From NCBI GenBank assembly GCA_021779955.1, contig JAJXZS010000020.1:1-64000 (forward strand): a stretch of DNA of 64,000 nt. The letters are read 5' to 3'. The stretch comes from Chloroflexota bacterium. GTDB taxonomy: Bacteria; Chloroflexota; Anaerolineae; Anaerolineales; Anaerolineaceae. The notes below the pieces were generated by a model that was given only the letters and a program-made list of their open reading frames with translations, had not been told where the DNA came from and did not search any database. Made by a program: the position numbers and the translations under genes. Shown in pieces: positions 1 to 64,000 of this stretch (positions within the stretch are counted from its first letter, which is position 1; every line of letters begins with the position of its first letter).

Positions 1-94
1 CCCAAGAAAATATATCCGTGCGTCCCCATTGAGGGGATGATATTCGAATCCCCCTGCGGGGGAGGCTGCGCACTCCCATCGCCCGCTCAAATCG

Positions 95-119
95 TCCGGC
101 CAATCAAGGCCGGATTTTT
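95..119 (+). terminator. Intrinsic terminator of repeat unit 1
   Basis: Perfect stem TCCGGCC/GGCCGGA with loop AATCAA, followed by five T residues on the plus strand. The same element closes each full unit of the array. Confidence 0.8.
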
Positions 120-272
120 ATTTCCATATCCGTGGGTCCTCTTACAGAGGATTGCATTCGAAACCCATCGCCCGCTCTCCCAAGAAAATATATCCGTGCG
201 TCCCCATTGAGGGGATGATATTCGAATCCCCCTGCGGGGGAGGCTGCGCACTCCCATCGCCCGCTCAAATCG

Positions 273-300
273 TCCGGCCAATCAAGGCCGGATTTTATTT
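273..300 (+). terminator. Intrinsic terminator of repeat unit 2
   Basis: Same TCCGGCC/GGCCGGA stem and AATCAA loop as at 95-119, followed by TTTTATTT. Confidence 0.8.
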
Positions 301-386
301 TTTGTATCCGAGCGTCCCCATTGAGGGGATGCTATTCGAATCCCCCTGCGGGGGAGGCTGCGCACTCCCATCGCCCGCTCAAATCG

Positions 387-416
387 TCCGGCCAATCAAG
401 GCCGGATTTTATTTTT
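387..416 (+). terminator. Intrinsic terminator of repeat unit 3
   Basis: Third identical copy of the CCGGCC/GGCCGG hairpin, followed by TTTTATTTTT. It is the last complete terminator before the convergent deacetylase gene ends at 493. Confidence 0.8.
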
Positions 417-492
417 GTATCCGTGTGTCCCCATTGAGGGGATGCTATTCGAATCCCTGCTCGAAGAGAGGCTGACCACGCTGCAAACCTGA

Positions 493-1362
493 TCACTTCC
501 AGGGCATGAGGCTGGTGAATTGATCCATCGTGAACGTGCCATGGATCTCGATCCGGCTCAAGTAATACAAGTCCAGCGGAGATTGCACGATCGATTGCCC
601 CAACCCTGCCGCAGAAGTATAGCCGCTATCGGCGACAAGCTGCGCGGCTGCTTGATTCATCGTGCCGAACGGATAGGCGAAGGATTTAACTTTGATCCCA
701 AATTTCGTCTCGAGGAATTTCATGGAATCTTGGATTTCCAATTTTCTTTTGGAGGGATATTTAACCAGGTTGACGTGATGGACTGTATGGCTGCCAATTT
801 CCCACCCCGCGTTGATCAGGCTGATTACCTGGTCGCTGGTGACCTCGCCCGGGGTATCAATACCGGCGGTAATCAAAAAAGCCACGCCGATGAAACCGTA
901 CTTCTGCAGAATTGGGTAGGCTCCCATATACAGATCAGCATCCCCATCGTCAAAAGTAATGATCACAGGCCGGTCGGGTAGATCGCCGCCACTGCGGATC
1001 ACTTCAGCAAGCCGGGCTTCGGTGATCGTCTGATAACCATGAGCGCTCAGCCATGCCATCTGCTGATCGAAAGTCTGCGGGTCGACATAGTAACGGTCAG
1101 GTATCGTATCCTTTGAAATATGGTGATAGAGGAGGATGGGAACATCGACCTTCGAAGATGCGCGAACGGTTGTGAAAGGAGTGGACAGGTTCGCTGTTGG
1201 CAGGTGGCCTGGACTGACTGTGGGGTAGCGGTTTATCGGATGAGCTTGTCCGGTTGCACCAGTGGGTGTTCCGGCCGGTGTTTTCGGAATCGTAGTCTGA
1301 CTGCACGAGACAAGAAGTGCGGTAAAGGAGAAAATGAACAACACTCTCCAAACCCCCTTCAT
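493..1362 (-). CDS. Polysaccharide deacetylase (NodB domain), predicted lipoprotein
   Basis: About 289 residues. The frame stays open to 1467, but the ATG at 1362 is preferred because it begins a clean lipoprotein signal: a hydrophobic stretch ending in LLVSC, with lipidation at Cys20. A Thr/Pro-rich linker follows (about 21-70). The NodB deacetylase domain shows YHHIS (79-83), TFDDG (136-140, catalytic and metal-binding aspartates), SHTVHH (191-196, metal-binding histidines) and AYPFG (229-233). By family, it removes acetyl groups from N-acetylhexosamine polymers outside the membrane. The true substrate (peptidoglycan, exopolysaccharide or chitin) cannot be read from sequence. It stands alone, convergent with the repeat array. 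Confidence 0.9.
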   Translation of the reverse strand: MKGVWRVLFIFSFTALLVSCSQTTIPKTPAGTPTGATGQAHPINRYPTVSPGHLPTANLSTPFTTVRASSKVDVPILLYHHISKDTIPDRYYVDPQTFDQQMAWLSAHGYQTITEARLAEVIRSGGDLPDRPVIITFDDGDADLYMGAYPILQKYGFIGVAFLITAGIDTPGEVTSDQVISLINAGWEIGSHTVHHVNLVKYPSKRKLEIQDSMKFLETKFGIKVKSFAYPFGTMNQAAAQLVADSGYTSAAGLGQSIVQSPLDLYYLSRIEIHGTFTMDQFTSLMPWK

Positions 1363-1650
1363 CTTCAAGCTTAAGCCAGGTGGCTTATATTCTCCATCCG
1401 TGGTCCGCCAGGTCCATCTCATAATGCCAATCTCCCGACCAAACTCGAATGCAATGGGTGTTCGCATTCATTATGCATCCAAAAAATTAAAAGAAACCGG
1501 TAAAGATCAAATGTTTTTGGTTCTACAGGGGTAAATCACTGAGGATTCGCTGCACAAAAGAAGTATGCCGGGCATCTCGGTGCGGGAAGCAGCAAGGTGA
1601 CATTTTCGGTGCCATCCGCACATCAAGGCAGCATGCTATCACGCGAACAA
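1363..1650. other. Intergenic region with no recognised gene
   Basis: Upstream region of the deacetylase gene. I see no ORF with family signatures and no convincing promoter hexamer pair. Any deacetylase promoter should lie here. Confidence 0.5.
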
Positions 1651-1681
1651 AAAAGACGGGTTTCAATATCTCCCGTCTTTT
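1651..1681 (-). terminator. Hairpin terminator following the decayed YgiT-like fragment
   Basis: Stem AAAAGACGGG/CCCGTCTTTT with an 11-base loop, and an A run to the left that reads as U on the minus strand. It is a diverged copy of the hairpin at 3573-3602, which follows the intact YgiT-type gene, so gene end and terminator were duplicated together. Confidence 0.7.
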
Positions 1682-1687
1682 CCGTGT

Positions 1688-1936
1688 TCATGAATTCGTT
1701 ATTCCGGCTGCGAAGGACGCTGCAGCTTGGATTTTACGTTTTCGCGCTTCCTCAGCCTGAGATTGGACGACAGGTTTTTTTCCCGCGTTTGGGTTCAGCA
1801 GCAGCGTCAGGCGGGTGAGCGCACTTTCGTCATATTCTGCCACCCATTTCGGGATAGCCCAAGGGATCGCTTCCTTCTCGTTATTCCTGAGTTGCTCCCC
1901 AATGTCCTTTTGGAGGCTCCGGTTACAGCTTTTGGC
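1688..1936 (-). pseudogene. Remnant of a duplicated YgiT-type zinc-finger gene (3' end only)
   Basis: Bases 1685-1837 closely match 3608-3755, the 3' half of the YgiT-type gene at 3618-3926. The matching peptide is EYDESALTRLTLLLNPNAG. The copy lacks the two CxxC zinc knuckles and has no start codon in a sensible place. Its frame opens directly after the TAA that ends the upstream methyltransferase. An A7 tract here, against A6 in the intact copy, shifts the frame so that the tails read differently (QSQAEEARKRKIQ here). The upstream part (about 1838-1936) encodes an unrelated-looking peptide containing KDIGEQLRNNEKEAIPW, possibly what is left of another small gene. Confidence 0.6.
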
Positions 1937-2557
1937 TTATACCGACTCCGGTTTTAGGCTGACGAATGCCCACCTCTGCTCGAAACTGCCCCCTTCTTCA
2001 ACGCTAAAGCCCGACAGGATCTCTTCCCATTCGGCAGCATCCACCAGTCCCCAGGGAGGACGTTCACCCAGGCTGATAAATGCCTTTCCGGTCGGCTTGA
2101 GAACGCGTTTGATTTCTTCGACTGCTGCAGGTCGATCATTTTCCATGGAGCATAGCAAGCCGTTGGCAAACACAAAGTCAACCGATTTGGATGGAATCGA
2201 GGCCAGGTCTGCAGCTGAAGCCGCGATAGCATCGATGTTCTGATAGCCTTTCTTTTTCGCTTTGGCATTTATTTTCCGTATGCAATCTTCCCCCAGGTCA
2301 ATTGCATAGACCTTGCCTTCAGGACCCACGCGATCCGCCAAAGGGAAGGTGTAGTATCCTCCGGCACAAGCCAGGTCGGCAACAACCTGCCCGCTCCTGA
2401 CGTAAGCCTCAACCAGTTTGCCAGGCGGTTCGAACAACGGCCGGATAAAGTCGAAGAAACCCGGCGGCCTTCTCAAGAAAGCCCATCTTTTTGCGTGCGC
2501 TTCCCTTTGTTTTTTAAGCGCTTCCGCTTCGCCTGAAGAGAGCTCTTTATCTAGCAT
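1937..2557 (-). CDS. Class I SAM-dependent methyltransferase (UbiE/Methyltransf_11 type)
   Basis: 206 residues. Motif I (VADLACAGGYYTF) lies around 59-71, the acidic residue after strand 2 is Asp87 (YAIDLG), and the post-motif RVLKPTG is at 151-157. This is the usual Rossmann methyltransferase order. The N-terminal 50 residues are helical and charged (FLRRPPGFFDFIRPLFEPPG) and probably form the substrate lid. The substrate is not identifiable. An AGGAGG SD sequence sits just before the ATG. It appears to be a single-gene unit. Confidence 0.85.
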   Translation of the reverse strand: MLDKELSSGEAEALKKQREAHAKRWAFLRRPPGFFDFIRPLFEPPGKLVEAYVRSGQVVADLACAGGYYTFPLADRVGPEGKVYAIDLGEDCIRKINAKAKKKGYQNIDAIAASAADLASIPSKSVDFVFANGLLCSMENDRPAAVEEIKRVLKPTGKAFISLGERPPWGLVDAAEWEEILSGFSVEEGGSFEQRWAFVSLKPESV

Positions 2558-2657
2558 GGTATTCCTCCTGAATCTTCGAATATAAACAAGTTACAGGATA
2601 ACAAATCGCATCCTCTTCGGAAGAAACAGCTTCGTCCAATTTTTGGGCTGATCAGAT

Positions 2658-2858
2658 TTACTTCTTTTCTAGAGTCATCCTGACCATGGTTGTTTCCATG
2701 CAGATGATGATACCGAGGAACCATAATGAGATCAGAAACCAGATCAGCGGCGTGAAACCGGCAATTGTGAAATCGAAGATGGCAGTGACGATGCCCACAA
2801 GAAAGAAGATGACAAGCGGATATTCGAACACATCGTGTGCTTTCTTCAAGAGCTCCAT
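2658..2858 (-). CDS. Small two-helix membrane protein
   Basis: 66 residues with two hydrophobic segments (about 13-31 and 36-53) separated by a short turn, and basic or amphipathic ends (MELLKKAHDVF and MTLEKK). A strong GGGGAGG SD lies a few bases before the ATG, which supports real translation. No family recognised. It is probably an integral inner-membrane protein with both ends in the cytoplasm. Confidence 0.65.
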   Translation of the reverse strand: MELLKKAHDVFEYPLVIFFLVGIVTAIFDFTIAGFTPLIWFLISLWFLGIIICMETTMVRMTLEKK

Positions 2859-3096
2859 ATCACCTCCCCTAACGGTTGGAGACGACGTCTTAGTGATGAA
2901 AAATAGGAATGCGCTATGCTCATTATTGCATGGGGGGATAAATTGTCAATATGACCAGGTCGATCGATGACCGGACATGGAATAAACCGGGCAATGCTGC
3001 CCGGTGACAATTTTATTTGTCTGACATCTAAAGAGTAATTGAATTGAAGAATATTATCGGATTAAAGAAACTGATACATGTAGAAAGGATCAAGAA

Positions 3097-3456
3097 ATGA
3101 ACGGTAATGCAAGGTTCGCGTTTGTCCTTGAATACGTCAATGACATCGAGGCGGCAAAACGGTTCTATACAGAGGTTATGGGTCTTAAGGTGGAAAGAGA
3201 CAGTCCAACGTTCGTGCAATTCGATCATTTTGCGATCGGCGCTGACGAATCCATGAGCGGCACCAGGGAACCCGAGGTCTATTATGCTATTGAGGATGCC
3301 GAATCGACGCTGGCAGAGTTATCCAAGAGCGCTCAGATAGACATGCCATTGCGCGAAATGCCATTCGGAAAGGTTTTCAGTATCAAGGATCCAAGCGGTA
3401 ATCCGCTTTATATAATCGAGTTCGCCAAAGTGCGTCCGAGCCAGACGGCGGGGTAA
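3097..3456 (+). CDS. VOC (glyoxalase/bleomycin-resistance/dioxygenase) family protein
   Basis: 119 residues, the length of one VOC unit of two beta-alpha-beta-beta-beta modules. Family features seen are the N-terminal FVLEYVNDIEAAKRFYTEVMGL and the C-terminal FSIKDPSGNPLYIIEF. VOC proteins act as metal-dependent lyases or dioxygenases, or as drug-binding proteins. The specific reaction here is unknown. An AGAAAGGA SD precedes the ATG. Monocistronic. Confidence 0.85.
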   Translation: MNGNARFAFVLEYVNDIEAAKRFYTEVMGLKVERDSPTFVQFDHFAIGADESMSGTREPEVYYAIEDAESTLAELSKSAQIDMPLREMPFGKVFSIKDPSGNPLYIIEFAKVRPSQTAG

Positions 3457-3572
3457 AGCGGCAGTTAAGCCAGGCATTGCCTCTCTGGTGTGGTTAATCC
3501 ATAAGCCTTGAATGGAAAGCTTGGATCCTATTGTGCCCTATTCAGGGCTGAGTGCGTGACGGATCGTGCAAC

Positions 3573-3602
3573 AAAAAGACGGGAGCCATTCCCGTCTTTT
3601 TT
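3573..3602 (-). terminator. Intrinsic terminator after the YgiT-type gene
   Basis: Stem AAAAAGACGGG/CCCGTCTTTTT with loop AGCCATT. It has A and T runs on both sides, so it can stop transcription from the minus-strand YgiT-type gene and from the plus-strand VOC gene. Confidence 0.8.
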
Positions 3603-3617
3603 ATGTTCGATGAACTC

Positions 3618-3926
3618 TTATTCCGGCTGCGAAGGACGCTGCAGCTTGGATTTTACGTTTTCACGTTTTCTCAGCCTGAGGTTGGATGACAGGTTTTTTC
3701 CCGCGTTTGGGCTCAGCAGCAGCGTCAGGCGGGTGAGCGCATTTTCGTCATATTCGCAGCGCCCGCAGATGTCGCACACCCAGGCGGGGAAATCGGGAAC
3801 GGTGATCAGCTCGTCGCCAAGCCAGGTGTAATAGGCGATGTACTGCCTGTGCATGTGACCGGCCTGGCACTCGCTGCAAGGCACCACCGAATTGAGTAAG
3901 GAAGAACTTTGTTCAGACATGACCAT
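3618..3926 (-). CDS. YgiT-type zinc-finger protein
   Basis: 102 residues (100 if Met3 is used). It has two zinc knuckles, C17-x2-C20 and C51-x2-C54, flanking the typical VPDFPAWVCDICG segment of the YgiT-type N-terminal domain. In E. coli this domain belongs to the MqsA antitoxin. Here there is no HTH domain and no neighbouring MqsR-type toxin, so an antitoxin role is unsupported. The last 25 residues are basic. A tract of six A residues near codon 75 differs by one base from the duplicate at 1688-1936, so the C-terminal frame of this copy may be the altered one. Confidence 0.75.
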   Translation of the reverse strand: MVMSEQSSSLLNSVVPCSECQAGHMHRQYIAYYTWLGDELITVPDFPAWVCDICGRCEYDENALTRLTLLLSPNAGKNLSSNLRLRKRENVKSKLQRPSQPE

Positions 3927-4013
3927 ATCTATTTCTAAATCAACCTGATTTCGTTAACATTACCACTTTTTTTCAAAAAAGAAAGTAAATTTTATATATG
4001 AATCGCTGCCCGA

Positions 4014-4649
4014 CTACCTTGCTGGAACCATTACCGGATGGGTGATGACGTGGAACTTTTCGGCCGGCCAGTAGATAACCAGCGCTTTGCCGATGACGTC
4101 GCTCATGGGCACGAAACCCCAAACATGCGAATCCTCAGAGTTATTGCGGTTATCGCCGAGGACGAAAATCGAATCGGGGGGTACGGTCCACTCTCCCGTG
4201 TAATCCGGCGGAGCGGCGATATAGGGCTCATCGAGTACCGTGCCGTCCACCGTGACCCTGCCATTTGCGATCCGCACCGTGTCGCCAGGAGTGCCGATGA
4301 TGCGCTTGACGTAGTCCACCGATAGATCGTTCGGGTTATGGAAGATGACGATGTCTCCGACGTGAGGTTGCCCGCCCCACTTGTAAGCGATGCGGTTGAC
4401 CAGCACGAAATTCCCAGGGTACAGCGTGGGCTCCATGCTGATATTCTCGACGATCACGCGCGCAAGCACAGCATCCACGGCAAAATAGAGAATCGCAGCC
4501 AGCACAAGCGTCTGGAGAAGTTCCAGGAAAGGCGTCAACAGCTTGCGATTGGATTCGGGCTCAGTCTGCGCGGGAACAGGTTGGACGTTATCTTCCAGGG
4601 TGGGGCGATCCGGTATATTGAAATCAGTCATCGATGCGACGGTCTCCAT
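4014..4649 (-). CDS. lepB: Signal peptidase I
   Basis: 211 residues. After a polar N-terminus there is one membrane anchor (about 41-65), then the catalytic serine in SMEPTLYPGN (Ser71), the general-base lysine in YVKRIIGTPGD (Lys115), and the C-terminal signature GDNRNNSEDSHVWGFV (165-180). It cleaves signal peptides from secreted proteins at the outer face of the membrane. Its ATG overlaps the der stop codon as TAATG, which indicates translational coupling and supports this start. Confidence 0.95.
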   Translation of the reverse strand: METVASMTDFNIPDRPTLEDNVQPVPAQTEPESNRKLLTPFLELLQTLVLAAILYFAVDAVLARVIVENISMEPTLYPGNFVLVNRIAYKWGGQPHVGDIVIFHNPNDLSVDYVKRIIGTPGDTVRIANGRVTVDGTVLDEPYIAAPPDYTGEWTVPPDSIFVLGDNRNNSEDSHVWGFVPMSDVIGKALVIYWPAEKFHVITHPVMVPAR

Positions 4650-6019
4650 TAATCATGGCGTGATTTTAGCACGATTCGGATCGGCGTACCTGTAAATGGA
4701 TACTCTTTGCGAATCTGGTTTTCCATGAAGCGCATGTACGTGAAGTGCGCCAATTTCGGGTTATTGCAGTAAATCATAAAGGTCGGTGGGTCGGTGCGCA
4801 CCTGGGTGCCATAATAGAACTTGACCGGCTGACCGGTGTGTGAAGCGGGAGCGTGCAGCTCCTGGGCTGCCTGGATGATGCGGTTCAGCGAGCCGGTGGT
4901 CACGCGCGCGAGCCTCTCTTCCTGCACTTTCAGCGCAAGCGGCATCACCTGATCCACGCGCTGACCAGTTTTGCACGAGATGAACAGAATTGGCACGTAA
5001 TCGACGAAGTTCAACTCGGTGCGGATCCTGGCAGTGAAATCCTGCATGGTGTAGTTGTCTTTCTCCACCAGATCCCATTTGTTGACCAGGACAACCGTGC
5101 TTTTCCACGCGTCTTTGACATAGCCGACGATGTGCGCATCCTGGGCAGTGATGCCCGTGGTGGCATCGATCATCAATAAGGCTACGTGACAGCGTTCGAT
5201 GGCGCGCATCGTGCGCACAACGGAATATTTCTCCACACCAGGGTCGATCTTCCCCCGCCTGCGAATCCCTGCGGTATCGATCAACCGGACGGGAATCCCG
5301 TTGTAATCGATGACGGTATCCACGGCGTCGCGGGTGGTGCCTGCGATTGGGCTGACGATCGAACGTTCTTCTCCGACGAGGCGGTTCAGCAGGCTGGATT
5401 TACCCGAGTTCGGCTTTCCTACGATGGCGATGCCAACGATATCATCTTCAACCTGCTCCTCGAACTTGGGGAAGGATTTCACCAGGTCGTCGAGCAAATC
5501 GCCCGTGCCCGTGCCGTGGACGGCGGAGATGGTGTACGGTTCGCCTATGCCAAGTTCGTAGAATTCAGGAGCCTGGTTGCGCTGCCTGTCTGAATCGGCT
5601 TTATTGACCACAAGAAAGATGGGCGGAACCACCTTGCCGTCGATTGTCTTTTGATTCTGGCGCAGAATCTGCGCCACTTCATGATCGGCGGGTGTGACAC
5701 CGCTGATCGCATCCACCAGGAAAAGCACAACATCGGCTTCCTGCACCGCCATCATTGCCTGCGCCTTGATTTCTTTGATGAAATCAGCCGAGCCTATGGA
5801 TAGTGGCGATTTACTGCTGCTCGCGGATGGATCGATGCCGCCTGTGTCAACAACGTCGAACTGGACGCCGTTCCACTCCGCTTCGCCGGTGAGCCGGTCG
5901 CGAGTGGTGCCGGGCGTTTCATCGACGATTGCCATCATCTCGCCACACAGGCGATTGAATAGCGTGCTCTTTCCAACATTGGGTCTCCCCACCAGGGCAA
6001 CAACAGGTTTCGTAGTCAT
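4649..6019 (-). CDS. der: Ribosome-biogenesis GTPase Der (EngA)
   Basis: 456 residues with two tandem G domains. The first has GRPNVGKST (11-19), TTRD, DTGG and NKAD. The second has GKPNSGKSS, TTRD, DTAG and NKWD. A C-terminal KH-like domain ends in IRIVLKSRHD. Der assists late assembly of the 50S subunit. An insertion rich in Ser (about 64-75) lies after the first switch II. A TAAAAT box is visible about 30 bases upstream and a GAGGTAAG SD precedes the ATG, so der can be transcribed separately from the cdaA-cdaR genes behind it. Confidence 0.97.
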   Translation of the reverse strand: MTTKPVVALVGRPNVGKSTLFNRLCGEMMAIVDETPGTTRDRLTGEAEWNGVQFDVVDTGGIDPSASSSKSPLSIGSADFIKEIKAQAMMAVQEADVVLFLVDAISGVTPADHEVAQILRQNQKTIDGKVVPPIFLVVNKADSDRQRNQAPEFYELGIGEPYTISAVHGTGTGDLLDDLVKSFPKFEEQVEDDIVGIAIVGKPNSGKSSLLNRLVGEERSIVSPIAGTTRDAVDTVIDYNGIPVRLIDTAGIRRRGKIDPGVEKYSVVRTMRAIERCHVALLMIDATTGITAQDAHIVGYVKDAWKSTVVLVNKWDLVEKDNYTMQDFTARIRTELNFVDYVPILFISCKTGQRVDQVMPLALKVQEERLARVTTGSLNRIIQAAQELHAPASHTGQPVKFYYGTQVRTDPPTFMIYCNNPKLAHFTYMRFMENQIRKEYPFTGTPIRIVLKSRHD

Positions 6020-6109
6020 GCAGCTTACCTCATTTCGTTCCCAATTTTACCCTGAAATTCAGACAAAAACAGCCAGCTTTGGGCTGGCTGTAAATTGGTC
6101 CAGACAAGC

Positions 6110-7354
6110 TTATGGGGTTGGCGTTGTGCCTTTGACATAAATGACCACGTCGAAAGAGACAGGCAGCAGGTTATCGATCTGCAGATCGAGCATGTTGAGT
6201 GAGAAACCCGATGTAACGGTATATTTTCCGGGCAGCATGCCCGTCAAATCGATCAGTATTTGCAGGTCGCTTACCTTGAGCGTCTGGAGCGCGGTCAAAG
6301 GCCCGCCGATGATGACGTCTGCCGTGTTCGGTGTGATGGCGGCAGTCAGGTTCGCTGCCAGGCCTGAAGCAACCACCGGCACGTTCGTCAGTGCAAGGCT
6401 GCTCTCGATGGCTGCCACACCGATCTGCACCGTCACCTGTTGGTCACCCACAAGCTCCACGCCGGCGGGCAGCACCAGGTTGACCTGAGATTCAAAATCA
6501 TCCTTGATCCCTGTGATATTCACGGGCTGAGTCTCCACATATTCAGGCAGGGTGCTCACCAAAGCAGGATCAGACGAAAAGACCGTGACGGTCGGCGGGA
6601 AAACGAAGATGCTTGTGAGGCGGTACCCGCCTGCCACCTGACCCACGGTAATCACTCTGACCACCAGGTTGCGATAACCGCCGCGTTGAACGATGTTCTG
6701 CGTCAGCGTGACCTGTTGGGGGTTGATGGACACTCCGTTGACCGGAACTCCGTTTGCGTCCACGGCGATCGGAGTCAGAACGCGATCGATGGGCGCCTGT
6801 ACACCGGTGAGATCGTTCTCGATCTTGACCTCCACCACCTTGTCCACCAGCGATGAAGGTCCGCTGACCGTCGCCGAGGTTTCGGAAAGCACCGGCGGAT
6901 CAGCCTGGAAGCCGATGGCAAGCTGCCCGGTCTCCTGTACCGAAATATCGAATGTTTTGGTCAGCAATTGGTCGAGGTGAAGATTTACGGACCTTGGATT
7001 CTGCGAAATGATCTCCACAGGTTTGATGCCGATCTGAATCTGCACAGGCACAACGTGATCGCCAACGGATAATCCCGAGAGATCGACAATGGCGCGAACC
7101 GGCGCTTTTTCATTCTGGAGAGTGTTCCAAATGGACGTAGGCGCGCGCAAAGTGACGGAAATCGAAGGAGGAAGCTGGTTGGTGATCACCAGGTTGGGCG
7201 CCTGCCCAATCACTTCGATGGGGACCGTATTGGGGTAGGTCTGCTCGATGGAGGGATCGATCGAATTCACAGCCAACGCCCAAACGACCACTGCCAGCAG
7301 TAAAGAAAGCAGCAGTGTTGGTAGGTTGCGGGTGAACTGGCGAATTCGATCCAC
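6110..7354 (-). CDS. cdaR: CdaR, YbbR-domain regulator of diadenylate cyclase
   Basis: About 414 residues. The GTG at 7354 is preferred: it lies one base after the cdaA stop and has an AGAGG SD. The TTG at 7393 lies inside cdaA and has no SD. An N-terminal membrane anchor (about 10-33, NLPTLLLSLLLAVVVWALAV) is followed by extracytoplasmic beta-rich YbbR-type repeats. CdaR binds and modulates the membrane cyclase CdaA. The protein ends in a short Thr/Pro tail. Confidence 0.9.
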   Translation of the reverse strand: MDRIRQFTRNLPTLLLSLLLAVVVWALAVNSIDPSIEQTYPNTVPIEVIGQAPNLVITNQLPPSISVTLRAPTSIWNTLQNEKAPVRAIVDLSGLSVGDHVVPVQIQIGIKPVEIISQNPRSVNLHLDQLLTKTFDISVQETGQLAIGFQADPPVLSETSATVSGPSSLVDKVVEVKIENDLTGVQAPIDRVLTPIAVDANGVPVNGVSINPQQVTLTQNIVQRGGYRNLVVRVITVGQVAGGYRLTSIFVFPPTVTVFSSDPALVSTLPEYVETQPVNITGIKDDFESQVNLVLPAGVELVGDQQVTVQIGVAAIESSLALTNVPVVASGLAANLTAAITPNTADVIIGGPLTALQTLKVSDLQILIDLTGMLPGKYTVTSGFSLNMLDLQIDNLLPVSFDVVIYVKGTTPTP

Positions 7355-7355
7355 G

Positions 7356-8237
7356 CTATTCCTCTTCTTTCCCTGGTCTGAAGAGCCGGGCAAACCAAAC
7401 GCGCAAGTTGAACTGGAATCCCCGGGTTTCTGTCGGGCGGTAGAAAGCCAGAAGGATGTTCTCGAGACGCTCGCTATCGAGCCGGCGGATCATCCTTCCG
7501 TTGTGAGCGATGGAGATGGATCCGGTCTGCTCGGAGACGACGACGGTAATAGCGTCGGTCACCTCAGAGGTACCCAGGGCTGCACGGTGGCGCAACCCCA
7601 TCTGGCGCTCCGGAGTCCGGTTGAGGACGCCGCTTGCCGAAAGGGGCATCACACAGGCTGCCGCAACAATCATGTTGTTGTCGATAATAACCGCGCCGTC
7701 ATGCAGCGGGGTATTCGGGTAAAAGATCTGAAGGAGCAATTCGGGCGTTACCCTGGCATTCATGCGAACACCGGTGCGCACGTATTCGTGGAGACTGTCC
7801 GACCGCTGCATCACGATGAGCGCGCCGTGTTCGCGGGCTGAAAGCCGGGCGGATGCCGTCACTACCGCATGGATGGTTTGCTGCATCTCTTCGATTTGAG
7901 CGGTCGTGGGACGCCGGGTGAGAGGGTTGGTACCCGCCCTGCCGAGCTTTTCGAGCCCTCTGCGTATCTCAGGCGCGAAGATCACCGGGATGGCAAACAG
8001 CAAGGTTGGTAAAATGGTTTTGACGAGCCAGGAAAAAGCGGGCAGGTTGAAAATGCTGGTAAAGATCGCCAGAACGACGATCAGGAAGATGACTCCGCGC
8101 AGCAGCGCCATGGCCTGTGTATCGCGCAGCAGCGCGAAGATGCCATAGAAAATCGCCGTGACCAGGAATATATCCAGCACGCTCAGCCAATTAAGGCGTT
8201 GAATCAGGTATAAGAGTTCGGTCATTAATTCAGACAC
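7356..8237 (-). CDS. cdaA: Diadenylate cyclase CdaA (c-di-AMP synthase)
   Basis: 293 residues from a GTG; an ATG at 8225 is the alternative. Three N-terminal membrane helices (about 18-36, 44-62 and 70-88) are followed by the DAC domain with LHDGAVII (178-185, the DGA motif) and GLRHRAALG (214-222, the RHR motif), both needed to condense two ATP into c-di-AMP. The usual Thr in GTRHRAALG is Leu here. Directly followed by cdaR, the standard arrangement. glmM, the third usual partner, is not adjacent. Confidence 0.95.
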   Translation of the reverse strand: MSELMTELLYLIQRLNWLSVLDIFLVTAIFYGIFALLRDTQAMALLRGVIFLIVVLAIFTSIFNLPAFSWLVKTILPTLLFAIPVIFAPEIRRGLEKLGRAGTNPLTRRPTTAQIEEMQQTIHAVVTASARLSAREHGALIVMQRSDSLHEYVRTGVRMNARVTPELLLQIFYPNTPLHDGAVIIDNNMIVAAACVMPLSASGVLNRTPERQMGLRHRAALGTSEVTDAITVVVSEQTGSISIAHNGRMIRRLDSERLENILLAFYRPTETRGFQFNLRVWFARLFRPGKEEE

Positions 8238-8270
8238 GTGATTTTTACTTTTCCTGACGCTATCGGTAAA

Positions 8271-9413
8271 TTAGATCGGCCTGAGTACCCGATCTTGCCT
8301 GAGTTGCTTAAAGTATAACGTCGAACCCGGAAGCATCGACTCTTCGGCAGCCTCCTGCCAGGCGATCACGCCCAACATGTTGGGCGCTTTTGGCTCATAC
8401 CCAAGGCTCTTCCAGAGCGCGTCATGCTTGGCGAGGTTCGAAGGGACAAAGATCAAGGATGCCTCGCATTGAAGGTCATTCGATGCCCGCTCCATCTCCT
8501 TGATCATCACCGGCAGGTATTGTGCGGGCGCCAATACGGAATCGAGGGCGATATCGGTGGTCCTCGCCACAAGGTTCTCCACCTGCCAGCCTATGACGCC
8601 CAACGTGTCTTTCTCGATATTAAGCAGCAGAAATGCCTTTTCACCAAGCTCTGCCATGACATCATCCCGGGTGAGCTGAGCTTCACCCTTGCGCATATGG
8701 TTGAGCACCTGGACGATCTCTTCCACCTGCTTGGGGCCGGCTCTACGCACGGTCACCTCGCCAAGCGGCAGCTTGACCGGTTGAGACGCCGGAGCAAATT
8801 TGGCTTCCTTTGCCGGAACATTGCGCGCCCAGGCCTGGGTCACCTGCTTCCAGGTATCATCATAAGATGACTCGTTCTTGATGACGACATTCGCCGCACT
8901 CATGTGGATCTCCTGCGGCACCTGGCTGGCGATGCGCTGGCGGGCATCAGCCTCGCTCATCTTCCGGTTTTTGACAAGGCGGTTCACCTGAACGTCAGGG
9001 GGAGCATAGACTACCCAAAGCGAATCGCAGTCTTCATTGATCCTGGCTTCGATCAACTTGATCGCTTCGATGACAATCACTTTTTGTTTCGCCCGCCTGA
9101 TGAGCAGGTCGAGTGCCTGTGTGACCAGAGGATGAATGATCTGTTCCTGCTTGGCAAGGGCATCCGGGTCGTTGAAAAGCAGGCGCCCCAGCTTCTCGCG
9201 GTCGATCTGCCCGTCCGGCATGAGCATGAACTTGCCGAATGTCTCGATGACTGCATTATAACCGGGCGCGCCGGGAGCCATGGCGCGATGTGCCAGGGCG
9301 TCCGCATCAATACCATAAGCCCCGAGGTGTTCCAACATCCGCCGGACGACGCTCTTACCTGTGCCGATGCTTCCGGTCAGACCGATGATATATTTGTCAG
9401 GCCACTTTTTCAA
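8271..9413 (-). CDS. coaE: Dephospho-CoA kinase with extra C-terminal acetyltransferase-like domain
   Basis: About 380 residues if the TTG at 9413 is used. It has a GCGGAG SD and leaves room for the divergent galT promoter. The frame stays open to 9506. The kinase part (about 1-200) shows the P-loop GSIGTGKS (14-21), DADAL (37-41) and NRKMSEADARQRIASQ near the end of the CoaE fold. It phosphorylates dephospho-CoA, the last step of CoA synthesis. The remaining ~170 residues (VTVRRAGPKQVEEIVQVLNH onward) look like a GNAT-type fold, with DVMAELGEKAFLLL and a late KSLGYEP. CoaE alone is about 200 residues, so this is a fusion. Confidence 0.85.
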   Translation of the reverse strand: MKKWPDKYIIGLTGSIGTGKSVVRRMLEHLGAYGIDADALAHRAMAPGAPGYNAVIETFGKFMLMPDGQIDREKLGRLLFNDPDALAKQEQIIHPLVTQALDLLIRRAKQKVIVIEAIKLIEARINEDCDSLWVVYAPPDVQVNRLVKNRKMSEADARQRIASQVPQEIHMSAANVVIKNESSYDDTWKQVTQAWARNVPAKEAKFAPASQPVKLPLGEVTVRRAGPKQVEEIVQVLNHMRKGEAQLTRDDVMAELGEKAFLLLNIEKDTLGVIGWQVENLVARTTDIALDSVLAPAQYLPVMIKEMERASNDLQCEASLIFVPSNLAKHDALWKSLGYEPKAPNMLGVIAWQEAAEESMLPGSTLYFKQLRQDRVLRPI

Positions 9414-9499
9414 TGGGATTCTCCGCTCGACGGCTGTGGATGGAAAACGTTTTCTCTTCTTTAATATTTTAGCCTTGGGAAGGATGGATGTCAAACAAC

Positions 9500-9532
9500 T
9501 TGACAATTCTATCGAGAGGAATGAGATATAAT
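9500..9532 (+). promoter_or_regulatory. Candidate promoter for galT
   Basis: A perfect TTGACA (9500-9505) and TATAAT (9527-9532) precede galT, but their spacing is 21 bases, longer than the usual 17. The -10 box is convincing. The -35 assignment is less so. Confidence 0.45.
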
Positions 9533-9559
9533 TTTTCCAAGTAGATCAAGGAGATGCAC

Positions 9560-10579
9560 ATGTTCGATTCGCCGCATCGAAGATATAACCCCCTTGCCCG
9601 TGAATGGGTGCTTGTTTCGCCGCAAAGGTCGCAGCGTCCGTGGCAGGGACAGGTGGAGAAGAAAGCCCTGTCTGAACTGCCGCCATACGATCCCGATTGC
9701 TATCTCTGCCCATCCAATCCGCGCGCGGGCGGCGTAAGAAACCCTGCATACACAGATACATTCGTCTTCGACAACGACTTTCCTGCCCTGCTGAACGACC
9801 CATCCCAGGCGGGCATGCGCAACGAACAGAGTGAGCTCCTGCAGACTGAATCTGAACCCGGAATCTGCCGGGTGATCTGCTTTTCTCCGCGCCACGATCT
9901 GACCATCCCTCAACTGCCGCTCGAGTCCGTGGAGAAGGTGATCCATACCTGGGTGGACCAGTCACGCGAGTTGGAAGCCCTCGACTGGATCCGCTATGTG
10001 CAGATATTCGAGAATAAGGGCGCAATCATGGGCTGCTCGAACCCGCATCCGCACAGCCAGCTTTGGGCGACGCACAGTGTGCCAAACGAGCCTGAAAAAG
10101 AACTGCTCGCTCAACACGATTACCTCCAAAGCCATGCCAGGCCTTTGCTCATCGAATATTTGGAAGAGGAAAAACGTACCGGCGAGCGCATCGTCTCGGT
10201 GAACGAGCATTTTACGGCGCTGGTTCCATTCTGGGCGATCTGGCCGTTCGAGGTGATGGTCACAGCGCACCGCCCTGTACCGCACCTGGCTGATCTATCG
10301 CTCGATGAGCAGGCTTCGCTGGCTGCGATCTACAGCGACGTGACCAAACGCTACGACCGGCTCTTCAATATATCCTTCCCCTATTCAATGGGCTTTCACC
10401 AGGCGCCGGCCGACGGCAACGCCCACCCTGAATGGGTGCTGCACGCCCACTTTTATCCGCCACTGCTGCGCTCCGCCACGGTCAAGAAGTTTATGGTTGG
10501 CTACGAAATGCTGGCGATGCCGCAGCGCGATTTGACCGCCGAATCCGCTGCCGCCCGGTTACGCGAATTGGGAGAATGA
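9560..10579 (+). CDS. galT: Galactose-1-phosphate uridylyltransferase
   Basis: 339 residues. The ATG at 9560 is preferred over 9554 because AAGGAG (9548-9553) then sits six bases upstream. It has zinc ligands C47-x2-C50 and the catalytic NPHPHSQ (161-167), where His165 forms the uridylyl intermediate. It exchanges UMP between UDP-glucose and galactose-1-phosphate in the Leloir pathway. galK lies 42 kb away at 51706, so the pathway is not one operon. The gene overlaps the next by ATGA. Confidence 0.95.
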
Positions 10580-11535
10580 GAGAGATCATGGAAATGCGAA
10601 CCCTTTACCCTGAAATCGTGCCATACAAAAATGGAATGTTGAAGGTCTCCTCCCTGCACTCGCTCTACTATGAGGAATGCGGCAATCCTGAGGGTGCTCC
10701 GATCCTTTTCCTGCACGGCGGGCCGGGTGTTGGATTGAGGGAGTATTACCGTCAGTTCTTCGACCCGCGGTTCTACCGGATCGTGCTATTCGCCCAGCGC
10801 GGGGCGGTGCAGAGCACGCCGCATGCCGAAATTGAAGAAAACGACACATGGGCTCTTGTCGAGGATATCGAGAGACTACGTGTGCACCTGGGCATCGACC
10901 GCTGGGTGGTCTTTGGCGGAAGCTGGGGCAGCACACTGGCATTGACCTACGCGCTGAATCACAAGGAACGCGTGATGGGATTGATCTTGAGGGGAATCTA
11001 CCTTGGCAGAAGGCGCGAACAGGATTGGATCTACAAAGCAGGCGCCGATTTGTTCTTCCCCAACGCCTGGCAGCGCTTCATCGGTCCGATTGCACCACAA
11101 AAACGCGATAACCTTGTCGCAGCGTATTACGATTTACTCAACAGCCCAGACAAGAAGATCCAGGCAACCGCTGCCCAAACCTGGACGGCCTGGGAAGACA
11201 GCCTGGTGTTGATCAATGACCAACTCATGCCGCCGAGCGATCCTCTCCTGGCGCTTTGCTGTGCGCGTATCGAATGCCATTACATGCTTCACGATCTGTT
11301 CCTGGGGGAGGAAAATTATATTCTGAGCCGGATTCGCTCCCTTCAAGGGATCCCATGCCGCATTGTACAGGGCCAGTTGGACTTTTGCTGCCCGCCCTTC
11401 TCGGCAGTGGACCTCTGCCAGCAATATCCCGACGCCGAGCTGCGTCTCGTGAAAGACGGCACGCACTGGTCCCGTCTCCCATCGATTGCGGACGAACTGG
11501 TTCGCGCGACGGACGACTTCAGAAAGTTGTATTAA
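10576..11535 (+). CDS. Proline iminopeptidase-like alpha/beta hydrolase
   Basis: About 319 residues. The ATG at 10576 overlaps the galT TGA; ATGs at 10588 and 10594 are alternatives. S33-family features are the oxyanion HGGPG (47-51), the nucleophile elbow GGSWGS (Ser116), Asp269 in GQLDF and His297 in GTHWS. These enzymes release N-terminal proline from peptides. The motif normally written DQRGCGRS reads AQRGAVQS here (Ala73 for Asp), so substrate recognition may differ. Translationally coupled to galT, although the functions are not obviously linked. Convergent, with a 4-base overlap, with the ABC gene at 11532. Confidence 0.85.
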
Positions 11536-13355
11536 TCCCCGGAAAATTGACGATTATAGAGCTCCGCGTAGATTCCCTTACGCGCGAGTAATTCGTCGTG
11601 CCTGCCCTGCTCGACGATCCGTCCGTCATCGACCACGCAGATAAGGTCGGCGTTGCGGATGGTGCTCAACCGGTGAGCAATCACCACAGCGGTGCGGCCC
11701 TGGAGCAACCTTGCGAGCGCATCCTGAATCAGGCTCTCGGTCAGGCTATCCACATTCGAAGTTGCCTCGTCGAGAATGAGGATTCGCGGATCGGTCAACA
11801 GCGCGCGGGCAATGCAGACCAATTGGCGCTGCCCAACGGAAAGGTTCACGGCACCCTCAAGAACTCTGGTATCGTAGCCATCAGGCTTGGCCATAATGAA
11901 ATCATTTGCGTTGGCTTTTATCGCTGCCTGAACGATCTCTTCATCGGTGGCATCCGGCTTGCCAAAACGGATGTTCTCGGCGATCGTCCCCGAAAAGAGG
12001 AAGGAATTCTGGGGCACCAAACCAAGCTGTTCATGCAAGGAGCGCTGGGTCACGCCGCGGATGTCGTGCCCGTCGATCAGCACGGAGCCTGATGTCGGCT
12101 CGTAAAAACGGGCGATCAGGTTGCTGATCGAGGTTTTCCCGGCGCCAGTGGGGCCGACGAGCGCAACCGTCTGACCTGGCTCGATGACCAGGTTGACATC
12201 ATGCAGCACCTCGGGCAATCCGGGCCTGTAGGCAAAGGATACATGGTCAAAGCGGATCTGTCCCTCGATGCGCGGCAGTTGCTCGGCGTTTGGAATATCT
12301 TTGACTTCCGGATCGGTGTCGAGCAGTTTGAGCACCTGCTCGCCGCCGGCCATCGCCGCCTGCATGGTGGTATACATGCGGCTGAGCTCCTGGATGGGCG
12401 AGAAGAAGCGTGTCACGTAAGAGAGAAAAGCGACAAGGATGCCGACGGTAACCGTTCCAGCGCCCACATACCTGCCGCCGAACCACAAGACGATGCATGT
12501 CGCCAGAACACCCAGAAATTCGACCGCAGGTAGAAACACGAAAGAAAGGGTCATCGCGTCGATATTGGCTTTGCGGTTGGCCTGGTTGACCTGGTCGAAA
12601 CGCGTCTGCGAGGTATTCTCCTGACCGAAAGCCTGGATGACCCGAACGCCCGAAATATCCTCTGCCAGATCGCCAACGACCCTCGCTACGGATGTGCGTG
12701 TTTCGCGGTAAGCGCCCCTGGCTTTGCTCGAAAACCACACAGTTGCCCCAACCATCAGCGGCAAGACGGTGAATGTCAACAGGGCAAGGCGCGCGTCCAT
12801 CAGCAGCATGGTCACAATGATCCCCACCAGGAGAAACATGTCGCCCAGGAGGGTGATGATACCCTGGGAAATCAACTCATTGATCGTGGCGACGTCGTTC
12901 ATCACGCGGGAGACGGTCACCCCGACGATATGGGTGTCGTGGTAGCCGATGGAAAGCATCTGCAGGTGTTCGAAAAGCTGGCCGCGCATGTTCGCAAGGA
13001 CGCGCTGCCCCACCTTCGAAAGGAGATACTGCTGCACTGACGAAAAAAGATAGAGGCCGACAAAGGCGGCAGCGGTATAGAGCGAAATGCGTGCGAGACC
13101 GGCTGCATTCCCCAGTGTGATGTACTGGTCGATGGCGACCTTGAGCAGATAAGGCACCAGCAGCGTGAGTCCTGAGACGCCGAGCATCGAAACCGTCGCC
13201 AATGCCATCTGCCAGCGGTACGGCTTAAGGAATGCCAGCATGCGCCCGACAATGCGCTTGTCGAAAACTTTACCCTTGGTATCTTCCTGGGAGAAGTTTT
13301 CTAGCACCCCGCGGGGGCCCATGCCTGCTCCGGTCACTCCAATTCCGAATCCCAT
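11532..13355 (-). CDS. ABC exporter half-transporter, second subunit of a heterodimer
   Basis: 607 residues: a six-helix exporter membrane domain (about 45-330), then an ATPase domain with Walker A GPTGAGKTS (401-409), signature LSVGQRQ (505-511) and Walker B ILILDEATS with the catalytic Glu530. The signature departs from LSGGQ. Together with the Asp at the Glu position in its partner, this gives one canonical and one degenerate ATP site, as in TM287/288-type exporters. It starts one base after the partner's stop. Likely a multidrug or lipid exporter; substrate unknown. Confidence 0.9.
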   Translation of the reverse strand: MGFGIGVTGAGMGPRGVLENFSQEDTKGKVFDKRIVGRMLAFLKPYRWQMALATVSMLGVSGLTLLVPYLLKVAIDQYITLGNAAGLARISLYTAAAFVGLYLFSSVQQYLLSKVGQRVLANMRGQLFEHLQMLSIGYHDTHIVGVTVSRVMNDVATINELISQGIITLLGDMFLLVGIIVTMLLMDARLALLTFTVLPLMVGATVWFSSKARGAYRETRTSVARVVGDLAEDISGVRVIQAFGQENTSQTRFDQVNQANRKANIDAMTLSFVFLPAVEFLGVLATCIVLWFGGRYVGAGTVTVGILVAFLSYVTRFFSPIQELSRMYTTMQAAMAGGEQVLKLLDTDPEVKDIPNAEQLPRIEGQIRFDHVSFAYRPGLPEVLHDVNLVIEPGQTVALVGPTGAGKTSISNLIARFYEPTSGSVLIDGHDIRGVTQRSLHEQLGLVPQNSFLFSGTIAENIRFGKPDATDEEIVQAAIKANANDFIMAKPDGYDTRVLEGAVNLSVGQRQLVCIARALLTDPRILILDEATSNVDSLTESLIQDALARLLQGRTAVVIAHRLSTIRNADLICVVDDGRIVEQGRHDELLARKGIYAELYNRQFSGD

Positions 13356-13356
13356 C

Positions 13357-15183
13357 TTAAAGCGTCTCCCCTTGCGAAGATGATTGTGCTTCTGTAACGC
13401 CGGCTGCGCCTGCGTTCTTCGGCTTCTTCGGCTTGAGTTGCTGCTGATAGATATTGTTGTAAAGCGGTGAGCTTGCCAACAGCTCTTCGTGCTTGCCGCG
13501 GGCAGCTATCTTGCCTTTCTCAAGCACAAGGATCAAATCCGCTTTCTGGACGGTGCTGAGCCGGTGCGCAATGACAAAGGTCGTGCGGTGTAGCATCACT
13601 TTTTCGAGCGCGAGTTGGATCAAATGCTCGGTTTCGCTGTCGACGCTGGAAGTCGCGTCATCAAGGATGAGGATGCGCGGATCGGTGAGCAGGGCGCGCG
13701 CAATCGCAATGCGCTGCTTTTGCCCGCCCGAAAGTGTAGCGCCGCGTTCACCCACCCGTGTTTCATATCCATCCTTCATTTGCAGAATGAAACCGTGCGC
13801 CTGGGCAGCCTTTGCGGCTTCTTCCACTTCCTCCCGGGTAGCTTCTGGCCTGCCAAAGCGGATATTTTCCAGGATGTTGCCCGAGAACAAGGTCGTTTCC
13901 TGCAGAACGATGCCAATCTGGCTGCGCAGAGAGTTGATCTTTACGTTGCGCAAATCGACTCCATCGATGCTGACGGCGCCTGCCGTTGGATCGTAGAAGC
14001 GAGGGATGAGATTCACTACTGTGGTCTTGCCAGATCCGGTGGTTCCCAGAAGGGCGATCACCTGGTTCGGTTGCGCCTCGAAGCTGATTCCCTTCAAAAC
14101 ATCGGAGTGGCGTCCATATCCGAAGGAGACCTGGTCGAATTTGACTTCACCGCGCGGGAAGGTAACGCTGCGACAGTCCGGTTCATCGTGGACAGCGGGT
14201 ACCGCATCCAGGATCTGGAATATCCGGTCGCCCGCCGCACCTGCCATGGTAATCGCAGGTAGAACCATGCCCAACTGGCGAATGGGCACCAGGAGCTGCC
14301 CCATATAAGTGGTAAAAGCAACCAGTTCGCCCAGGCTGATGTGCTGGCTGATCACCAGTGAGCCGCCGAACCAGAGGATGACCACGCTGCCGATGTTGGC
14401 AATCAGGTTGAGCAAGGGCATGTTCTGCGCTTGCATTCGGGCGGAAACGGTCGAAAGGCCATACCATTTGGTATTCTCCAGCTCGAAACGCTCGATCTCG
14501 GCGCCTTCCTGCGCAAATGTCTTCACCACCTGCGCCCCGCGCAAATTTTGTTCGATGCGCGTGGTAAGCACACCCAACTGCTGCTGAATTTTCAGCGAAA
14601 GCGGGCGGAATTTGCGTCCAAAGCGGACCGATTGGAAAACCAGCAGTGGCATGGCGGCAATCGCCAGCAAACCCAGTTGCGGATTCAGCCAGATCATCAC
14701 ACCGGCGGTGATGAGCATCAAGACCATGCCCTCGATCACACGGAAGGTGGCGCGGCCGGTGAGGAAGCGAATCCGCTCAACGTCCTGGATGGCACGGCTG
14801 AGCAAATCGCCGGCCTCGGCCTGATCGTGGAAGGAGAAGGAAAGAACTGTGATCTTGCGTTGAAGCTCGTTGCGCAAATCGTACGCCACATTTTGCGATG
14901 CGATTTCAGTCCAGCGGCCTTCGAAATATGTGAAAATCCCTTTTACGATGACCAGCGCCAGCAATCCCCCGACGGCAAGGCTCAAAAGAGACGCATTTTG
15001 CTTGTCGATGGTATTGTCGATCGTCCAACTGATGATGAGCGGGCTGACCATGCTGATGGCGTCGATCAGCAACATCATGCCATAAGCGCCAGCGGTCAGC
15101 CTCCAATGTGGACGCAAATAACCGAAGGCGCGTAATAATGCACCCTTCTGTTGGGGGGAGTTCGACTGGGCTTCAGCGGTCAT
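13357..15183 (-). CDS. ABC exporter half-transporter, first subunit of a heterodimer
   Basis: 608 residues: exporter membrane domain (about 25-320) and ATPase domain with Walker A GTTGSGKTT (380-388), canonical signature LSGGQKQR (484-491) and Walker B ILILDDATSSVDS, where Asp509 replaces the catalytic Glu. The degenerate Walker B should pair with the degenerate LSVGQ of the downstream subunit. First gene of a two-gene operon. A polar Lys/Pro tail follows the ATPase domain. Confidence 0.9.
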   Translation of the reverse strand: MTAEAQSNSPQQKGALLRAFGYLRPHWRLTAGAYGMMLLIDAISMVSPLIISWTIDNTIDKQNASLLSLAVGGLLALVIVKGIFTYFEGRWTEIASQNVAYDLRNELQRKITVLSFSFHDQAEAGDLLSRAIQDVERIRFLTGRATFRVIEGMVLMLITAGVMIWLNPQLGLLAIAAMPLLVFQSVRFGRKFRPLSLKIQQQLGVLTTRIEQNLRGAQVVKTFAQEGAEIERFELENTKWYGLSTVSARMQAQNMPLLNLIANIGSVVILWFGGSLVISQHISLGELVAFTTYMGQLLVPIRQLGMVLPAITMAGAAGDRIFQILDAVPAVHDEPDCRSVTFPRGEVKFDQVSFGYGRHSDVLKGISFEAQPNQVIALLGTTGSGKTTVVNLIPRFYDPTAGAVSIDGVDLRNVKINSLRSQIGIVLQETTLFSGNILENIRFGRPEATREEVEEAAKAAQAHGFILQMKDGYETRVGERGATLSGGQKQRIAIARALLTDPRILILDDATSSVDSETEHLIQLALEKVMLHRTTFVIAHRLSTVQKADLILVLEKGKIAARGKHEELLASSPLYNNIYQQQLKPKKPKNAGAAGVTEAQSSSQGETL

Positions 15184-15350
15184 ATTGATTGATCAGTCCT
15201 TTGGGCTGCTCTTATTTTGCACCCGAGTGTGATTTTTGACAATACCGTAAAGAGAATCTAGTGTAGAATCAAACCCAATTGCGGAAAATCCCGTTGAGGT
15301 TTAGCTCGGCAACACTTGCAGCAAGTCATTGAAACGCCGGGGTAAGTTCA

Positions 15351-16121
15351 TTGGTCAAGCATCCACTGGTCAACACGCTCAAAAATTTGACGGGAAACGC
15401 TCGGGCAGGCGTTCTCACGGAACCCATTGTCGGTATCCCTTTCAATTTGGTGCTGCCATACGCATCGGTCTACATGATCGAGCTGGGTTTGGACGATTTG
15501 CAGATCGGCAGCATCGCAAGTATCGGTTTGATCGTGCAGGTGGCCCTGGCATTATTGGGCGGCGCCATTACAGACCGGCTGGGCCGCAAGCTGACAACGT
15601 TCATTTTCGATATCCTGTCATTGAGCGTGCCGGCCGTGATTTGGGCAGTTGCCCGGGATTACCGGTACTTCCTGGCCGCCGCGATCTTCAACGGGATGTG
15701 GAGAATCACATCGACCTCATGGACGTGCCTGATGGTTGAAGACACAAACCCCAATCATCTCGTGCATTTCTTCTCGTGGATTTACATCGCAGGACTGGTT
15801 TCCGCCTTTTTTGCTCCCATCGCGGGTCTGTTTGTCAATCGATTTGGTCTGGTTTTAGCGGTGAGGGGGCTCTATCTTTTTGCAGCCGTGATGATCATCC
15901 TTGGCACCACACCCTTTGGCTGGATCGCCGGAAGTCTATCCGAATCGAACCGCATCCTGCCGTTTCTTCTCAACCTGGGATTGTTCGCTTGCGGAGCTGT
16001 GCTCATCCTGTTGACCACCCGCAGGAACGAGCGTGCCGATTTCAAGGTCCAGGCTTCTTCCGCTAAATCAGGTGGCTTAGTTCATCGATTAAGCGCCGGA
16101 TTTGGGATTCGCTATGCGTAG
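15351..16121 (+). pseudogene. Internally shortened MFS transporter
   Basis: 256 residues from a TTG with GGGGTAAG upstream. The N-terminal six helices of a major facilitator are well formed, with the helix 2-3 motif GGAITDRLGRK. After helix 6 the sequence passes to FGWIAGSLSESNRILPFLLN and one last helix ending in TTRRNE, which resembles the end of a 12-helix MFS protein. The middle (about helices 7-10) would then have been lost in frame. The last 20 codons overlap the convergent aminotransferase gene. A complete MFS protein has about 400 residues, so I think it is non-functional, though it remains open. Confidence 0.55.
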
Positions 16122-17160
16122 CGAATATAGCTATGCGCAACGCGCCGCCTGCCGGAACACTGGTGTACTGCTGCACCCATTCCACGGCAATTCCACGGTC
16201 GAAAAGCCTGTCCCTGACCGCGATCAGGTTGAGCCCCGCCTGGGCCGGAATGCACAGGATCGGCACAGGCGAATCGTCCATGGCGAATCCGATCTCCCGC
16301 ATACCCTGTTTGGCCTTTGACACGTTTCTCCAGAGCTGTTCGCGCAAGGACGGTTCTTCCCTGGCAATCTGGAGCGATGCGGCAGCCGCTGCTGCCATCG
16401 CAAGGGGGATGCTGCTGGCGCCCGCACTGATGCGCGATGCCTTCTCGAGCGCTTCCACCCAGCCCCGCGTGCCATAGATCAGCCCGCCGCCTGTACCAAA
16501 AGCTTTGCTGAGTGTAACGCAGCTTCTCACCACACCATCGGGGAGCGCAAAATAGTCAGTTGTGCCGCGTCCGTGCGGGCCGAGCACGCCGCCCGCGTGT
16601 GCATCGTCGACAAAGATGCGCCCGCTCAAATTCTCGATCAAGGGCAAATAAGCATCCAGGGGCGCGATCTCGCCGGAGATGGGGAAAACTCCGTCGGTGA
16701 AGACCAGCGGCCTTTCATTTGGTTTCAAATGAGCGGCAAGTTGACGCTCGAGATCATCCGGATCGCGGTGATGGAATACGAAGATGGGTTTGTTCGTGCC
16801 CTGGGCCGCATCCCAGATGGAAAAGTGAGCGTCCGAGTCGATGAATATGACGTCGTAAAGCGTCGCGGTCGATTGCGCAAGGAAGGAAGGCCCGAGATAA
16901 CCTGAAGCAAACAGGCTGGCCTTTTCCGCGCCGAAGAATTCGGCTGCCCTGGTTTCCAATTCTGCGTAAACGGGATGTTCACCCAGCCCGCCGCGCGGGA
17001 TGGTGCTCGAAACGCCGTACTGCTCCAGGCAGTCGGCAGCAGCGCGGATCACCCTGGGGTGACTCTGCAGCCCCAGGTAGCCTGTGCCTGCAAAAACGTC
17101 AAGGAACTTGCCATTGATGAGCGTTGTGGCGCCGACGCGCCCCTGGATGGAGGTTTTCAT
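16063..17160 (-). CDS. Alpha-oxoamine synthase-type aminotransferase (BioF/KBL-like)
   Basis: 365 residues. It has the fold type I PLP features of the BioF/Kbl/HemA/SPT family: a Gly-rich YLGLQSHP start, ASGYLG, FVDDAHAGGVLGPHGRG (183-199; Asp for the pyridine nitrogen) and TLSKAFGTGGG with the Schiff-base Lys219. Such enzymes condense an amino acid with an acyl-CoA. The product cannot be assigned: no biotin, heme or threonine-degradation genes are adjacent. The family commonly has about 390 residues, so the N-terminus is slightly short. Confidence 0.8.
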   Translation of the reverse strand: MKTSIQGRVGATTLINGKFLDVFAGTGYLGLQSHPRVIRAAADCLEQYGVSSTIPRGGLGEHPVYAELETRAAEFFGAEKASLFASGYLGPSFLAQSTATLYDVIFIDSDAHFSIWDAAQGTNKPIFVFHHRDPDDLERQLAAHLKPNERPLVFTDGVFPISGEIAPLDAYLPLIENLSGRIFVDDAHAGGVLGPHGRGTTDYFALPDGVVRSCVTLSKAFGTGGGLIYGTRGWVEALEKASRISAGASSIPLAMAAAAAASLQIAREEPSLREQLWRNVSKAKQGMREIGFAMDDSPVPILCIPAQAGLNLIAVRDRLFDRGIAVEWVQQYTSVPAGGALRIAIFATHSESQIRRLIDELSHLI

Positions 17161-17242
17161 GCGAAGGTAATCTCACATCTCATGCAGATTCACGGGAAGG
17201 ATTGGATTTTAACTCTGTTCAGGGCTTCTTTTTCTCGTAGTT

Positions 17243-17358
17243 CGTCATCCTGAGCAGAGCGAAGGATCTTCAATCACCATTATAGGGCAGCATGTCCGGT
17301 TAATATCCATGAGGTCTAAAGAGTTTATCGAAGATTCTTCACTTCGTTCAGAATGACA
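17243..17358. repeat. REP/MITE-like imperfect inverted repeat
   Basis: The left arm GTCATCCTGAGCAGAGCGAA (from 17244) is mirrored by the right arm ending at 17358, whose complement starts GTCATTCTGAACGAAGTGAA. The arms are about 28 bases and flank about 60 bases without coding potential. It lies between the aminotransferase start and the uvrC end. The sequence type is widespread as an intergenic repeat in environmental bacterial genomes (from memory). Confidence 0.7.
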
Positions 17359-17385
17359 AACCCAGTTTCTTCAAAAAGTGCAAGG

Positions 17386-19248
17386 TCACTCCAACCCGGA
17401 TTGCAGGGCGTGGGCGATTTCTTTGGTGATCCCCTTCACCTGCATCAGATCCTCAATGGAGGCTGAGCGAATCTTCTCGATGCTGCCAAATTTCGCCAGG
17501 AGAGCCTTGCGCCGGTTTGGTCCGATGCCCGGAATGGCATCCAGTCTCGACGCCACGCCGATCTTGCCGCGGGCTTTGCGGTGCGCCGTGATGGCAAAGC
17601 GGTGTGCTTCGTCGCGGATTCTTTGGATGAGATAGAGCGCCTGTGAATGGCGCGGCAGCATCAGCGACTCGGAGACACCCGGTCGAAAGAGTTCTTCCTG
17701 CTGCTTGGCGAGGCCGACCACCGGAACCTTGTCTGCAAGCTGATAATCGTCCAGGATCTTGACCGCCCGCCCCAACTGCCCTTTGCCTCCGTCGACGATG
17801 ACGAGATCGGGCAGAAATGAGAAGGACGGGTCATGCTTCACTCCAGGGCCGGTCTGTTCGAGGGATGCAACATAGCGCTTGAACCTGCGCGATAGCACTT
17901 CTTCCATGCTGGCGAAATCGTCAGGGCCAGAAACGGTGCGAATATTGAAATGACGGTAGAGCGCCTTGTTCGGCACACCCTGTTCGAATACCACCATCGA
18001 CCCGACTGACGCTGTGCCCTGCGTATTCGAGATATCGTAGCATTCGATTCGGTTGAGGGGTGTCTTGAGATTGAGTGCGGTTTGAAGCTCTGCGAGAGCC
18101 TCGGTTTGCTTGTTCTTGTCTGCATTCCACTGCACACGCAAAGATTGGAGCGTCTCGACTGCGTTCTCTGTCGCCATTAGCACCAATTCCCTTGGCGTGC
18201 CGGTACGTGGCACCTGCAATTCAACTTTCTGACCGCCCCGGCGCGTGTTCAACCACTGATTGATGATCAGGGCTTCATCGATTTCATTCGGCAGCAGCAC
18301 TTTATTGGGAATCAGGGCGGCTTCACTATAGAACTGGGTAATGAACTCGCTGATAACTTCGCTGTCGCTCGTCTCTTCCGTGCCTTCGAGGATGAAGTAC
18401 TCGCGGCCCAACAACTTGCCATTACGGATGAAGAAGATCTGCACGCATGCCTCGCCATCCGAACGTGCCATCGCCAGAACGTCAGAATCGCTCTGGTCGC
18501 TGGTGATTACCTTTTGCCGTTCGACCACCTTGTCTATGGCATTCAACTGGTCGCGGATGACAGCAGCCTTCTCGAAACGCATCTCTTCAGATGCTTTGAG
18601 CATGTCAATCTTCAGGCGTTCGATGATGGGTTCGGTATGGCCGTCCAGAAATGAACACAGGTCGTCGATCATCCGCCGGTAATCCGTCTGGTTGATGGCG
18701 CCAATGCATGGACCTGTGCAGAGTTTGATGTCGTAATACAGGCAAGGCCGGGGATCCTTGCCGGTGATGATGCGGTCGCAGGTAAGATAAGGGAAAATGC
18801 GTCGCAGGACATCGAGCGTCTCGTGCACTGCCCAAACGCTGGTGTACGGGCCAAAATAGCGCGACCCGTCATTGTCCATCTGGCGCGTCACAGAGACCTT
18901 GGGGAATGGATCGGCGAGATGGACTTTGACGTAGGGGTAGCGCTTGTCATCCTTCAGCCGGATGTTGAAGCGCGGCCGGTACTTCTTGATCAGATTCATC
19001 TCGAGGATCAACGCCTCGAGCTCGGAGCCGACCACGATCCACTCCAGGTCGGCAATGTGCTCGACCAACTTGCGCGTCTTGCGGTCCATCTGGCCGCGAT
19101 CCTGGAAGTAGGAGCGCACACGGTTCTTGAGGATGACCGCTTTGCCGACGTAAATCACCTGTCCGGCGTTGTTTTTCATGATGTAGACGCCGGGTTTTTC
19201 GGGCAGGGTATTCAAAATACCCTGGAGATGTTCAGACACTTCAACCAT
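17386..19248 (-). CDS. uvrC: Excinuclease ABC subunit C
   Basis: 620 residues. It has an N-terminal GIY-YIG nuclease (PGVYIMKN, YVGKA, catalytic Arg in KNRVRSYF), a central UVR motif that binds UvrB (about 205-240), an RNase H-like nuclease with ECYDISNTQG and DLVIVDGGKGQ, and C-terminal helix-hairpin-helix motifs (DAIPGIGPNRRKALL). It makes the 3' and 5' incisions in nucleotide excision repair. A TAAAAT box (19260-19255) lies six bases before the ATG with no SD, which suggests a leaderless mRNA. Confidence 0.97.
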   Translation of the reverse strand: MVEVSEHLQGILNTLPEKPGVYIMKNNAGQVIYVGKAVILKNRVRSYFQDRGQMDRKTRKLVEHIADLEWIVVGSELEALILEMNLIKKYRPRFNIRLKDDKRYPYVKVHLADPFPKVSVTRQMDNDGSRYFGPYTSVWAVHETLDVLRRIFPYLTCDRIITGKDPRPCLYYDIKLCTGPCIGAINQTDYRRMIDDLCSFLDGHTEPIIERLKIDMLKASEEMRFEKAAVIRDQLNAIDKVVERQKVITSDQSDSDVLAMARSDGEACVQIFFIRNGKLLGREYFILEGTEETSDSEVISEFITQFYSEAALIPNKVLLPNEIDEALIINQWLNTRRGGQKVELQVPRTGTPRELVLMATENAVETLQSLRVQWNADKNKQTEALAELQTALNLKTPLNRIECYDISNTQGTASVGSMVVFEQGVPNKALYRHFNIRTVSGPDDFASMEEVLSRRFKRYVASLEQTGPGVKHDPSFSFLPDLVIVDGGKGQLGRAVKILDDYQLADKVPVVGLAKQQEELFRPGVSESLMLPRHSQALYLIQRIRDEAHRFAITAHRKARGKIGVASRLDAIPGIGPNRRKALLAKFGSIEKIRSASIEDLMQVKGITKEIAHALQSGLE

Positions 19249-19314
19249 AGGCGTATTTTAGCACTGACGGCCTGAGATGAAGGTTGAATTTTGCCCGGAT
19301 GAGAGCATTTTTAG

Positions 19315-20937
19315 CTAAAGCGCTGGAAGAGCGCAGCCGTCTGCACGCGGGTCGCTCCCACCTTCGAGCACGCCGGTCGCGGGGTCGCGCCGGATGATCT
19401 GCCCGCGGCCGAACAAGGCGCGTTCCATGCCGCCAACCCTACGCACCGGATGCCCCAGGTCGGCAAGCTCTGCCAGGCTTCCTTCAGGCACGCCTTCTTC
19501 GATGGCAGTGATGCCTTCTTCCTTCTCGGGATCAATGCTAAAGCGTGGCAGATCAAGCGCTTCCTGCGGATCCAACCCATGATCGAGCATGGCCGTCACC
19601 ACCTGCAAATGACCCTGGGGCTGCATGAAGCCCCCCATCACCCCAAAAGGCGCGTAAAGACTTTGATCGCTCTCGCGGGTGATCATGCCTGGGATGATCG
19701 TGTGATACGGCCGCTTGGCAGGGCCCAGCGCATTGGGATGCCGCGGGTCTAGCGAGAAATTGTGGCCGCGATTTTGAAGGGTGAAGCCCCAGCCTTGCGG
19801 AACGATACCCGTCCCGAAACCCATGTAGTTGCTGTTGATCATCGAGCACGCGTTACCGTTCGCATCGACGACGCAGAAGTAGACAGTGTCTGAACTGCCC
19901 ACAGGAGTGCCAAAACGGACTGTTCGGGCAGCTTTTCCAGGGTCGATCAGCGTACGGCGCTCTTCAGCATAATCCTTGCTCAGCAGATCTGTCAGCGGCG
20001 CAGGCGACTGGTCGGGATCAGCAACATAGCGGCGTGCGTCGGCAAATGCCAGGCGCATGGCTTCGATCTCAAGGTGCAGATGTTCAGAGGAGAGCGGGGC
20101 GAGAGCGGAAAGCTCGAAGCCCTCGAGCAGGTTGAGCGCAAGCAGGGCTGCAATCCCCTGCCCGTTTGGCGGACATTCCCACACCCGCACATCCCTGTAG
20201 GTGGTGGAGATAGGCTCGACCCAATTGCTCTTGTGTTGAGCCAGATCATCAAGCTTCATGCAGCCACCCGCCTGGGTAAGCACATCGACGATGGCTTCAG
20301 CGATCGGTCCGCGATAGAAAGCCTGCTTGCCGCCTTCTGCGATTTTTCGCAGGGTTTTGGCCAGGCCCGGATTGGTGAAGATTTCGCCCGGATTCGGACC
20401 GCGCCCATCGATGGTCAATTCACGTCCGTTTGGCGCGGTCCGCAATTGACGTTCAGCGCCGCGCTGCCAGAAGTAGGAAGTGATCGGCGCGACAGGAAAT
20501 CCGCGTTCTGCCATGTCGATGGCGTCAGCAAAAACCTGGTCCAAAGGCAGCTTACCGAAACGCTCCACAAGATCGCTCCAAGCAGCGCACGCGCCTGGGA
20601 CCGTTACGGTATATGGATGGAAGGGAGGCAGTTCGCGATCCAACCCTTGTTTGGCAAGGAGTTCGAGTGTGAGCGCTTGCGGGGAATGGCCCGATCCGTT
20701 GAGGGCAAAGACCTTCTTTTCCGCTGCGGAATAATAGAGCACAAAGGCATCTCCGCCCAAGCCTGTGGAGGTCGGTTCGGTAACGTTCAAGGCGGCTGCT
20801 ACGGCAACGGCAGCATCCGCAGCAGTGCCTCCGGCTTCAAGAGCCCGCACGCCGGCGGCGGAAGCCAGGGGTTGACTGGAAGCTGCCATACCTTTCAAGC
20901 TGTAAATACGTGATCGTTCGGATTGAAATGTGTTCAT
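19315..20937 (-). CDS. Gamma-glutamyltransferase family protein
   Basis: 540 residues. It has the Ntn-hydrolase precursor layout: an N-terminal GMAASSQPLAS and GGDAF core (59-65), a large domain with WVEPISTTYRDVRVWECPPN, and the autoprocessing Thr351 in GSSDTVYFCVVDANGNA, followed by SMINSNYMGFGTGIVP. It hydrolyses or transfers gamma-glutamyl groups, for example from glutathione. No signal peptide is seen, so it is probably the cytoplasmic YwrD-like type rather than periplasmic Ggt. Confidence 0.88.
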   Translation of the reverse strand: MNTFQSERSRIYSLKGMAASSQPLASAAGVRALEAGGTAADAAVAVAAALNVTEPTSTGLGGDAFVLYYSAAEKKVFALNGSGHSPQALTLELLAKQGLDRELPPFHPYTVTVPGACAAWSDLVERFGKLPLDQVFADAIDMAERGFPVAPITSYFWQRGAERQLRTAPNGRELTIDGRGPNPGEIFTNPGLAKTLRKIAEGGKQAFYRGPIAEAIVDVLTQAGGCMKLDDLAQHKSNWVEPISTTYRDVRVWECPPNGQGIAALLALNLLEGFELSALAPLSSEHLHLEIEAMRLAFADARRYVADPDQSPAPLTDLLSKDYAEERRTLIDPGKAARTVRFGTPVGSSDTVYFCVVDANGNACSMINSNYMGFGTGIVPQGWGFTLQNRGHNFSLDPRHPNALGPAKRPYHTIIPGMITRESDQSLYAPFGVMGGFMQPQGHLQVVTAMLDHGLDPQEALDLPRFSIDPEKEEGITAIEEGVPEGSLAELADLGHPVRRVGGMERALFGRGQIIRRDPATGVLEGGSDPRADGCALPAL

Positions 20938-21020
20938 GGATACTCGGCTTTCTCGATGACTGAACTGGCGCTCATGGCATCAATGGATAACTGGGGTTCA
21001 ATTCATGGTTCTTACGGGGC

Positions 21021-22088
21021 TCATACGATTTCGATACCGCTGCCTTCGACCACTTCACCGATTTTCCATACCGGTTGATCGACCGCTTTGGCGCGGTTCT
21101 CCCATTGCGCCACCCTGTCAGCAGGGACCGAAAGGAGCAATCCCCCGGACGTCTGCGCATCGAAGAGCAGCATCTTTTCATGTTCTTCCAGCTTGCGCGA
21201 CCAGGTCACGCAGGGGCTAAAGTATTCGAAGTTGTCATAGGAACCGCCCGGGAAGATGTGTTCCCTGGCATATGGCAGCGCATTCTCGAGCACAGGAATG
21301 GATTCGAAGAAGAAGCGAAAACCCACCATACTGGCTTTGGTCATCTCACAGGCGTGCCCCAGCAGGGCGTAGCCCGTGATATCCGTGGCGCCTCTGAGGT
21401 GATGCTCGATTGCGAGCTTGCCAGCCGACCGATTCAAGCGCGTCATCCACGAGACGGCTAATGCAACGTCTTCTGCTTTCGCCACGCCGCGCTTCAGGGC
21501 AGTGGTGATAGCGCCGAAACCGAGAGGTTTCGTAAGGTAGAGGGCGTCGCCAACGCGGCAGCCGGATTTGGTCAGCATCTGATCCAATTGGACAAACCCT
21601 GCGACGACCAATCCATATTTGGGCTCGTCATCCTGAACGGTGTGGCCGCCAGCGATTACCACGCCTGCAGATTTGGCAATCTCGGCGCCCCCGCGAATGA
21701 TTTGCCGTGTGATCTCAGGCGGAAGGGAGGCCGGAAAAGCGGAGATATTGAGCGCAAGGAAAGGTGTACCGCCCATGGCGTATACATCTGAGAGACTGTT
21801 GGCTGCAGCAATGCGGCCGTAATCATAACCATTATCCACGACGGGGGTGAAGAAATCCGTAGTCAATACCAGGCCGCGAGTGTCGTCCAGCTTCCACACC
21901 GCAGCATCATCCGGAGAATCCATCCCAACGACAAGCGATGGATAATCCGTGGCATTGAAAACCTCCTGCATCGGGCGCAGCACCTGCGCCAGCGCTTCAG
22001 CGCTCAGCTTGGAAGCTCAACCCGCGCATTTGGAGAGCGAGGTCAGGCGGATCATCTTGCCCGAAGGATGAATTTCATTCTTATCCAT
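21021..22088 (-). CDS. selD: Selenide, water dikinase with in-frame UGA (selenocysteine)
   Basis: 355 residues when the TGA at 22019-22017 is read as selenocysteine 24. The in-frame reading from the ATG at 22088 is LTSLSKCAGUASKLSAEAL, matching the SelD active-site loop (Cys17 and Lys20 in E. coli correspond to Sec24 and Lys27). The rest follows without a break: DDAAVW, TTDFFTPVVDN, ANSLSDVYAMGG, AGGHTVQDDEPKYG and the C-terminal DAQTSGGLLLSV. It makes selenophosphate from selenide and ATP. A simple annotation would start it at the GTG at 21983 and lose the active site. A TATAAT box lies six bases before the ATG, as in other leaderless candidates here. Confidence 0.9.
21974..21990 (-). promoter_or_regulatory. 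Candidate bacterial SECIS hairpin of selD
   Basis: On the minus strand GGCGCAG-GTG-CTGCGCC forms a perfect 7-base-pair stem with a GUG loop starting 34 bases after the UGA. That lies within the range known for bacterial SECIS loops, and the loop contains the GU expected by SelB. A competing AGCGCT/AGCGCT hairpin lies between it and the UGA. Confidence 0.5.
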
Positions 22089-22169
22089 GGCTTGATTATA
22101 TCCAATCCTGGAGCCAAAGGCACGGTCAGCCTGTCAGGCAGTGTTCGCCGCCGTACTATAATTAAAAAG

Positions 22170-22862
22170 ATGAACGAGACACGGGGTATGCTCAGTGAAA
22201 TCTTTCTCACGCCGATCGGCCGCGGTGCCCGCTTGAGCTGTGCGAGCGCTTTGCGTCCCATAGCGGGGCAATACCTCCTCGCCCATGCGGAAGGAACCCA
22301 TCAGGTCCTTCCGGCCGCCTTGTTCGTCCGTGCCGCGGATGGCATGGATCTGGTCATTGCGCCCCCGGTACCGGAGGATTGGCTGCCCGGCACCGAAATT
22401 TACTTGCGCGGCCCGCTCGGAAACGGCTTTCACCCGCCAATAGCGGTGCGCCATATGGTGCTCGCCGATCTGAGCGGTCACCAGGGTCAACGACTTTTGA
22501 AACTGGTGAGCGACGCTGCAGATACGTCCATGGAGACAGTGCTGCTCAGCGATTCCGCTCCAGCCGACCTGCCCCTTGAGATCGAATTCCTTCCGCTCAA
22601 GGCCTTCAACGAGGTGCTTGCCTGGGCCGACTACCTGGCAGTGGAAATGGGACTGCAGCAGATGAATTTGCTGCGCGAACTCAGCGGGGTGCAAACCAAT
22701 CGCGATTTTCATTCGGCTTTCGAAGTGCTCGTGGATACGCCGCTCATCTGCGGCGGGATCGCCTCCTGCGGGGTCTGCTCGGTGAGGGTAAATAATCACT
22801 GGCAACTCGCCTGTAAAGATGGCCCTGTCTTTCGCCTGAGCCACCTCAGCGAGGACGAATGA
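22170..22862 (+). CDS. PyrK-like 2Fe-2S protein (dihydroorotate dehydrogenase electron-transfer type)
   Basis: 230 residues. The end resembles PyrK: DTPLICGGIASCGVCSVRV and ACKDGPVF, with four cysteines (194, 200, 203, 215) able to hold a 2Fe-2S cluster. The spacing C-x5-C differs by one from the usual C-x4-C. The front resembles the FAD/NAD reductase fold (GPLGNGF, 81-87). The ATG at 22170 is chosen because TATAAT (22157-22162) ends seven bases before it. Starts further upstream would overlap the divergent selD. The stop overlaps the next gene by ATGA, so the two products probably form a complex. The electron donor and acceptor are unknown. Confidence 0.7.
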   Translation: MNETRGMLSEIFLTPIGRGARLSCASALRPIAGQYLLAHAEGTHQVLPAALFVRAADGMDLVIAPPVPEDWLPGTEIYLRGPLGNGFHPPIAVRHMVLADLSGHQGQRLLKLVSDAADTSMETVLLSDSAPADLPLEIEFLPLKAFNEVLAWADYLAVEMGLQQMNLLRELSGVQTNRDFHSAFEVLVDTPLICGGIASCGVCSVRVNNHWQLACKDGPVFRLSHLSEDE

Positions 22863-23617
22863 CCCAGCGGGAGCGCTTTCTCGACCGACTCGAATTGTCC
22901 ACGCCGTGGATGAATGCAGCGGGGTTCCTGGGTTATTTTCCGCCGACGCAGAGATCCTGGGGCGCGCCGATGGGCGCCTTCGTGACCAACCCGGTCAGTC
23001 TACTTCCGCGCAAGCCTGCACAGCTTCGCCAGGTGGTAGAGTATCCCGGTGGTTTCCTGCTGCACACCGGCTTGCCCAGCCCAGGCATTGCGAGTGTGCT
23101 CAAGCAGAACGCCGCGAGATGGGGCAAAATTGCTGTTCCGGTTTGGGTGCACCTTCTGACGCAGACGCCCGCTGAATTGCCCGAAATGATCGAAACGCTC
23201 GAAGGTGTGGAAAACGTCCGCGCTGTGGAATTGGGAATTCCGCCAGGCGTGCCTCTCAAAACCATCCTCGAGTTCATCCATGCAGCCAGCGGCGAAATTG
23301 CGACCATCGCCTGTATTTGCGTGGACGAGATTCAAAACGAGTGGATATCCTCCATCCAGGATGCAGGCGCTGCAGGCCTGGTGCTTGCCGCCCCACGAGG
23401 GATGCACAAGAACAGCAATCGCTTAACGCGCGGACGCCTTTACGGCCCTGCCATCTTTCCGTACATGCTCAACGCTGTATGCCGCCTGGCGCAGCACGAC
23501 CTGCCCATCATCGCTGGTGGGGGTGTTTACTCGCAGGCAGACGGTGAGACTCTGCTTGAAGCAGGAGCAGCGGCAGTTCAGTTGGATGCTGTGTTATGGC
23601 GGAACTGGGAGACCTAA
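22859..23617 (+). CDS. Dihydroorotate dehydrogenase-like TIM-barrel flavoprotein, active-site motif missing
   Basis: 252 residues, against about 300 for PyrD. The start ([16 protein letters not shown]) and end ([29 protein letters not shown]) match the class 1 DHODH barrel and its FMN-phosphate site. The stretch that should read NxSCPN is ELGIPPG, so the catalytic Cys is absent. Orotate synthesis is therefore doubtful. Coupled to the PyrK-like gene (ATGA) and convergent with dtd, overlapping it by four bases. I treat it as a divergent paralogue of unknown reaction. Confidence 0.65.
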
Positions 23618-24051
23618 ACTTCCAGCCAGATGGTGACAGGGCCATCATTTTCGAGATCGACGAGCATGTGCGCGCCAAACTCACCTGTCTGCACCGGGAT
23701 TCCGAATCCGCTCAACTCCTCAGTGAACTTATCCACCAGAGACCGCGCAAAATCAGGCGCTGCGGCGCTGACGAAAGATGGGCGGTTGCCCTTACGCGTG
23801 TCGGCATAGAGAGTGAATTGCGATACAACGATCGCTGCGCCCCTGACGTCGAGCAGTGAAAGGTTCATCTTGCCCTGCACGTCTTCGAAGATGCGCAACT
23901 GGGCGATCTTTTTCGCCAGCGCGGTCGTTTTTTCCGGAGTATCTTCCTGCCCAATCCCGAGCAGGATGAGCATTCCAAGGTCAATAGCGGCAATAAGCTG
24001 GCCGTTCACCTGTACCTGGCTATGATTCACACGTTGCAGCAATGCGCGCAT
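23614..24051 (-). CDS. dtd: D-aminoacyl-tRNA deacylase
   Basis: 145 residues from the ATG at 24051, which has a GGAAAGAGG SD. The frame stays open to 24087. Signature motifs [17 protein letters not shown] (77-93) and NDGPVT (135-140) form the active site at the dimer interface. It hydrolyses D-amino acids from tRNA. It sits just downstream of trpS but behind a terminator, so it is probably expressed separately. Confidence 0.95.
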
Positions 24052-24067
24052 GTCCTCTTTCCTTTCG

Positions 24068-24096
24068 AAAAAAGCACCTGCTTTCACAGGTGCTTT
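24068..24096 (-). terminator. Intrinsic terminator of trpS
   Basis: Stem AAAGCACCTG/CAGGTGCTTT with loop CTTTCA, and six A residues at the left that read as a U run on the minus strand. It lies between the trpS stop and the dtd start. Confidence 0.85.
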
Positions 24097-24102
24097 CGAT
24101 TG

Positions 24103-25092
24103 CTAAGGCAGGTCGATCGCCCTGCGGACCTCTTCCATGGTGGCTTGCGCGATGGCGCGCGCACGGCTGTCGCCATCCTTGAGAATGTCCCAAACCAGGT
24201 TCTTATCCTTCTCAAGTTCAGCCCGTTTCTCGCGGACCGGTTCCATGGCCTTGTTGATATTCTCCGCCAGGAGCTTCTTGCAGTCCACACACCCGATGCC
24301 TGCCCGCCGGCATTCCACGTCTACCATGTGGATCTGTTCGGGCGTGGAGAAAATCTTGTGCATCCAATAGACATTGCAGACGTCCGGGTTGCCAGGATCC
24401 TGGCGGCGGATGCGCGCGGGGTCGGTTTTCATCATCATCACGCGAGCCCGGGTCTCCTCTGCAGATGCAGTCATCTCGATATCATTATGCAGGCTTTTGC
24501 TCATCTTCTGCTCGCCATCGATGCCGATGATCTTGGGGAATTGGGTCGCCTTCATTTGCGGCTCGACAAGGACATCCGTATTGAAGTGGTGATTGAAAGA
24601 CCGCGCCGTCTCGCGCGCAAACTCGATGTGCGGCGCCTGGTCGATTCCAGCCGGGACGAAATTCGCCTTATAAAGCAGGATGTCTGCTGCCATCAGCACC
24701 GGATAGCCCACCAACCCGTAATTGACGTTGTGCGGATTCTCCCGCACCTTTTCCTTGAAGGTGGGCAGGTCAGTAAGTTTACCCAGCGGCGTGACCATCG
24801 AAAGGATGGTGTGCAGCTCGGTGACCTCCGGAACATGCGATTGTATAAAAATGATGCACTTCTTTGGATCGAGTCCGGCTGCCATCCAATCGAGAGCCAT
24901 ATCCATCGTGTTCTGGCGCAGGTCTTCTGTGGTTTCGAGCGTGGTAAGAGCATGCAGATCGACGACGCAATAGAGGCAATCGTATTCATCCTGCATGGCA
25001 ACGTAGTTCTTGACCGCGCCCAGGTAATTCCCAAGGTGTTGGCGACCTGTTGGGCGGGCGCCTGAAAATACACGACCTTTTTTAGCTGGCAT
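24103..25092 (-). CDS. trpS: Tryptophanyl-tRNA synthetase
   Basis: 329 residues from the ATG at 25092, which is preceded by GAGGAAGG. Upstream in-frame codons look non-coding. Class I motifs are RPTGRQHLGNYLGA (HIGH region) and KMSKSLHND (KMSKS loop). GIDQAPHIEFARETARSFN is typical of TrpS. It charges tRNA-Trp. Length matches the bacterial enzyme. Confidence 0.96.
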   Translation of the reverse strand: MPAKKGRVFSGARPTGRQHLGNYLGAVKNYVAMQDEYDCLYCVVDLHALTTLETTEDLRQNTMDMALDWMAAGLDPKKCIIFIQSHVPEVTELHTILSMVTPLGKLTDLPTFKEKVRENPHNVNYGLVGYPVLMAADILLYKANFVPAGIDQAPHIEFARETARSFNHHFNTDVLVEPQMKATQFPKIIGIDGEQKMSKSLHNDIEMTASAEETRARVMMMKTDPARIRRQDPGNPDVCNVYWMHKIFSTPEQIHMVDVECRRAGIGCVDCKKLLAENINKAMEPVREKRAELEKDKNLVWDILKDGDSRARAIAQATMEEVRRAIDLP

Positions 25093-25239
25093 AACAACCT
25101 TCCTCATCCGAATTCGCGAATCAGGCTGCTGGACGGCCTGACTCAGTAAAGGACTGACACGGCGATCGGCGCCGCAGTTGGCTGAATTATATCGTAAACC
25201 GGCAAAAGCGCCCCCACGTTCTCTGGTAAAATGAACTCG

Positions 25240-25869
25240 ATGACCCTTCCCCCTGCGACGTACCACGTTCCCTTCATCAAACGCCTTTTCGACCTGGCGC
25301 TCGCTGTTCCGGGCACTTTGCTGGCTCTGCCCGTGATTGGGATCGTAGCCATACTGGTGCGGATCAAGCTGGGCAGCCCTGTGCTATTCAGCCAAAAAAG
25401 GCCGGGGCTGAACAAGCGTATCTTCACGATCTACAAGTTCCGCACCATGAACGACGCGCGCGACGAGCATGGTACGCTTCTGCCCGATGCCGTGCGGTTG
25501 ACAGGGCTGGGCAGATTTTTGCGCTCTGCCAGCCTGGATGAGCTGCCGGAACTGTACAATGTGCTGCGCGGTGAAATGAGCCTGGTGGGGCCGCGCCCAT
25601 TGTTGATCTCGTATCTTGAGCGTTATTCAGCCGAACAAATGCGCCGCCAGAACGTGCTGCCGGGGATTACCGGATGGGCGCAGGTGAATGGACGCAACGC
25701 CATTTCATGGGAAGAAAAATTCAAATTGGACGTGTGGTATGTCGACCACTGGTCGCTCTGGCTGGATATCAAGATCCTGTGGATGACGATCGGCAAGGTA
25801 TGGAAACGCGAAGCGATCTCGGCGCCGGGTCAGGCGACGATGGCTGAGTTTTTGGGGGAAAAGAAGTAG
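25240..25869 (+). CDS. Undecaprenyl-phosphate sugar phosphotransferase (bacterial sugar transferase, WcaJ/PglC type)
   Basis: About 209 residues. The ATG at 25240 is chosen because the ATG at 25231 lies inside the TAAAAT box (25227-25232). A reentrant hydrophobic segment (LALAVPGTLLALPVIGIVAI) is followed by IYKFRTMND, SLDELPELYNVLRGEMSLVG, PRPLL and PGITGWAQVNGRN, the catalytic core of the family. It transfers a phosphosugar to the lipid carrier, the first step of glycan assembly. It is the short, PglC-like form without a CoA-binding domain. Not linked to the polysaccharide operon at 40283-47097. Confidence 0.9.
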   Translation: MTLPPATYHVPFIKRLFDLALAVPGTLLALPVIGIVAILVRIKLGSPVLFSQKRPGLNKRIFTIYKFRTMNDARDEHGTLLPDAVRLTGLGRFLRSASLDELPELYNVLRGEMSLVGPRPLLISYLERYSAEQMRRQNVLPGITGWAQVNGRNAISWEEKFKLDVWYVDHWSLWLDIKILWMTIGKVWKREAISAPGQATMAEFLGEKK

Positions 25870-25949
25870 GTAAATTCCCGAAGTCTAAAAAATAGGGTTC
25901 GGGAAGCCGGATGATTCACAAAACAGATTTCAGGAATGTCTTAATCAAT

Positions 25950-26948
25950 CTATGGAATGCTAAGGGCGGCTAATTTACCCTCGGCAAGCAGCTGTGCGGT
26001 CTGGTTGAACAAGTCCTGGCGGGCCGGGCTGACAATGTTGGCGTTGACATGGGTCAATGTGACAGGCAGGGTGATCTGCTGCCCCCCTTCTCCGTTGAAA
26101 GCTTTCGTCAGAACTTCACCGAGAGCAACCGAGGCGTCTGTGGTGATGGTGGCTGCCCACCAATCTTCAGCCCCGGCAAAGGGTGCAACTGTGCTGACGA
26201 TTACGGTCTTCGAGTTCACCATGGAAGCAACGAGGTCCGGCGTCACACCTGCAGGATCGAGATAGAAGGCGTTTACGCCGTTCATCAGCAGCGCATTGGC
26301 CTGGGTCAGCCAATCGCCTGCAGATGCGTTGGCGGGCAGGGAGGCCACCTGGGGCTGGTCGATCATGGGCGGGTAGGAGGGATTGCATTTGCCGCAGACA
26401 TATTCGCCGCCGTTGACGAAGGCATCCGCTGCACCTGCACCAAGCGGCGAATCGTTCACCACAAGGCCGGCAGAGCGCCAGTCGTAGGCAATCAGGGTGG
26501 CCAGGTAGCCCGCCATGAAATATTCATCTTCAGGTTTGCCCGCAATCACACTCAGATTTGCCTTGCCGCTGAGCGAAGTTGGCACAAGCAGGATGAACTG
26601 GACCGCGGGGTTCGCATCCAGCGTGGCAGCGAAGTCGGCGGGTTCAGAGCTCAATACAACAATCTTTGCGGTGCTGCCAAGGGAGGCTGATTCGAAAGTG
26701 GCTGTTTGATCAAATTGAAGGCCGTTGTCGGCAGCGAACTGAGTAAGGACCGGCACGTTGGGGTCCGATTCGGCTGCGGCGGTCGAAACATAGATCAGGC
26801 GTCCGGGTTCGGGGGTTGGAGTGGGGGTGGTTGCGTCAGTAGGCGCAGTAGTTTTCTGCTCAGTCTGCGTGGTGGGAGTACTGCAGGCTGCCAAAAAGAG
26901 GCTCAATACCAGGGAAAGGATAATGATGAATTTTACTCGGCGTGGCAT
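25950..26948 (-). CDS. BMP/PnrA-type substrate-binding lipoprotein
   Basis: 332 residues. Lipoprotein signal LFLAAC (lipidation at Cys22), then a Thr/Pro linker and a periplasmic-binding fold: GKPEDEYFMAGYLATLIA, NALLMNGVNAFYLDPAGVTP and a C-terminal PVTLTHVNANIVSP. PnrA-family proteins bind nucleosides for ABC uptake, but no ABC subunits are adjacent, so it may be an orphan receptor. A TAAAAT box (26961-26956) lies seven bases before the ATG with no SD. Confidence 0.75.
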   Translation of the reverse strand: MPRRVKFIIILSLVLSLFLAACSTPTTQTEQKTTAPTDATTPTPTPEPGRLIYVSTAAAESDPNVPVLTQFAADNGLQFDQTATFESASLGSTAKIVVLSSEPADFAATLDANPAVQFILLVPTSLSGKANLSVIAGKPEDEYFMAGYLATLIAYDWRSAGLVVNDSPLGAGAADAFVNGGEYVCGKCNPSYPPMIDQPQVASLPANASAGDWLTQANALLMNGVNAFYLDPAGVTPDLVASMVNSKTVIVSTVAPFAGAEDWWAATITTDASVALGEVLTKAFNGEGGQQITLPVTLTHVNANIVSPARQDLFNQTAQLLAEGKLAALSIP

Positions 26949-27183
26949 GAGTTCAATTTTACCTCATGCTTCGGATTTTTCGCAGCAGAGCCCGCAAATA
27001 TCCAGATTTGCATCTTGTTTTGCATCCTGCACAGTGCTATGCTCATCAACTTAGGTGGGCGAGATTCGGATAATTGGGAACCGATTGTAAACCGCACAAG
27101 TTATTCAGATGCAACCAGCAAGATTTGAAGCAATTCTCGGCAAATGATCCGCTGTTAGTCATTCAACCTGAGGGAGGATGGAA

Positions 27184-27585
27184 ATGGTAAAAAGAATACT
27201 TTTTTATATCGGGTGGGTCCTGTTGCCGTTCATCGGCTATTGGATAGACTTATGGAACAATGATTTACATTCCCAAATAAGCCAGACTTTCAATCCTTTC
27301 CCCACTATAGTATTCACGATCTTATTCGATATTGTGTTCGCTGCGATCGTCTTTTGGTTGGTGAGGCAGACTGCAAGAACCACCATTCCGGCTATCGCCT
27401 CCGTAATTTATGCATTCCTGGGCTTAGCGGTAATTTGTATACCATTGCTCTTTTTGACCTCTCTATCCGTGTCCACCCAATTCTTCACCTCCTGGCTGCC
27501 TGTTCACCGCAGTATCGCAGGAGCAATTCTGTTAGTGAGCGGCCTTGCAGGGTTGTTTTGGCGGCCAAAGTCAGCGGAAATCTGA
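27184..27585 (+). CDS. Four-helix membrane protein of unknown function
   Basis: 133 residues. The ATG at 27184 is preferred: AGGGAGG (27171-27177) then sits six bases away, whereas for 27178 it is adjacent. Four hydrophobic helices (about 5-17, 39-60, 70-92 and 107-127) are joined by short loops, with a short tail WRPKSAEI. No family recognised. The codon use looks more AT-rich than its neighbours. Confidence 0.6.
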   Translation: MVKRILFYIGWVLLPFIGYWIDLWNNDLHSQISQTFNPFPTIVFTILFDIVFAAIVFWLVRQTARTTIPAIASVIYAFLGLAVICIPLLFLTSLSVSTQFFTSWLPVHRSIAGAILLVSGLAGLFWRPKSAEI

Positions 27586-27659
27586 ATCTGGTTCAAGGGC
27601 ACGGTCGTAACTGCAACCTGGAAAGATTGGCGGGATTCCCGCTCACCTTGTTCTTAAAC

Positions 27660-27687
27660 TTGACCCCTCGCGGGACGAGTTTATAAT
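27660..27687 (+). promoter_or_regulatory. Consensus promoter with adjacent start codon
   Basis: TTGACC (27660-27665), a 16-base spacer and TATAAT (27682-27687). The expected transcription start coincides with the ATG at 27694, so the HAD gene mRNA should be leaderless. It is the best-formed promoter of the leaderless group. Confidence 0.75.
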
Positions 27688-27693
27688 GGATGC

Positions 27694-28164
27694 ATGATGG
27701 AAATCACCATCCCGGGCAGAGAAAAGTTGAAGCTCAAGCACATCGTCAGCGACGTCAATGGGACGCTCGCCCTCGACGGCTCGCTGATCCCCGGAGTAGC
27801 CGAGAGAATCATCGCCTTGAAACACCGCGTAGACATCCACCTGGTCACCGCCAATACCAGCGGCAAGCAGGCCGAAATCGATACCGCCCTTGGCACGAAG
27901 GCGATCCTCCTGGCGCCAGGCGATGAAGCCGAGCAAAAGGCAGCCTACCTGCGCAGCCTGGATGCTCACACCTGCGCTGCCATTGGCCAGGGCGCCAACG
28001 ACCAATTGATGGTCAAAGAAGCAGCGCTGGGTATCTGCGTACTCTCCATCGAGGGAACCTACCTGCCGACGCTGCTGGCAGCGGACATCGTTTTTCCGGA
28101 TATTCTCTCCGCGCTCGAATGGTTCGAACATCCCAAGCGAATGATTGCGACATTGAGACAATGA
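27694..28164 (+). CDS. HAD-family protein, soluble P-type ATPase-like
   Basis: 156 residues. HAD motif I is DVNGTLALDG (about 20-29), with Asn where phosphatases usually have the second Asp. P-type ATPases also lack that Asp. Later features are LVTANTSGK (motif II-like Thr) and IGQGANDQLMVKEAALGI (motif IV-like GxGxND). It matches stand-alone proteins resembling the P domain of P-type ATPases (COG4087). Substrate unknown. Its stop overlaps the next gene by ATGA. Confidence 0.75.
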   Translation: MMEITIPGREKLKLKHIVSDVNGTLALDGSLIPGVAERIIALKHRVDIHLVTANTSGKQAEIDTALGTKAILLAPGDEAEQKAAYLRSLDAHTCAAIGQGANDQLMVKEAALGICVLSIEGTYLPTLLAADIVFPDILSALEWFEHPKRMIATLRQ

Positions 28165-29384
28165 CCGATCTTCCGGAAGGCTTTACCCCGCTCGATACCA
28201 CACAAGAAACGACGCTTCCACATCACAGACGCAGGCGGCGCAGCATCGTCCCTCCGGGTAAAGATGACCGCGCCGTATTCGTTGGGCAGATTGCCAACCG
28301 GCTCGTTTCCAGTTTCGATTTTTATCTCTTCTCGCTTCTATCAGGGTTGGTACTTGCCCTGGGAATCCTGCTCAACAGCCCCGCCATCTACGTACTGGCG
28401 GCGCTGCTGTCTCCATTCATGGCGCCGCTTATCGGGCTCAGCTTTAGCGCTCCGGTGGGCTCGATCACCTTCTTCTTCCAATCCCTGCTGGGCTTGACTC
28501 TAGGCGCAGGTTTGGTCTTCGGAACCGGCGCTCTGGGCGGCTGGATCTCCACGCTGCTCCCCGGCCTCAACTTTTCGCAATCGCTCTTGCATGCGCAATT
28601 TACCCTGCCTGATTTCTTCCTGCTGACGATCGGCGCAGTGTTGGCCATTTACCTCACTGTGCGCAACCCCAAGCAGCGTTCACTGGTCGCCAGCGTCGCC
28701 CTCGCTTACGAGGTCTATCTTCCGGTCGGCGTGTCGGGGTTTGGCCTCACCAGCCACTTGCAAGGATTGTTCCCCGAAGCGCTCAAAGTGTCAGTGGTGC
28801 ATGTCGGCTGGGTGCTGTTGATTGGTACGCTCCTTCTCGTCTTGATGAGACTGCGCCCGTTCACATTCTTTGGAATCCTGCTCACCATCGCCATCCTGGG
28901 CGGCGCGGTTTATGGGCTTGCCCAGACGAGTGCGTTCGCATCGGCGTTACAGCGGCAAATGATCCCAGTCGAAACGCAAATTGCCTTACCCCCTTCAAGC
29001 AGCCCTGCTTCAGGGACGCAGCCGACAGCCGTCGCAACGTTGACGCCCTCGCCACGACCGATGACCCAAACCGCCGAGGTGCAGCCTTCGCCCACCAACA
29101 CACTGGTGCCCTCACGTACTGCCACCGTGACCATCACGCCCAAGCCCACCCCAGTGTGGGCCATGGTGAACAGCCCTTCGACCACCGGCGCAGTCATCCG
29201 TGAAAAACCCACGTTCAGCGCGAACTATGTGGCCAGTCTATTGAACGGTTCACTCGTCCAGGTGCTGCCCGAGACCGAATTTGCAGACAACAATTACTGG
29301 GTGCATGTCATTACCGAAGACGGCATTGAAGGTTGGATGGTGCGCAGCTTACTAGCCACCGCCACTCCTGCGCCGGGTTGGTAG
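28161..29384 (+). CDS. DUF389-like membrane protein with C-terminal SH3-type domain
   Basis: About 407 residues. The start at 28161 overlaps the HAD stop. An Arg-rich cytoplasmic N-terminus is followed by about six to seven helices (45-260) with the DUF389-like LLNSPAIYVLAALLSPFMAP and LTLGAGLVFGTGALGG. A Thr/Pro-rich linker (about 280-335) leads to a bacterial SH3-like domain (VNSPSTTGAVIREKPTFSAN to GIEGWMVRSLL). SH3b domains bind cell-wall or peptide ligands outside the cell. Role unknown. Confidence 0.7.
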   Translation: MTDLPEGFTPLDTTQETTLPHHRRRRRSIVPPGKDDRAVFVGQIANRLVSSFDFYLFSLLSGLVLALGILLNSPAIYVLAALLSPFMAPLIGLSFSAPVGSITFFFQSLLGLTLGAGLVFGTGALGGWISTLLPGLNFSQSLLHAQFTLPDFFLLTIGAVLAIYLTVRNPKQRSLVASVALAYEVYLPVGVSGFGLTSHLQGLFPEALKVSVVHVGWVLLIGTLLLVLMRLRPFTFFGILLTIAILGGAVYGLAQTSAFASALQRQMIPVETQIALPPSSSPASGTQPTAVATLTPSPRPMTQTAEVQPSPTNTLVPSRTATVTITPKPTPVWAMVNSPSTTGAVIREKPTFSANYVASLLNGSLVQVLPETEFADNNYWVHVITEDGIEGWMVRSLLATATPAPGW

Positions 29385-29426
29385 ACGCATCCTTACAAAA
29401 CATCTTTATCTCTTGCCGGAGTTATT

Positions 29427-30890
29427 ATGACCATTCACTTTGGAACCGATGGCTGGCGTGCAGTCATCTCAGATACCTTCACGTTCTCGAATTTGCACCA
29501 GGTGACCCAGGCGATTGCAGACGCAGTCGAGTCAGAAGTGTGGACCAACCACTCGGGCGGCGCGCACGCACCTGATCCAAAAAAGATGGTCGTTGGTTTC
29601 GACACCCGCTTCCTTTCCGATCGCTATGCGACCGAGGCTGCACGCGTGCTGGCAGCCAATGGATACACCGTCTACCTCGCGCAGGCGGACGCCCCCACTC
29701 CGGTGATCTCTTATGCCGTGCAGCAGCTGAACGCCATCGGCGGCGTGATGATCACCGCATCGCACAATGCCCCGCGATATAACGGCGTCAAACTCAAATC
29801 AGCCTATGGCGGATCGGCGCTTCCTGAGCAATGCCGCCTGGTAGAAGTCTACCTGAATGATAATGAGCAGCGCGGCCGAGGTCCCAACTTGATGGATTTC
29901 GACCAGGCCCGCCAACAGGGATTGATTCAGCGATTCAACCCCATCCCCGCATATTATGAACACTTGCGCAAGTTGATCGATTTCGACCTGATCGCCGACA
30001 CTCCCCAACGTTTCGTGGTCGATTCGATGTATGGATCCGGGCGCGGTGTCATCCGCGGCATCCTTCAAGGCTGTGGATGTGAGATCCAGGAGATCCGTGG
30101 CGAAATGAATCCCGGATTCGGCGGCGTGCACCCCGAACCGATCGAAAAGTACCTCGGCGCCCTGGCCGGCGCGATTTCGACGGGCATGGGCTCATTTGGC
30201 GTGGCCACCGACGGCGACGCGGACCGCATCGGTGCAATGGACGAGCGAGGCACCTTCGTCGACCCGCACAAGATCATGTCGCTCGCTTTGCGGCATCTAC
30301 ACGAAAAGCGCAGTCTGTCCGGCTCGGTTGTGCGGACTGTTTCGACCACGCGTATGATCGACCGCCTGGCGAAGAAGTACAGCCTGGAAGTGCATGAGAC
30401 GCCCGTTGGATTTAACCATATCGCCGATTACATGCTTAAAGAGGATGTGCTGATCGGAGGCGAGGAATCTGGCGGCATTTCGTTCAAGGGCCATATTCCC
30501 GAAGGCGACGGCATCATCATGGGCTTGCTGATTATAGAGATGGTCTCCCGCGCAAAAACATCGCTCTACGAGATGGTGGAAGACCTTCAGCGCGAAGTGG
30601 GACCCGTTTTCTACGAACGAACCGACATCCGCTTGAAGCATCCGGTTGCCAAGGAGAGAATGGTGCAGGCCCTCGTGGATGAACCGCCTGCGGCGATCGG
30701 TGGCGAGAAAATCAGCGAAGTCTGCACACGCGACGGCGTCAAATACATCCTGGGCGACGACTCATGGCTGCTTATTCGTCCATCAGGCACCGAACCGGTG
30801 CTGCGAGTCTATGCCGAAGGCCGCAGCCGCGAGATGGTCAAAGCCCTGCTCAAGCACGGAAATGAAGTGGCAGACGGCTTCTGTAAATAA
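29427..30890 (+). CDS. Phosphohexomutase (phosphoglucomutase/phosphomannomutase family)
   Basis: 487 residues. The four domains carry the phosphoserine loop ITASHNAPRYNG (Ser112), the metal loop TDGDADR (261-267), the sugar-binding GGEESGG and the phosphate-binding RPSGTEPVLRVYAE. It interconverts hexose 1- and 6-phosphates. The sequence does not settle glucose, mannose or glucosamine. With galT and galK in the window, a glucose-1-phosphate role is plausible. A CCGGAG SD precedes the ATG, and a terminator follows. Confidence 0.92.
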   Translation: MTIHFGTDGWRAVISDTFTFSNLHQVTQAIADAVESEVWTNHSGGAHAPDPKKMVVGFDTRFLSDRYATEAARVLAANGYTVYLAQADAPTPVISYAVQQLNAIGGVMITASHNAPRYNGVKLKSAYGGSALPEQCRLVEVYLNDNEQRGRGPNLMDFDQARQQGLIQRFNPIPAYYEHLRKLIDFDLIADTPQRFVVDSMYGSGRGVIRGILQGCGCEIQEIRGEMNPGFGGVHPEPIEKYLGALAGAISTGMGSFGVATDGDADRIGAMDERGTFVDPHKIMSLALRHLHEKRSLSGSVVRTVSTTRMIDRLAKKYSLEVHETPVGFNHIADYMLKEDVLIGGEESGGISFKGHIPEGDGIIMGLLIIEMVSRAKTSLYEMVEDLQREVGPVFYERTDIRLKHPVAKERMVQALVDEPPAAIGGEKISEVCTRDGVKYILGDDSWLLIRPSGTEPVLRVYAEGRSREMVKALLKHGNEVADGFCK

Positions 30891-30915
30891 CCTGGAATAT
30901 CCCCCTGGATAATGC

Positions 30916-30949
30916 AAAAAGGCGTTTTCGACATGAAAACGCCTGTTTT
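30916..30949. terminator. Bidirectional intrinsic terminator
   Basis: Stem AGGCGTTTTC/GAAAACGCCT with loop GACAT, A run on the left and GTTTTG on the right. It separates the convergent phosphohexomutase gene and the long minus-strand operon ending at 30975. Confidence 0.85.
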
Positions 30950-30974
30950 GTTCATCGGGAGACCTGTCAGATGA

Positions 30975-31565
30975 CTAGTGCGATGAAATCCTGATGCGTC
31001 TGACGAGCAAAATCACCAGCACGAGCGCAACCGCCATGCCCAAGAGGCCCGGCAAGCCCACTTCATCGGCAAAGCCGGTGGTGGGAAGGGCCGTGGAGGT
31101 GCGGCGTGGAGTTGACGTCCGCCTTGGCGTTGAACTTGGCGTTCCTGCGCCGCCTCCTGCAGGGCCCATTTGGGTTTGCAGCGCTTGAACAGTTTGCATT
31201 TCAGACACCGAGAGTCTTGATGTCGCCGTTGGAAGCCCGGTGCTCGTCCGGACGATTGCCACAAGGGTCTTGGTAGCAGTGGGCGGAGCAGTGGTGGCCA
31301 GTTGCGTCATCCGTGCAGCTGTTGCAGCCCCTGCTGTGGCAGTGTTGGCCGCATTAATTGCTGCGGCAGTCTCCTGGCGTTGGGTATTCTGGTTGGCAAT
31401 CAGGCGCGGCGCCACGATCAGCAAAAGAATCAGCGCAAGCACAAAGATCGCACCCAAAATACCGATGGCTAGCAGGAAGTTCCTGTTGGAAGGCTTCTTC
31501 TCCGGTTCGCCGCCACCCCCCGATCCTTCATCGAATTGCTTCTCATCATAATTGGTTAATGACAT
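30975..31565 (-). CDS. Bitopic membrane protein with LPTTG sorting-type tail
   Basis: 196 residues. An acidic cytoplasmic N-terminus with a Gly run is followed by a first helix (about 30-52), an Ala/Thr-rich coiled region (60-105) and a Thr/Pro/Arg linker. It ends with LPTTG (160-164), a hydrophobic stretch (about 171-187) and a basic tail RRIRISSH, the layout of a sortase substrate. AAGGAGG precedes the ATG. Last gene of the eight-gene operon. A sortase is not in the window. Function unknown. Confidence 0.7.
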   Translation of the reverse strand: MSLTNYDEKQFDEGSGGGGEPEKKPSNRNFLLAIGILGAIFVLALILLLIVAPRLIANQNTQRQETAAAINAANTATAGAATAARMTQLATTAPPTATKTLVAIVRTSTGLPTATSRLSVSEMQTVQALQTQMGPAGGGAGTPSSTPRRTSTPRRTSTALPTTGFADEVGLPGLLGMAVALVLVILLVRRIRISSH

Positions 31566-31579
31566 GGCTTTCCTCCTTA

Positions 31580-32656
31580 TTAGGTCTCCGCGGATAATTC
31601 AGTTTCGATCGAGATGACTTCCAGGTTGGCCAGCGGAATCACCTTTTTTACCTGGTCGATTCGCACTTCAGCTGCCGGGGCGCGCAAGCCCGATGGCAGC
31701 AACGTGTTAGATAGGGACACTTTTTCAATGATCCCCGTTTGCCCTGCAAATGGATAAGCATTGATGTGCACCATTTGCCCGGCCTGGTACTCACAAAAGC
31801 CGTCGAACATCTGCCCATCGACTGGTAATGGGATGACCACTTCGGGTCGAACGCCCTTGCGCTGGTTCATCGGGGTGGCATTGATGGCTGCATCACGGCC
31901 TTCGTTGGTCGAGAGAAGTTGGTAGGCGAGCTGATTCATTCCCATGATTCCGAAGCCGTCTGTCACCAGAATTGGATATGGTTGGGCCTGGGCGGCAGGG
32001 ATCAGGCGCGATGGGATGCTGCCTGCGATCAACCCGGCGATTCCGGCAGCCGCTGCCTGTTCAAGAATGGTGCTGTCAAGAACTGTTCCAGCCAGCACAA
32101 TACTCCCTCTCACATCAATGGCAAAAGCGTCCCCCACCAACGCAGCTTCGCGCTCGGAAGCTTTGTTCACAAGAGGACCGTAACCGACTTTATCATTGCC
32201 CCAGGCGCCCTGGATGAGAGTGCCAACACCTTCAATGACAATCTTGCGGTTTCGCTGGATTTCGACCACTAAGCCCGGGATACGCGCCTCGAGGGCAACG
32301 TGCCGGGTTTTGGTTTCGATCATCACGCAACCATCTTGTATCGCAAGGATCAACCCTGGTGCAGGAGTGCGGATCACTCGCGAGAACAAGCCGCCAGTTT
32401 CGGCGATTATGTCTTTCTCCTCCAGGCGTTCGCCAACCTTGTGCTGGATCAATTCTTCGGCTTCCTGCTTGGAGCTCAAGCCCAGAGCGCGCACGATGTC
32501 GACGGTCACCTGCGAAACAGGGATATCCACTTCGGCGAGGATATCGCTTGTGGATACGCTTTGCCCCTGGCGAACAAGCACATTGCCAGGCACCGGCAGT
32601 GAATGACTGCGGCGGAACTTGGCAATTGGTCGAATATCGAGAACCTGTGCTTGCAT
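31580..32656 (-). CDS. Conserved operon protein with lipoyl/hybrid-motif-like N-terminal part, unknown function
   Basis: 358 residues from the ATG at 32656, which has a GGGAG SD six bases away; a GTG at 32668 is possible. The first ~150 residues (VPGNVLVRQGQSVSTSDILA, HKVGERLEEKDIIAETGGLF, TPAPGLILAIQDGCVMIETK) have the repeated beta-hairpin pattern of barrel-sandwich hybrid domains, but no clear lipoyl- or biotin-lysine motif. A Gly/Ala-rich middle (AAAAGIAGLIAGSIPSRLI) and a KOW-like C-terminus (GQTGIIEKVSL) follow. It sits between the GlmL-like ATPase and the LPTTG protein. I do not recognise the family. Confidence 0.6.
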   Translation of the reverse strand: MQAQVLDIRPIAKFRRSHSLPVPGNVLVRQGQSVSTSDILAEVDIPVSQVTVDIVRALGLSSKQEAEELIQHKVGERLEEKDIIAETGGLFSRVIRTPAPGLILAIQDGCVMIETKTRHVALEARIPGLVVEIQRNRKIVIEGVGTLIQGAWGNDKVGYGPLVNKASEREAALVGDAFAIDVRGSIVLAGTVLDSTILEQAAAAGIAGLIAGSIPSRLIPAAQAQPYPILVTDGFGIMGMNQLAYQLLSTNEGRDAAINATPMNQRKGVRPEVVIPLPVDGQMFDGFCEYQAGQMVHINAYPFAGQTGIIEKVSLSNTLLPSGLRAPAAEVRIDQVKKVIPLANLEVISIETELSAET

Positions 32657-32695
32657 GATGACTCCCACAAATGCTGTTGCAATTACTGTACCAGA

Positions 32696-34420
32696 TTATT
32701 CACCCAGTGCAACCTTCCAACTATCGTAGAGTTCTTCGCGTTCCTCTTCATTCTCTGGCATGTTCAACGGCCTACCGCGCGCATCGATTATCAAGCCGCA
32801 AATTCCGCCGTTTACCTTGTAGAAATCTTCGACCAAGCCGCTGGCTTCGATACGCGTCCGATGCATGGGTTCGAGGTACAGGTTGGCGGTTTCTCCAGGC
32901 TTAAGCGGTAATGCCACAAGCGTGCCTTTGGTGACTGAAGCCTCGGAAACCCTGCCGTCTGAGTATTCCAGGCGCACATTCAGGATTTCGGTTCCTGCAC
33001 GACTATCGCTCAGGGGCGAAACAACCGTAGCCAGATTGGTGAACGCTGACGATTCGAGCACCTGGATGGGTAAGTAAGGCTGTACTACGGCAACCGCGCC
33101 AAGAGAAGAGATGATCGAATGCTTGTCCAAAATCAACGTGGTGATTCCCGCAGGTTGGATGCCATCCAGCAGGGTCAGCAGGATTTCAGCCGCCGAAGTC
33201 CCGCGGGTGAGCGTGGCGCCGCTGGCAACGATTGGGTCGTAGCTGCTGGCAGTCAAACCACCTCGCAGGCGAATTTCACGGACCATCTCGCGCAATATCT
33301 GGCGAGTTGCTGCCAGTTCGATCGCCAGTGCCTCCCTGGTGGCAGGCAAGCTCTCAGGGCTAAGCGTCTTTTGATAAAGTGCGTCGCGTAAATCCTCGAG
33401 CGAGATATCTCGAGGGAGCCATTGATGGATTTGTTCGATGTTCGCTCTTTTGAGGAATTCAGCCATTCCGCTGCCTGTGCCGAAGGGGAAGCTATTCACC
33501 GAAGTTGAGCTGCCAAAACCGGCAGTGACACTCGAACTGCCTGCGCCAACATCGAATGCCAGGACTCCTTTTTGGGGGTCATTGGTCGCACTCAAGAAGC
33601 GGACGATCTTTCCCGCCGCCGTAGCTGAGGATTCAGGAGGAGTATTGCAGATGGTGGCGATGCGCGAAAGGCCTTTCACATTGTTGCCCTGGATGCGATT
33701 GATCAAAGGAGTAAGCGCGCTGCCCACTTTTTCGATTTCAATCCGGTCGATCTCGGGGCGAATATTCGGCGCAATGTCAATGGCAGTGAAGCGTTCAACC
33801 TGATCCTTGACTTCTGCAGCCAGCGCTTGATTGCCGCAATAAAATACGGCTGGACGCTCTTCTGCCGGCATTGTCTGCAGAATTCGGCAGATGAGATCGC
33901 TCATTTTGAGAACTGACCGGCTGGCGCCGTTGTCCGTACCGCCAGCAAAAAGGATCAGATCAGGTTTGGCCGCCAGGATGGCATCGGCGCGCTCGTCTAT
34001 CGAACGGCGGTCATTGATGCCGATGCTCTCGACGACCTTACCGTTGACCGAACCGGCAAGCTCGTTAATCGCTTCCAGCGATGCATCGCCCAACAATCCC
34101 ACCGTGACCAGGTTCAAAGGTCGCCCGCATGAATATGTGACGACCAACCCATCGGCGCCTTCGCCGCCGGCCTGGCTGGGAATGATCAGATTGGCTTCCT
34201 TATCGAGCAATATCCGCCCTGTGATCTTTTGCAGCTTGTCGAGTGACTGGTAGATGCTCTCACCAACGTCGAAGAAGGGAGCATAGATCGTGGACGGTGA
34301 GGATCCCGAGGCAATAAACCGGTATTGTCCATCCGCAACGTCGAAGAGATTCGCCCTGGTATTTGTCGTACCGAGGTCGAGTGCTATGAGTGAAACTGCA
34401 TCCAGGCTCTTGGTACTCAT
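32696..34420 (-). CDS. GlmL/MutL-family ASKHA ATPase
   Basis: 574 residues. The N-terminal phosphate-1 motif ALDLGTTNTRANLF (13-26) and later LAFDVGAGSSSVTAGF and LILFAGGTDNG belong to the sugar kinase/Hsp70/actin fold. The overall match is to the glutamate-mutase accessory protein GlmL (Pfam MutL, not the mismatch-repair MutL). GlmL is linked to adenosylcobalamin mutases, but no mutase subunit genes lie nearby. Here it is embedded among membrane proteins, so a different client is likely. The C-terminal ~120 residues form a separate domain. Confidence 0.75.
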   Translation of the reverse strand: MSTKSLDAVSLIALDLGTTNTRANLFDVADGQYRFIASGSSPSTIYAPFFDVGESIYQSLDKLQKITGRILLDKEANLIIPSQAGGEGADGLVVTYSCGRPLNLVTVGLLGDASLEAINELAGSVNGKVVESIGINDRRSIDERADAILAAKPDLILFAGGTDNGASRSVLKMSDLICRILQTMPAEERPAVFYCGNQALAAEVKDQVERFTAIDIAPNIRPEIDRIEIEKVGSALTPLINRIQGNNVKGLSRIATICNTPPESSATAAGKIVRFLSATNDPQKGVLAFDVGAGSSSVTAGFGSSTSVNSFPFGTGSGMAEFLKRANIEQIHQWLPRDISLEDLRDALYQKTLSPESLPATREALAIELAATRQILREMVREIRLRGGLTASSYDPIVASGATLTRGTSAAEILLTLLDGIQPAGITTLILDKHSIISSLGAVAVVQPYLPIQVLESSAFTNLATVVSPLSDSRAGTEILNVRLEYSDGRVSEASVTKGTLVALPLKPGETANLYLEPMHRTRIEASGLVEDFYKVNGGICGLIIDARGRPLNMPENEEEREELYDSWKVALGE

Positions 34421-34424
34421 CTCT

Positions 34425-35093
34425 TCATCCAGTAATCAGTGTCGATATCGTGCGGATCACAAAATCAGCCCGTTCAACGAGCGCGGTCAGTCCGGCAGTC
34501 AGAACACCGGCAAAGATCGCGCCGAATGTCAGGGCAATAAAGAATTTACCGATTCCCGAAAGCCATGCGGAAATGGCAACGCGCGCCGGTGCCTGCCCGG
34601 CTTGTTCCTTGCCGCCGAAATTGAAATATGCCAGGGCAGTGACCGTGCCTGCAAGCAGGAATAACCCTTCGACCCCGAGCAAAAGCGGTGAAGTGCCTGA
34701 GGTGTTCGCCTGGCTGCCAAAAGCATCGATGGCTGCCCTCACCTGGCCAAAGATCGTACCCAGCGCTGCTCCGCCGATGGCGATGGCTGCTCCCGAACCA
34801 ACGAGTACCGCCATCGAGACATTGCCCAACCTGCCCAGACGTGGTGAAAGCTTGGTCAATAACAAGCCTGACAGAATCAGAGGGAATAATGCCAGGATCG
34901 ATCCCTGGATAAGGGGGACGACAAGATGCGGCAAAATCACCTGATAGATGATCACAACAGCAAAATAGCCTGCCGCGGCGCCCACGAAAATACCTGTGGC
35001 AATACGAAAGACTGGATTATCTCCGAATAAATAGCTGAAGATAAATAGCGTAAGAACGAGGCTGATCAATGTCCAGATTACATCGATGTTCAT
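34425..35093 (-). CDS. Polytopic membrane protein of the GlmL operon
   Basis: 222 residues with about six hydrophobic helices (5-23, 29-52, 57-78, 88-116, 133-160 and 175-205). Many Gly and Ala residues fall within helices, and a polar loop with DAFGSQANTSGTS lies near 125. It ends four bases before the GlmL-like gene. No family recognised. Confidence 0.65.
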   Translation of the reverse strand: MNIDVIWTLISLVLTLFIFSYLFGDNPVFRIATGIFVGAAAGYFAVVIIYQVILPHLVVPLIQGSILALFPLILSGLLLTKLSPRLGRLGNVSMAVLVGSGAAIAIGGAALGTIFGQVRAAIDAFGSQANTSGTSPLLLGVEGLFLLAGTVTALAYFNFGGKEQAGQAPARVAISAWLSGIGKFFIALTFGAIFAGVLTAGLTALVERADFVIRTISTLITG

Positions 35094-35108
35094 CGTCTTC
35101 GATTCCTG

Positions 35109-37379
35109 TCAGTCTTTATGGCCATTTTCTTGAGGCATCACCAATGCGACTACGCCGCCGATCAAAATCAACACGAACACAACCAGAACCAGCGATTGAT
35201 ATGCGCCAAAATAGAAAGTCGATTCGCCCGGGATCTGCAGTATCTGCTCATAAGCCGTGCCGCCGGCCATTCCCGCGATCACTCCGTTGATCTGACCGCT
35301 CTCATAATAAGGCAGCAGCATGGGGGCAGATTGGGCGCTCGTCACGACAATGAGTGGAATGCCTTCAAGCGCCGGCTGCACCTGTTCCACCCAGTAGCGC
35401 CCGGTATCAGCATCGTCCGTCATGACCACCAGGGCGCCAAAATCTGAAATCTTCTGGATGTTCACCAGCAGCGGGTTGGTCCAGGCGGGGAAGAGCTCTG
35501 CCGTATAAGGCAATGCCATGTGAACGTCGCTGGCCATAGATTGCAAAGCCACCGAACCACCTGCCAAATACCCGAACTGTACCGTCCTGGCCGCCAGATC
35601 GTATGTAGATACCCTGGCTTGCGCTGCTGAGAGCATATTGCCCATCAGCGCTGAACCGGCGGGGTTGGTGGATAGAGTTGCCATTGGAATATTGCGGAGC
35701 ATCAGATGCTCGAAGAACGCCTGCGATGTGTACCCGATTTCACCTGAAAGCCCTGCATCGAAATCTGCTGCAATGAGCACCGGCTTGTCCGCAGGCAAGG
35801 CATTCACCAGTTGATACACGCTTGCGGTCTCGGGTGGGTAAAGGACAGGCAAAAGCGACGTGCCAGGGGCGCCTACAAGTACCAATAGAACCACAGCAAG
35901 GACGAGCAGTCCAACCAGGATCTTGCGCAAACGACTCTTTGCCGGTGTTTTCGGCGCGGCTTCTTCGGTATGCACGGCAGCAGGAGACTCCTGCAACAGG
36001 TTGCTCAACAAATCTGCGCGTAGCGCCTGGCGATCGGTCACCTGAATCCTATTGGTGTAGATGGGCGGCTTCGAGTACAGGTCAGGCAATTCAGCGCTTC
36101 TAAGAGCACCCTGGATGCCTGCAAGAGGTCCTTCCACAGGCGGCTGTTCCTCGGGCTCAGGCGAAGCTGCTGGAGGAACCATTTCAGGGGCGGGTGGAGT
36201 AGAGGGAGTCGCTGGATTCGTCATCTCGATTCGCCTGAGTTGTTCCATCCAGACAGGCAGCTTTAGAGCGTCTTCTTCGCCCTCGTTGGCGGTTTCCTCT
36301 TCACCGCTAGCTTCTTCTGCTTTCGCAGCAAGAGGAACAAATGGAATATTCCAGTCGTTCTTCTTCACTCCAAGGAAGGGAGTTAGCGGCTTGGTTATCG
36401 GCTCCTGGGGCTGCGCTGCCTCTGATTCAGCGGCAGCTTCTTCCTCTACAGGTTCTTCGGGGGCAGCCTCTTTGGGAACAGCTTTATCGTATTCTTCGAG
36501 CCACTCCAGGTCGATGTCGCCTTCTTCCACCGGCTGCGGTTCGATGCTGGGCGGCTTTGCGGCAGGTTCTGACGGAAGCTCGACGCTGAGCGGAGTAAAA
36601 CCCGCTTCCAACTCTCTTTCATCAACCGGAGGGATCTCTTCCTCCTCTTTCGGGGTGGGCGATTCAACGTCTTGCGAAAAATCGTAAGTCTCGTCAGGCC
36701 GGATGGCCTCTTCGTCCTCAGTCAGGGGGCCAAGAGGTTCTGTGTCGCCAGGCTGCGGCTCTGCGCTTTGAAGCTGCTGATTGAATTCTTCTGCAGGGGT
36801 GAGCCCACTTTCAGGTTGAGGCGCATTTTCCTTGCTCAAGAACTCGGTCAGCCATTCAGGCGTATTGTCCGGTTCAGCTTTCGCAGCTTCCTGTCCCCCA
36901 TGCTCCTCTTCAGCCTGCCATGCCGAGAGCTTCTTCATCCAATCGCTGCTCTCAGTCTTCTTCGCAGGCGGCTTGAACGGCTCGACATCTTCAGGAGCCG
37001 GTTTGGCCTCTTTCTCCAGTTCGGTGATCCAGGATGGAAGTTGTATACCCGGACGGCGCGAGATCGATCCGGTTTTTCCTGAAGGCACGGAAGACGCGGG
37101 TTTTTCGGGTATGACAGGTTTTGGCTCTTCGGTCTTCTTTTCAGGCGCCGGAACTTCTTCCTTTGGCTGAGGCTCCATGGATTCAATGGCTTTGCGCGCG
37201 CGGATCCGCGCCAGCCAATCTGGAACCTCTTTTTCAGGTTCGGGCTGCTCTACAGCTTCAGCACCCTCGCCTGGTTCGCCAATGACCGGTTCGTCTTCGA
37301 GCAGCGACTGGCAGTACCAGCAGCGCTTTGCGTTGGGTAAGTTGGCTCGATTGCAGACGGGACAAATTTTTTCGCTCAT
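35109..37379 (-). CDS. Large zinc-ribbon, acidic-linker, membrane-anchored ectodomain protein
   Basis: 756 residues. An N-terminal zinc ribbon (C6-x2-C9 and C20-x2-C23) is followed by about 430 residues rich in Glu, Pro and Ala, presumably disordered. In that linker, short motifs with Trp recur (PDWLARIRA, SWITELEKE, EWLTEFLSK, WLEEYDK, WMEQLRRIE). A membrane helix (about 478-502, ILVGLLVLAVVLLVLVGAPG), an ectodomain of ~230 residues and a last helix (VLVVFVLILIGGVVALV) follow. It probably spans the membrane twice, with the zinc ribbon inside the cell. Central gene of the operon. Confidence 0.7.
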   Translation of the reverse strand: MSEKICPVCNRANLPNAKRCWYCQSLLEDEPVIGEPGEGAEAVEQPEPEKEVPDWLARIRARKAIESMEPQPKEEVPAPEKKTEEPKPVIPEKPASSVPSGKTGSISRRPGIQLPSWITELEKEAKPAPEDVEPFKPPAKKTESSDWMKKLSAWQAEEEHGGQEAAKAEPDNTPEWLTEFLSKENAPQPESGLTPAEEFNQQLQSAEPQPGDTEPLGPLTEDEEAIRPDETYDFSQDVESPTPKEEEEIPPVDERELEAGFTPLSVELPSEPAAKPPSIEPQPVEEGDIDLEWLEEYDKAVPKEAAPEEPVEEEAAAESEAAQPQEPITKPLTPFLGVKKNDWNIPFVPLAAKAEEASGEEETANEGEEDALKLPVWMEQLRRIEMTNPATPSTPPAPEMVPPAASPEPEEQPPVEGPLAGIQGALRSAELPDLYSKPPIYTNRIQVTDRQALRADLLSNLLQESPAAVHTEEAAPKTPAKSRLRKILVGLLVLAVVLLVLVGAPGTSLLPVLYPPETASVYQLVNALPADKPVLIAADFDAGLSGEIGYTSQAFFEHLMLRNIPMATLSTNPAGSALMGNMLSAAQARVSTYDLAARTVQFGYLAGGSVALQSMASDVHMALPYTAELFPAWTNPLLVNIQKISDFGALVVMTDDADTGRYWVEQVQPALEGIPLIVVTSAQSAPMLLPYYESGQINGVIAGMAGGTAYEQILQIPGESTFYFGAYQSLVLVVFVLILIGGVVALVMPQENGHKD

Positions 37380-37381
37380 GG

Positions 37382-38002
37382 TCAGTTATTGTAGGGTCGG
37401 TCTGCTCCGATTAGAATGCGTATGCCGGTGGCCAGGCTGCCAAGGGCGATGCCAAGCAAAATACCTCTCGCGCCTCCCACCGGAAGCTGATGAGCTGCCG
37501 ATACGAGAGTGCGCAGCACAGGTATATTGGACGAAAAAGACAAAATTCCGCTATTGACGACAAGAAAGAAGAGTGTCGCCACGAAGAAGACGATGCCCAT
37601 CCAATTGCGTTGACGCTGTAGAAACTTGAGCGAAGCATAAGCCAGAGTGATGGCAAGGACGGCCATCAGGCTTGCTTCGATAGGGAACTGGATGTAGGTG
37701 ACCACGTTTTGCACATTCGGGTTCGTGGGCCCGAGGATCACTCCGGCGATAAACACAACAAAGAAGGAAATGACAACAAGCCAACTGAAACCCTGCCTGG
37801 GAGTTTTCTCGCGGATTCGCTTAATGTGGACGCCAAAGATCAAATTGAGGATCGCCACCAGCCCTGCAAATCCAGCGAGAACGATCGCCCAATCCAAAAT
37901 GGGCGTGCGGATGGCTTGCAGCGGTGCTGCAGGGATGAAGTATCCCACGAGCACGATCGCCCCAATGACGAAAGCTACAAAGGCAGCTACCGGCGATTTC
38001 AT
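37382..38002 (-). CDS. Polytopic membrane protein of the GlmL operon
   Basis: 206 residues from the ATG at 38002, which overlaps the preceding stop as ATGA. About six helices span 5-22, 29-52, 66-84, 92-112, 118-140 and 175-195, with a basic loop KRIREKTPRQG. Ends two bases before the gene for the 756-residue protein. No family recognised. Confidence 0.65.
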   Translation of the reverse strand: MKSPVAAFVAFVIGAIVLVGYFIPAAPLQAIRTPILDWAIVLAGFAGLVAILNLIFGVHIKRIREKTPRQGFSWLVVISFFVVFIAGVILGPTNPNVQNVVTYIQFPIEASLMAVLAITLAYASLKFLQRQRNWMGIVFFVATLFFLVVNSGILSFSSNIPVLRTLVSAAHQLPVGGARGILLGIALGSLATGIRILIGADRPYNN

Positions 38003-38754
38003 ATCACGCCCACCACTTTGAGAAGCGCACCTATCACCATCACCACCACAATGCCCCACCGGAGGATATCCTGCGCCTGCAAGCTGGATTGATGAGCAGG
38101 GCTGTACTGCAGGTAACCGGGAACCGCATAGAGTTCCTCACCGATCAGCGGGTTGCCTGCTGTGGCATAGAAGACCGATTGAGCACTTAGCGAATCACTT
38201 GCGGCAATTGTGAATGCATCATTCTCTTCGGAAGCTGTCGAGAGAAAGCCGGCTTCTGGACCAAAATTGCCGATGAGAATATTGGTCTTGATCTTGGGAT
38301 CGTTAACGACGTTCAGCGCACCGGCAATGTACGAGAGCGGAGTGACACCCGAAAGTTGAGCCTGATCCGGTTGGTACATCTGGAAAGTATTGGTTTCGCG
38401 GGCAGCCGCGATCATCACGTCCTGGCTCAAGACAGCCAGACTGCCATCGCCGCTGGTACTGACAGGCGGCTGGTCGCTGGTGGCGCTCATTTGCGCCAGG
38501 CGGTGCAGCGTGGTAAGCCCGACGAAGGCTGAAGTGCTGGATGGTTGTAGAAGGGATGCCTTACCGAGGGAAATGTGAATTCCTGTGCCCTGTTCAACTG
38601 CCAGACCAAGGGCGCGCTTGAGCTTCTGAATCGCTTCGATCCCCCGAAAGACGGGTGGGTGCTTTGCTCGATAGCTCTTCAGCGAAAATACCAGGATCAG
38701 GACGGCCGTGACAAGGACGATGATCCATCCCAGCGTTGATTCCAAATTCCCCAC
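37999..38754 (-). CDS. Bitopic membrane protein, DUF6754-like
   Basis: 251 residues. An N-terminal helix (about 8-25) and a C-terminal helix (about 230-248) enclose a globular part with GTGIHISLGKASLLQPSSTS, SGDGSLAVLSQDVMIAAARE and LIGNFGPEAGF. I think it is the DUF6754 type, from memory; a domain search would settle this. Second gene of the operon, five bases after the small protein at 38760. Confidence 0.6.
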   Translation of the reverse strand: MGNLESTLGWIIVLVTAVLILVFSLKSYRAKHPPVFRGIEAIQKLKRALGLAVEQGTGIHISLGKASLLQPSSTSAFVGLTTLHRLAQMSATSDQPPVSTSGDGSLAVLSQDVMIAAARETNTFQMYQPDQAQLSGVTPLSYIAGALNVVNDPKIKTNILIGNFGPEAGFLSTASEENDAFTIAASDSLSAQSVFYATAGNPLIGEELYAVPGYLQYSPAHQSSLQAQDILRWGIVVVMVIGALLKVVGVI

Positions 38755-38759
38755 CGTGG

Positions 38760-38996
38760 CTACTCCTCGCGTATAAAGTCTGCAAAAATGTGGCTCTGAT
38801 CCCGATCTTCAAGCATTTCGGCAGCGGATTTCCATTGCTCCCGCGAACTGCCTGAGAAGAAAGGAATACCTGCGAGCATGAGTTGAGCGAGTACCAGCTT
38901 CAATGGACCTGCCCCGTCCAACACAGCCAGCGAGATACCCTTCAGGTTGAAGCGTTGCAAGGTTTGCGCCCATTTCGGCCAGTAAGTGCGATTCAT
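38760..38996 (-). CDS. Small hypothetical protein, first gene of the GlmL operon
   Basis: 78 residues: a basic, aromatic start (MNRTYWPKWAQTLQRFNLKG), a moderately hydrophobic middle (PLKLVLAQLMLAGIPFF) and a charged end. It could be a peripheral or single-pass membrane protein. Five bases separate it from the next gene. No family recognised. Confidence 0.5.
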   Translation of the reverse strand: MNRTYWPKWAQTLQRFNLKGISLAVLDGAGPLKLVLAQLMLAGIPFFSGSSREQWKSAAEMLEDRDQSHIFADFIREE

Positions 38997-39028
38997 GGCA
39001 TTTCAAATATCAGTATAGCACAGATTCT

Positions 39029-39778
39029 CTATCGAAAACCTCTATACGCAACACATTTCCATACTGTATGGCCCGGAACAGTTCGAGAATAAGCGCGAAT
39101 TGCGCTTTGCATTCCCTCGATGGATGGCCAAAAGCTGCTGTATTGGGAAGAATAGGCAGCTGCTGCTGCAGTCCACTCACGGAGGTCTTCTTCTGCAAGC
39201 GTGACCTCCTGAGGTTCGCATCCAGAAGGGATAAAGGATTCCAGATCGAACGAAGGGTCCGCAGCATACGGAAAGTCCGCATAGTAGATGAGCGGCGAGC
39301 CTGTCGATTCGGCGGCTGCACGCACGAGGCGGTGATCCATGTGTCCACCAATGACCAGAGGGCAGTAGAACGGACGATTTTCCGGGTTCAACTGCAGAAA
39401 CTCATCTCGAATTTGAAGTATAAGGGCTTGTTCCTCCGGCCGCACCGGAAGGAAGAGATCGTCGTTCGTCCGGATCACCGGCTCGTCGCTGAGAGGAAGC
39501 CTGCGGTAGATGCAATCGGGATGAGGAAGATGACGATGCCCGACCCCCAGCATCCCGCAGGCTGCGATGTCCTCAGCGCGGCGTTTTGCCACTGATTCGG
39601 CGCCAGCGCCCCACCGGGCGTGCAGTTCAAGGGCAAACGGCGTCAAATCAGAGCTCGGGTCACCGGCAAAAACCGTCCAAATCTCGACACTATTGCCTCG
39701 CCGTATGTCTTGAGCGATCTTGCCGCCGCACGAATAGACGGCGTCATCGAGATGGGGTGAGAGATAGATCTGCTTCAA
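39029..39778 (-). CDS. PIG-L family deacetylase
   Basis: 249 residues from a TTG. The zinc-site motif is SPHLDDAVYSCGG (7-19; family form HPDDE...G), and the second ligand site is GGHMDHRLVRAA. PIG-L enzymes deacetylate N-acetylglucosamine in glycolipids or small thiols, such as the BshB and MshB steps. The exact substrate is not identifiable. Monocistronic, upstream of the GlmL operon on the same strand. Confidence 0.85.
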   Translation of the reverse strand: MKQIYLSPHLDDAVYSCGGKIAQDIRRGNSVEIWTVFAGDPSSDLTPFALELHARWGAGAESVAKRRAEDIAACGMLGVGHRHLPHPDCIYRRLPLSDEPVIRTNDDLFLPVRPEEQALILQIRDEFLQLNPENRPFYCPLVIGGHMDHRLVRAAAESTGSPLIYYADFPYAADPSFDLESFIPSGCEPQEVTLAEEDLREWTAAAAAYSSQYSSFWPSIEGMQSAIRAYSRTVPGHTVWKCVAYRGFR

Positions 39779-39960
39779 AGAACCTCTAAGGGTAAACCAA
39801 AGTCTAGTTGATTGTATGTCAAGTCTGAAATTTGAGAAAGCGCAAGAGACTAAAGAATCAGAGGCATCTATTGATCTCCCCCCGCAATTTCATTGGAACA
39901 CTTCTGCAATCTTATAGTATGATGGAATAAAAGCCATCATCTATACTCGAGGAGCGTTGT

Positions 39961-40269
39961 ATGTGGTTCCTTTCAGGTATCTTCGGCCCAAAATTGTATC
40001 CTTCGGAAAATAACAGAGAGGTTGCCGATCTGATTGCTGCGCTAATCAAGATCGGCAAAACGGACGATTTTCTTTCTGAGCGCCCGGGGGGAGTGTTCAA
40101 TGCCCAGATGCGGCACAACGAAGCGATACGCATTGGACGCCGTCTTGACGAGATCGGCGGCCTTCCGCTGATGCAATATGCATACAACCAGGTGCGGCGA
40201 AAAGCCGGCAAGCTACTTGCCAGCCATCTCGAATATGCCTGGGATGATGTGGGGCATTGGGAACATTAA
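39961..40269 (+). CDS. Hypothetical protein
   Basis: 102 residues with a good GAGGAG SD before the ATG. Mostly helical, with no membrane segment. Central NAQMRHNEAIRIGRRLDEIG and the end LEYAWDDVGHWEH are the most distinctive parts. No family recognised. Isolated plus-strand gene, convergent with 40283. Confidence 0.6.
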   Translation: MWFLSGIFGPKLYPSENNREVADLIAALIKIGKTDDFLSERPGGVFNAQMRHNEAIRIGRRLDEIGGLPLMQYAYNQVRRKAGKLLASHLEYAWDDVGHWEH

Positions 40270-40282
40270 GCAAGTGGCGGAT

Positions 40283-40747
40283 TCAAATTCCGAGCGCTTT
40301 TTCCAGTTCCGGAAGTAATATTCTTGAGATTTCCAAAATCCATCTGGCAGGGTCGGATCCTGGCGGCACGCCTTTCAGAGGCTTGGGGTCGATATGTGCG
40401 CCGCCGTCGACGTCGCAAATGCGCCTGATCATCTGACGCACGTTCAAGTCGAGCCCGGGCGCTGCCGGTTGGTCGAGCCATTCAACGATGGGAAGCATCA
40501 GTCCACTTTCAGCTCGAGTTGATGCGAGCGCCGGCAATTCGAATTCAGGGAATAAAATGGGCAGGACGGCGATATCCTCTGTGCGGTTGTGGCGGAAGGT
40601 TGTATCGCAAAGCAATATGCGCAACTGCGCGGCTGCTACCCGGTAAAAGCTGGCCTCGCCACTTTCCACCAACAATATGCTTTGTTTCAGAATGCTCGCG
40701 GCATCGACCGTATATTGCTTGAGGACCTTCTTCGATTTCTCATCCAT
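40283..40747 (-). CDS. Hypothetical protein at the end of the polysaccharide operon
   Basis: 154 residues, soluble, with helical N-terminal 45 residues (KKVLKQYTVDAASILKQSIL), an odd Leu-rich AQLRILLCDTTFRHN and a C-terminal ILEISRILLPELEKALGI. Its start overlaps the end of the preceding membrane-protein gene by eight bases, so it is co-transcribed. No family recognised. Confidence 0.6.
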   Translation of the reverse strand: MDEKSKKVLKQYTVDAASILKQSILLVESGEASFYRVAAAQLRILLCDTTFRHNRTEDIAVLPILFPEFELPALASTRAESGLMLPIVEWLDQPAAPGLDLNVRQMIRRICDVDGGAHIDPKPLKGVPPGSDPARWILEISRILLPELEKALGI

Positions 40748-42296
40748 GCTGTGAATCCTCAGCCGGTTTGATCCGCTTTGGCCGGTGTACGAAATCCCAG
40801 ATCAGGCTGCCTGCCAGGATTGCGACCGAAGCGATACCTACCCAAGCGACCAGGCTGTAGAAACTCATATTGAGCCCAATTCCAAACTTGCGGGTGAGGT
40901 ACCAGTTCGTAAATCCAAGGGTGATCGCGCCCACAACCCCAACCCAGCGCCAGAACCAGACAGGATTGACTTCTTTCACCCGCAGCCAGACCCAGGCGAA
41001 AACCATCGCCATCCAGGGCAGCAGAATAGCCCGGTAACGCGGATTATCCCACTGGTCTCCGCCCGCCCTGGCCGATGAAACGATCGTCCACACTAAGAAG
41101 AGCATCCCTACGAGGATCAGGATCCAGTGATTCTCTTCTTTTTCCTTTCTCCAGAGCGCAAAGAAGGCATACAGGATGAAGGGAAGCATCAGCCACCAGC
41201 CGGCTGCGCGCAAGATTGCGACTACGGTCCAGAACGGGCGGCCGAAATCGGTGACGGCGGCTGGAAGCACAGGCTGGAGCAACCCGTACACGGTAACAAA
41301 GAGGATCCTCAGCTTTTCAGGGGCGCTCTCGAAAATCGCCTGCAGCATCCCTGAACCTGTCACAGATTGGTACATCGAAAAGTAGAGCGTTGGCTGCAGC
41401 CACATCCACCCTGCGATCACGGCCGCAAAACCCATGATCGCAAGCACTTCGATGCCTGTCCAGCGATTGACCTGCGTTTGTGTCGTGATCGTAAACTCAA
41501 GAACAACCAAAGCGACACAGGCGCCTGCGATGATCATCCCTGCGGGAGCCGAAAAGAGCACCAGCCCAACCACACTGCCAAGGAAGACGAGGAAAGCCTT
41601 GAGTTTGTCATACTTCCACTCGACAGCTGCCCAAAAGGCGATGCAGCCCAGGCCGATCAGGAAGGGCTCGCGCATTTGAGAGCTGCCAAGCAGTACCCCT
41701 TCGGGGTAAAGAGCAACCAGCCAGGTTGCTGCCAGCGCAAAACCGCGGCTAAAACGACCCTTCAGTGCAGACCAGAGGAAAGCCAATCCAACCGTCGACG
41801 TAAAAGCAGCGAGCAGCGTGATCAGCAGCGGCCTTGCAGCGTCCGGGCTGAAAGCCTTATAAACGAGGGCTGTAACGGCCAGCAAACCGCCATATTGATC
41901 CGATTTAAATTGACCCAGGAAACTCGAGAGAATATTGCCGCCGCTCTGTGCCAGTTGGATGGCGGCAGTATCGCGTTCATAAGCGTCTGAGTAGACGTAA
42001 CCTGCAAGCTCACCGGGCGTGCCATTTCCTGCGGTGGGCAGCATCTGGTAGATGACGATCCCCAGTAATATGCGCACGAGAAAAGCCGTGATCATGATCA
42101 CAGCCAGGGCCTTCTCGCCGCTCAATCCCCGCCAGGCTCGGATGAGCCCAAAACTGCATAAAACCGCAATGACGATTGCGCCAAACGCAGCCCGCCCAAA
42201 TGGAGGAGCGCTGAAGGCGGCAACGATCAATCCGACCGCTGCGCCGGCTACGAGCGAGATCCATGCATCTTTGAGCAGGTTGGCGGTTTTATTCAT
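40740..42296 (-). CDS. Polytopic membrane protein of the polysaccharide operon (GT-C or polymerase-like)
   Basis: 518 residues with about 11-12 helices, a loop after helix 2-3 containing YVYSDAYERDTAAIQLAQSG and a C-terminal polar tail. The acidic first loop and the ArnT/GT39-like layout suggest a lipid-linked sugar transferase, but a Wzy-type polymerase is equally possible. The operon otherwise lacks a polymerase. Overlaps its neighbours by eight bases on both sides. Confidence 0.65.
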   Translation of the reverse strand: MNKTANLLKDAWISLVAGAAVGLIVAAFSAPPFGRAAFGAIVIAVLCSFGLIRAWRGLSGEKALAVIMITAFLVRILLGIVIYQMLPTAGNGTPGELAGYVYSDAYERDTAAIQLAQSGGNILSSFLGQFKSDQYGGLLAVTALVYKAFSPDAARPLLITLLAAFTSTVGLAFLWSALKGRFSRGFALAATWLVALYPEGVLLGSSQMREPFLIGLGCIAFWAAVEWKYDKLKAFLVFLGSVVGLVLFSAPAGMIIAGACVALVVLEFTITTQTQVNRWTGIEVLAIMGFAAVIAGWMWLQPTLYFSMYQSVTGSGMLQAIFESAPEKLRILFVTVYGLLQPVLPAAVTDFGRPFWTVVAILRAAGWWLMLPFILYAFFALWRKEKEENHWILILVGMLFLVWTIVSSARAGGDQWDNPRYRAILLPWMAMVFAWVWLRVKEVNPVWFWRWVGVVGAITLGFTNWYLTRKFGIGLNMSFYSLVAWVGIASVAILAGSLIWDFVHRPKRIKPAEDSQHG

Positions 42297-43440
42297 GGCG
42301 CACTCTCTTTTCGGTCAGCTTCCAGGCAACTTCGATGTTCTGCATTCGATAACGCCAGGAGTATTGCTGGACGTCCTTCAGGGCCTGAGAGCCAAGGCGC
42401 ACGCGCAGAGCGTCATCCGTCGCGAGCGATTGGATGGATGATATCCATGCATCGAGGTCGTCAGGGGGACAAAATACGGCATTCTGATCGTTAAGAACTT
42501 CGTGCAAGACAGGCAGGTCACTGGTGATAATTGCCCTGCCGCAGGCCATGTACTCGAATAATTTCATCGGGCTGGTGACTTTGGCGATGTCCCCTCCGCT
42601 CGAGCCGGCCACGCTATTGCTGTAAGGCATCAGCAGCAGGTCGGCAGTTGCTTGATAAGCAGGCAGCGAGGCGTTGTCCACAAAACCAGGTAGGGTGACA
42701 TTCTCAATGTGGGCTTCATTCAGCTTATGTCGCCACTCTTCCACATCCCCGGGTTTGCCTCCAAGCCACAAGAACTGCTTGTCTGTGAGCTGTCTTGCGA
42801 GATCGAACAACATCTGCATACCGCGTCCCTGGTAGAAGCTGCCGCTGTAGAGCAATGTAAAACGATCCTGCAAATTCAGCCGATTACGAGCGGTTGCGGC
42901 ATCCGGCAGGCCGGCATACCGCTCCAGGTCGACGCCGTCCGGTGCAACGTACACGATCTCATCCGGGATTTTTTCGCCCAATTGCTCTTCACACAGATTT
43001 CTCAGCGAGTGGGTGATAAACACGATCAACTTACGGATGGGTTCGTGAACGAACTTCTTAAAATGTTCAGGCCCATGCTTTCCAGTTGGGACTTCATGCA
43101 TTTCAAGGATGGTGGGATAGCCGTAGAAAGCAGATGTGCGCGCTGCCTGCAGCATCCGGGTGTAAATGAGGTCGGCTTCCCATTTGATGGACATGTTGAC
43201 CGCGGGGATGAAGAAATCGAGGTAATGGGCAGGAGGCCAGGAATGCAGCCAGCGGATATCGAATTGCGTGTCCAGGCCATACAACGCCGTTAACTCACCC
43301 CAAGTATGCTCAGATCGTCCCGGAACATACAACTTTACCTCATGCTCATTTTGCTTTAGCGCCTGGCACACCTTCATCACCTGGATCGAGTTTGCTCTGG
43401 TGGATGGGATTTGAGCAGCGGCAATGTACGCGATTTTCAT
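42289..43440 (-). CDS. Glycosyltransferase family 4
   Basis: 383 residues, GT-B fold. The C-terminal half carries LLYSGSFYQGRGMQMLFDLA, NVTLPGFVDNASLPAYQATA and the donor-site ADLLLMPYSNSVAGSSGGDI to SPMKLFEYMACGRAII, the EX7E-like region of GT4 enzymes. The N-terminal half starts KIAYIAAAQIPSTRANSIQV. It adds a sugar to a lipid-linked intermediate in the cytoplasm. The start overlaps the flippase stop (ATGA). Confidence 0.9.
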   Translation of the reverse strand: MKIAYIAAAQIPSTRANSIQVMKVCQALKQNEHEVKLYVPGRSEHTWGELTALYGLDTQFDIRWLHSWPPAHYLDFFIPAVNMSIKWEADLIYTRMLQAARTSAFYGYPTILEMHEVPTGKHGPEHFKKFVHEPIRKLIVFITHSLRNLCEEQLGEKIPDEIVYVAPDGVDLERYAGLPDAATARNRLNLQDRFTLLYSGSFYQGRGMQMLFDLARQLTDKQFLWLGGKPGDVEEWRHKLNEAHIENVTLPGFVDNASLPAYQATADLLLMPYSNSVAGSSGGDIAKVTSPMKLFEYMACGRAIITSDLPVLHEVLNDQNAVFCPPDDLDAWISSIQSLATDDALRVRLGSQALKDVQQYSWRYRMQNIEVAWKLTEKRVRHE

Positions 43441-44807
43441 GATTGCACCAATTCAGGTTCAAGCTTCTCAGATTTGCGTACCAGAAGCAGCCCAATTGCA
43501 GCGATCGCGCCAACCGATAGAATAAGATTGCCCGCCAGCAGAGCGGCAGCTCCGTTGATGCCGAACGCCGGAATCACCGCGAAAGAAAGGATGATCTTCA
43601 CGACCATGGAACCTGCCATAATCAATAAAGGCGTATTCGGCCTGGTGAATGCCAGGAGCAGCGAGCGGTTCCAGAATACAATGTTCGAAACTCCAAACCC
43701 CAGGATCAGAATGACCAGCGCGGAGTACCCGCCGACAAAATCTGCACCGTAGAAGGTTGAGAGCACCCAGCGGCCAAGCAACAACGTTCCAAGGAGCCCT
43801 ACCGCGCTCCACGCGAGCGAAATGAGTGAAACCCGCTTGAGTAGCTGCTTGAGCTCGCTCCATTTCTTCGCCACTACGCTCCGAGTTATTTCAGGGAATG
43901 TCGTGGCGAGGAAAGCGGATACAGGCAGCATAAACGGGCTGACGATACCCAGGGCAACCTTGTATAGGCCAACCGCGCTCGTACCGAGGAAAAGACCCAC
44001 CCAGAGGGCTTCACTTCCTGTGGCAAGCATCTTTACCGTTCCGTTGAGATTGGTGCTCACGGCGAATTTGGCCATGTCCTTGAAAGATGGAAGCTGCGAA
44101 AGCGGCGCACGCCACCAACCCGCTTTCAAATGCCGGTTGAGATAGAGGACTGCCATCAGGATGGGAGCAATTCCGGTGATTAATTTGCCGATAAGGTAAG
44201 CCCAGAGAACGAAGAGGAAATCCGCTTTAATCAAGAAGGCAACGAGAATGAGCGCCGCTGTAACTCCGCCCTGGATCAGGTTGATGGCCGCCTGTGTGCG
44301 GAAATGATTGGTTATCTGCAAGATCCCGTTTGCGGTCTCCGAGGTCAACTGCGCCAGGATGGAAAGTCCGAACAAGCGTACGAGACCGATCACCGTTGGG
44401 TCGCCTGCATAAGCTCCTGCAAACAGGCTCACTCCCAAAGGAGCAAGCAGATACAGTGCCACAAAGGCCAGGATCGAGGTAATCCCTTCCGTAAGCGCAG
44501 CGGCTTTGACGACCGCTCCTGCCCTGTCGATGTTGCGGTCGTTGAGCTCTTTTCCCATGAAACGCACGATGAATTCACCCATGCGAAAAGAAAAGAGTTG
44601 GTTGACGTTCGTCACAAATGTGGTGATGATGCCCAGGAGTCCAAGCAACTCGACGCCAAGCAGTCGGGCAGCAAAGATGCTTTGAACGAAGGAGAAAACG
44701 GTTGTCGCCGATTGTGAGCTAAATAAATAACTTGTGTTGCGCAGCACCCTACGCAGCACGGTATCTTCTTTCAGCACTCTGGAAATTCTTGCTGCAATCG
44801 GATTCAT
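43437..44807 (-). CDS. Oligosaccharide flippase (Wzx/MATE-like)
   Basis: About 456 residues from the ATG at 44807, which overlaps the epimerase stop (ATGA). The frame is open to 44900. About 12-14 helices, with an N-terminal RNTSYLFSSQSATTVFSFVQ and an internal LFGLSILAQLTSETANGILQ, fit the polysaccharide-biosynthesis (RfbX/Wzx) family. It moves lipid-linked repeat units across the membrane. Confidence 0.88.
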   Translation of the reverse strand: MNPIAARISRVLKEDTVLRRVLRNTSYLFSSQSATTVFSFVQSIFAARLLGVELLGLLGIITTFVTNVNQLFSFRMGEFIVRFMGKELNDRNIDRAGAVVKAAALTEGITSILAFVALYLLAPLGVSLFAGAYAGDPTVIGLVRLFGLSILAQLTSETANGILQITNHFRTQAAINLIQGGVTAALILVAFLIKADFLFVLWAYLIGKLITGIAPILMAVLYLNRHLKAGWWRAPLSQLPSFKDMAKFAVSTNLNGTVKMLATGSEALWVGLFLGTSAVGLYKVALGIVSPFMLPVSAFLATTFPEITRSVVAKKWSELKQLLKRVSLISLAWSAVGLLGTLLLGRWVLSTFYGADFVGGYSALVILILGFGVSNIVFWNRSLLLAFTRPNTPLLIMAGSMVVKIILSFAVIPAFGINGAAALLAGNLILSVGAIAAIGLLLVRKSEKLEPELVQS

Positions 44808-45781
44808 GGGGTCAAAATATCGCTTGCCCAGGTTCTTTCCTTGACATACCAATCCACCAGAGCGGAGACGCCTTGTTCCAGTGAGACCTGCGGTTCCCAT
44901 CCCAACATATGCCTGGCTTTATCCACATTCGCCAGGTTGGCATTGACGTCTGCAGGATGCCTCTCGATGTATTCGACATTGGCTTTCTTGCCCAGCCTTA
45001 CTTCGATCATCGAAAGCAGGTCATTCATATTGATCGGTTCATGCCCGCCCAGATTGATAATCTCGTAGCCTAACGGGCGTAAACCTGCGATCACGCCACG
45101 CGCAATGTCGTCGACGTAAGTGAAACCGCGCATCTGACTGCCGTCGCCGGTGATGGCAACCTTTCTGCCTTCCGCCACCCACTGGGTGAAGCGGAACATC
45201 ACCATATCTGGCCGGCCTGCAGGACCATAGACGGTGAAGAAGCGGAAAATGGTTGCATCCAGGCCGTACAGGTGATGGTACACATAGGTCATCACCTCGG
45301 CGGCTTTTTTGCTAGCCGCGTAAATCTGCAAGGGGCGGCTCGAATCGGCGTCTTCGGTGGTGGGCAGCGGAGGATTGGCGCCATAGATACTCGAAGTCGA
45401 TGCAAGGATGATCTTCTTGTTTCCATACTTGCGGCACCATTCGAGCACATTCAGGGTGCCATTGGCATTGTTCTGTAAATAGACTTCAGGGATCTCGCCC
45501 GCCTGGCGGACCCCGGCCCGCGCAGCAAGGTGGATCACTGCTTCGATATCGGGGTGCGCATCGGAAATATCGTAAAACGTCTGCACATCGCAGATATCCC
45601 GCTGAATAAAGTGGAATCCGCTCACCCTTCTAAGCTGATCGAGGCGCCAGATCTTCATGCGCACGTCGTAGCTGTCGTTCAGGTTGTCGACGCCGATCAC
45701 CTGGTGACCCTGTTCACACAGCATTTCTGAAACTCTACGGCCGATAAATCCGGCTGCCCCGGTGAGCAGATACTTTGCCAT
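44804..45781 (-). CDS. NAD-dependent epimerase/dehydratase (UDP-uronate 4-epimerase-like)
   Basis: 325 residues, short-chain extended SDR. It has the Rossmann motif TGAAGFIGRRV (7-17), DNLNDSYDVRMK (typical of UDP-glucuronate epimerases), STSSIYG and the catalytic YAASKKAAE. Its ATG overlaps the dehydrogenase stop (TAATG). With the upstream dehydrogenase it should make an activated uronic acid epimer for the polysaccharide. Confidence 0.92.
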   Translation of the reverse strand: MAKYLLTGAAGFIGRRVSEMLCEQGHQVIGVDNLNDSYDVRMKIWRLDQLRRVSGFHFIQRDICDVQTFYDISDAHPDIEAVIHLAARAGVRQAGEIPEVYLQNNANGTLNVLEWCRKYGNKKIILASTSSIYGANPPLPTTEDADSSRPLQIYAASKKAAEVMTYVYHHLYGLDATIFRFFTVYGPAGRPDMVMFRFTQWVAEGRKVAITGDGSQMRGFTYVDDIARGVIAGLRPLGYEIINLGGHEPINMNDLLSMIEVRLGKKANVEYIERHPADVNANLANVDKARHMLGWEPQVSLEQGVSALVDWYVKERTWASDILTP

Positions 45782-47097
45782 TAGAGTCGCACCACTTTCG
45801 GATTGTTGTAGCCTGCTTTGCCCAGCGCGTTTCGCGTATCAACGATCAACTGCGCAGAATCGAGCAGTTTGGCATAATCGTACACTTTGTGGTTGGTGAT
45901 AATCACCACGCAATCGGATTCTCTGACAGCTTTGTCCAGATCTTTTACGCTCTTGCGCGTCTCATCTTCCAATTTAAGAGTCGGGATATAGGGGTCGTGA
46001 TATTCGACCAAAGCACCTTTTTGCTCGAGCAGAAGCATCACGTCCAGCGCCTTCGATTCGCGCAGATCATCGATATCAGGCTTATACGCAGCCCCAAGCA
46101 CGAGCACCTTGCTCCCATTAAGCGGTTTCTTGCGGCTGTTGAGCGCATCGGTGATTCGAGTGATTACAAAACGAGGCATGCCTGAATTGATCTCGTTGGC
46201 CAGGTCAATGAAACGGGCAGTGTAATTCAACGAGCGCAGCTTCCAGGAGAGATACAGCGGGTCGATGGGAATGCAATGCCCGCCCAGGCCGGGACCTGGC
46301 TGGAATTTCATAAATCCGAAAGGCTTTGTCCCTGCTGCGTCGATAACTTCCCACACGTCCACGCCGAGACGATCGCACATCAGGGCAAGTTCGTTCACGA
46401 GCCCAATGTTGATCATGCGGAAGGTATTCTCGAGCAGCTTTGCCATTTCCGCCACCTCGGTCGAGGTCACGGGAACGATGGCATCGAGCGCCTTGCTGTA
46501 CCAGGCGGCTGCCACTTCGGTACAGGCTGGGGTCATACCACCCACGACCTTCGGAGTGTTCTTGGTGGTCCAGTCTTTGCGGCCGGGGTCCACCCGCTCG
46601 GGGGAGAAGGCGACAAATAAATCCTCGCCAACCTTCAAGCCGCTTTTTTCAGTGAGCACGGGCAGCACCATTTCGCGCGTCGTACCGGGGTAAGTGGAAC
46701 TCTCCAGAACCACAACCATGCCGGCGTGCACGTATGGCGCCAGGCTGTTGGTGGCATTGGCAATAAACGAGAGATCGGGGTCGCCGGTCTTGCTCATTGG
46801 GGTGGGGACACAGATGGATACGGCGTCCACATCACGCAGCACGCTGTAATCCGTCGTGCCCTTGAGCTTGCCTTGTTTGACCAGCGCTGCAACGTGCTCG
46901 GTCGACACATCCATGATGTAGCTCTCGCCGCGGCTGATGCTGTCCATCTTGGATTGAATTGGATCTACGCCGATGACCTCGAACCCGGCGTCGGCAAAAA
47001 CTGTCGCCAGCGGCAAGCCAACATATCCCATCCCCACGACAGCCACGCGGGCGCTGCGATCTTCGAACTTCTTGATCAACTGTTCTTTGATAGTCAT
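45781..47097 (-). CDS. Nucleotide-sugar dehydrogenase (WbpA/UDP-GlcNAc 6-dehydrogenase type)
   Basis: About 438 residues from the ATG at 47097; an ATG at 47115 is possible. It has the NAD-binding VVGMGYVGLPLA, the second-domain start NTFRMINIGLVNELA and the catalytic Cys in GPGLGGHCIPIDPLYLSWK, with C-terminal GAAYKPDIDDLRESKA. It oxidises a UDP-hexose to the uronic acid in two steps. The GHCIPIDP form is typical of the UDP-N-acetylhexosamine enzymes. First gene of the polysaccharide operon. Confidence 0.92.
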   Translation of the reverse strand: MTIKEQLIKKFEDRSARVAVVGMGYVGLPLATVFADAGFEVIGVDPIQSKMDSISRGESYIMDVSTEHVAALVKQGKLKGTTDYSVLRDVDAVSICVPTPMSKTGDPDLSFIANATNSLAPYVHAGMVVVLESSTYPGTTREMVLPVLTEKSGLKVGEDLFVAFSPERVDPGRKDWTTKNTPKVVGGMTPACTEVAAAWYSKALDAIVPVTSTEVAEMAKLLENTFRMINIGLVNELALMCDRLGVDVWEVIDAAGTKPFGFMKFQPGPGLGGHCIPIDPLYLSWKLRSLNYTARFIDLANEINSGMPRFVITRITDALNSRKKPLNGSKVLVLGAAYKPDIDDLRESKALDVMLLLEQKGALVEYHDPYIPTLKLEDETRKSVKDLDKAVRESDCVVIITNHKVYDYAKLLDSAQLIVDTRNALGKAGYNNPKVVRL

Positions 47098-47117
47098 TAA
47101 CGGTCTCTTTTCCATCC

Positions 47118-47771
47118 CTAGAATAAACTCAATTGCTGAGAGGTGTCTTCAGGTGGTTTGGGTTCCTGCCGGGTATCCGGGGCTTCCTGATCGGCCTTCT
47201 TATGCCCATCCTTGCGCGCCTGTTCGATCGCTGCCGGAAGCTTCTTGAAATCCTGCACCACCGTCGTTTTGAGTGAGGGTTGGTGCAAAGCTGCAGCCGG
47301 ATGGTACATGGGCACGATCAATCTGCCATTTACCCAGGTGGCTCTTCCGTGTACTTCGCTGATCCTTGCGAAGGGCATGAACTTTGCCATCGAGTAGCGT
47401 CCGAGTGTGACGATGATGCATGGATCGATGGCTTCGATCTGCCTTTCGAGATATCCATTGCAGGCGGTTAATTCTTCAGGCAGCGGATCACGATTACCTG
47501 GCGGCCTGCACTTGACAACGTTGGTGATGAACACCTGTTCGCGCTTCAAATTCACTTCCGCAAGCAGTTCCTCGAGGAACTTACCCGCCTGACCGACGAA
47601 AGGTCTCCCCTGCTCATTTTCATAGAAACCCGGACCTTCCCCGATAAACATTATCTCGGAATCTGCAGGTCCCTCGCCCGGTACAGCATTCTTGCGCGAA
47701 AAATGTAAAGCGCATTTCTCGCAAACTTTCACCTGTGCGGCTACTTCTGCAAGCGTGTCCATGGTGTTCAA
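47118..47771 (-). CDS. Type 4 or 5 uracil-DNA glycosylase with 4Fe-4S cluster
   Basis: 217 residues. The TTG at 47771 has AGGAGG six bases upstream, better than the ATG at 47762. Iron-sulfur ligands are C17-x2-C20, C88 in VVKCRPPGNRDP and C104. Motif A is GEGPGFYENEQGRPFVGQAG (45-64), and the late motif is YHPAAALHQP. It removes uracil from DNA to start base-excision repair. The last 30 residues are polar and end in QQLSLF. Confidence 0.9.
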   Translation of the reverse strand: MNTMDTLAEVAAQVKVCEKCALHFSRKNAVPGEGPADSEIMFIGEGPGFYENEQGRPFVGQAGKFLEELLAEVNLKREQVFITNVVKCRPPGNRDPLPEELTACNGYLERQIEAIDPCIIVTLGRYSMAKFMPFARISEVHGRATWVNGRLIVPMYHPAAALHQPSLKTTVVQDFKKLPAAIEQARKDGHKKADQEAPDTRQEPKPPEDTSQQLSLF

Positions 47772-47815
47772 GAGTAACCTCCTGAATTCAGGCTGAGACT
47801 GAGGTTTATTTTACC

Positions 47816-48298
47816 TTACCCGAGCGAATCCAGGAATTCGGACTCGATCGGTTCGAGATTCATCAACACGGCATCTTCCTGCGTATCAGAGTAATAATGC
47901 GGCCGGATGCCGACTTCTTTGAAACCGAATTTCGCATACATAACCCTTGCTGCCTGGTTGGTCTCACGAACTTCAAGGAAGGCGTGCACTGCCCCGGATT
48001 TAACAGCATCCTTAAGCAGGGCTGCCATCAATTTCTCGCCGACTTTCATCTTGCGGAATTCGGGCAGCACGGCAATCGTAGCGATGTGGATCTCGTCGAT
48101 GATGAACCACACCACTGCCATGCCGATGACCTTTGCATCTAGCTCACCTGACGGATATTCGGCCACCCAGCAGCGTGAGGTATCGTCGTGAGTGAGCTCA
48201 TATTGAAAGGAACTGGGCGGCCAGGGCAGCGTAAAAGAGATTCTATCGATCGCCATCACCTGCTCGAGGTCAGCGCTCCGCATCCTGCGTATGATCAC
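47816..48298 (-). CDS. rimI: Ribosomal-protein S18 alanine N-acetyltransferase
   Basis: About 160 residues from the GTG at 48298, just after the tsaB stop at 48321. The frame is open to 48469 but overlaps tsaB. GNAT features are the N-terminal IRRMRSADLEQVMAIDRISF, motif A IATIAVLPEFRKMKVGEKLM and the C-terminal EVRETNQAARVMYAKFGFKE. The position directly behind tsaE-tsaB is typical for rimI. Strictly, only the GNAT fold is certain. Confidence 0.85.
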   Translation of the reverse strand: MIIRRMRSADLEQVMAIDRISFTLPWPPSSFQYELTHDDTSRCWVAEYPSGELDAKVIGMAVVWFIIDEIHIATIAVLPEFRKMKVGEKLMAALLKDAVKSGAVHAFLEVRETNQAARVMYAKFGFKEVGIRPHYYSDTQEDAVLMNLEPIESEFLDSLG

Positions 48299-48320
48299 CT
48301 TCGCGAGATCGACGTACGGC

Positions 48321-48989
48321 TCAGTCAGGGATCGCCTCCGCAACGTGCACATAGATCGGCGCCAGCGATACCGGCTCGTCGACGTCATGCGCTTCCCAAC
48401 GCTTCCATGCCAATTCAGCCAGGAAGGCGGGCCTGCGCACGCATTGTGCAGGAGATGCCAGGATGGCATTCTTCCATTTGCGTCCGAGGTGCTGCCGTTC
48501 TTCAGGATTCATCTCGCCGCAAATGTAAGTTGGACTGTGAATGCCGTCCGAAAGCTCTTCGGCGGTCATGATACCGGGTTTATCCTGTGACTTCCATGAT
48601 CCATCTACCACTGTGTAGTGAACCACTGCCATGCGGCCACGCCCCGCGGGGAGCAGGGCAAGCATCGGCATCTCGCTCAAGGGCTGCGCAGCAGCAAGAA
48701 AATCAAGTGTGGGAATGCCAATGATGGGTATGTGCAGCGAAAGCGCCAGGCCTTTGACCACCGCCAGCCCGATGCGCAGGCTGGTAAATGAACCGGGGCC
48801 CAGCGCACAAGCGAGCACGGTCAGTTCGGCAGGTTTGATCGCAGTGTGGCGCAGCAATTCGTCGATCGCAGGGGCAAGCTCCACGGTGTGATGGCTGTGG
48901 GTCTGCCAGACTGATTCAGCGCGCACTTCAGTTCCATCATACAAAGCCAGGCCCATCATCTGGGTGGACGTGTCTACCGCTAACAGCAT
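48321..48989 (-). CDS. tsaB: tRNA threonylcarbamoyladenosine synthesis protein TsaB
   Basis: 222 residues. The ATG at 48989 has GGAGG just upstream. N-terminal LLAVDTSTQMMGLAL and the later ALGPGSFTSLRIGLAVVKGLAL are the TsaB signature of the ASKHA fold. TsaB scaffolds the TsaD-TsaB-TsaE complex that makes the t6A37 modification of tRNAs decoding ANN codons. TsaD is outside the window. Confidence 0.95.
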   Translation of the reverse strand: MLLAVDTSTQMMGLALYDGTEVRAESVWQTHSHHTVELAPAIDELLRHTAIKPAELTVLACALGPGSFTSLRIGLAVVKGLALSLHIPIIGIPTLDFLAAAQPLSEMPMLALLPAGRGRMAVVHYTVVDGSWKSQDKPGIMTAEELSDGIHSPTYICGEMNPEERQHLGRKWKNAILASPAQCVRRPAFLAELAWKRWEAHDVDEPVSLAPIYVHVAEAIPD

Positions 48990-48990
48990 A

Positions 48991-49485
48991 CTATCCTCCA
49001 AATGCCAGATGGCGGAATTCGCTCATCATTTCCTGATAACGTTTGCCAATGGGGATAAAAATCATGTTGCGCTGCTCGTCCCCTACCCAGGTCAGTTCCA
49101 GGGTCAGGCGTTCATGCGGCAGCACACCCGAAATCCTTTCAGCCCAGTCAACCAGCAGCGTGCCGCTCTCAAGCATCGAATCGATGTCGAGATCTTCGGC
49201 TTCAGACCCGGATTGCATTCTGTAGGCATCCATGTGATGCAATTGAGTTCCATCCGGCCGCCGGTATTGGTTCACAAGCACAAAGGTTGGGCTGGAAACG
49301 GAATCTGTGGAACCCCAACCCCTGGCAACTCCCTGGATGAAAGTGGTCTTGCCCGAACCCAAATCTCCGGTCAAGGCGATGATATCGCCTACACGCAAAA
49401 GACTGCCCAGGCGCATCCCCAGGCGGCGGGTTTGGTCTGCGCTACGCGATGTAAAATCCAGGCTGTTATCGGAAAGAATTGGCAT
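48991..49485 (-). CDS. tsaE: tRNA threonylcarbamoyladenosine synthesis ATPase TsaE
   Basis: 164 residues. P-loop GDLGSGKTTFIQGVARGWG (40-58), SSPTFVLVNQY, and the late LLVDWAERI and LTLEL strands. It drives the t6A complex by ATP hydrolysis. Ends one base before the tsaB start. A TATAAT box (49499-49494) lies eight bases before the ATG with no SD, so it is a leaderless candidate. Confidence 0.95.
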   Translation of the reverse strand: MPILSDNSLDFTSRSADQTRRLGMRLGSLLRVGDIIALTGDLGSGKTTFIQGVARGWGSTDSVSSPTFVLVNQYRRPDGTQLHHMDAYRMQSGSEAEDLDIDSMLESGTLLVDWAERISGVLPHERLTLELTWVGDEQRNMIFIPIGKRYQEMMSEFRHLAFGG

Positions 49486-49547
49486 ACGTGATTATTATAA
49501 CGGTATTCCCGAAGCGCGAAGCGTCATCAGAAGAATCCTTCTGCTTA

Positions 49548-49757
49548 TTAAGAGGAAGGAACCTCATCCTGCGCGCGTTTGACGAAAGCCTTCATGCGGT
49601 GCGCCAGGTCACGGCGGCTTAACATCACACGGCGTTGGCAGGTCAGGCATTCCAATCCAATATCCGCTCCGAGGCGGATGATCTTCCACTCGTATCCGCC
49701 ACAGGGATGGGGCTTTCGCAGGCGAACGACATCGCCGATCTGATAGTCCGGAAACAT
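49548..49757 (-). CDS. DUF951 domain protein
   Basis: 69 residues. The ATG at 49757 is chosen because TATAAT (49769-49764) lies six bases upstream. A longer frame to 49820 would overlap the divergent protease gene. DUF951 features: [20 protein letters not shown], the core [20 protein letters not shown] with a CxxC, and an earlier HPCGG. A small cytoplasmic, possibly metal- or nucleic-acid-binding protein of unknown function. Confidence 0.85.
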
Positions 49758-49818
49758 ATTGGCATTATATCCCATGTTATAATCGTAAAAACGTGTATAT
49801 GAAGAGAAACGAGGCGCC

Positions 49819-50460
49819 ATGCTGGGATTGACTCCAAGCGTTCTGATTTCAAGGTTGCTGATCCTCGTGATTGCACTGACATTTCACGAATTCATGCATG
49901 CCTTCATTGCAGACCGGCTTGGCGACGATACACCCCGCAGAGCTGGCCGCCTCACTCTGAATCCCCTGGCCCACCTCGATCCCATCGGAAGCATTATGCT
50001 TATCCTGATCGGGTTCGGTTGGGCAAAACCAGTCCCGATCAATCCTTACAATCTGAACAAGCATTCTTCTGCAGGCGTACTCTGGGTATCATTGGCAGGA
50101 CCCGCGTCCAATTTGTTGCTCGCTGTTGTAGGCGCAATTCCGATTCGACTTGGCATTTTTCCTATCACCACAGGCAGTGGGCTCTTCCCCACCCCTTTCG
50201 GATTCCTGTACACCTTCGTGATGATCAACCTCCTCCTGGCAGTCTTCAACCTGATCCCCATATCTCCGCTGGACGGAGAAAAAATCTTCGGTTCGCTGCT
50301 GCCCAGGGCATGGCAACCTGGCTGGGAGAGATTCCAGGCCATTGGGCCAATCGTACTTCTGGCCCTTCTTTTCCTCCTACCGCTGATCGGCATCGATGTC
50401 ATTGGCGCAGTCATGCTGCCAACCGTCAGCGGCCTGCTTCACCTCTTGACTGGAGTCTAA
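49819..50460 (+). CDS. Site-2 protease family metallopeptidase (M50)
   Basis: 213 residues with about five to six helices. Zinc motif HEFMH (23-27, HExxH) in the first helix and the third ligand Asp152 in [12 protein letters not shown] (144-155) define the family. It cleaves membrane-embedded segments. There is no PDZ domain and no anti-sigma substrate nearby; this short form is common as a stand-alone gene. A TATAAT box at 49778-49783 precedes it. Confidence 0.92.
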
Positions 50461-50464
50461 ATCT

Positions 50465-51442
50465 ATGACCGTGAATCTGACCATCATCGGCCTTCGTCAA
50501 ATTGGCGCGTCGATCGGCCTGGCATTGGAAGTCCATAAAGACAAAATCTCACGCACAGGCATCGATGCCGATCCAACGCTTGCCCAGAACCTGCTCAAAA
50601 AGAAATCGATCGATCATGTAGCGTACAATCTGCCGTCTTCAGTGCAGGATGCCGATGTCGTGATCCTTGCGCTGCCTGCCGACAGGGTCGAAAACACGCT
50701 CAAGATCATTGCGGAAAATCTCAAACCTGGTGCAGTGGTGATCGACACATCGCCAAATCGCCAGAAAGCAATCGAATGGGCCAAAGCCGTTCTCCCTCAA
50801 GACCGGCATTTCATTTCGATGACGCCCGTGATCAACCCTGCTTATCTCGACGTGCCCAGGGAAATTGCCAAAGAGCCCCATGCCGATCTCTTCAAAGATG
50901 GGGCAATGGTCATCACCAGCACCGTGGATACCCATCCTGATGCGCTCAAGCTTGCCGGGGACTTCGCCCGCCTTTTGGATACACACGCCTACTTTTCAGA
51001 GCCGGTCGAAGCCGACAGTATCGATGCATCCATCAACCTGCTGCCCAAACTGGTTGCAGTCGCCCTGGTCAATACCACCTCGAGCCAACCTGGTTGGCGG
51101 GATAGTGAACGCCTGGCAGGCATGGCCTACTTGAAAACCACATTTGCCGCAGAATTGATGGATGAAGAAACCGAACTTGGCAAGACGGCGCTGGTGAACA
51201 GCGAACACACCGCCCGCTTGCTCAACGAGATGATCGCCAATCTCGAAGAGATCAGCGAGGCCATTCAGAACCATGACGCAACTGTGCTGCAATCGCTGCT
51301 CGAAGAAGCCAAATCTCGCCGCGAAAAATGGTTATCTACACGCCTGAAAGCTGATTGGGACAACTATCCCAAGGCGACAACGCTTACTGCCGCAGAAAAC
51401 ATCGCAGGACTGTTTGGGGGCAGACCGCGCAAGAAGAAATAA
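50465..51442 (+). CDS. TyrA-like prephenate/arogenate dehydrogenase family protein
   Basis: 325 residues. Rossmann start LTIIGLRQIGASIGLALE (5-22), then VILALPADRVENTLKIIAEN and VIDTSPNRQKAIEWA. The second half is all-helical, as in the TyrA/6-phosphogluconate dehydrogenase superfamily. The TyrA histidine after the nucleotide domain is not in an obvious place, so the substrate is uncertain. Four bases after the protease stop. Confidence 0.65.
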   Translation: MTVNLTIIGLRQIGASIGLALEVHKDKISRTGIDADPTLAQNLLKKKSIDHVAYNLPSSVQDADVVILALPADRVENTLKIIAENLKPGAVVIDTSPNRQKAIEWAKAVLPQDRHFISMTPVINPAYLDVPREIAKEPHADLFKDGAMVITSTVDTHPDALKLAGDFARLLDTHAYFSEPVEADSIDASINLLPKLVAVALVNTTSSQPGWRDSERLAGMAYLKTTFAAELMDEETELGKTALVNSEHTARLLNEMIANLEEISEAIQNHDATVLQSLLEEAKSRREKWLSTRLKADWDNYPKATTLTAAENIAGLFGGRPRKKK

Positions 51443-51446
51443 TCCC

Positions 51447-51716
51447 ATGGGCTATTTTTGTTACATCGTCGAATGCTGCGATGGATCATATTACACCGGT
51501 TGGACCATGGATCCCAACCGGCGTGAAAAGCAGCACAACTCAGGGCAAGGCGCCAAATATACTCGCCTGCACCGCCCTGTTCACCTCGTGTACATTGAAG
51601 AGGTGGGCGACCGTTCAGCAGCGATGAAGCGCGAGATTGCCATTAAGCATCTTGACCATGCGCGCAAGAGCCGCCTCATCCATTCTGTGCAAGGCACAAC
51701 CATCGATGAAAAGTAA
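51447..51716 (+). CDS. GIY-YIG nuclease family protein (YhbQ/UPF0213 type)
   Basis: 89 residues from the ATG at 51447. GIY-YIG elements are CYIVECCDGSYYTGWTMDPN (5-24), the conserved Arg and His in RREKQHNSG, and GAKYTRLHRPVHLVYIE. Single-domain members of this type have no clear physiological role. The galK ATG lies inside its last codons (11-base overlap). Confidence 0.88.
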   Translation: MGYFCYIVECCDGSYYTGWTMDPNRREKQHNSGQGAKYTRLHRPVHLVYIEEVGDRSAAMKREIAIKHLDHARKSRLIHSVQGTTIDEK

Positions 51717-52842
51717 AAACACTCAGACGATCGGGGTTCTTTCACCCGGGAGGGTGAACTTGCTGGGTGAGCACGTCGATTATAACGGCGGACTTGTGCT
51801 GCCTGCCGCGATTGACCGCTATGTGACACTTACATCAACGCCACTGGACAGCCGAATCATGGCCGTGCACGCTCTCGACTTGAAGAGCACCTGCCGCTTC
51901 TCACTGGACAATCTTGAACAAAAAAAGGATATCGAAGGCGCAGATTTGCCCGATTGGGCAGAGTATCCGGCGGGAGTTGCCTGGGTTCTGCAGAGCCACG
52001 GATTTGAGCTCCATGCTCTCGACGTGACTTACACATCCACGGTACCCATCGGGGCAGGGTTGAGCAGTTCCGCTGCGGTCGAGGTCGGTTTTGCCGTACT
52101 CTGGCAGGCTGCATCGGGCTGGAAGCTCGACCGTCTTGCGCTGGCGCAGCTCTGCCAGGAAGCTGAGAACCGCTATGTGGGTGTCAACTGCGGCCTGATG
52201 GATCAATTCGCCTGCGCCAACGGAGTCAAGGATCACGCTGTCTTGCTGGATACACGCTCGCTCGAGTGGAAAGCTGTGCCTTTGCCGCCAGAGACAGCCA
52301 TCGTTATCGCTGATTCAGGCGTCAGGCGATCACTCACGGAGTCGGGCTACAACGAACGTCGAAACGATTGCGAGACGGCAGTGCAACTGTTGAAGAACGT
52401 TTATCCCGGTATCTCGGCCTTGAGGGACGTCACTCCAAACCAACTGGAAAATGAGAAAGCCTTGCTACCCAACATGGTTTACAAACGCGCGCGCCACGTG
52501 GTGACCGAAATCGACCGCGTGCAGAAAGCTCTCACCCTTCTGAATAATGGGGACGCTCAGGGTTTTGGCCAACTGATGGTGGAAACACACCACAGCCTTC
52601 GGGACGATTACGAAGTAAGCATCCCTGAATTGGATATTCTTGTCGAATCTGCGCAGGAACTCCCCGGCTGCCTTGGCGCACGGCTGACCGGTGCGGGTTT
52701 CGGCGGCTGCACGGTCAACCTGGTTCAGGAAGCGAACGTGAAGCAGTTCATCACACGCCTGGCGAGAGAATATAAAGAGAAGACAGGTAAAACCGCCAGG
52801 GTATACGTCTGCCACGCCAGCCAGGGGGCAACACTGAAGTAA
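51706..52842 (+). CDS. galK: Galactokinase
   Basis: About 378 residues from the ATG at 51706. Galactokinase signature GRVNLLGEHVDYNGG (15-29), the GHMP motif VPIGAGLSSSAAVE (113-126) and the late GARLTGAGFGGCTV. It phosphorylates galactose at C1 for GalT. Spacing and overlap with the GIY-YIG gene suggest co-transcription from 49819 or 50465. Confidence 0.93.
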   Translation: MKSKNTQTIGVLSPGRVNLLGEHVDYNGGLVLPAAIDRYVTLTSTPLDSRIMAVHALDLKSTCRFSLDNLEQKKDIEGADLPDWAEYPAGVAWVLQSHGFELHALDVTYTSTVPIGAGLSSSAAVEVGFAVLWQAASGWKLDRLALAQLCQEAENRYVGVNCGLMDQFACANGVKDHAVLLDTRSLEWKAVPLPPETAIVIADSGVRRSLTESGYNERRNDCETAVQLLKNVYPGISALRDVTPNQLENEKALLPNMVYKRARHVVTEIDRVQKALTLLNNGDAQGFGQLMVETHHSLRDDYEVSIPELDILVESAQELPGCLGARLTGAGFGGCTVNLVQEANVKQFITRLAREYKEKTGKTARVYVCHASQGATLK

Positions 52843-52901
52843 AGTGACGAGACATAATCTTCGGTCGTAGCTGGAACATAAGTGACCCACCCCAAAAAGA
52901 A

Positions 52902-52931
52902 AAGAGATCAGGCATCATGAGCTGATCTCTT
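52902..52931 (+). terminator. Hairpin after galK, probable terminator
   Basis: Stem AAGAGATCAG/CTGATCTCTT with a 10-base loop, between the convergent galK and phosphoribosyltransferase genes. The following T tract is weak (TCTGTATTT). Confidence 0.5.
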
Positions 52932-52974
52932 CTGTATTTGCGACGATCATTCGGGCAACGCCAGTTGATAAGCC

Positions 52975-53526
52975 TCAGTCCGAAAACACAGGCAAATGCC
53001 CCAGAGAGATGATCTCGGCCCATTTGGCGCGTTCGCCCTCGGTGAAGACCGCGGCTTCAGCAGCGATCGTCGCTCCCGCTTTCTTGACGATCAACTGGAT
53101 CGCCTGCAGGGTCGAGCCGGTGCTGATCACATCATCCACGATCACCGCCTTCTTCCCGCGGATGAGGTCAAGGTCCTTTTCATCCAGGTAGAGCGTTTGG
53201 GTTTGACCCGTTGTAATGGAAAGAGTCTCATGCTGTAATGCCTTGCCCATGTAGGGCTTGTAGTTCTTGCGCAGGATGATATAGGGCTTGTTCGTATCTA
53301 CCGCAAGCTGATACACAAGCGGAATGCTCTTCGTCTCGGCGGAGATCAGCAAGTCATACTCGACCGGCTCGAGCTTCTCGGCAAGCGCTTTGGCCGCCAC
53401 CTGCACAAACTCCACATCGCCCAAGATGTTCAGAATGGCGATCCGCAACCCTGGTTTGATCTCGAACAAGGTCAATTCGCGGTGCACCCCGGCGACATCC
53501 ACACCATAAGTTTGACGATTTTCCAT
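52975..53526 (-). CDS. Phosphoribosyltransferase family protein (Apt-like)
   Basis: 183 residues. The PRPP loop is KAVIVDDVISTGSTL (126-140), with an N-terminal hood region and SAETKSIPLVYQLAV, as in adenine and xanthine phosphoribosyltransferases. It transfers the ribose-5-phosphate of PRPP to a purine base. Adenine is the likeliest substrate, but the specificity loop is not diagnostic by eye. Confidence 0.85.
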   Translation of the reverse strand: MENRQTYGVDVAGVHRELTLFEIKPGLRIAILNILGDVEFVQVAAKALAEKLEPVEYDLLISAETKSIPLVYQLAVDTNKPYIILRKNYKPYMGKALQHETLSITTGQTQTLYLDEKDLDLIRGKKAVIVDDVISTGSTLQAIQLIVKKAGATIAAEAAVFTEGERAKWAEIISLGHLPVFSD

Positions 53527-53608
53527 GGTAGTCTCCCTAATTTGAATGGCATTGAGCTACAAATAGAAAGTTTATCACAAATTCTTGTCTGAACAACACT
53601 CCTGAGAT

Positions 53609-53734
53609 TAAAAAAAGCTCTCGCAGAGGATTCTGCGAGAGCACACAGGTATGTGAATACCTATTATAATCATGAAAGCCGGGGACGCCGACCCCGGCTT
53701 TCAAAACTAAGGAGGAGAAGAAGAGAAGTCGCCC
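53609..53734 (-). ncRNA. Candidate small RNA with anti-SD stretch and two strong hairpins
   Basis: Read on the minus strand: an AT-rich promoter-like TATATT about 53749-53744, then a CU-rich single-stranded stretch (53729-53710, including CUUCUUCUCCUCC). A stem GAAAGCCGGGG/CCCCGGCUUUC (53703-53675) and a final stem GCTCTCGCAGA/TCTGCGAGAGC (53642-53617) follow, with seven U residues. The last hairpin is an intrinsic terminator, yet no minus-strand protein gene lies upstream, so it should end a short RNA. The CU-rich part is complementary to AGGAGGAG-type SD sequences. Inferred from sequence only. Confidence 0.45.
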
Positions 53735-53807
53735 TGCTAATATAATATACTAACTACACGAATAGTACTTGACTGTTACCCTACGCTATACCTACGAAAA
53801 GGCTATC

Positions 53808-54827
53808 ATGAGTGCAGAAAATTCGGTTCTGGTCGAAGATTTAAGTCGAATTTACAAGATTCGCGGCGCGAAGAAACATGAAACCCGCGAACTGACTGCT
53901 TTGTCCCACGTCGACCTCAGCGTGCAGCGCGGCGAGCTTTTCGGCCTTCTCGGTCCCAATGGCGCAGGCAAGACGACTCTAATCAAGATCCTGACGACCC
54001 TCCTCTCCCCTACGAGCGGCAAAGCCAGGGTTGCCGGTTTCGACGTTGTCACCCAGGCAGAACAGATCCGCAGTCGCATCAATATGGTTTCCGGCGGCGA
54101 GACTTCCGGCTACGGCCTGCTCACCGTGCGCGAAAACCTCTGGATGTTCGCCCAGTTTTATGGCATCTCGACCAGGTTGGCAAACGAACGCATTCAACGC
54201 CTGCTTGAAATCGTCGAAATGACTGACCGTGCCAATACCAAGAGCGCAGATCTTTCGACCGGTCTGCGCCAGAAAATGAACATAGTACGGGGTTTCCTCA
54301 CCGATCCCGAGATCCTCTTCCTCGATGAACCAACGCTTGGCCTGGATGTTGGCGCATCACGCGATGTGCGCCACTTTATCCGCCGCTGGGTGGACGAAGA
54401 CCCCACCCGCACCATCCTGCTCACCACCCACTACATGGTCGAAGCGGATGAGTTGTGCAACCGCGTGGCAATCATCAACAAGGGCAAGGTGCTCGCCTGT
54501 GACTCCCCGGCAAACCTTAAGCGCGACTTACGCCGAGAGTCGATCTTCAACATCCAGGTGGAAGCGCCCGATGGCTATGTATTCTCGAAGCTCAACGACC
54601 TCGCCGGCGTCGTTCGGGTGGATGTTACCCCCGAAGACGGCTATACGCAGCTTGATTTGATGATGCAGGAAGAGTCGGTATTAAGCTCGGTGATCGCCGA
54701 ATTCAACGCGCACGGACTGCATTTGCGCAGCCTCGAAAAGCGCGAACCAACCCTCGAAGACGTGTTCGTAGCCCTGGTCGGTGCGCGCATGGAGGAAGTG
54801 GAACATGCTGAACCTGCCGAAAGTTGA
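53808..54827 (+). CDS. ABC-2 type exporter ATPase (DrrA-like)
   Basis: 339 residues from the ATG at 53808. Walker A GPNGAGKTT (about 50-58), the signature region DLSTGLRQKMN in place of LSGGQ, Walker B ILFLDEPTLGLD, and a C-terminal ~90-residue domain as in DrrA/DUF4162 drug-exporter ATPases. It energises the two permeases encoded next (22-base overlap with the first). Substrate unknown; antibiotics or glycolipids are common for the type. Confidence 0.92.
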   Translation: MSAENSVLVEDLSRIYKIRGAKKHETRELTALSHVDLSVQRGELFGLLGPNGAGKTTLIKILTTLLSPTSGKARVAGFDVVTQAEQIRSRINMVSGGETSGYGLLTVRENLWMFAQFYGISTRLANERIQRLLEIVEMTDRANTKSADLSTGLRQKMNIVRGFLTDPEILFLDEPTLGLDVGASRDVRHFIRRWVDEDPTRTILLTTHYMVEADELCNRVAIINKGKVLACDSPANLKRDLRRESIFNIQVEAPDGYVFSKLNDLAGVVRVDVTPEDGYTQLDLMMQEESVLSSVIAEFNAHGLHLRSLEKREPTLEDVFVALVGARMEEVEHAEPAES

Positions 54828-55650
54828 AAAACGCTCGACCGGTTTCGCTCTTTTTCTGCGCACGATCATCGGGCGTGCTTATCCGCGCGTGATCGGTCAA
54901 CAGCGCGAGAGATCATGGATAATCTTCGATGTTTTCTTCCCCATGGTCGCTGTGATCGGCTATGTGTATATCTACAAGGCGATCGGCGCACCATCGGACT
55001 ACGTGGGGTTCGTGGTACTTGGCGGCGCTATGACCTCCTTCTGGATGAACATCCTGTGGGGCATGTCGAGCCAGTTGTACTGGGAAAAAGAGACGGGCAA
55101 CCTCTCTCTTTACATTGCCTCTCCCGCACCCATGATGGGTGTGCTGCTTGGAATGGCCGTCGGCGGATTGGTGGCGACTCTCATCCGTGCGGTGGGTGTC
55201 ATTTTGCTCGGGTCGCTGCTCTTCCATGTGACCTATTCAATTATGAACTTCCCCACCCTGGTGCTGATCTTCATGCTTTCGATGGTGGCGCTATACGGCC
55301 TGGGGATGATGACCTCCTCGATCTTCCTGCTGCTCAGCCGCGAAGCCTGGCACCTTGCGAATCTTGCCCAGGAACCCATCTTCCTGGTTTCCGGATTCTA
55401 CTTTCCGCTCAAATTCATGCCGTTCTGGGTTTCAGCCCTGGCATCGCTTATCCCGCTCACACTTGGCCTCGACAGCATGCGCCAGCTCATCTTCGCCTCG
55501 GGTCCAACTTTGGGCTTCCTGAGCGTGAATATCGAAGCGTGGATCCTTGCAGCGCTGGCCGTCGTTTTCATCGTGGCAGCAAAGCTCCTATTGGACTATA
55601 TGGAACGGCTTGCCATCCGCGAAGGCCGCATCACTGAGAACCGCAGATGA
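54805..55650 (+). CDS. ABC-2 type exporter permease, first subunit
   Basis: About 281 residues. The ATG at 54805 follows AGGAAGTGG. Six helices fit the ABC-2 (DrrB-like) fold, with an amphipathic N-terminus (LFLRTIIGRAYPRVIGQQRE) and FWMNILWGMSSQLYWEKETG before a long membrane core. It probably forms a heterodimer with the product of the next gene. Confidence 0.88.
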   Translation: MLNLPKVEKRSTGFALFLRTIIGRAYPRVIGQQRERSWIIFDVFFPMVAVIGYVYIYKAIGAPSDYVGFVVLGGAMTSFWMNILWGMSSQLYWEKETGNLSLYIASPAPMMGVLLGMAVGGLVATLIRAVGVILLGSLLFHVTYSIMNFPTLVLIFMLSMVALYGLGMMTSSIFLLLSREAWHLANLAQEPIFLVSGFYFPLKFMPFWVSALASLIPLTLGLDSMRQLIFASGPTLGFLSVNIEAWILAALAVVFIVAAKLLLDYMERLAIREGRITENRR

Positions 55651-55659
55651 AAGGAAAAA

Positions 55660-56538
55660 ATGGCTGAAAGACAGGCTGCTCAGGTTCCTTCAAATATCGT
55701 CAGGCGCTCGTTTGCAATCGCAACCTGGCTGGGCTGGAAGATCGAATCCAACTGGACCGATCCTTTCTTGTTTGCAGTGTATTCCGTCATTAAGCCTCTT
55801 GCCGGCGCAGCCATTATCGTCGTGATGTACAGCGTAGTAGCCAGCGGCAATTTCGATACGCCATATTTTGCCTTCCTCTATTTTGGAAATGCATTTTACC
55901 AGTACGTCAGCTCGGTCATCACGGGCGTATCCTGGTCGATCGTGGATGATCGTGAGCATTACAGGACGTTGAAATATCTCTATGTGGCGCCCATCCGCTT
56001 TCAGTACTATCTGCTCGGACGGGGTGTCGCGCGCATTCTGGCCGGTACGTTTGCCGTGATCATCACGATTGCGGGCGGCGTCTTGTTCCTCCACGTCCCG
56101 CTCAATTTTGCCCAAGTGGATTGGCTGCTTTTTAGCGTCTCCTTCGTGCTTGGCATTGTGGTGTTGATCTACATGGGCCTGGTACTCGCGGGCGTCACCC
56201 TGATGCTCGCCCACCATTCCGATGTCGTCGGAGATGCCGTCGCATCTGCGATGTTCCTCTTCTCTGGCGCGATATTCCCATTGAGCTACCTGCCGGCATT
56301 CATCCGTCCCATCGGATACGCGCTGCCTGTCACTTATTGGCTGGAGCTTCTGCGCCGGTCGATCATCGGCAGCAGTGTGGAATCGTTCAGCTCCTTTGGC
56401 AGCCTGACGAACCTGGAGCTATTGAGCATTCTGCTCGGCTTCACACTTCTATTTGGACTCTTCAGCAACGCAATCTTCAGAGCTTGCGAACGCCGCGCAA
56501 AAGAAAAAGGGTTGATCGACCAGATCACCAATTATTGA
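55660..56538 (+). CDS. ABC-2 type exporter permease, second subunit
   Basis: 292 residues, six helices, with SWSIVDDREHYRTLKYLYVA (the conserved E-R-G-T-like coupling segment) after helix 2. The C-terminus has TYWLELLRRSIIG. AAAGGA SD, nine bases after the first permease gene. Completes a three-gene exporter operon. Confidence 0.88.
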   Translation: MAERQAAQVPSNIVRRSFAIATWLGWKIESNWTDPFLFAVYSVIKPLAGAAIIVVMYSVVASGNFDTPYFAFLYFGNAFYQYVSSVITGVSWSIVDDREHYRTLKYLYVAPIRFQYYLLGRGVARILAGTFAVIITIAGGVLFLHVPLNFAQVDWLLFSVSFVLGIVVLIYMGLVLAGVTLMLAHHSDVVGDAVASAMFLFSGAIFPLSYLPAFIRPIGYALPVTYWLELLRRSIIGSSVESFSSFGSLTNLELLSILLGFTLLFGLFSNAIFRACERRAKEKGLIDQITNY

Positions 56539-56554
56539 TACAAGGACTTGCAAA

Positions 56555-57046
56555 ATGGAATCCACTCGATTTGGTTCGCCTATTGGTATCGTTGAAGTCA
56601 GCTGTACTGCCAACGGCATTTCCGGGATTGTCCTGGGGTTGCCGGGCCACGCATCTTCTGAGTCAAATCTTCCGAATTCGCTGTTGATGGAAGCCACCCG
56701 CCAGATGCTGCAATATTTCGCCGGCAAGCGTATGAATTTCGACCTTCCGCTCGATTGGAATTCGATCCACGGATTTCAGCGGGATGTGCTTACGGTCACG
56801 GCTGACATTCCATTCGGTCACGTGCTCACCTACAGGCAAATCGCGGAGAAATTGGGCAGGCCAACTGCCAGCCGGGCGGTGGGTGGAGCACTCGGACGAA
56901 ATCCCATTCCCATCCTCATCCCATGTCATCGAGTGGTAGCAGCTGATGGCAGCCTTTGCGGTTATTCAGCTGCTGACGGTATCAAAACCAAAGCCTGGCT
57001 CTTGAGCCTCGAGGAGCATACCGTTGTCGGCAAAAAACTGGTTTAG
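56555..57046 (+). CDS. ogt: Methylated-DNA--protein-cysteine methyltransferase
   Basis: 163 residues. The active-site IPCHRV has the acceptor Cys124, and the preceding helix-turn-helix region is FGHVLTYRQIAEKLGRPTAS. It repairs O6-methylguanine by transferring the methyl group to itself. The N-terminal domain lacks Ada-type zinc cysteines. Whether it is Ogt or MGMT-type is a naming question. Confidence 0.93.
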   Translation: MESTRFGSPIGIVEVSCTANGISGIVLGLPGHASSESNLPNSLLMEATRQMLQYFAGKRMNFDLPLDWNSIHGFQRDVLTVTADIPFGHVLTYRQIAEKLGRPTASRAVGGALGRNPIPILIPCHRVVAADGSLCGYSAADGIKTKAWLLSLEEHTVVGKKLV

Positions 57047-57947
57047 GTTCCTCTTCCTGGGTCTTGTTTGGGGATCGTCTTTCCTATGGATCAAGATTGC
57101 CCTGCGCGAAGTGGGACCTTTCACACTGGTGATGTTCCGAGTGTTGTTTGCTGCCCTTGGCCTGGCATTCTTTGTGATCGCCGCCAGATCGCGCTTCAAA
57201 CTTGAATGGCTGTGGAAATTCGCCTTCGTGGGGTTTTTCAACATTGCATTCCCCTTTGTGCTCATATCATGGAGCGAGGAATCCATCTCATCGGGAATGG
57301 CAGCGATCCTGAATTCCACAGTTCAGCTGTTCACCATTCTGACCGCCTCCGTCTTCCTTAAAGAAGAACGCTTCACGGCGCGGAGGGTGATCAGCCTGTT
57401 AATCGGATTCTCGGGCGTGATTGTCTTGATGTCAAACAAGCTCGGCGGCGGAACTGAATCTGTTGCATTGGGCATCGCTGCAATGCTGGTTGCAGCCACT
57501 TCTTACGCCAGCGCTTCGGTTTTCGCGCGCAAGAACACGAAAGAAATTCCTGTCGAAGTGGTATCTTTTGGCCAGATGGTTGGAGCGTTGTGTTTCATCA
57601 TTCCTGCGACGCTGATCTTCGAACCTTCTTTTCACTTTCCCACCCAGGCTTCGACCTATTTGGCGCTGGGTTGGCTGGGACTGCTCGGCACATGCGCGAC
57701 GGCCCTCGTTTGGTATTCACTGATTCACTCGGTCGGGCCAACGATCACCAGCATGACCACATACATGTTTCCCCTGGTAGGCGTTTTTCTCGGCGTGTTG
57801 TTTTTAGCCGAGAAAATGGATTGGCGCGTTCTGGCAGGCGGTGCTTTAATCCTCCTGGCGATATTCATCGTCAATTCGCGGCAGGTGACGGCTAACCCCG
57901 CTGAAATGGAGTCGATCATGGAGACGGAAGGAAAAATCGATGGATAG
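57024..57947 (+). CDS. EamA/DMT-family transporter
   Basis: 307 residues from a TTG with GAGGAG seven bases upstream, overlapping ogt by 23 bases. About ten helices in two EamA repeats; the first begins FRFLFLGLVWGSSFLWIKIA, and repeat 1 ends near VFLKEERFTARRVISLLIGF. Such transporters export amino acids or other metabolites. Substrate unknown. The era start lies inside its end (8-base overlap). Confidence 0.9.
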   Translation: MSAKNWFRFLFLGLVWGSSFLWIKIALREVGPFTLVMFRVLFAALGLAFFVIAARSRFKLEWLWKFAFVGFFNIAFPFVLISWSEESISSGMAAILNSTVQLFTILTASVFLKEERFTARRVISLLIGFSGVIVLMSNKLGGGTESVALGIAAMLVAATSYASASVFARKNTKEIPVEVVSFGQMVGALCFIIPATLIFEPSFHFPTQASTYLALGWLGLLGTCATALVWYSLIHSVGPTITSMTTYMFPLVGVFLGVLFLAEKMDWRVLAGGALILLAIFIVNSRQVTANPAEMESIMETEGKIDG

Positions 57948-58857
57948 TCAGCCAACTGCACACCGCGCCGGTTACGTCGCCGTCATTGGACGGCCCAACG
58001 TTGGAAAATCGACGCTCATCAACACCCTGCTTAACCAGAAGATCGCGGCAGTCTCTCCCCGCCCCCAAACCACGCGCCGCAGGCAGTTGGGTATTCTGAC
58101 CGAACCGGATGCGCAAATCGTTTTCATCGATACGCCAGGCCTGCATATCCCGCAGCATAAGCTTGGTGAATTCATGAACAGCGAGGCTGTCGAAAGCCTG
58201 CAGGACGCCGACGTGCTTCTCTGGCTGATCGATGCCAGCACTGATCTCACTGAAGAGGACCGCTTGATCGCTGCCCGCCTGAACGCACTGAAGCGGAGGC
58301 CCTTCACATTCATCTTGATGACCAAAGCCGACCTTGTCGCGGTCGATGCACTCGAAAAACGCAGCCGCGCAGCCGGGGAACTCTTCCCCACCGCAGAATT
58401 GTTGGTCATTTCTACGGTCACCCGCGCCGGCATCGACGAAATGCTTGGCAAAGTCAAGTCACTGCTGCCCCAAGGTGAGAATTTCTTCGACCCCGATACG
58501 ATCACCGATTATTACGAGCGCGACATTGCCGCCGAACTGATCCGCGAATCTGCGCTGATTTATCTGCGCGACGAGGTACCGCATGCCCTGGCTGTGCGGA
58601 TTGAGCAGTACCAGGAGCGGTCTGAAACCAATGCGTACATCGAAGCGACCATCCTGGTCGAACGTGAATCGCATAAGGGAATTGTCATTGGTCAAAATGC
58701 GGCGATGCTCAAGAAAATCGGCACCCGCGCCCGTCAGGAGATCGAATCTATGAGCGGCAGGAAGGTGTTTCTCGATTTACGCGTGAAAGTGAACAAGAAT
58801 TGGCGCAATAGCCCCGATGCCCTCCGTCTTTTGGGATACACAACATCCAATAAATGA
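57940..58857 (+). CDS. era: GTPase Era
   Basis: 305 residues. G1 GRPNVGKST (18-26), TTRRRQLG (G2), DTPGLH (G3), TKAD (G4) and a C-terminal KH domain (about 215-300, VGIVIG-like KGIVIGQNAAMLKKIGTRAR). It binds 16S rRNA near its 3' end and supports 30S maturation. Translationally coupled on both sides by short overlaps. Confidence 0.96.
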   Translation: MDSQPTAHRAGYVAVIGRPNVGKSTLINTLLNQKIAAVSPRPQTTRRRQLGILTEPDAQIVFIDTPGLHIPQHKLGEFMNSEAVESLQDADVLLWLIDASTDLTEEDRLIAARLNALKRRPFTFILMTKADLVAVDALEKRSRAAGELFPTAELLVISTVTRAGIDEMLGKVKSLLPQGENFFDPDTITDYYERDIAAELIRESALIYLRDEVPHALAVRIEQYQERSETNAYIEATILVERESHKGIVIGQNAAMLKKIGTRARQEIESMSGRKVFLDLRVKVNKNWRNSPDALRLLGYTTSNK

Positions 58858-59531
58858 GAGAATTCGGCTGGCTTCTCCTCCCTGTGATCGCATTTGCCTT
58901 CCTCGATTGGGCTTCCACCTGGAAGGGCTGGAAAAAGCGGCTCTATGTTGCCAAGCCAGCCGTCGTCATCCTGCTTATCCTCTGGACCTACCTGGCCACA
59001 GGATGGCATGACGGCATGCTTTGGTTCGGAATCGGGTTGCTCTTCTCTCTCGCCGGTGATGTTTTTCTCATGCTTGGGCCGAGCTTCTTCATGCCCGGTA
59101 TGGCAGCCTTCGTCTTCACACAGATCAGTTATCTGATCGGTTTTAACCAGACTCCCATCGAATTCACCTTCCCAGTCGCAACAGCTGCCGTAATCGTCGG
59201 TCTGGCCGCATCAGGTATCTTTCGTATCATCCGGCCAGGGATCGAAGCAAAATTCAAAAAACGGCGCATGCTTGTGCCTTTCTTCATCTACTTTGCGGTG
59301 CTGACGTTGATGACCCTCTCCGCGCTGCTTACCCTCATGCGCCCCGATTGGACGCAGCCCTCAGCCGCGCTTGCAGCAGTTGGCGGCGTGTTATTCCTTA
59401 CATCTGATTCGCTGCTGAGCTACAACCGTTTTGTCAAATCTTTTCCGCATGCTTCAACCTGGGTGCACCTCACCTACCACCTGGGTCAGTTAGGCATCAT
59501 CATCGGTGCCGTGTTGCACTTCACCGGATAA
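58854..59531 (+). CDS. YhhN-family membrane protein (lysoplasmalogenase-like)
   Basis: 225 residues, about eight helices, ATGA overlap with era. Family features: GIGLLFSLAGDVFLM after the second helix pair, and a late TSDSLLSYNRF. Human TMEM86 members are lysoplasmalogenases. The bacterial role is not established, so I give the family name only. Confidence 0.8.
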   Translation: MREFGWLLLPVIAFAFLDWASTWKGWKKRLYVAKPAVVILLILWTYLATGWHDGMLWFGIGLLFSLAGDVFLMLGPSFFMPGMAAFVFTQISYLIGFNQTPIEFTFPVATAAVIVGLAASGIFRIIRPGIEAKFKKRRMLVPFFIYFAVLTLMTLSALLTLMRPDWTQPSAALAAVGGVLFLTSDSLLSYNRFVKSFPHASTWVHLTYHLGQLGIIIGAVLHFTG

Positions 59532-59536
59532 ACCGG

Positions 59537-60454
59537 CTACTGCAAAGGTTTGAACCCTTCCCCCAATGCTTCGTGCGCCGTCCCGATGACCATAAAGGCA
59601 TCGGGGTCGATATTTTTGATCACCGCTTTCAGTTGATTCACTTCTGCGCGGGTCACCACGCAGTACAATACTGGGCGCTCTTCGCCTGTGTATGCACCCC
59701 TGCCTGCGAGAATCGTCACTCCGCGCTCCATTGAGTACATGATCTCTTCGGTCACCTCAGGCGCTTTTGAGGTAATAATGATCGCCGTACGGAAGATGCT
59801 TGAACCTTCCGAAACCATCTCTGCCGCCAGCCCGCTGACATAGATCACCACCAAGCCGTAGAGCGCCTTCTCCCACGAGAAAGCGAAACCGCCTGCCAGT
59901 ACCACAAGGGTATCCGTGATCAGGTAAGCCGTTGAAATGGGAATGCCAAAGCGAAAATTGAGGATGCGTCCGAGGATATCCGAGCCGCCGCTCGTGCCGT
60001 ATCCGCGATAGACCAGGCCGAGGCCGATGCCAAGCAAGACCGCTCCGTAGATCGAGTTGAGGAAGTTATCAGAAGTCATTCCCGATGCCGGGATGAAGAG
60101 CACAAGCAGATCGGTGAAAAACGAGAACGCGCCGACCGCCACAGCGGTCCGTGCGGCAAAACGTCTTCCACCGAGGAAGCGCCAGCCCAGCACGAACAGT
60201 GGGATGTTGCCGACGAAGACCATCACGCCGATGGGAAAATTGACATAGTGGTTGATGATCTGGGCAATACCGCTGATTCCGCCGCTGACCAGCTGCCCAG
60301 GTATCAGGAAGAGGCGCATGGCGAACGCTTGCACAAGGGCGCCGAGCAGCAGCAGGGAGTAGTCCTGCAGATTCTTCCATGAAAAGATGCGGGGCCAGGC
60401 ATCCTTGATTCGTTGGTTCAGGCTGCGGGAATCGGGCGGTAACTGAGCGGTCAT
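59537..60454 (-). CDS. YitT family membrane protein (DUF161/DUF2179)
   Basis: 305 residues from the ATG at 60454. The longer open frame runs across the tRNA gene and is rejected. Five helices with IPGQLVSGGISGIAQIINHY and YGTSGGSDILGRILNFRFG are typical of YitT proteins. A cytoplasmic C-terminal DUF2179 domain follows (GVTILAGRGAYTGEERPVLY). TAAAAT and GAGGT lie upstream. Physiological role unknown. Confidence 0.88.
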   Translation of the reverse strand: MTAQLPPDSRSLNQRIKDAWPRIFSWKNLQDYSLLLLGALVQAFAMRLFLIPGQLVSGGISGIAQIINHYVNFPIGVMVFVGNIPLFVLGWRFLGGRRFAARTAVAVGAFSFFTDLLVLFIPASGMTSDNFLNSIYGAVLLGIGLGLVYRGYGTSGGSDILGRILNFRFGIPISTAYLITDTLVVLAGGFAFSWEKALYGLVVIYVSGLAAEMVSEGSSIFRTAIIITSKAPEVTEEIMYSMERGVTILAGRGAYTGEERPVLYCVVTRAEVNQLKAVIKNIDPDAFMVIGTAHEALGEGFKPLQ

Positions 60455-60554
60455 ACAATACCTCAGGCAACAGGATGCTCTCATTTTACCCGATGAGAGG
60501 ATCGAAATGGAAGGTTGACGGATGGGTGGGGTGGTGATATTATTACCAGCACGA

Positions 60555-60626
60555 TGCGGGGTAGAGCAGTGGCAGCTCGTCGGGCTCATAACCCGGAGGT
60601 CAGTGGTTCGAATCCACTCCCCGCTA
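60555..60626 (+). tRNA. Initiator tRNA-fMet (CAT)
   Basis: A cloverleaf can be drawn: acceptor GCGGGG/CCCCGC, D-stem GAGC/GCTC, anticodon stem CGGG/CCCG around CTCATAA, T-stem AGTGG/CCACT with loop TTCGAAT. The three consecutive G-C pairs at the base of the anticodon stem and the unpaired position 1 against 72 (T·T here) mark it as initiator. CCA is not encoded. Confidence 0.93.
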
Positions 60627-60635
60627 CTAAGAGTA

Positions 60636-60665
60636 AACCAGAGTCCGTCGGGCTCTGGTTTTTTA
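60636..60665 (+). terminator. Intrinsic terminator of the tRNA-fMet gene
   Basis: Stem AACCAGAGTCC/GGGCTCTGGTT followed by a T tract (TTTTTTATT). It lies 10 bases after the tRNA. Confidence 0.85.
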
Positions 60666-60717
60666 TTAGCCCGGTGCGCAGCGGTAGACATTTTTCCAAA
60701 AATGGAGGAATTTCTTA

Positions 60718-61709
60718 TGAACCGCAGTTCGCCGGGCTTGTCAATTGCAAAATCCATCGACGGCTTCCTAAAATTCAAAACAGCAGAGGGGTTAAGCCAA
60801 CGCACAATTACCTCCTACGAATACACGCTCAATCATTGGTTGAAATACATTGGAGATCGGAGTGTCTCTGAAATTCAGGCATCCGATCTTACTGGTTACA
60901 TGGCCTGGCTGCGCACCGAGTACAAGCCGGTGCGCTTCAATGGTAGTAAAGAGCCATTGTCCGCCAAGTCCATTCGCAATGTGTGGGTGACGTTTCGTTC
61001 TTTTTTCGGCTGGCTTCACGTGGAGTTTAAGTACACAAACCCTGCTATAGAAATCACTGCTCCTAGATTTCAGACGCATCCCGTTGAAACTTTTACCAAA
61101 GAAGACGTCGAAAAGATACTGAAAGCCTGTGTCTTTTCTCGGGAATCTCAAACCGAGGAGAGAAAAAAGTTCGTGATGCGGCGACCGAGTGCCAATCGCG
61201 ATCAAGCGATTGTTTTGATGTTGCTGGATACCGGATTGCGTGCAACCGAACTTTGTTCGCTGACAATCAACGATGTCGACCTCAAGACTGGAAAGGTCAC
61301 GATTCGGCACGGAGTGATTGGCGGAGCTAAAGGTGGCAAAGGACGCACAGTCTACTTGGGTAAAGTTGCCCGAAAAGCCGTCTGGCGTTATCTGGTTGGG
61401 CGCGAAGACGGGGACGATCCCCGTGCACCCCTTTTCATCAGTCAAGCCGACAGGCCGTTCAACAAGGATAGTCTGCGTGTCTTGATTAACCGGTTGGGTT
61501 CCAGAGCAGAAGTGAAGAAAACCTACCCTCACAAATTTAGGCACACTTTTGCCATCACCTATCTGCGTTCTGGTGGTGACGTGTTTACTCTTCAGTCCCT
61601 GTTGGGACATGGTTCGCTGGATATGGTGCGCCATTATGCTCAAATTGCGGAAATGGATGTGGAACAAGCGCACCGCAAAGCTAGCCCAGCCGATAACATG
61701 CGTTTGTAG
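60718..61709 (+). CDS. Tyrosine recombinase/phage-type integrase
   Basis: 330 residues from the ATG at 60718 (GGAGG SD eight bases away). An N-terminal SAM-like DNA-binding domain (about 10-110) and a catalytic domain with Arg175 (TGLRATE), Lys208 (GGKGR), His272/Arg275 (HKFRH), His298 (LGHGS) and the nucleophile Tyr307 (VRHYAQ). All catalytic residues are present. It probably inserted the element at the tRNA. Confidence 0.92.
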
Positions 61710-61720
61710 CCTGGAGGATC

Positions 61721-62854
61721 TCATTCGGTCAACCTCCCGGCAATGAAGACCAAAGCATGTTTCTGGCTTTCCCGGTCTAAACGATTGAGATATGCTTCCA
61801 ACTCATTATCCGGTGTGGATGCCGCCTTACCCGACAAACCGGCAATACGCTCCTTGACATCAGAAGATAACATGGGTGCGTAGGTGCTGTCGGTAATTTC
61901 AATGCTGTCATGCATTAGATTCATGGATACGGCTTTGTAATCGGCCATGGTCTGAGCATGCAACAATCCGTAAACGGCGTGTCCATGCCGGAATTTATGA
62001 GGCGATTTGAATTCTACATTTGCCAAAGAAAACAAGATTTCTAATCGTTTTTGCAGAGCATGGGAACGACTTGTACCTGGTTCTTCAGAGGATAAATACT
62101 GCTCTCCCCAAGTATGTGCAATGGGAGCATACCAGGGAGTTGAAGCAGGTAACGTAGCCCGAACGATAACATCCCAGCGGCGCACCGGATCGAGCAGCTC
62201 GGGAATGTTTAAAAGAAACGTGGTTGCCTTTTTGCTGTTTTTGGTATGGACACCATATTCTGGCCACTGGCGCAGAGTGAGGTTCTCCAGATCGACTCCC
62301 AAAATGGGGAGTGTTGTAAAAGCACTGGCACGCATTCCTGAAAGGAATAGCATGGCAGCAGCTGCTTGATCTCGTAAAAGAACCAGGTTGTTCTCAGGAA
62401 CAGGCACAGAAATAAGGGTTTGTACTTCCTCCAGAGTGACAAAGACATTCTCATTTGAGACTTGCGGCTGTCGGGAAAGACGTAAGGTATCTATCCATGC
62501 GACCGGCAGACTATTCATTTCTCTAGGGTATGTGGACTTTGCCCAACGAAAGAAGCGTTTGCTAGAGTCAATGATTTTCTTTTGGGATACCCCTGCAAGG
62601 GTTCCCTTTCCTTTTTTACCTGGAAGAGATGCCAGATAAGTAGGTAACGTGGGACGGATGGCTTGCACATTGCGAAAATTTTGGTCATCTGCCCAGAGGA
62701 GTAAATGGCGCAAGTAAAAGCGATAGCGCTCCACTGAAGCAGGGTTCAGCTGCAGAACTTCCTCAAGATACTTGAGATGTTCTTTAATTTTGAGATAGTT
62801 CTGGCGTTCGATCACGATGGGCTCCACGATTAATAACGGCTCCACAATTTGCAC
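61721..62854 (-). CDS. Second tyrosine recombinase
   Basis: 377 residues from a GTG, overlapping the upstream gene by 71 bases. The catalytic set is Arg175 (SGMRASA), a Lys near 205-209, His286/Arg289 (HKFRHGH), His315 (NLMHDS) and Tyr325 (DSTYAPM), in order but diverged from phage integrases. It converges on the first integrase with 11 bases between stops. It may act in a different recombination reaction, such as excision or a nested element. Confidence 0.85.
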   Translation of the reverse strand: MQIVEPLLIVEPIVIERQNYLKIKEHLKYLEEVLQLNPASVERYRFYLRHLLLWADDQNFRNVQAIRPTLPTYLASLPGKKGKGTLAGVSQKKIIDSSKRFFRWAKSTYPREMNSLPVAWIDTLRLSRQPQVSNENVFVTLEEVQTLISVPVPENNLVLLRDQAAAAMLFLSGMRASAFTTLPILGVDLENLTLRQWPEYGVHTKNSKKATTFLLNIPELLDPVRRWDVIVRATLPASTPWYAPIAHTWGEQYLSSEEPGTSRSHALQKRLEILFSLANVEFKSPHKFRHGHAVYGLLHAQTMADYKAVSMNLMHDSIEITDSTYAPMLSSDVKERIAGLSGKAASTPDNELEAYLNRLDRESQKHALVFIAGRLTE

Positions 62855-63206
62855 AAGTGCCTTTGATTAAGACAAGGTTTCCCTTGATCGGTTGAATCTG
62901 AGGAGAAAGTAATTTGGAAACCTGGTTACAACGCAAACAGTAGGCTTCGTCTTCGTTTAGCTTTTTTGTTTCTTTGGGCTTGCGTTGGTTGTTGACCCAT
63001 CTAGCAAACTCTTCCCCATTTATCCAAATCCGGTTGCGATTGTCTCTTTGGTGGGGAACATCTATTTGTAGCCAATCTCGTAATGTGCTTTCAGCAATAT
63101 CCAGTTCTTCACAAATTTCACGCGGGGTATACAACATCGGCAATAACCCTGGTGCTTTGATGATGACGTTATGTGGTAATTTTGTCCGGTGAATTCTTAC
63201 TTCCAT
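62784..63206 (-). CDS. Helix-turn-helix protein with C-terminal zinc ribbon, excisionase-like
   Basis: 140 residues. A winged-helix/MerR-like segment (27-72: YTPREICEELDIAESTLRDW, then IWINGEEFARWVNN) resembles excisionases. A zinc ribbon follows with C90-x2-C93 and C118-x2-C121. Directly upstream of, and overlapping, the second recombinase, so they probably act together as recombinase and directionality factor or regulator. Confidence 0.75.
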   Translation of the reverse strand: MEVRIHRTKLPHNVIIKAPGLLPMLYTPREICEELDIAESTLRDWLQIDVPHQRDNRNRIWINGEEFARWVNNQRKPKETKKLNEDEAYCLRCNQVSKLLSPQIQPIKGNLVLIKGTCANCGAVINRGAHRDRTPELSQN

Positions 63207-63240
63207 CCAACGATACTCCTAAGAAATTGTGTTTTGTACT

Positions 63241-63735
63241 TTATCCATGCATCAGCAGGTCATCCGACCCGAAATCGTTTACAGCAATCCCAAAGGCTTG
63301 TTTGATCTGAAGGATATCTTCTGGAATTACGCCGGCATCTTGATTTTCACTTAAGCCTGCACGAATTTTCGTGATGGATTCAGTCAATTGGCTCGCCAGT
63401 TTGTTGGCGCGTTTTGCTTCACATCGCACAGTGTTCCAATCACCAGTTGAATTTGGTATCGTTCTTTCAGACACATCGCCTACTAATTGAACAATCCCAA
63501 TTTCATCTGTGAGGATTGTGTTCGCTATGCAACGAGCTTCAAATCGTTTCAAACAGCGGTAGATCTCCTCCACTGGGTCTTCCATTTTCTGCGTTTTCAA
63601 CTGTTCATGTGGCAAATCCAAAAGCTCAGAAACATACCCGGATAAGCGGGGTAAATCTTCTTGAATGGTTTCAAGTTGCGAGACAAGCCGGGTACTTGTC
63701 GTTTTGACTGATTTTGTTAGTAAGCATGTGTTCAT
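63241..63735 (-). CDS. Hypothetical protein of the mobile element
   Basis: 164 residues, soluble and mostly helical, with possible coiled-coil stretches (STRLVSQLETIQEDLPRLSG and AKRANKLASQLTESITKIRA). GGAAAGGA SD. The first gene behind the minus-strand promoter at 63765-63793, so probably the lead gene of the recombinase operon. No family recognised. Confidence 0.6.
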   Translation of the reverse strand: MNTCLLTKSVKTTSTRLVSQLETIQEDLPRLSGYVSELLDLPHEQLKTQKMEDPVEEIYRCLKRFEARCIANTILTDEIGIVQLVGDVSERTIPNSTGDWNTVRCEAKRANKLASQLTESITKIRAGLSENQDAGVIPEDILQIKQAFGIAVNDFGSDDLLMHG

Positions 63736-63764
63736 TGGCGATCCTTTCCAAAAGAGTTACGAGT

Positions 63765-63793
63765 AGGATAACACCCAGGCTGGGCTACCTCAA
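63765..63793 (-). promoter_or_regulatory. Minus-strand promoter of the element operon
   Basis: TTGAGG (63793-63788), a 17-base spacer and TATCCT (63770-63765). It points at the hypothetical gene starting at 63735. Confidence 0.6.
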
Positions 63794-63799
63794 TCTATT

Positions 63800-63838
63800 A
63801 ATTTCGATAGGGTAATTGCCTTGATACCTATCGAAATT
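63800..63838. promoter_or_regulatory. 12-base perfect inverted repeat, putative operator
   Basis: AATTTCGATAGG (63800-63811) and CCTATCGAAATT (63827-63838) separated by 15 bases. It sits between the -35 boxes of two divergent promoters, as expected for a dimeric regulator of the element. Confidence 0.6.
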
Positions 63839-63864
63839 GATATATAGATTTTTGCTTCTTCTAC

Positions 63865-63893
63865 TTGCACAATAAGATAATCTCGCCTATAAT
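63865..63893 (+). promoter_or_regulatory. Plus-strand promoter reading out of the window
   Basis: TTGCAC (63865-63870), exactly 17 bases and TATAAT (63888-63893). A divergent gene should begin at or beyond the right edge. None is seen in the remaining 107 bases. Confidence 0.65.
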
Positions 63894-64000
63894 TTTACTG
63901 AACACTTGTTCTAATATAGACCCTCAAATTTCTACTGTTACCTCACTTGCGCATACGATTCTAGAATGACCAACTCCCTCTTATACAATCAACCACAAGG

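Follow-up and report, generated by a model that had tools for sequence, protein, structure and literature searches.

The selD gene is encoded on the reverse strand of the window, that is, the whole stretch of 64,000 nucleotides that was analyzed, where it occupies positions 21021..22088. Read through an internal UGA, the coding sequence starts with the ATG at 22088, contains a single in-frame TGA at 22019-22017 and ends with the TGA at 21023-21021, resulting in a protein of 355 amino acids including Sec24; its translation, the TIGR00476 model and full-length relatives from the family support this assignment. With Cys substituted for Sec, the protein scored 352.3 bits with TIGR00476 (cut-off 125) and 337.4 bits with PRK00943 (cut-off 299). 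A preliminary description of the locus had proposed this frame and had placed the TGA at the position of the catalytic Cys of SelD. The frame is borne out by the sequence and the read-through translation, and a phmmer alignment sets residue 24 (codon at 22017..22019, reverse strand) opposite Cys17 of E. coli SelD (3u0o). An alignment to both Sec- and Cys-containing SelD proteins was run as well, in which the TGA codon matches the Cys/Sec site. The catalytic motif of the SelD family, U/CxxK, is present as U24-A-S-K27. On these grounds it is almost certain that selD encodes a selenophosphate synthetase, also termed selenide, water dikinase, with Sec as the predicted catalytic residue, inserted at the UGA at 22019-22017.

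The mechanically generated list of open reading frames begins selD at the GTG at 21983 (codon 36, 21981..21983, reverse strand), giving a product of 320 amino acids that has lost the active-site loop, just as the preliminary description had expected of an ordinary gene caller. It is very unlikely that this shorter protein, a SelD without the Sec/Cys loop, is the true product. The residues ahead of the UGA are conserved at the protein level, with 360, 270 and 730 differences to the window gene at the three codon positions over 110 rows; the Cys-SelD genes contain the same N-terminal motif within one open frame; and the GTG itself forms the apical loop of a hairpin, termed H2 below. A promoter and terminator scan returned nothing for the start of selD. 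Divergent from selD, on the forward strand (22068-23617), are two genes resembling the electron-transfer subunit of dihydroorotate dehydrogenase and dihydroorotate dehydrogenase; both score far under the NCBIfam cut-offs, and the second passes the Pfam DHO_dh cut-off.

Conservation of the in-frame UGA and of the preceding Cys

The family survey covered 61 genomes, 48 of which, the window's included, together encode 51 SelD genes that are both full-length and stand-alone. The codon for residue 24 is TGA in 49 of these 51 genes, one of which (L055) has an extra TGA ahead of its likely start; the remaining two genes encode Cys, with TGC in genome G017 and TGT in G049. The other 13 genomes yielded no more than SelD fragments (those from G024, G034 and G052 include the TGA), a long fusion protein with Cys, weak matches to related enzymes or no match at all. 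A search across the phylum detected a SelD match at E 1e-40 in 315 of 400 genomes, and the matches listed mostly contain one TGA. When named genomes were searched, all of the best 80 of 191 matches had the TGA (80/80); these 80 were picked by similarity and belong mostly to Clostridia and their kin, and the four nearest are MAGs of Anaerolineales, Caldilineae, Chloroflexi and Caldilineales.

Two further types of SelD sequence were observed in the family. G004, G025 and G032 each encode an additional Sec-SelD (L055, L057 and L061), in which the motif reads CSGUASK[FY]. In addition, frames of 735-796 amino acids without internal stop contain a SelD-like part in G004, G010, G016, G028, G029, G033, G044, G048 and G056; these probably represent the known oxidoreductase-SelD fusion.

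The TGA could stem from an error in sequencing, or from a nonsense mutation if the gene is decaying, and a single draft assembly (56 contigs) cannot alone rule out an error; yet the identical codon in nearly all of the family genes and in all 80 named matches, together with a frame conserved on both sides of the TGA, makes this extremely improbable. We give just as little credence to UGA being read as an ordinary amino acid, through another genetic code or suppression. The selD frame is open with any residue assigned to the TGA, but TGA also ends 15 of 46 mechanically chosen non-overlapping window ORFs of at least 200 amino acids (not all of which need be genes) and serves as the terminal stop of selD itself, and the genome encodes selA, selB and tRNA-Sec (see below). 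The conservation of the TGA, the conservation of the frame and the TGA-terminated ORFs led us to reject all three explanations: error, pseudogene and alternative code.

Sec24 is preceded by a Cys at position 21 (22026..22028, reverse strand), resulting in the motif CxxU (C-A-G-U). A Cys three residues ahead of Sec is found in all 78 distinct Chloroflexota rows and in 108 of 111 rows of a wider Chloroflexota set, which still includes the duplicate loci L167 and L175, compared to none of 76 other named rows, mostly from Clostridia. E. coli SelD differs in having Gly at this position and a second Cys at +2, and the table of a 2026 review gives the SelD motif as UxxK (PMC13188914). It is plausible that CxxU in Chloroflexota SelD could act as a redox pair.

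Two hairpins downstream of the UGA

The main SECIS candidate is H2 (21974..21990, reverse strand), a perfect 7-bp stem with the sequence GGCGCAG-GTG-CTGCGCC, a GUG loop at 21983-21981 and a folding energy of -11.3 kcal/mol, for which covariation and a comparison with synonymous recoding provide the evidence. This hairpin and its loop had been noted in the preliminary description and were found as described there; only the distance to the UGA, put at 34 bases, had to be revised to 33 nt from UGA to loop, one base having been counted differently. The gap between UGA and stem is 26 nt. Section 5 of PMC13188914 gives the limits of the bSECIS model as a spacing of 16-37, a stem of 4-16, a loop of 3-9 with G then U and an energy of -7.5 kcal/mol. 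H2 shows no difference to this bacterial consensus in spacing (33), stem (7), loop (3, G then U) or energy, and the earlier view of it as a plausible SECIS agrees with all of these published values.

Compared to dinucleotide shuffles, the folding of the H2 region did not stand out: z was -0.41, and 62 of 200 shuffles folded equally well or better. Since the region codes for protein, synonymous recoding is the best null for the hairpins, and it was applied to a set from which rows with identical first 66 nt had been left out. Of the 109 Sec genes, 92 have an H2 stronger than synonymous recoding at p ≤ 0.05, versus one of the 11 Cys genes; because the sequences are related, the counts from this comparison are non-independent. 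For the stretch from UGA+3 to +60 the result was weaker than for H2 alone (48/109 Sec genes, 2/11 Cys genes). In the window gene, H2 and the upstream hairpin H1 each reached p 0.01; in 13 of the 109 Sec genes neither of the two was significant against synonymous recoding.

Covariation was analyzed over the 78 distinct Chloroflexota Sec genes, that is, with L167 and L175 dropped, and compared to 500 shuffles. The H2 stem is paired in 94.0% of cells, and 23 cells are changed on both sides; neither value was matched by any of the 500 shuffles. Changes on both sides occur at three pairs (34/500 shuffles), and the number of further pair types is unremarkable (94/500 shuffles). Slid versions of the stem are paired in only 27.5 to 60.3% of cells; the covariation score is not distinctive, being 0.134 for a slide of -1 versus 0.130 for the unslid stem. 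The loop reads GTN in 78/78 genes, GTN being also a Val codon of SelD, and RNAalifold predicted 5 of the 7 H2 pairs on the alignment. Taken together, these results show that the H2 hairpin is under selection.

Between the UGA and H2 lies H1 (21991..22004, reverse strand), with the sequence AGCGC-UGAA-GCGCU, its loop 17 nt after the UGA and an energy of -6.2 kcal/mol, which would be an accessory or alternative SECIS. It is conceivable, though unlikely, that H1 is the recoding signal proper or acts jointly with H2, so that H2 alone would not be the SECIS. Of the 109 Sec genes, 44 have an H1 that beats synonymous recoding, as the window gene does, compared to none of the 11 Cys genes. Furthermore, four distant relatives (L216, L219, L231 and L232) have the best hairpin detected at the H1 position, its loop containing G, with no H2 visible; among these, H1 is significant against synonymous recoding in L219 only. 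A shift of the SECIS position in these lineages is a guess. H2, in contrast, is better conserved than H1 (84.1% of cells paired for H1 over the 78 genes) and more often significant, and the window H1 misses the -7.5 limit of the consensus and has the loop UGAA. RNAalifold predicted no H1 pairs on the alignment. H2 is kept as the main candidate.

Sec machinery and the probable destinations of selenophosphate

The genome of the window is a draft of 2.83 Mb in 56 contigs with a listed completeness of 100 and contamination of 3.19. It was searched for selA, selB and tRNA-Sec, the lack of which the preliminary description had named as evidence against a Sec-containing SelD; all of them are present, at 550.4 bits (cut-off 267.9), 324.2 bits (cut-off 242.25) and 73 bits (gathering score 47), respectively. 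The same searches exceeded the cut-offs in one, two and five of 14 control genomes. ARAGORN also called a tRNA-SeC with the anticodon TCA. The selB frame is shifted at a run of 10 N (L004:2740-2749, contig C19), resulting in two ORFs; because the run splits the two frames, this is probably an assembly matter. The presence of these three genes makes likely the working Sec system in this lineage that the preliminary description had implied.

In the family survey, no selA match was found in the two Cys-SelD genomes G017 and G049, and G013 has neither a selA match nor SelD. G008, G014 and G408 encode selA without SelD beyond weak matches (G008 and G014 at E 0.001, G408 searched at 1e-40 only), perhaps due to assembly gaps. 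Cys-SelD was considered as a marker for loss of the Sec system, which fits one genus (2/2 genomes, for selA only) and fails elsewhere: in two other families, selA is present in 9/9 Cys-SelD genomes (stop-free rows among the matches listed, G017 excluded), as it is in 9/9 Sec-SelD genomes. A Cys-SelD thus does not indicate that the Sec system has been lost.

One FdhA match in the window's genome is over the cut-off; it is stop-free and has Cys at what is presumably the usual Sec site, and four further, weaker FdhA rows contain no stop either. MnmH/YbbB, the marker of the selenouridine trait, gave no match in this draft genome (TIGR03167, E 0.001). The genes yqeC and yqeB are adjacent on contig C35 (L243:6680-8280), scoring 155.8 bits for YqeC (cut-off 73.05) and 269.6 bits for YqeB (cut-off 220). 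As set out in PMC9312934, the joint presence of SelD, YqeB and YqeC marks the Se-cofactor trait; the window's genome has this marker set, since SelD is present and both yqe genes are over their cut-offs. Because FdhA is of the Cys type, MnmH was not found and yqeBC is present, selenophosphate probably also goes to the Se-cofactor route. In G017 (L189:6581-10427), the Cys-selD gene adjoins yqeC-yqeB; farther on are an XdhC-like gene, which scores below its cut-offs, and then sufC, sufB and sufS. This arrangement fits with SelD being retained by the Se-cofactor route.

A SECIS model derived from selD (R1) was run against the gene's own genome, with 150 of 2174 first-look candidates scored. selD itself reached 74.4 bits, followed by ten weaker matches, the best of which had 16.6 bits (E 0.07); inspection by eye of TGA codons ahead of these ten yielded no convincing recoded frame. 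Judged from this single SECIS model and from the FdhA family, the genome may encode few selenoproteins in addition to SelD, perhaps none.

In the model that we infer, the ribosome at the UGA (22019-22017) would be served by SelB carrying GTP and Sec-tRNA-Sec, and this complex would be held by the downstream stem-loop, chiefly H2, perhaps with H1 assisting, so that Sec is inserted in place of termination. Selenophosphate, the product of SelD, would be used by SelA to form the Sec-tRNA-Sec required for the synthesis of SelD itself, and would probably also enter the YqeB/YqeC route to the selenium cofactor of molybdenum hydroxylases. A wider reading is more tentative and, as a whole, rather doubtful: the Sec machinery might be kept chiefly or only for SelD, the product of which goes to the Mo-hydroxylase Se cofactor, making a self-referring loop; Cys-SelD might stay where the Sec system seems lost (the genus of G017 and G049, in G017 beside yqeC-yqeB); CxxU might be a redox pair; and the tandem hairpins might have shifted their roles between lineages.

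Comparison with known selenophosphate synthetases

Sec-SelD is a long-known selenoprotein family, to which the window gene adds a little-studied bacterial group. It ranks with the most widely distributed selenoproteins of bacteria in a 2006 paper (PMC1794560) and in the 2026 review (PMC13188914), and for the reference set described in PMC4561486, Sec occurs in 19% of SelD genes, always at this position, and the bSECIS was recovered by RNAz. Three Chloroflexi selenoproteins are given in a table of the 2006 paper (PMC1794560). Our literature search found no description of Sec-SelD in Anaerolineae, which is no proof of absence. Because a mechanical ORF call cuts selD at the SECIS loop, a genome may look as if its Sec system had no selenoprotein to serve. 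For Anaerolinea thermophila UNI-1, a study of Chloroflexi single cells (PMC4959059) mentions a Sec elongation factor, yet no dehydrogenase annotated with Sec; a Sec-SelD, if present in this strain, would explain such a combination.

Compared to Cys-SelD (E. coli 3u0o; G017 and G049), the window protein belongs to the same family and has the same active-site position, where Cys replaces Sec in the former. No hairpin selection was seen in the Cys-selD genes of G017 and G049, unlike in the window selD. Having both Sec and Cys selD genes inside one phylum also provides natural controls for studying how the SECIS evolved. With known Sec-SelD (TIGR00476) the window gene has in common the predicted Sec in the N-terminal loop, the UxxK motif, a full SelD domain, the candidate bSECIS downstream and the Sec machinery in the genome; it differs in the Cys of CxxU and in having two adjacent hairpins. 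Possible additions to the known family are modest: a CxxU motif, two hairpins in tandem for which the Cys genes serve as comparison, and a Sec loop that may serve itself.
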